Positions 1 through 10,000 of a DNA stretch of 10,000 nucleotides are shown here, piece after piece; positions within the stretch are counted from its first letter, which is position 1, and the number at the start of each line of letters is the position of its first letter. The DNA is from Magnetospirillum sp. (GTDB lineage: Bacteria; Pseudomonadota; Alphaproteobacteria; Rhodospirillales; Magnetospirillaceae): positions 1 through 10,000 of the forward strand of contig JAIWOG010000093.1 in the NCBI GenBank assembly GCA_020217035.1, in the 5' to 3' direction. The position numbers and the translations under genes are program-made. Below the pieces are notes generated by a model that saw nothing but the letters and a program-made list of their open reading frames with translations, searched no databases and was not told where the DNA came from.

Positions 1-1
1 C

Positions 2-106
2 CCTTACCTGACCCCGCATTTCGCCATGGGCATGGCCATGACCCGCGCCGCCGCCCATTCGGCCGCCAGCCACGTGCGCTTCGCCCCCTTCGGTTTCAAG
101 CGCTAA
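2..106 (+). CDS. 3' end of an unrecognised protein gene (partial)
   Basis: An open frame enters from the left edge and stops at the TAA at 104-106, giving 34 residues. Nearly every codon ends in G or C, as in the other real genes here, which is the main evidence that it is coding. The visible tail is rich in Ala, Met, His and Phe and ends in a basic Phe-Lys-Arg. I do not recognise a family from so short a piece. It converges with the LysR gene: the two stop codons are separated by a single base (107), so the transcripts must end inside each other's coding sequence or overlap. It could belong to an operon to the left. Confidence 0.55.
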   Translation, partial: PYLTPHFAMGMAMTRAAAHSAASHVRFAPFGFKR

Positions 107-107
107 G

Positions 108-1010
108 TTAAGCCTTTGGCCAAGACTTGACCAAATGATCCAGGAACAGCCGTACCGCCGGCACCAGGCCACGCCGGGACGGGAACACGGCGTGGATCAC
201 CCCGCGGGGGATGGTCCAATCGGGCAACAGCCGTTCCAGCCGACCGGTGGCGATATCGTCTTCCACCAACATGGCAGGCAATTGCGCGATGCCGATGCCG
301 GCACACACCGTTTGGCGTAAGGCCACCAGATCGTCGGTGACCAGTCTGGGTTGATGGCCGACATCGCGCAGAGCCCCATCGGGACCGATCAATTGCCAGG
401 AATGGCGGTCACCCGCCTTGGTCATGCTGAGACTGGGCAGCGCCACCAAGTCTTCTGGTCCGGTCGGGCGGCGACCGTCCAGCAAGACCGGGCTTCCCAC
501 CAGATAGGCGTCGCCTTGTTCCAGCACCTTGACGATCAGGCCGCTGTCGTCCAGCGGCGGTTTGCGTACCCTGAACGCCAGATCCAGCCCTTCCTCGATG
601 ACGTCGACCCGGCGGTTGGTGGCGTCCACATGGATGGTGACCTTGGGATAATCGTTCAGGAAGCCGTTGATGATAGGGGCCAGCCGCACTTGCAGCAAGG
701 TCACCGGGCAGGACAGGCGGATGGTTCCCTGGGGCTCGGCCTGGGAATGCTCGATCACTTCCTCGGCGGCCTCGGCCTCGACCACCATGGCCCGGCAATG
801 GCGGTAATAGGCTTGTCCCATCTCGGTCAGCGAGAAGCGCCGGCTGGAGCGCTGCAACAACCGCACGCCCAAACTTTCCTCGAGCTGGGCGACCCGGCGG
901 CTGAGCTTGGACTTGGGCAGTCCCAGGGCACGGCCAGCGGCGGAAAAGCCGCCATGTTCGACCACCTGGGTGAAGTAGTAGAGATCGTTGAGGTCGCGCA
1001 TGTCAGCCAT
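108..1010 (-). CDS. LysR-family transcriptional regulator
   Basis: This is a DNA-binding regulator of about 300 residues, the usual LysR length. The N-terminus carries the LysR winged helix-turn-helix: a DLNDLYYF opening, then HGGFSAAGRALGLPKSKLSRRV, then an LEESLGVRLLQRSSR wing. Residues from about 90 to 295 form the periplasmic-binding-protein-like effector domain. The open frame extends to 1091, but the upstream residues do not fit the family, so I start at the ATG ending at 1010; the ATG at 1001 is equally possible. Neither has a good ribosome binding site. The gene is divergent from the azoreductase gene, which suggests that gene is its target, perhaps with a quinone-like or electrophilic inducer (inference). 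A perfect 18-bp palindrome abuts the start codon and could mediate autorepression. The effector cannot be deduced from sequence. Confidence 0.92.
   Translation of the reverse strand: MADMRDLNDLYYFTQVVEHGGFSAAGRALGLPKSKLSRRVAQLEESLGVRLLQRSSRRFSLTEMGQAYYRHCRAMVVEAEAAEEVIEHSQAEPQGTIRLSCPVTLLQVRLAPIINGFLNDYPKVTIHVDATNRRVDVIEEGLDLAFRVRKPPLDDSGLIVKVLEQGDAYLVGSPVLLDGRRPTGPEDLVALPSLSMTKAGDRHSWQLIGPDGALRDVGHQPRLVTDDLVALRQTVCAGIGIAQLPAMLVEDDIATGRLERLLPDWTIPRGVIHAVFPSRRGLVPAVRLFLDHLVKSWPKA
115..135. repeat. Inverted repeat at the convergent gene end
   Basis: TTTGGCCAAG and CTTGACCAAA form an imperfect 10-bp dyad (one mismatch) around a single base. It starts 9 bp after the stop of the left partial gene and lies within the last codons of the LysR gene. 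It might help end transcription of the convergent pair, but neither side has a T-tract, so a terminator call is weak. Confidence 0.25.
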
Positions 1011-1028
1011 CGTTCCATATATGGAACG
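1011..1028. promoter_or_regulatory. Perfect 18-bp palindrome, candidate operator
   Basis: CGTTCCATATATGGAACG reads identically on both strands. It lies in the lysR/azoR divergent region, directly against the lysR ATG and about 84 bp upstream of the azoR ATG. A protein bound here would cover the lysR ribosome binding region. It has an even dyad centre, so it does not match the classical T-N11-A LysR box exactly. The operator role is inference from symmetry and position. Confidence 0.5.
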
Positions 1029-1054
1029 CAGTGTGCCGAAACAGCCGACTATTC

Positions 1055-1067
1055 GCAACATCGTTGC
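1055..1067. promoter_or_regulatory. Second dyad in the lysR/azoR intergenic region
   Basis: GCAAC-ATC-GTTGC is a 5-bp inverted repeat with a 3-bp centre. It has weaker flanking symmetry (AAACAGC to the left, GCTGGTTT to the right). It sits about 45 bp upstream of the azoR start, a plausible place for an activator site. LysR regulators usually contact two sites in such regions, so this may pair with the palindrome at 1011-1028. This is inference only. Confidence 0.25.
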
Positions 1068-1111
1068 TGGTTTAGTTTCATGGCAGACCAAATCCCTTGA
1101 ACGAGGCCGCC

Positions 1112-1726
1112 ATGAACATCCTGCACGTCGATTCCAGTTCCCTGGGCAACGCTTCCGTCTCGCGTCAATTGACTGCTGACATCGTCGCCCGCCTGCATCA
1201 GGCCCATCCGGGCGCCAAGGTGGTGCGCCGCGACCTGGCCGAAACCGACTTGCCCCATCTGGACGGCGAGTTGCTGCAGGTGGTGAAGTTCCAAAGCATC
1301 GACGACCTTAACGATCGTCAAAAAGCCGAGTTGGCGTTGTCCACCCAGTTGCTGGAGGAATTCCTGGCCGCCGACGCGGTGGTCATCGGCGCCCCCATGT
1401 ACAATTTCGGCGTACCCTCGCAGTTGAAGGCGTGGATCGACCGCATCGCCCAGCCGGGCCGCACCTTCCGCTACACCGCCAATGGCCCGGAAGGCCTGGC
1501 CGGCGGCCGCAAGGTGATCATCGCTTCCAGCCGTGGCGGCAAGTATGCCGGCCTGCCCCATGAAGGTTTCATGGACCATCAGGAAGCCTTCCTGAAGGCA
1601 TTCCTGGCCTTCATCGGCATCACCGACGTGCAAATCGTCCGCGCCGAAGGCGTGGCCATGGGCCCCGAAGCCGCCGCCGCCGCCCTGGACGGCGCCAAGG
1701 CGGAAATCGCCGCCCTGGCGGTTTGA
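1112..1726 (+). CDS. azoR: FMN-dependent NADH azoreductase / quinone reductase
   Basis: This 204-residue cytoplasmic flavoprotein matches the AzoR/flavodoxin-2 family in length (E. coli AzoR is about 200 residues). The family uses NAD(P)H and FMN for two-electron reduction of quinones and azo compounds, protecting against thiol and electrophile stress. Visible features are the N-terminal strand and FMN phosphate loop (NILHVDSSSLGNASVSRQL, from residue 2), the PMYNFGVPSQLKAWIDRI flavin segment near residue 95, the FRYTANGPEGL motif near 120 and the SRGG loop. The C-terminal FIGITDVQIVRAEG segment is also typical. A TTG at 1097 extends the frame by five codons, but GAGG at 1103-1106, five bases before the ATG at 1112, decides for that ATG. 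The gene is divergent from a LysR regulator that probably controls it. Confidence 0.95.
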   Translation: MNILHVDSSSLGNASVSRQLTADIVARLHQAHPGAKVVRRDLAETDLPHLDGELLQVVKFQSIDDLNDRQKAELALSTQLLEEFLAADAVVIGAPMYNFGVPSQLKAWIDRIAQPGRTFRYTANGPEGLAGGRKVIIASSRGGKYAGLPHEGFMDHQEAFLKAFLAFIGITDVQIVRAEGVAMGPEAAAAALDGAKAEIAALAV

Positions 1727-1732
1727 TATCCT

Positions 1733-2296
1733 TTACCGGCGGCGCCCAGACGGCGCCGCCGCCTCCTTCCACTGGCCGGGCTGCAAGTCGCCCAAAGTCC
1801 AATCCCCCACCGCCCAACGGATCAGCCGCAGGGTGGGCAGACCCACCGCCGCGCTCATCCGCCGCACCTGCCGATTCCGTCCTTCGCGCAGGGTCAGCCG
1901 CAGCCAGGCGGTGGGAATGCTGGCCCGCCAGCGGATCGGCGGATCGCGCGGCCACAGCCAGTCAGGCTCGGCCACCCATTCGGCCCTGGCCGGCAAGGTG
2001 GGGCCGTCCTTCAAGGTCACTCCCCGCCGCAACGAGTCGAGCGCCTGTTCGCTGGGCGTACCTTCGACCTGGGTGTAATAGACCTTGGGCATCTTGTTTT
2101 GCGGTTGCGCGACACGGGCGATCAAAGCGCCATCATCGCTGAGCACCAGCAAACCTTCCGAATCCCGATCCAGCCGGCCAGCCGCATAGACGCCGGGCAC
2201 CGGAATGTAGTCGGCCAGGGTGGCGCGACCATGTTCGCGGTCGGTAAATTGGGTCAACACGTCATAAGGCTTGTTGAAAAGCAGCAAGCGAGGCAA
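1733..2296 (-). CDS. rluE: 23S rRNA pseudouridine synthase, RluE-type
   Basis: This 187-residue protein belongs to the RsuA/RluB/RluE/RluF family, which isomerises specific uridines in rRNA. The catalytic motif [17 protein letters not shown] is present near residue 45; its first Asp after Leu is the expected nucleophile. Other family marks are [13 protein letters not shown] at the N-terminus, [21 protein letters not shown] and [15 protein letters not shown]. There is no N-terminal S4 domain, which fits RluE (E. coli target U2457 of 23S rRNA) better than RsuA, RluB or RluF. The frame is open to 2329, but an AAGGAG at 2306-2311, nine bases upstream of a TTG at 2296, sets the start there; no ATG or GTG lies nearby in frame. 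The gene is divergent from an RNA methyltransferase gene. Substrate assignment is by family resemblance. Confidence 0.9.
1737..1761. terminator. GC-rich hairpin between convergent azoR and rluE
   Basis: A perfect 10-bp stem (CGGCGGCGCC / GGCGCCGCCG) flanks a CAGAC loop. It starts 10 bp after the azoR stop and lies within the last codons of the convergent pseudouridine synthase gene. Neither side has a convincing T-tract, so it is at best a weak intrinsic terminator or a transcript-stabilising hairpin serving both genes. Confidence 0.4.
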
Positions 2297-2305
2297 AACA
2301 CGTCT

Positions 2306-2311
2306 CTCCTT
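2306..2311 (-). promoter_or_regulatory. Ribosome binding site fixing the rluE TTG start
   Basis: AAGGAG on the minus strand lies nine bases before the TTG at 2296. It is the only strong Shine-Dalgarno sequence near the 5' end of this reading frame. It decides between that TTG and an upstream TTG at 2329. Confidence 0.6.
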
Positions 2312-2328
2312 CCAAGCCGCTGGACCCA

Positions 2329-3081
2329 ATGCCCATGGCTCAACCGAAATTATCGCGCATCGCCGGCCTGGCCGCCGTCTCGGCTTTGTTCAAGCGCCGC
2401 CCTCAAAGCGCCGAGCGCCTGTTCTTCGACGAGCGCATGAAAGCCGAGGCGGCCCCGTGGTGCAAGACCCTGGCCGAGTCCCGCAAGCCGTACCGCCAAG
2501 TGTCAGCCGATGAATTGACAAAGGTTGCCGGCACCCCACTGCACGGCGGCATCGCGGTGGTCGCCCAGCCACGCCGGGTCATGCCGTTCGAGGCGGTGAA
2601 AAGCTTCAACTGGGCCAAGGCCGGCGAGCCGCTGGTCATCCTGGACGGCATCGGCAACCCGCACAACCTGGGCGCCATCGCCCGCACCATGGCGTTCTTC
2701 GGCCTGTCCAAGCTGATCGTCTCGGATCACCCGGAACAAGCCTTGCCATCGGATGCCGCTTACCGCGTCGCCGAAGGTGGGTTGGAATATGTGGACGTCA
2801 TGCTGGCAAGCAACCTGCCAAACGCCTTGGAGCGACTTAAACCACATTATCAAGTCGTCGCCACAGCCCTGGGTTCGCACCGCCCGATTAACGATATTTT
2901 TTCATTTAATAACAAACCATTGGCGCTTATTCTTGGTAACGAGGAAGAAGGCGTCCCCGCCCCTAGCCTGGCCCGTTGCGACGACATCGTCACCATCCCC
3001 GGCAGCGGTTGGGTGCAATCGCTGAACGTCGCCGCCACCGCCGCCATCCTGGTTCACCAACTGGCCGCCAGTCGCGTTTAA
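2329..3081 (+). CDS. TrmH/SpoU-family RNA 2'-O-ribose methyltransferase
   Basis: This 250-residue SPOUT-class enzyme is predicted to methylate a ribose 2'-OH in tRNA or rRNA using S-adenosylmethionine. The three SpoU motifs are visible: motif 1 [17 protein letters not shown] near residue 106, motif 2 [13 protein letters not shown] near 203, and motif 3 [19 protein letters not shown] near 226. These form the trefoil-knot cofactor site. The first 75-80 residues resemble the substrate-binding N-terminal domain of RlmB-like proteins ([16 protein letters not shown], then [13 protein letters not shown]), so 23S rRNA or tRNA remain possible targets; E. coli YfiF is another relative. Start choice is uncertain between ATG 2329 and ATG 2335, since the upstream TGGA at 2321-2324 spaces better for the latter. 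Codons around 2880-2945 are unusually AT-rich but stay in frame. Confidence 0.9.
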
Positions 3082-3151
3082 ACAGCCATTGTCGGACCCA
3101 CGGGAAAGACTTACGCTTGTTGGTTGACAACGTGATGACAGCGGGGGACGC

Positions 3152-4129
3152 ATGCCTGACGACACCAAGACGATCGCAACCGCCAACGATGCGCCAGCCA
3201 CCAACGCGCCGGCCAGCGATCCGCCCGCCCCTTCCGCGCCCCCAGAGCAGACGGCACGTCAAAAGCTGACCGCCATGCGTCACGACCCGGAAGCGGTGCG
3301 CCACAGCTTCGAAAGTGGTGAATATCCCTACAAGACCAGGATGCGCCGCGACGAATACGAACGCAAAAAGGCGCAATTGCAGACCGAGCTGCTGAAAGTG
3401 CAGTTGTGGGCGCGCGAGACCGGCCAGAAATTCGTCCTGCTGTTCGAAGGACGCGACGCCGCCGGCAAGGGCGGCACCATCAAGCGCTTCATGGAGCACC
3501 TCAATCCACGAGGTGCGCGTATCGTCGCCCTGGAAAAACCCAGCGAGATCGAACGGGGCCAGTGGTTCTTCCAGCGCTATATCCAACACCTGCCCACCGC
3601 CGGGGAAATGGTGTTCTTCGACCGCTCCTGGTACAACCGCGCCGGCGTCGAACGGGTCATGGGCTTCTGCAGCCCGGCGGAATATCTGGAATTCATGCGC
3701 CAGACCCCGGAACTGGAACGCATGATGGTCCGTTCGGGGATCCAGCTTTACAAATACTGGTTCTCGGTTACCCAGCAGGAACAACGGCACCGCTTCGATT
3801 CCCGACGCTCCGACCCGCTGAAGCAATGGAAGCTGTCGCCCATCGATGTCGCCTCGCTGGACAAATGGAACGACTACACCGAGGCGAAAGAGGCGATGTT
3901 CTTCTATACCGACACCGCCGACGCGCCGTGGACCATCGTCAAATCCGACGACAAGAAGCGGGCGCGGCTCAATTGCATGCTGCACTTCCTCAGTTCGCTG
4001 GACTATCCGGGCAAGGACATGTCCATCGTCCACGCCCCCGACCCGCTGATCGTCGGCAAGGCGTCGCATCTGGTGCACAAAGGCGAGCACATCCTGGGCG
4101 CCAGCCTGCACCCGGAAGCCCGCAAATAA
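3152..4129 (+). CDS. ppk2: Polyphosphate kinase 2 (PPK2 family)
   Basis: This 325-residue enzyme is predicted to transfer phosphate between polyphosphate and nucleoside diphosphates, in the cytoplasm. The Walker A loop GRDAAGKGG is at residues 100-108 and the Walker B segment FFDRSWYNRAGVE begins at 155, with Asp157 as the expected metal ligand. The lid segment FSVTQQEQRHRFDSRRSDPLKQW lies near 205. The single domain and overall pattern fit the class I, PA0141-like PPK2 group, known mainly for making GTP or ATP from polyphosphate. Residues 1-35 are a low-complexity Ala/Pro/Thr tail with no signal peptide, probably disordered. GGGGG at 3143-3147 serves as ribosome binding site. The gene is followed by a hairpin shared with the convergent PYP-like gene. 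No ppk1 or exopolyphosphatase is nearby, so it appears to be transcribed alone. Confidence 0.95.
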   Translation: MPDDTKTIATANDAPATNAPASDPPAPSAPPEQTARQKLTAMRHDPEAVRHSFESGEYPYKTRMRRDEYERKKAQLQTELLKVQLWARETGQKFVLLFEGRDAAGKGGTIKRFMEHLNPRGARIVALEKPSEIERGQWFFQRYIQHLPTAGEMVFFDRSWYNRAGVERVMGFCSPAEYLEFMRQTPELERMMVRSGIQLYKYWFSVTQQEQRHRFDSRRSDPLKQWKLSPIDVASLDKWNDYTEAKEAMFFYTDTADAPWTIVKSDDKKRARLNCMLHFLSSLDYPGKDMSIVHAPDPLIVGKASHLVHKGEHILGASLHPEARK

Positions 4130-4146
4130 AGAAAAATTCGGCGGAT

Positions 4147-4172
4147 ACTGGCCCGGCTATTGCCGGGTCAGT
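4147..4172. terminator. Hairpin terminator between convergent ppk2 and the PYP-like gene
   Basis: An 11-bp stem with one G-U pair (ACTGGCCCGGC / GCCGGGTCAGT) encloses a TATT loop. On the plus strand it begins 17 bp after the ppk2 stop and is followed by TTCTTG. On the minus strand it overlaps the TAG stop of the PYP-like gene and is followed, nine bases on, by a TTTTTCTTTATTT tract. It is a plausible bidirectional intrinsic terminator. Confidence 0.6.
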
Positions 4173-4537
4173 TTCTTGATGAAGACCCAATAGGTTCCCA
4201 AAATGGGGCTGGTCTTCAAGTGGATGCGCACCTTGTAAGCCAAACCGGCAACGGCGCAGTCGAAGACCACGTTCATGCCACTCTCGGCCACCCCGGTGTC
4301 GAAATGGCGCCTCACCAAGCTGACCCCGGCCCACGGCGCCACGTGCTGGAAGAAGGCCCGCCCCACCCGGCAGCCATGGCTGCTCGCTTCGCCCCCTGGT
4401 TCGGTGTCGATATAGTTGACGACAATCCCCGCCTTGTCCAATTCCGCCGCCCCGAAAGGCAGTTGGGAAATCTCGGCGACGGTAAGCGATGCCAGGGGAT
4501 TCTCAGGATCGTCCGCCGCAAATGCGAGAACGGTCAT
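4157..4537 (-). CDS. Photoactive-yellow-protein-like PAS protein lacking the chromophore cysteine
   Basis: This small single PAS-domain protein (126 residues from this start; PYP is 125) aligns, by eye and from memory, with Halorhodospira halophila PYP. There are no gaps through residue 99, then a two-residue deletion. Shared features include Phe6, Glu12-Asn13, Phe28-Gly29-Ala30, Leu33-Asp34, Tyr42, Glu46, the Phe-Phe-x-x-Val-Ala-Pro segment at 62-68, FxxGVA, KVxxHxK and the C-terminal YWVF. In PYP, Tyr42 and Glu46 hydrogen-bond the p-coumaric acid bound to Cys69. Here position 69 is Trp (TGG at 4333-4331), position 50 Glu and position 52 Ser, so covalent chromophore attachment as in PYP is impossible. 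It may be a blind or repurposed PYP. ATG 4573 (138 residues) and GTG 4636 are alternative starts; 4537 matches the PYP N-terminus. It is divergent from a chemotaxis operon. Confidence 0.8.
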   Translation of the reverse strand: MTVLAFAADDPENPLASLTVAEISQLPFGAAELDKAGIVVNYIDTEPGGEASSHGCRVGRAFFQHVAPWAGVSLVRRHFDTGVAESGMNVVFDCAVAGLAYKVRIHLKTSPILGTYWVFIKKLTRQ

Positions 4538-4659
4538 GTTCCAAGGTCCGGCATGTGTGGTGACTGTTGGCATGACTTGTTCTTTTAGCCCTATTCCCAA
4601 GCCGGAAATTTGCCGTATTATCCCGCATCGGTCCACAGGGAAAACACGGCCCCACCCAT
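4538..4659. promoter_or_regulatory. Divergent intergenic region with a weak promoter core
   Basis: This stretch separates the PYP-like gene from the chemotaxis operon and must hold promoters for both. TATTAT at 4616-4621 is one base from a sigma-70 -10 hexamer on the plus strand and lies about 39 bp before the STAS ATG. TTCCCA at 4594-4599 would be a poor -35 at 16-bp spacing. The overlapping GATAAT on the minus strand could serve the PYP-like gene. I see no clear sigma-28 flagellar promoter or operator. Confidence 0.25.
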
Positions 4660-4968
4660 ATGGAAATCAATGAGCAAAATGGAAGATTGGTGATTGAACT
4701 GCCGGCTGTGCTTGATTTGCCGGCCGCCGCCGAGCTTCGCGACTTGCTGATCGACGCCGCCGCCCGCGATACTTCCCTAGATGTTGTGCTTAACTTTACG
4801 AATTTAGAGAGATTATCAACCGCGGGAATACAGGTCGTCCTGGCCGGCATCGCCGCCCTGAGGTCCGCGGCTCGCCGCCTGGTTGCGGAAAATGTCAATG
4901 ACACCACCATTTCCTCTTTCCGCGCACTTGGTCTTTCTGCCCAGCTTACCCATCTGCTCGATACCTGA
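4660..4968 (+). CDS. STAS-domain protein, first gene of the chemotaxis operon
   Basis: This 102-residue protein consists of one STAS domain (the anti-sigma-factor antagonist / sulfate transporter fold). The N-terminal strand IELPAVLDLPAAAELRDLL, the strand DVVLNFTNLERLSTAGIQVVLAG and the C-terminal FRALGLSAQLTHLL helix are typical. Ser53-Thr54 occupy the place where SpoIIAA-type proteins carry their phosphorylated serine. Small STAS proteins of this type recur at the head of chemotaxis operons in alphaproteobacteria, though their function there is not well established. Its stop is 14 bp before the cheY start, so the two are almost certainly co-transcribed. It lacks a strong ribosome binding site, and parts around 4770-4830 use more AT-rich codons than the neighbours. 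CheX or CheC activity is unlikely given the fold. Confidence 0.85.
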   Translation: MEINEQNGRLVIELPAVLDLPAAAELRDLLIDAAARDTSLDVVLNFTNLERLSTAGIQVVLAGIAALRSAARRLVAENVNDTTISSFRALGLSAQLTHLLDT

Positions 4969-4982
4969 CCCGAGGATAACCC

Positions 4983-5348
4983 ATGGCAAAATGCGTCCTG
5001 GCCGTCGATGATTCCAAGACCATGCGTGACATGGTCTCGTTCACCTTGCGCGGGGCCGGATACACGGTTCTGGAGGCCGAACACGGCGTGGCGGCACTCA
5101 AAGTGCTGCAAGGCCAAAAGGTCGACGTGATCATCACCGACGTGAACATGCCCGAAATGGATGGCATCACCCTGGTTCGCAAGGTCCGTGGGCTGCCCAG
5201 CCACGCTGGGACGCCGGTGTTGATCCTGACCACCGAAAGCGACCAAAGCAAAAAGGATGAAGGCCGCGCCGCCGGCGCCACCGGCTGGATCGTCAAGCCG
5301 TTCAGTCCTGACAAGCTGCTGCAGATTGTTGCCAAGGTCTGCCCGTAA
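4983..5348 (+). CDS. cheY: CheY-type single-domain response regulator
   Basis: This 121-residue stand-alone receiver domain is predicted to take phosphate from CheA and bind the flagellar switch. The acidic pocket is Asp9-Asp10, the phosphoacceptor is Asp53 (TDVNMPEMDG), the switch Thr is Thr83 and the conserved Lys is Lys105 (KPF). The position of E. coli CheY Tyr106 is Trp102 here. No output domain is attached. GAGG at 4972-4975, seven bases before the ATG, is a good ribosome binding site. The gene lies between the STAS gene and cheA, which makes it the cognate partner of this CheA. It could instead act as a phosphate sink if other CheY proteins exist in the genome. Confidence 0.95.
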   Translation: MAKCVLAVDDSKTMRDMVSFTLRGAGYTVLEAEHGVAALKVLQGQKVDVIITDVNMPEMDGITLVRKVRGLPSHAGTPVLILTTESDQSKKDEGRAAGATGWIVKPFSPDKLLQIVAKVCP

Positions 5349-5383
5349 CCTGGTTGAGGTCTGCGTGAGGGAGCGAGGGTGAT

Positions 5384-7519
5384 ATGACCGACGACCAAGG
5401 CTATGACCTGTCTCAGTTCAAGGCGACCTATTTCGAGGAATGCGCCGAACTGCTGGCCACGGCCGAGGAAACCATCGCCCGGTTGCAAGAAGGCCAAGGA
5501 ACCGACGAAGACCTGAACGCGGTTTTCCGCTGCGTCCATTCCATCAAGGGCGGCGCCGGCGCCTTCGCCTTCGACGACCTGGTGCACTTCGCCCACGTCT
5601 TCGAAACCGCGCTCGACCATCTGCGCTCGGGCCGGGCGGAACTGACACCTCATGTCGCCGACTTGATGGTCCGCGGCAACGACATCCTGGGGGATTTCGT
5701 CCGCGCCGCTCAGGCGGAAACCGCCCTGCCCGCCGACCACGGGGCCGACATCCTGGCCCAGTTGTCGGCTTTGACCGGCGCCAAGCCGACCATGGCTGCA
5801 CCCGCCCCAACCGCGTCCGCGATGGCGACGACGCCCACGCCGCCGGCGTTTTCCACCTTCCGCATCCGATTCGTTCCCAGCCCGGACATGCTGCGTACCG
5901 GCAATGACCCGCTGCTGATGCTCCGCGAACTGGCGGGACTGGGGGAACTGGAGGTGGTCGTCGATACCGGCAAGCTTCCGTCCTTGACCGAGATGGACGC
6001 CTTGGCGTCCTATCTGTCTTGGACCTGCACCCTGACCACCGGCAAGGGCCGCGCCGCCATCGACGAGGTTTTCGAATTCGTGGCCGGCGACACCGCCCAG
6101 ATCGACATCGAAGAATTGAACGACCTTCCCGGTGACGAGGAAGGCGACGGCTGGGGGTTGTTCGCCCCCCTGCCCTCGGCCAACGCGTCCCAGGACGAGG
6201 AAGGCGATGGCTGGGGCCTGTTCGGCGATGCCCCCGGAAACAATGCTGCCGCGGCGTCGTCCGTGACCACGCCCGTGGCCAAAGCCCATGCGGTCAGCAC
6301 GCAACAGGCGTCGCCGTCGCAAGGCGGCGCCGTCCACACCGCTTCCATCCGCGTCGACCTGGACAAGATCGACCGCCTGGTCAACATGGTGGGCGAACTG
6401 GTGATCACCCAGGCCATGCTGGGCCAACAGGCCAGCGGCTTCACGGTGGAATCCCATCCCGAACTGATCCAGGGCCTGCAAGAACTGTCCCACCACACAC
6501 GGGAATTGCAGGAAAGCGTCATGGCGATCCGGGCCCAACCGGTCAAGGCCCTGTTCTCGAAGGCGCCAAGGCTGGTCCGCGACCTGTCGAGCAAGCTGAA
6601 CAAGCAGGCGCGGCTGGTGATGAGCGGCGAGAACACCGAGGTGGACAAGACCGTCATCGAACAATTGTCCGATCCGCTGACCCATCTTATCCGCAACGCC
6701 TTGGACCACGGCCTGGAAACGCCCGAAGAACGCATGGCGGTGGGCAAGCCGGCCGAAGGCACCATCCATCTGGCCGCCGAACACCGATCCGGGCGCATCT
6801 TCATCGAGATCCAGGATGACGGGCGCGGCATCGACCGCCAGCGCGTCCTGGCCAAGGCCATGGAAAAGGGGCTGGTCGAGCCCGGTCAGCAACTGACCGA
6901 CGAACAGATCGACATGCTGATCTTCGCCCCAGGCTTCTCCACCGCCTCGGAAGTCTCGGACGTTTCGGGCCGAGGCGTCGGCATGGACGTGGTGCGCAAG
7001 AACATCCAGGATGTCGGCGGCCGCGTGGTGGTGCAATCGACGCCTGGTGCCGGATCGCGATTCATCCTGTCCCTGCCGCTGACCTTGGCGGTGATGGACG
7101 GCATGCTGATTCAAGTTGGCGGCCAGCGCTATGTCCTGCCGCTGACCAACATCGTCGAATCGCTGCGCCCGTCGCCCCAGCAGGCCCGCTCGCTGGTGGA
7201 CGTCGGCAACGTGCTGACCATCCGCGGCGAATACATCAACCTGCTGGCCCTTCACGCCATCTTCGGCATTCCCGGCGCCATCACCGACCCCACCAAGGGG
7301 CTGGTGGTGATCGTCGAGACCGAAGGCGGCGAGCGCGTCGGCCTGCTGGTGGACGAATTGCTGGGACAGCAGCAAGTGGTGATCAAATCCTTGGATTCCA
7401 ACTTCCGGCCGATCCACGGCATTTCCGCCGCCACCATCCTGGGCGATGGCAGGGTGGCGCTGATCCTGGACGTCAGCGCCCTGCGACAAATGGGGGCGGT
7501 GGCCAACGCTGCCCAGTAA
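5384..7519 (+). CDS. cheA: Chemotaxis histidine kinase CheA
   Basis: This 711-residue cytoplasmic kinase is predicted to form the core signalling complex with CheW and receptors and to phosphorylate CheY. Domains in order are: P1/Hpt with phospho-His52 (HSIKGGAG), residues 1-110; an Ala/Pro-rich linker; a P2-like domain starting FRIRFVPSP near 158 and ending near 245; an acidic linker with two DEEGDGWGLF copies at 251-260 and 271-280; P3 dimerisation helices near 318-385; the P4 ATPase; and a P5 CheW-like domain from about 570. P4 shows an N box with Asn438 (HLIRNALDHG), G1 DDGRG at 478-482, an F box with FAPGFSTA at 514-521, and G2 SGRGVGM at 528-534. All catalytic boxes look intact. GAGGG at 5375-5379 is the ribosome binding site. 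There is no fused receiver domain. Confidence 0.97.
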   Translation: MTDDQGYDLSQFKATYFEECAELLATAEETIARLQEGQGTDEDLNAVFRCVHSIKGGAGAFAFDDLVHFAHVFETALDHLRSGRAELTPHVADLMVRGNDILGDFVRAAQAETALPADHGADILAQLSALTGAKPTMAAPAPTASAMATTPTPPAFSTFRIRFVPSPDMLRTGNDPLLMLRELAGLGELEVVVDTGKLPSLTEMDALASYLSWTCTLTTGKGRAAIDEVFEFVAGDTAQIDIEELNDLPGDEEGDGWGLFAPLPSANASQDEEGDGWGLFGDAPGNNAAAASSVTTPVAKAHAVSTQQASPSQGGAVHTASIRVDLDKIDRLVNMVGELVITQAMLGQQASGFTVESHPELIQGLQELSHHTRELQESVMAIRAQPVKALFSKAPRLVRDLSSKLNKQARLVMSGENTEVDKTVIEQLSDPLTHLIRNALDHGLETPEERMAVGKPAEGTIHLAAEHRSGRIFIEIQDDGRGIDRQRVLAKAMEKGLVEPGQQLTDEQIDMLIFAPGFSTASEVSDVSGRGVGMDVVRKNIQDVGGRVVVQSTPGAGSRFILSLPLTLAVMDGMLIQVGGQRYVLPLTNIVESLRPSPQQARSLVDVGNVLTIRGEYINLLALHAIFGIPGAITDPTKGLVVIVETEGGERVGLLVDELLGQQQVVIKSLDSNFRPIHGISAATILGDGRVALILDVSALRQMGAVANAAQ
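6134..6223 (+). repeat. Duplicated DEEGDGWGLF-coding motif in the CheA linker
   Basis: Two 30-bp units (6134-6163 and 6194-6223), exactly 60 bp apart, encode the identical ten residues. They differ at only a few synonymous positions. They fall between the P2-like and P3 domains. Conserved acidic plus aromatic residues in an otherwise loose linker suggest a short binding motif present twice rather than chance low complexity. Confidence 0.75.
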
Positions 7520-7533
7520 TGCTGGCGATTGGC

Positions 7534-7549
7534 TTGGTCCTGGGACCGA
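7534..7549 (+). repeat. Small dyad between cheA and cheW
   Basis: TTGGTCC-TG-GGACCGA forms a 7-bp stem including one G-U pair in the 70-bp gap between cheA and cheW. The loop is too tight to form fully, and no T-tract follows. It might modestly affect messenger stability or spacing of translation inside the operon. Function is unknown. Confidence 0.25.
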
Positions 7550-7589
7550 ACCGATTTATCTTTGACCGCATAACCTCAAGGGATGGATC

Positions 7590-8078
7590 ATGCAGAACGC
7601 CGCCCCCCCCGCCGAAACCCAGACTGGCAGCAGCCGCCAGTTCATCTCGTTCACCATCGGTGACGAGGAATACGGCGTCGACATCATGGCGATCCGCGAG
7701 ATCAAGGGGTGGACCGCCACCACCGAATTGCCCAACACCCCCGAATACATGCGGGGCGTGATCAACCTGCGCGGCGCAATCGTCCCCATCTTCGACCTGC
7801 GGGCTCGCTTTTCCGGCGGCCGAACCCAGGCTTCGCCCCGCCACGTGATCATCGTGGTGTCGGTCCATGACCGGGTCATCGGCATCCTGGTGGACGCCGT
7901 CGCCGACATCATCACCATCACTACTGCCGACATCCAGCCGGTGCCGGAATTGGACCACCACGTTCATTCAGGGTTCCTGACCGGTCTGGTCACCGTCGAC
8001 GGGCGCATGGTCGCCCTGCTTGACCTGCACCAGCTTTTCGACAGCGAACTCATCGCCGACGCCACCGCCGCCGCGTGA
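7590..8078 (+). CDS. cheW: Chemotaxis coupling protein CheW
   Basis: This 162-residue single CheW domain is predicted to link receptors to CheA at the membrane arrays. Typical segments are QFISFTIGDEEYGVDIMAIREIKGW near residue 11, TELPNTPEYMRGVINLRGAIVPIFDLRARF near 45, VHDRVIGILVDAVADI, and the C-terminal GLVTVDGRMVALLDLHQLF. The NLRG segment is the conserved part of the receptor/CheA interface. Length is ordinary for the family, with a short Ala/Thr-rich tail at each end. AAGGGA at 7578-7583, six bases before the ATG, fixes the start. It lies 70 bp after cheA and 19 bp before the receptor gene, consistent with one operon. Confidence 0.96.
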   Translation: MQNAAPPAETQTGSSRQFISFTIGDEEYGVDIMAIREIKGWTATTELPNTPEYMRGVINLRGAIVPIFDLRARFSGGRTQASPRHVIIVVSVHDRVIGILVDAVADIITITTADIQPVPELDHHVHSGFLTGLVTVDGRMVALLDLHQLFDSELIADATAAA

Positions 8079-8097
8079 TTTATAGGGGGATTTCATC

Positions 8098-10000
8098 ATG
8101 TCGACCAAGTCTTCCGGCCTGACCGTCAAGGGCCGCATCTACGGCGGCTTCTTGCTGATTTTAGCTTTCCTGGCCGCTGTCGCCGGGGTCAGCTTCTTCG
8201 GCTTTTCCTCGGCGGAAAAGGGCACAAACGACCTGGCTTTCGTCTCGAGCGCCACGTTGCGCGTCTCGCAGATCGAGCGCGAGGTGGTGGGCCTGCGCCG
8301 CAACGCCTTCATCTATGCCCAAAAGGGCGACAAGAAGGCGCTGGACCGCATCCGCGAAGTGGAACCGCAACTGCGCAAGAACCTGAAGGACGCCATCGCG
8401 GTGACCGTCAGCGCCGAACGCAAGGCCAATCTGGAACGCATGCTTCAGTTGTTCGAGCAATACATGAACAACCTGAACCGCGCCGTCGAGCAGAAAAACC
8501 GCCGTGACGAGGTTTACACCACCCGCCTGGTCCCCATAGCCAACGAGCTGACCAAGACCTTGTCTAGCTTGCTGGACGCCACCTTGGCGACCCGTGACCT
8601 GGAAACCGCAGGGCTTGCCGGCAAGGCCCAGGAACAGATGCTGCTGATGCGCATCCAGGCTCTGCGCTTCGTCGACAACCCGAACCAAGCGGTGATCGAC
8701 ACCTACAAGGACCAGTACGCCGTCGCCTCGCGCTTCATCAAGACTCTGTCCGACAACGAACAGGACGCCGAACACCGCAAGTCCATCGACTTCGTCCGTG
8801 ACAATCTGCCCAATTACGACCGGCTGTTCCTGGAAATGGCCCAGTACACCATGCAGGTCGACACCTTGGTGAACAAGGAAAACGCTGCCCTAGCCACCGA
8901 ATTCGCCGAGTTGGCCGCCAAGACCAAGGCGTCGCAATTGGAATATCTGGCGGAATTGGAGAAGCAGACCCTGGCCACCGTCAGCACCCAGAAGCTGATC
9001 GGCACAGTGGCCTCTATCGTCGCCATCGGCCTGGGCCTGTTGTTCGCCTGGCTGATCGCCCGCTCGATCATCAGCCCGATCAACGCCATGACCCTTTCCA
9101 TGGGTGAACTGGCCGGCGGCAAGCTGGACGTCACCGTCCCCGCCCTGGATCGCACCGACGAAATCGGCGACATGGCCCAGGCGGTCCAGGTGTTCAAACA
9201 GAACGCCGTCGACAAGAAGCGCATGGAAGAAGAACAGCGCACCCGCGAGGAAGCCGAGCGTCAAGCCGAAGCCGCCCAACGGGCGCGTGAGGCCGCCATC
9301 GTCGCCGAAGTGGCCGAGGTCGCCAAGGCCGCGTCGGAAGGCGACCTGGATCGCCGTATCGACCTGGCCGGCAAGGACGGCTTCCTGCTGAACCTGTGCG
9401 AGGGCGTCAACAATCTGGTCAAGCTGACCGGCATCGCGCTCAACGACGTGGCCAGCGTGTTGTCGTCGGTGGCGCGCGGCGACCTGACCCAGCGCATCAC
9501 CAACAACTACGCCGGCGTCTTCGGCCAGTTGAAGTCCGACGTCAATCAGACCGCCGACAAGCTGTTCGAGATCGTCACCAACATCAACTCGGCTGCCGGT
9601 CAGATCGGCTCGGCCGCCTCCGAGGTGTCGGCCGGCGCCCAGGACCTGTCGGAACGCTCGGAGCAACAGGCCAGCGCCCTGGAGGAAACCGCCGCTTCCA
9701 TGGAGGAACTGGCCGCCACCGTGCGCCAGAACGCCGCCAACGCCCAGCAGGCCAACCAGCTGGCGGCCGGCGCCCGCGAAGTGGCCGCCGGCGGTGGCCA
9801 GGTGGTGTCCGACGCTATCGGTGCCATGGGCCGCATCGAAAGCAGCTCGCAGAAGATCGAGGACATCGTCGGCATGATCGACGAAATCGCCTTCCAGACC
9901 AATCTGCTGGCCCTGAACGCGGCGGTGGAAGCGGCCCGCGCCGGCGACGCCGGCAAGGGCTTCGCCGTGGTCGCCCAGGAAGTGCGCAACCTGGCCCAGC
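8098..10000 (+). CDS. Methyl-accepting chemotaxis protein (3' truncated by window)
   Basis: 634 residues of a transmembrane receptor are visible; the gene runs off the window at the signalling tip. A first membrane helix at about residues 14-36 ([21 protein letters not shown]) and a second at about 301-323 bound a periplasmic domain of roughly 260 mostly helical residues. That is longer than a Tar-type four-helix bundle and closer in size to a helical bimodular (HBM) domain; this is inference from length. A HAMP domain follows at 323-375, then two more HAMP-like units around 401-490 ([11 protein letters not shown] and [10 protein letters not shown]). The methyl-accepting signalling helix then leads to the tip, with [23 protein letters not shown] and [17 protein letters not shown] at 8084-8090, seven bases upstream, is a strong ribosome binding site. 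It is probably the dedicated receptor of this operon. The ligand is unknown. Confidence 0.95.

Follow-up and report, generated by a model that had tools for sequence, protein, structure and literature searches.

A tryptophan-69 relative of photoactive yellow protein encoded beside a chemotaxis operon in Magnetospirillaceae

Introduction

The p-coumarate pocket of photoactive yellow protein (PYP) is described by nine named residues in an analysis of 984 Cys69-containing homologues that also calls Tyr94 highly conserved (PMC12826048). The cysteine itself is present in 665 of 789 PYP homologues, and the substituted proteins fall in two clades and a 'PYP_like' branch (PMC9664959). A changed function has been proposed for the Cys69-substituted homologues, with redox sensing among the ideas (PMC9664959). 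The passages of that paper on Cys69-substituted PYPs, supplements aside, name neither Trp69 nor Magnetospirillum.

No downstream partner was ever identified for the founding PYP. PYPs adjoining MCPs are in print, and PYP signaling via MCPs without a sensor has been proposed (PMC9664959). In Rhodocista centenaria, it is the kinase domain of Ppr that binds CheW (PMC2993699). Small PAS proteins are also MCP partners in M. gryphiswaldense (PMC12442639). There CetBA2, like the CetB/CetA system of Campylobacter, includes a small protein that consists of one PAS-fold domain and whose gene adjoins chemotaxis genes (PMC12442639). For magnetospirilla and their relatives, PYP photoreceptors have been counted in MSR-1, SP-1, BB-1 and Phaeospirillum (PMC6532209). 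Here we describe a family of PYP relatives from the Magnetospirillaceae that has tryptophan at position 69 and is encoded next to a chemotaxis operon.

Results and discussion

A PYP relative with tryptophan at position 69

The window (the whole 10,000-nucleotide stretch of Magnetospirillum sp. contig JAIWOG010000093.1 that was analyzed) encodes the protein on its minus strand. The preliminary description gave the gene as 4157–4537 (minus strand, 126 amino acids). The reading frame is real, but the gene probably starts 12 codons further upstream, at an ATG at 4571–4573, which yields a probable full frame of 138 amino acids (4157–4573, minus strand). The start codon is aligned in 24 of 24 loci in the locus alignment. 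The 12 added N-terminal residues (MPTVTTHAGPWN) are conserved as protein, include the motif GPW in all 24 loci and are predicted as strands. Throughout, residues are numbered with MTV as residues 1–3.

The PYP profile of NCBIfam (TIGR02373) matches the window protein significantly (E=1.2e-17), with a score of 64.2 bits that lies below the equivalog cut-off of 143.05 bits. The same profile matches 38 of 38 family members scanned (E≤0.001), and the matches of all 24 genomes that carry the gene are likewise below the curated cut-off. A Pfam search of the window protein returned no match, and PAS_4 matched 8 of the 38 family members weakly. The best solved structure for the window protein is a PYP (E=1.6e-13), and the predicted structure has the PYP fold, at about 30% identity to the H. 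halophila protein. The two align without gaps to residue 96, somewhat short of the approximate residue 99 given at first, after which two residues are missing.

The residues that had drawn attention to the protein are all in place. It shares Tyr42, Glu46, Phe62, Val66, Ala67 and Trp119 with H. halophila PYP, and the segment FFxxVAP is intact (Phe62-Phe63, Val66-Ala67-Pro68). Tyr42 is encoded by TAT at 4412–4414 and Glu46 by GAA at 4400–4402 (both minus strand). Position 69 is tryptophan, with the minus-strand codon TGG at 4331–4333 reading CCA on the plus strand. Unlike H. halophila PYP, the protein has no Cys69, combines Trp69 with Cys94, lacks residues 97–98, carries extra N-terminal residues, scores under the equivalog cut-off and is encoded in a genome without an aromatic amino-acid lyase. 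On the evidence of its sequence, the Trp69 protein is PYP-derived, yet not a PYP by the Cys69 definition (PMC9664959). It shares the loss of Cys69 with the methylobacterial Ppr-PYP and the 'PYP_like' proteins (PMC9664959). Unlike the Trp69 protein, the methylobacterial Ppr-PYP is a domain of a multidomain kinase.

Conservation of the tryptophan

Conservation was assessed in the best 120 of 132 homologues found, window protein included. Position 69 is Trp in 113 of these 120 and Cys in none. As the preliminary description inferred, the protein cannot be a standard thioester-anchored PYP. Neither of the two outcomes that this description had named as fatal to it was observed: the PYP-family score is significant, although it lies under the equivalog cut-off, and Cys69 is absent from the best 120 of 132 homologues. 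The seven members without Trp69 (P0064, P0085, P0099, P0104, P0106, P0114 and P0117, with I, V, S, M, G, S and G, respectively) branch at no fewer than three positions in the tree, and all keep Glu46 and Cys94. Position 69 is encoded by TGG in all 24 genomes (the window's and those of 23 relatives). This and the absence of Cys69 from the best 120 of 132 homologues exclude a read error or a recent local mutation, the caveat attached to the residue when it was first noticed. Furthermore, pairwise dN/dS for the gene ranges from 0.08 to 0.20 (ten pairs), and the gene is under purifying selection. These ratios, Trp69 in 24 of 24 genomes and Glu46 in 120 of 120 (best of 132) argue against simple decay.

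Distribution in the Magnetospirillaceae

The search of the window's family covered 55 genomes, of which 26 have a match at E≤1e-5. The Trp69 gene is carried by 24 of them, and the other two (G004 and G013) have C69 PYPs instead. Every carrier has exactly one PYP-family match (E≤1e-6), and none of the 24 combines the Trp69 gene with a C69 PYP or any second PYP at that threshold, which rules out a spare copy beside a working PYP. The window's genome has five further matches, all in frames of between 585 and 994 amino acids and none with an E value below 0.005 (range up to 1.5). Named carriers include Magnetospirillum sulfuroxidans, M. aberrantis, M. fulvum, M. molischianum, Paramagnetospirillum marisnigri SP-1, Magnetospirillum sp. 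64-120 and a Phaeospirillum sp. assembly; named records cover 21 loci. Carrier genomes are 79 to 100% complete, some of them thus being incomplete.

Wider searches covered 317 genomes of the order (E≤1e-5) and samples of 385 genomes of the class and 398 of the phylum (both E≤1e-10). They found PYP-family proteins in 15 places outside the Magnetospirillaceae, with C69 in 13 and S69 in two. Trp69 is confined to the family within these searches, and a spread beyond it was rejected. A protein search from the deepest member, at locus L055, returned its own entry and one protein of the Trp69 family. Two frames of 900 amino acids from the same class (L146 and L147) have PYP-like domains with Ser69 and Ala46, whereas the Trp69 family always keeps Glu46.

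The tree separates the Trp69 family from the C69 and S69 rows with support of 100/100, and the stem between them is long, at 1.48 changes per site. Its W group has 34 rows, seven of them family members without Trp69, and its C group has 25, two of them with S69. Alignment A1 holds 38 of the 120 homologues, and the structural alignment A2 the window protein and 73 others.

A rebuilt chromophore pocket

The preliminary description took the retained pocket residues as an argument against decay. Simple decay is indeed not what we observe, but the retention was overstated. The window protein keeps six of the nine published pocket residues (Tyr42, Glu46, Phe62, Val66, Ala67 and Pro68). All of the best 120 of 132 homologues keep Glu46, and most keep Phe62 (117), Tyr42 (109), Ala67 (104) and Val66 (98). 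In contrast, Pro68 is kept in 25 and Ile31 in three, and Phe96 and Cys69 in none. Residues 97–98 of PYP are deleted and Met100 is replaced.

The first account also missed an accompanying change. Tyr94 is replaced by Cys94 (TGC at 4256–4258, minus strand; 24 of 24 genomes) in 119 of the best 120 of 132 homologues, where it is the sole conserved cysteine of the family. Trp69 and Cys94 occur jointly in 112 of these 120. Cys94 is present in all seven members without Trp69, and the one protein without it (P0063) has Leu94 with Trp69. For comparison, the C69/Y94 pair is found in 120 of 120 H. halophila-like PYPs (best 120 of 1800), a set 75–95% identical to H. halophila PYP in which conservation is therefore overstated. 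A fairer check is given by 15 more diverse C69 rows, of which 13 have Tyr at position 94, one has Phe, one has Val and none has Cys. Between the C69/Y94 pair of PYPs and the W69/C94 pair of the Trp69 family, the thiol and the aromatic residue thus seem to have traded places across one end of the pocket, for reasons that may lie in packing or in chemistry.

Side-chain volumes summed over 16 ligand-lining positions come to 2151 for the Trp69 protein and 2333 for PYP, a crude comparison in which the deleted residue 97 contributes nothing. The residue at position 69 is larger than in PYP and those at 31, 50, 75, 94 and 96 are smaller. These values bear on whether the protein is a ligand-free adaptor, in which Trp69 part-fills the old pocket, nothing is bound and the protein serves as a structural or regulatory partner of a chemoreceptor array. 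We consider this unlikely. A mere plug would need neither Glu46 (120 of 120) nor Cys94 (119 of 120, both in the best of 132), and the volume sum, crude as it is, leaves room for a ligand.

The exchange of residues also raises the idea that the thiol was relocated, in which case Cys94 would attach a chromophore or ligand covalently at a new site or act as a redox or electrophile switch beside Glu46. It is encouraged by the near-complete reversal of the two pairs (C69/Y94 in 120 of 120, best of 1800; W69/C94 in 112 of 120, best of 132), by the persistence of Cys94 where Trp69 is lost and by its absence from the 15 diverse C69 rows. It also fits the position of the residue: in the engineered FAST tag, residue 94 is a tryptophan whose hydrogen bond to the ligand lies at the opposite end from Glu46 and Tyr42 (PMC8132994, PMC9287381). 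However, the exchange may be mere packing, given the large residue at 69 and the smaller ones around it. Leu94 accompanies Trp69 in P0063, Phe96 and Met100 are lost, and the 24 carriers have no aromatic lyase. We regard a relocated thiol as improbable on balance.

Chromophore supply and light sensing

An aromatic amino-acid lyase for p-coumarate usually accompanies PYP but is not strictly required. The lyase (PF00221) is present in none of the 24 carrier genomes at E≤1e-20, and none was found in the window's own genome at E≤1e-5 in a search that was positive in 5 of 14 control genomes. Among the 55 family genomes, it occurs in two (G013 and G032; E≤1e-20), the first being the only one with a PYP over the TIGR02373 cut-off. 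G004 has a weaker C69 PYP without the lyase, so that the absence of the enzyme alone is no proof of chromophore loss. The p-coumarate could come from outside the cell.

These observations weigh on the proposal that the protein still senses light, either with a chromophore, phenolic or otherwise, that is held non-covalently or in the ultraviolet with Trp69 itself. Tyr42 and Glu46 are kept, and FAST binds phenolic ligands non-covalently via the same residues (PMC8132994). Furthermore, the carriers include magnetospirilla, whose light responses are discussed in PMC6532209. Against this, Trp69 is lost in 7 of the best 120 of 132 homologues, no lyase is found in the 24 carriers, Phe96, residues 97–98 and Met100 are gone, and there is no independent sign of light dependence. 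Light sensing is accordingly very unlikely in our estimation.

Least credible is the notion that Trp69 reflects a sequencing error, a recent point mutation or a decaying relic: TGC or TGT becomes TGG by a one-base change and the known function needs Cys69, but TGG in 24 of 24 genomes, dN/dS of 0.08–0.20 and Cys69 in 0 of 120 (best of 132) leave it next to no credence and rule it out for practical purposes.

A divergent chemotaxis operon

The Trp69-PYP gene is divergent from an operon of chemotaxis genes on the plus strand, also absent from the preliminary description. The operon begins with a STAS-domain gene (4660–4968; Pfam STAS, E=2.8e-09) and cheY (4983–5348), the latter named from sequence resemblance and synteny. 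Both neighbor the Trp69 gene in the window and in 23 of 23 relatives' loci (L033–L055), even at L055, where the protein is only 39% identical. The next gene, cheA (5384–7519), follows in 21 of the 23 loci, and the two remaining stretches end before it. It precedes cheW (7590–8078), which is placed by synteny, and an MCP gene that runs off the window (8098–10000; Pfam HAMP and MCPsignal). The CheA and CheW assignments draw on Pfam domains of the L061 orthologues, and in L061 the operon continues with MCP, CheR, CheD and CheB. The operon MCP has HAMP and signaling domains, and 4HB_MCP_1 is barely over the cut-off in L072. An 847-aa open frame on the minus strand (4946–7489), antisense to cheA and cheY, is probably a by-product of high G+C content.

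A search limited to 36 scored candidates per genome found a CheA with an identity of 60% or above in only 4 of the 31 family genomes without the Trp69 gene. Two of these (G014 and G015) have clusters without the Trp69 gene, and in the other two (G011 and G012) the contig ends. In the related che clusters of G014 (L107) and G015 (L108), a soluble-looking MCP gene and a second cheW lie upstream of the STAS gene.

The other flank of the Trp69 gene varies, with PPK2 or TrmH in close relatives and other genes elsewhere. In 7 of 23 loci (L033, L035, L039, L042, L045, L048 and L055), the left-hand neighbor is an MCP gene pointing towards the PYP gene. Four of these MCPs were tested: those of L039, L042 and L048 have protoglobin and MCP signaling domains, and that of L055, whose frame starts near the contig end, has the signaling domain alone.

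The divergent intergenic region is 86 bases long in the window and contains a 30-base element, AATTTGCCGTATTAT-N8-GGTCCAC (4607–4636, plus strand), identified in the alignment of 24 intergenic regions. The element is conserved in most of them, with L042, L045 and L055 departing from it. It is found at the Trp69 locus in each of four genomes searched with up to three mismatches, and may be a candidate promoter or operator. A wider regulon was sought in the same four genomes and not found, bar one three-mismatch copy in G031.

A putative sensor or adaptor for chemotaxis

We propose that the Trp69 protein is probably not a light receptor and has been repurposed as a sensor or connector in the control of swimming. 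More specifically, it would be an offshoot of PYP in the Magnetospirillaceae that gave up the p-coumarate thioester together with the photoreceptor chemistry that depends on it, and was kept for another signaling job in the adjacent array, whether as a small PAS sensor or as an adaptor, a reading to which we assign a probability of roughly 0.55. In this proposal, a small cytoplasmic protein would serve the array encoded by the divergent STAS-CheY-CheA-CheW-MCP operon. The rebuilt pocket (Glu46, Tyr42, Trp69 and Cys94) would read a small intracellular ligand or redox state, and the signal would pass on to an MCP or a Che protein. Energy, redox or oxygen taxis is favored as the presumed cue by the MCP gene on the opposite flank of 7 of 23 loci, with a protoglobin domain in three of the four tested.

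The protein could work like the CetB half of a two-protein chemoreceptor. Like CetB, it is small (138 amino acids) and has a fold of this kind, here PYP-type, and a che operon is adjacent in 23 of 23 loci. Unlike CetB, it is PYP-type and the window protein has no Pfam match. Nor is its gene paired with one MCP gene as in CetB/CetA; it lies beside a whole che operon. The hallmarks of CetB are FAD and MCP binding, and the likeness drawn here comes from genes and sequence.

Several observations count against this proposal. Adjacency is not interaction, and the Trp69 gene is divergent from the operon and outside it. Moreover, the gene is missing from the related che clusters of G014 and G015, and among the best 120 of 132 homologues seven lack Trp69 and one lacks Cys94. 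The operon MCP may have a sensory region of its own, as the marginal 4HB_MCP_1 match in L072 suggests. Finally, an external source of p-coumarate and the incompleteness of some carrier genomes weaken the case for chromophore loss.

Implications

Cys69-less PYP homologues were known; the Trp69 family is new as far as the literature search reached. Full-text searches of open-licence papers, supplements aside, listed none that describes a Trp69 PYP, judging from title and start of abstract, and PYP did not come up in a transcriptome paper (PMC9549626) that was searched for it. The finding affects published counts of PYP photoreceptors (PMC6532209). The genomes of SP-1, M. fulvum, M. molischianum and the Phaeospirillum sp. 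assembly each have the Trp69 protein as their sole PYP-family match, and this protein cannot hold the chromophore by the known linkage.

The Trp69 protein is also a natural counterpart of the engineered FAST tags, with the same positions changed. FAST and nanoFAST are likewise altered at residue 69 and in the stretch from 94 and keep Tyr42 and Glu46. Unlike the natural Trp69/Cys94 pair, FAST has the reverse arrangement, Gly69 and Trp94, and binds dyes.

The family ties a PYP-fold protein to one chemosensory operon, in the window and in 23 of 23 relatives' loci. Gene-deletion tools exist for Magnetospirillum (PMC12442639), and with so constant a linkage the interface between PYP and Che proteins can be sought directly. 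A bolder version of the proposal, which we think improbable, is a rewired PYP in which the thiol has moved across the pocket, as a covalent anchor or redox switch, to make a dedicated soluble sensor of the che operon of magnetospirilla. If true, the light-sensing prototype of the PAS superfamily would have been turned into a receptor for chemo- or redox-taxis.
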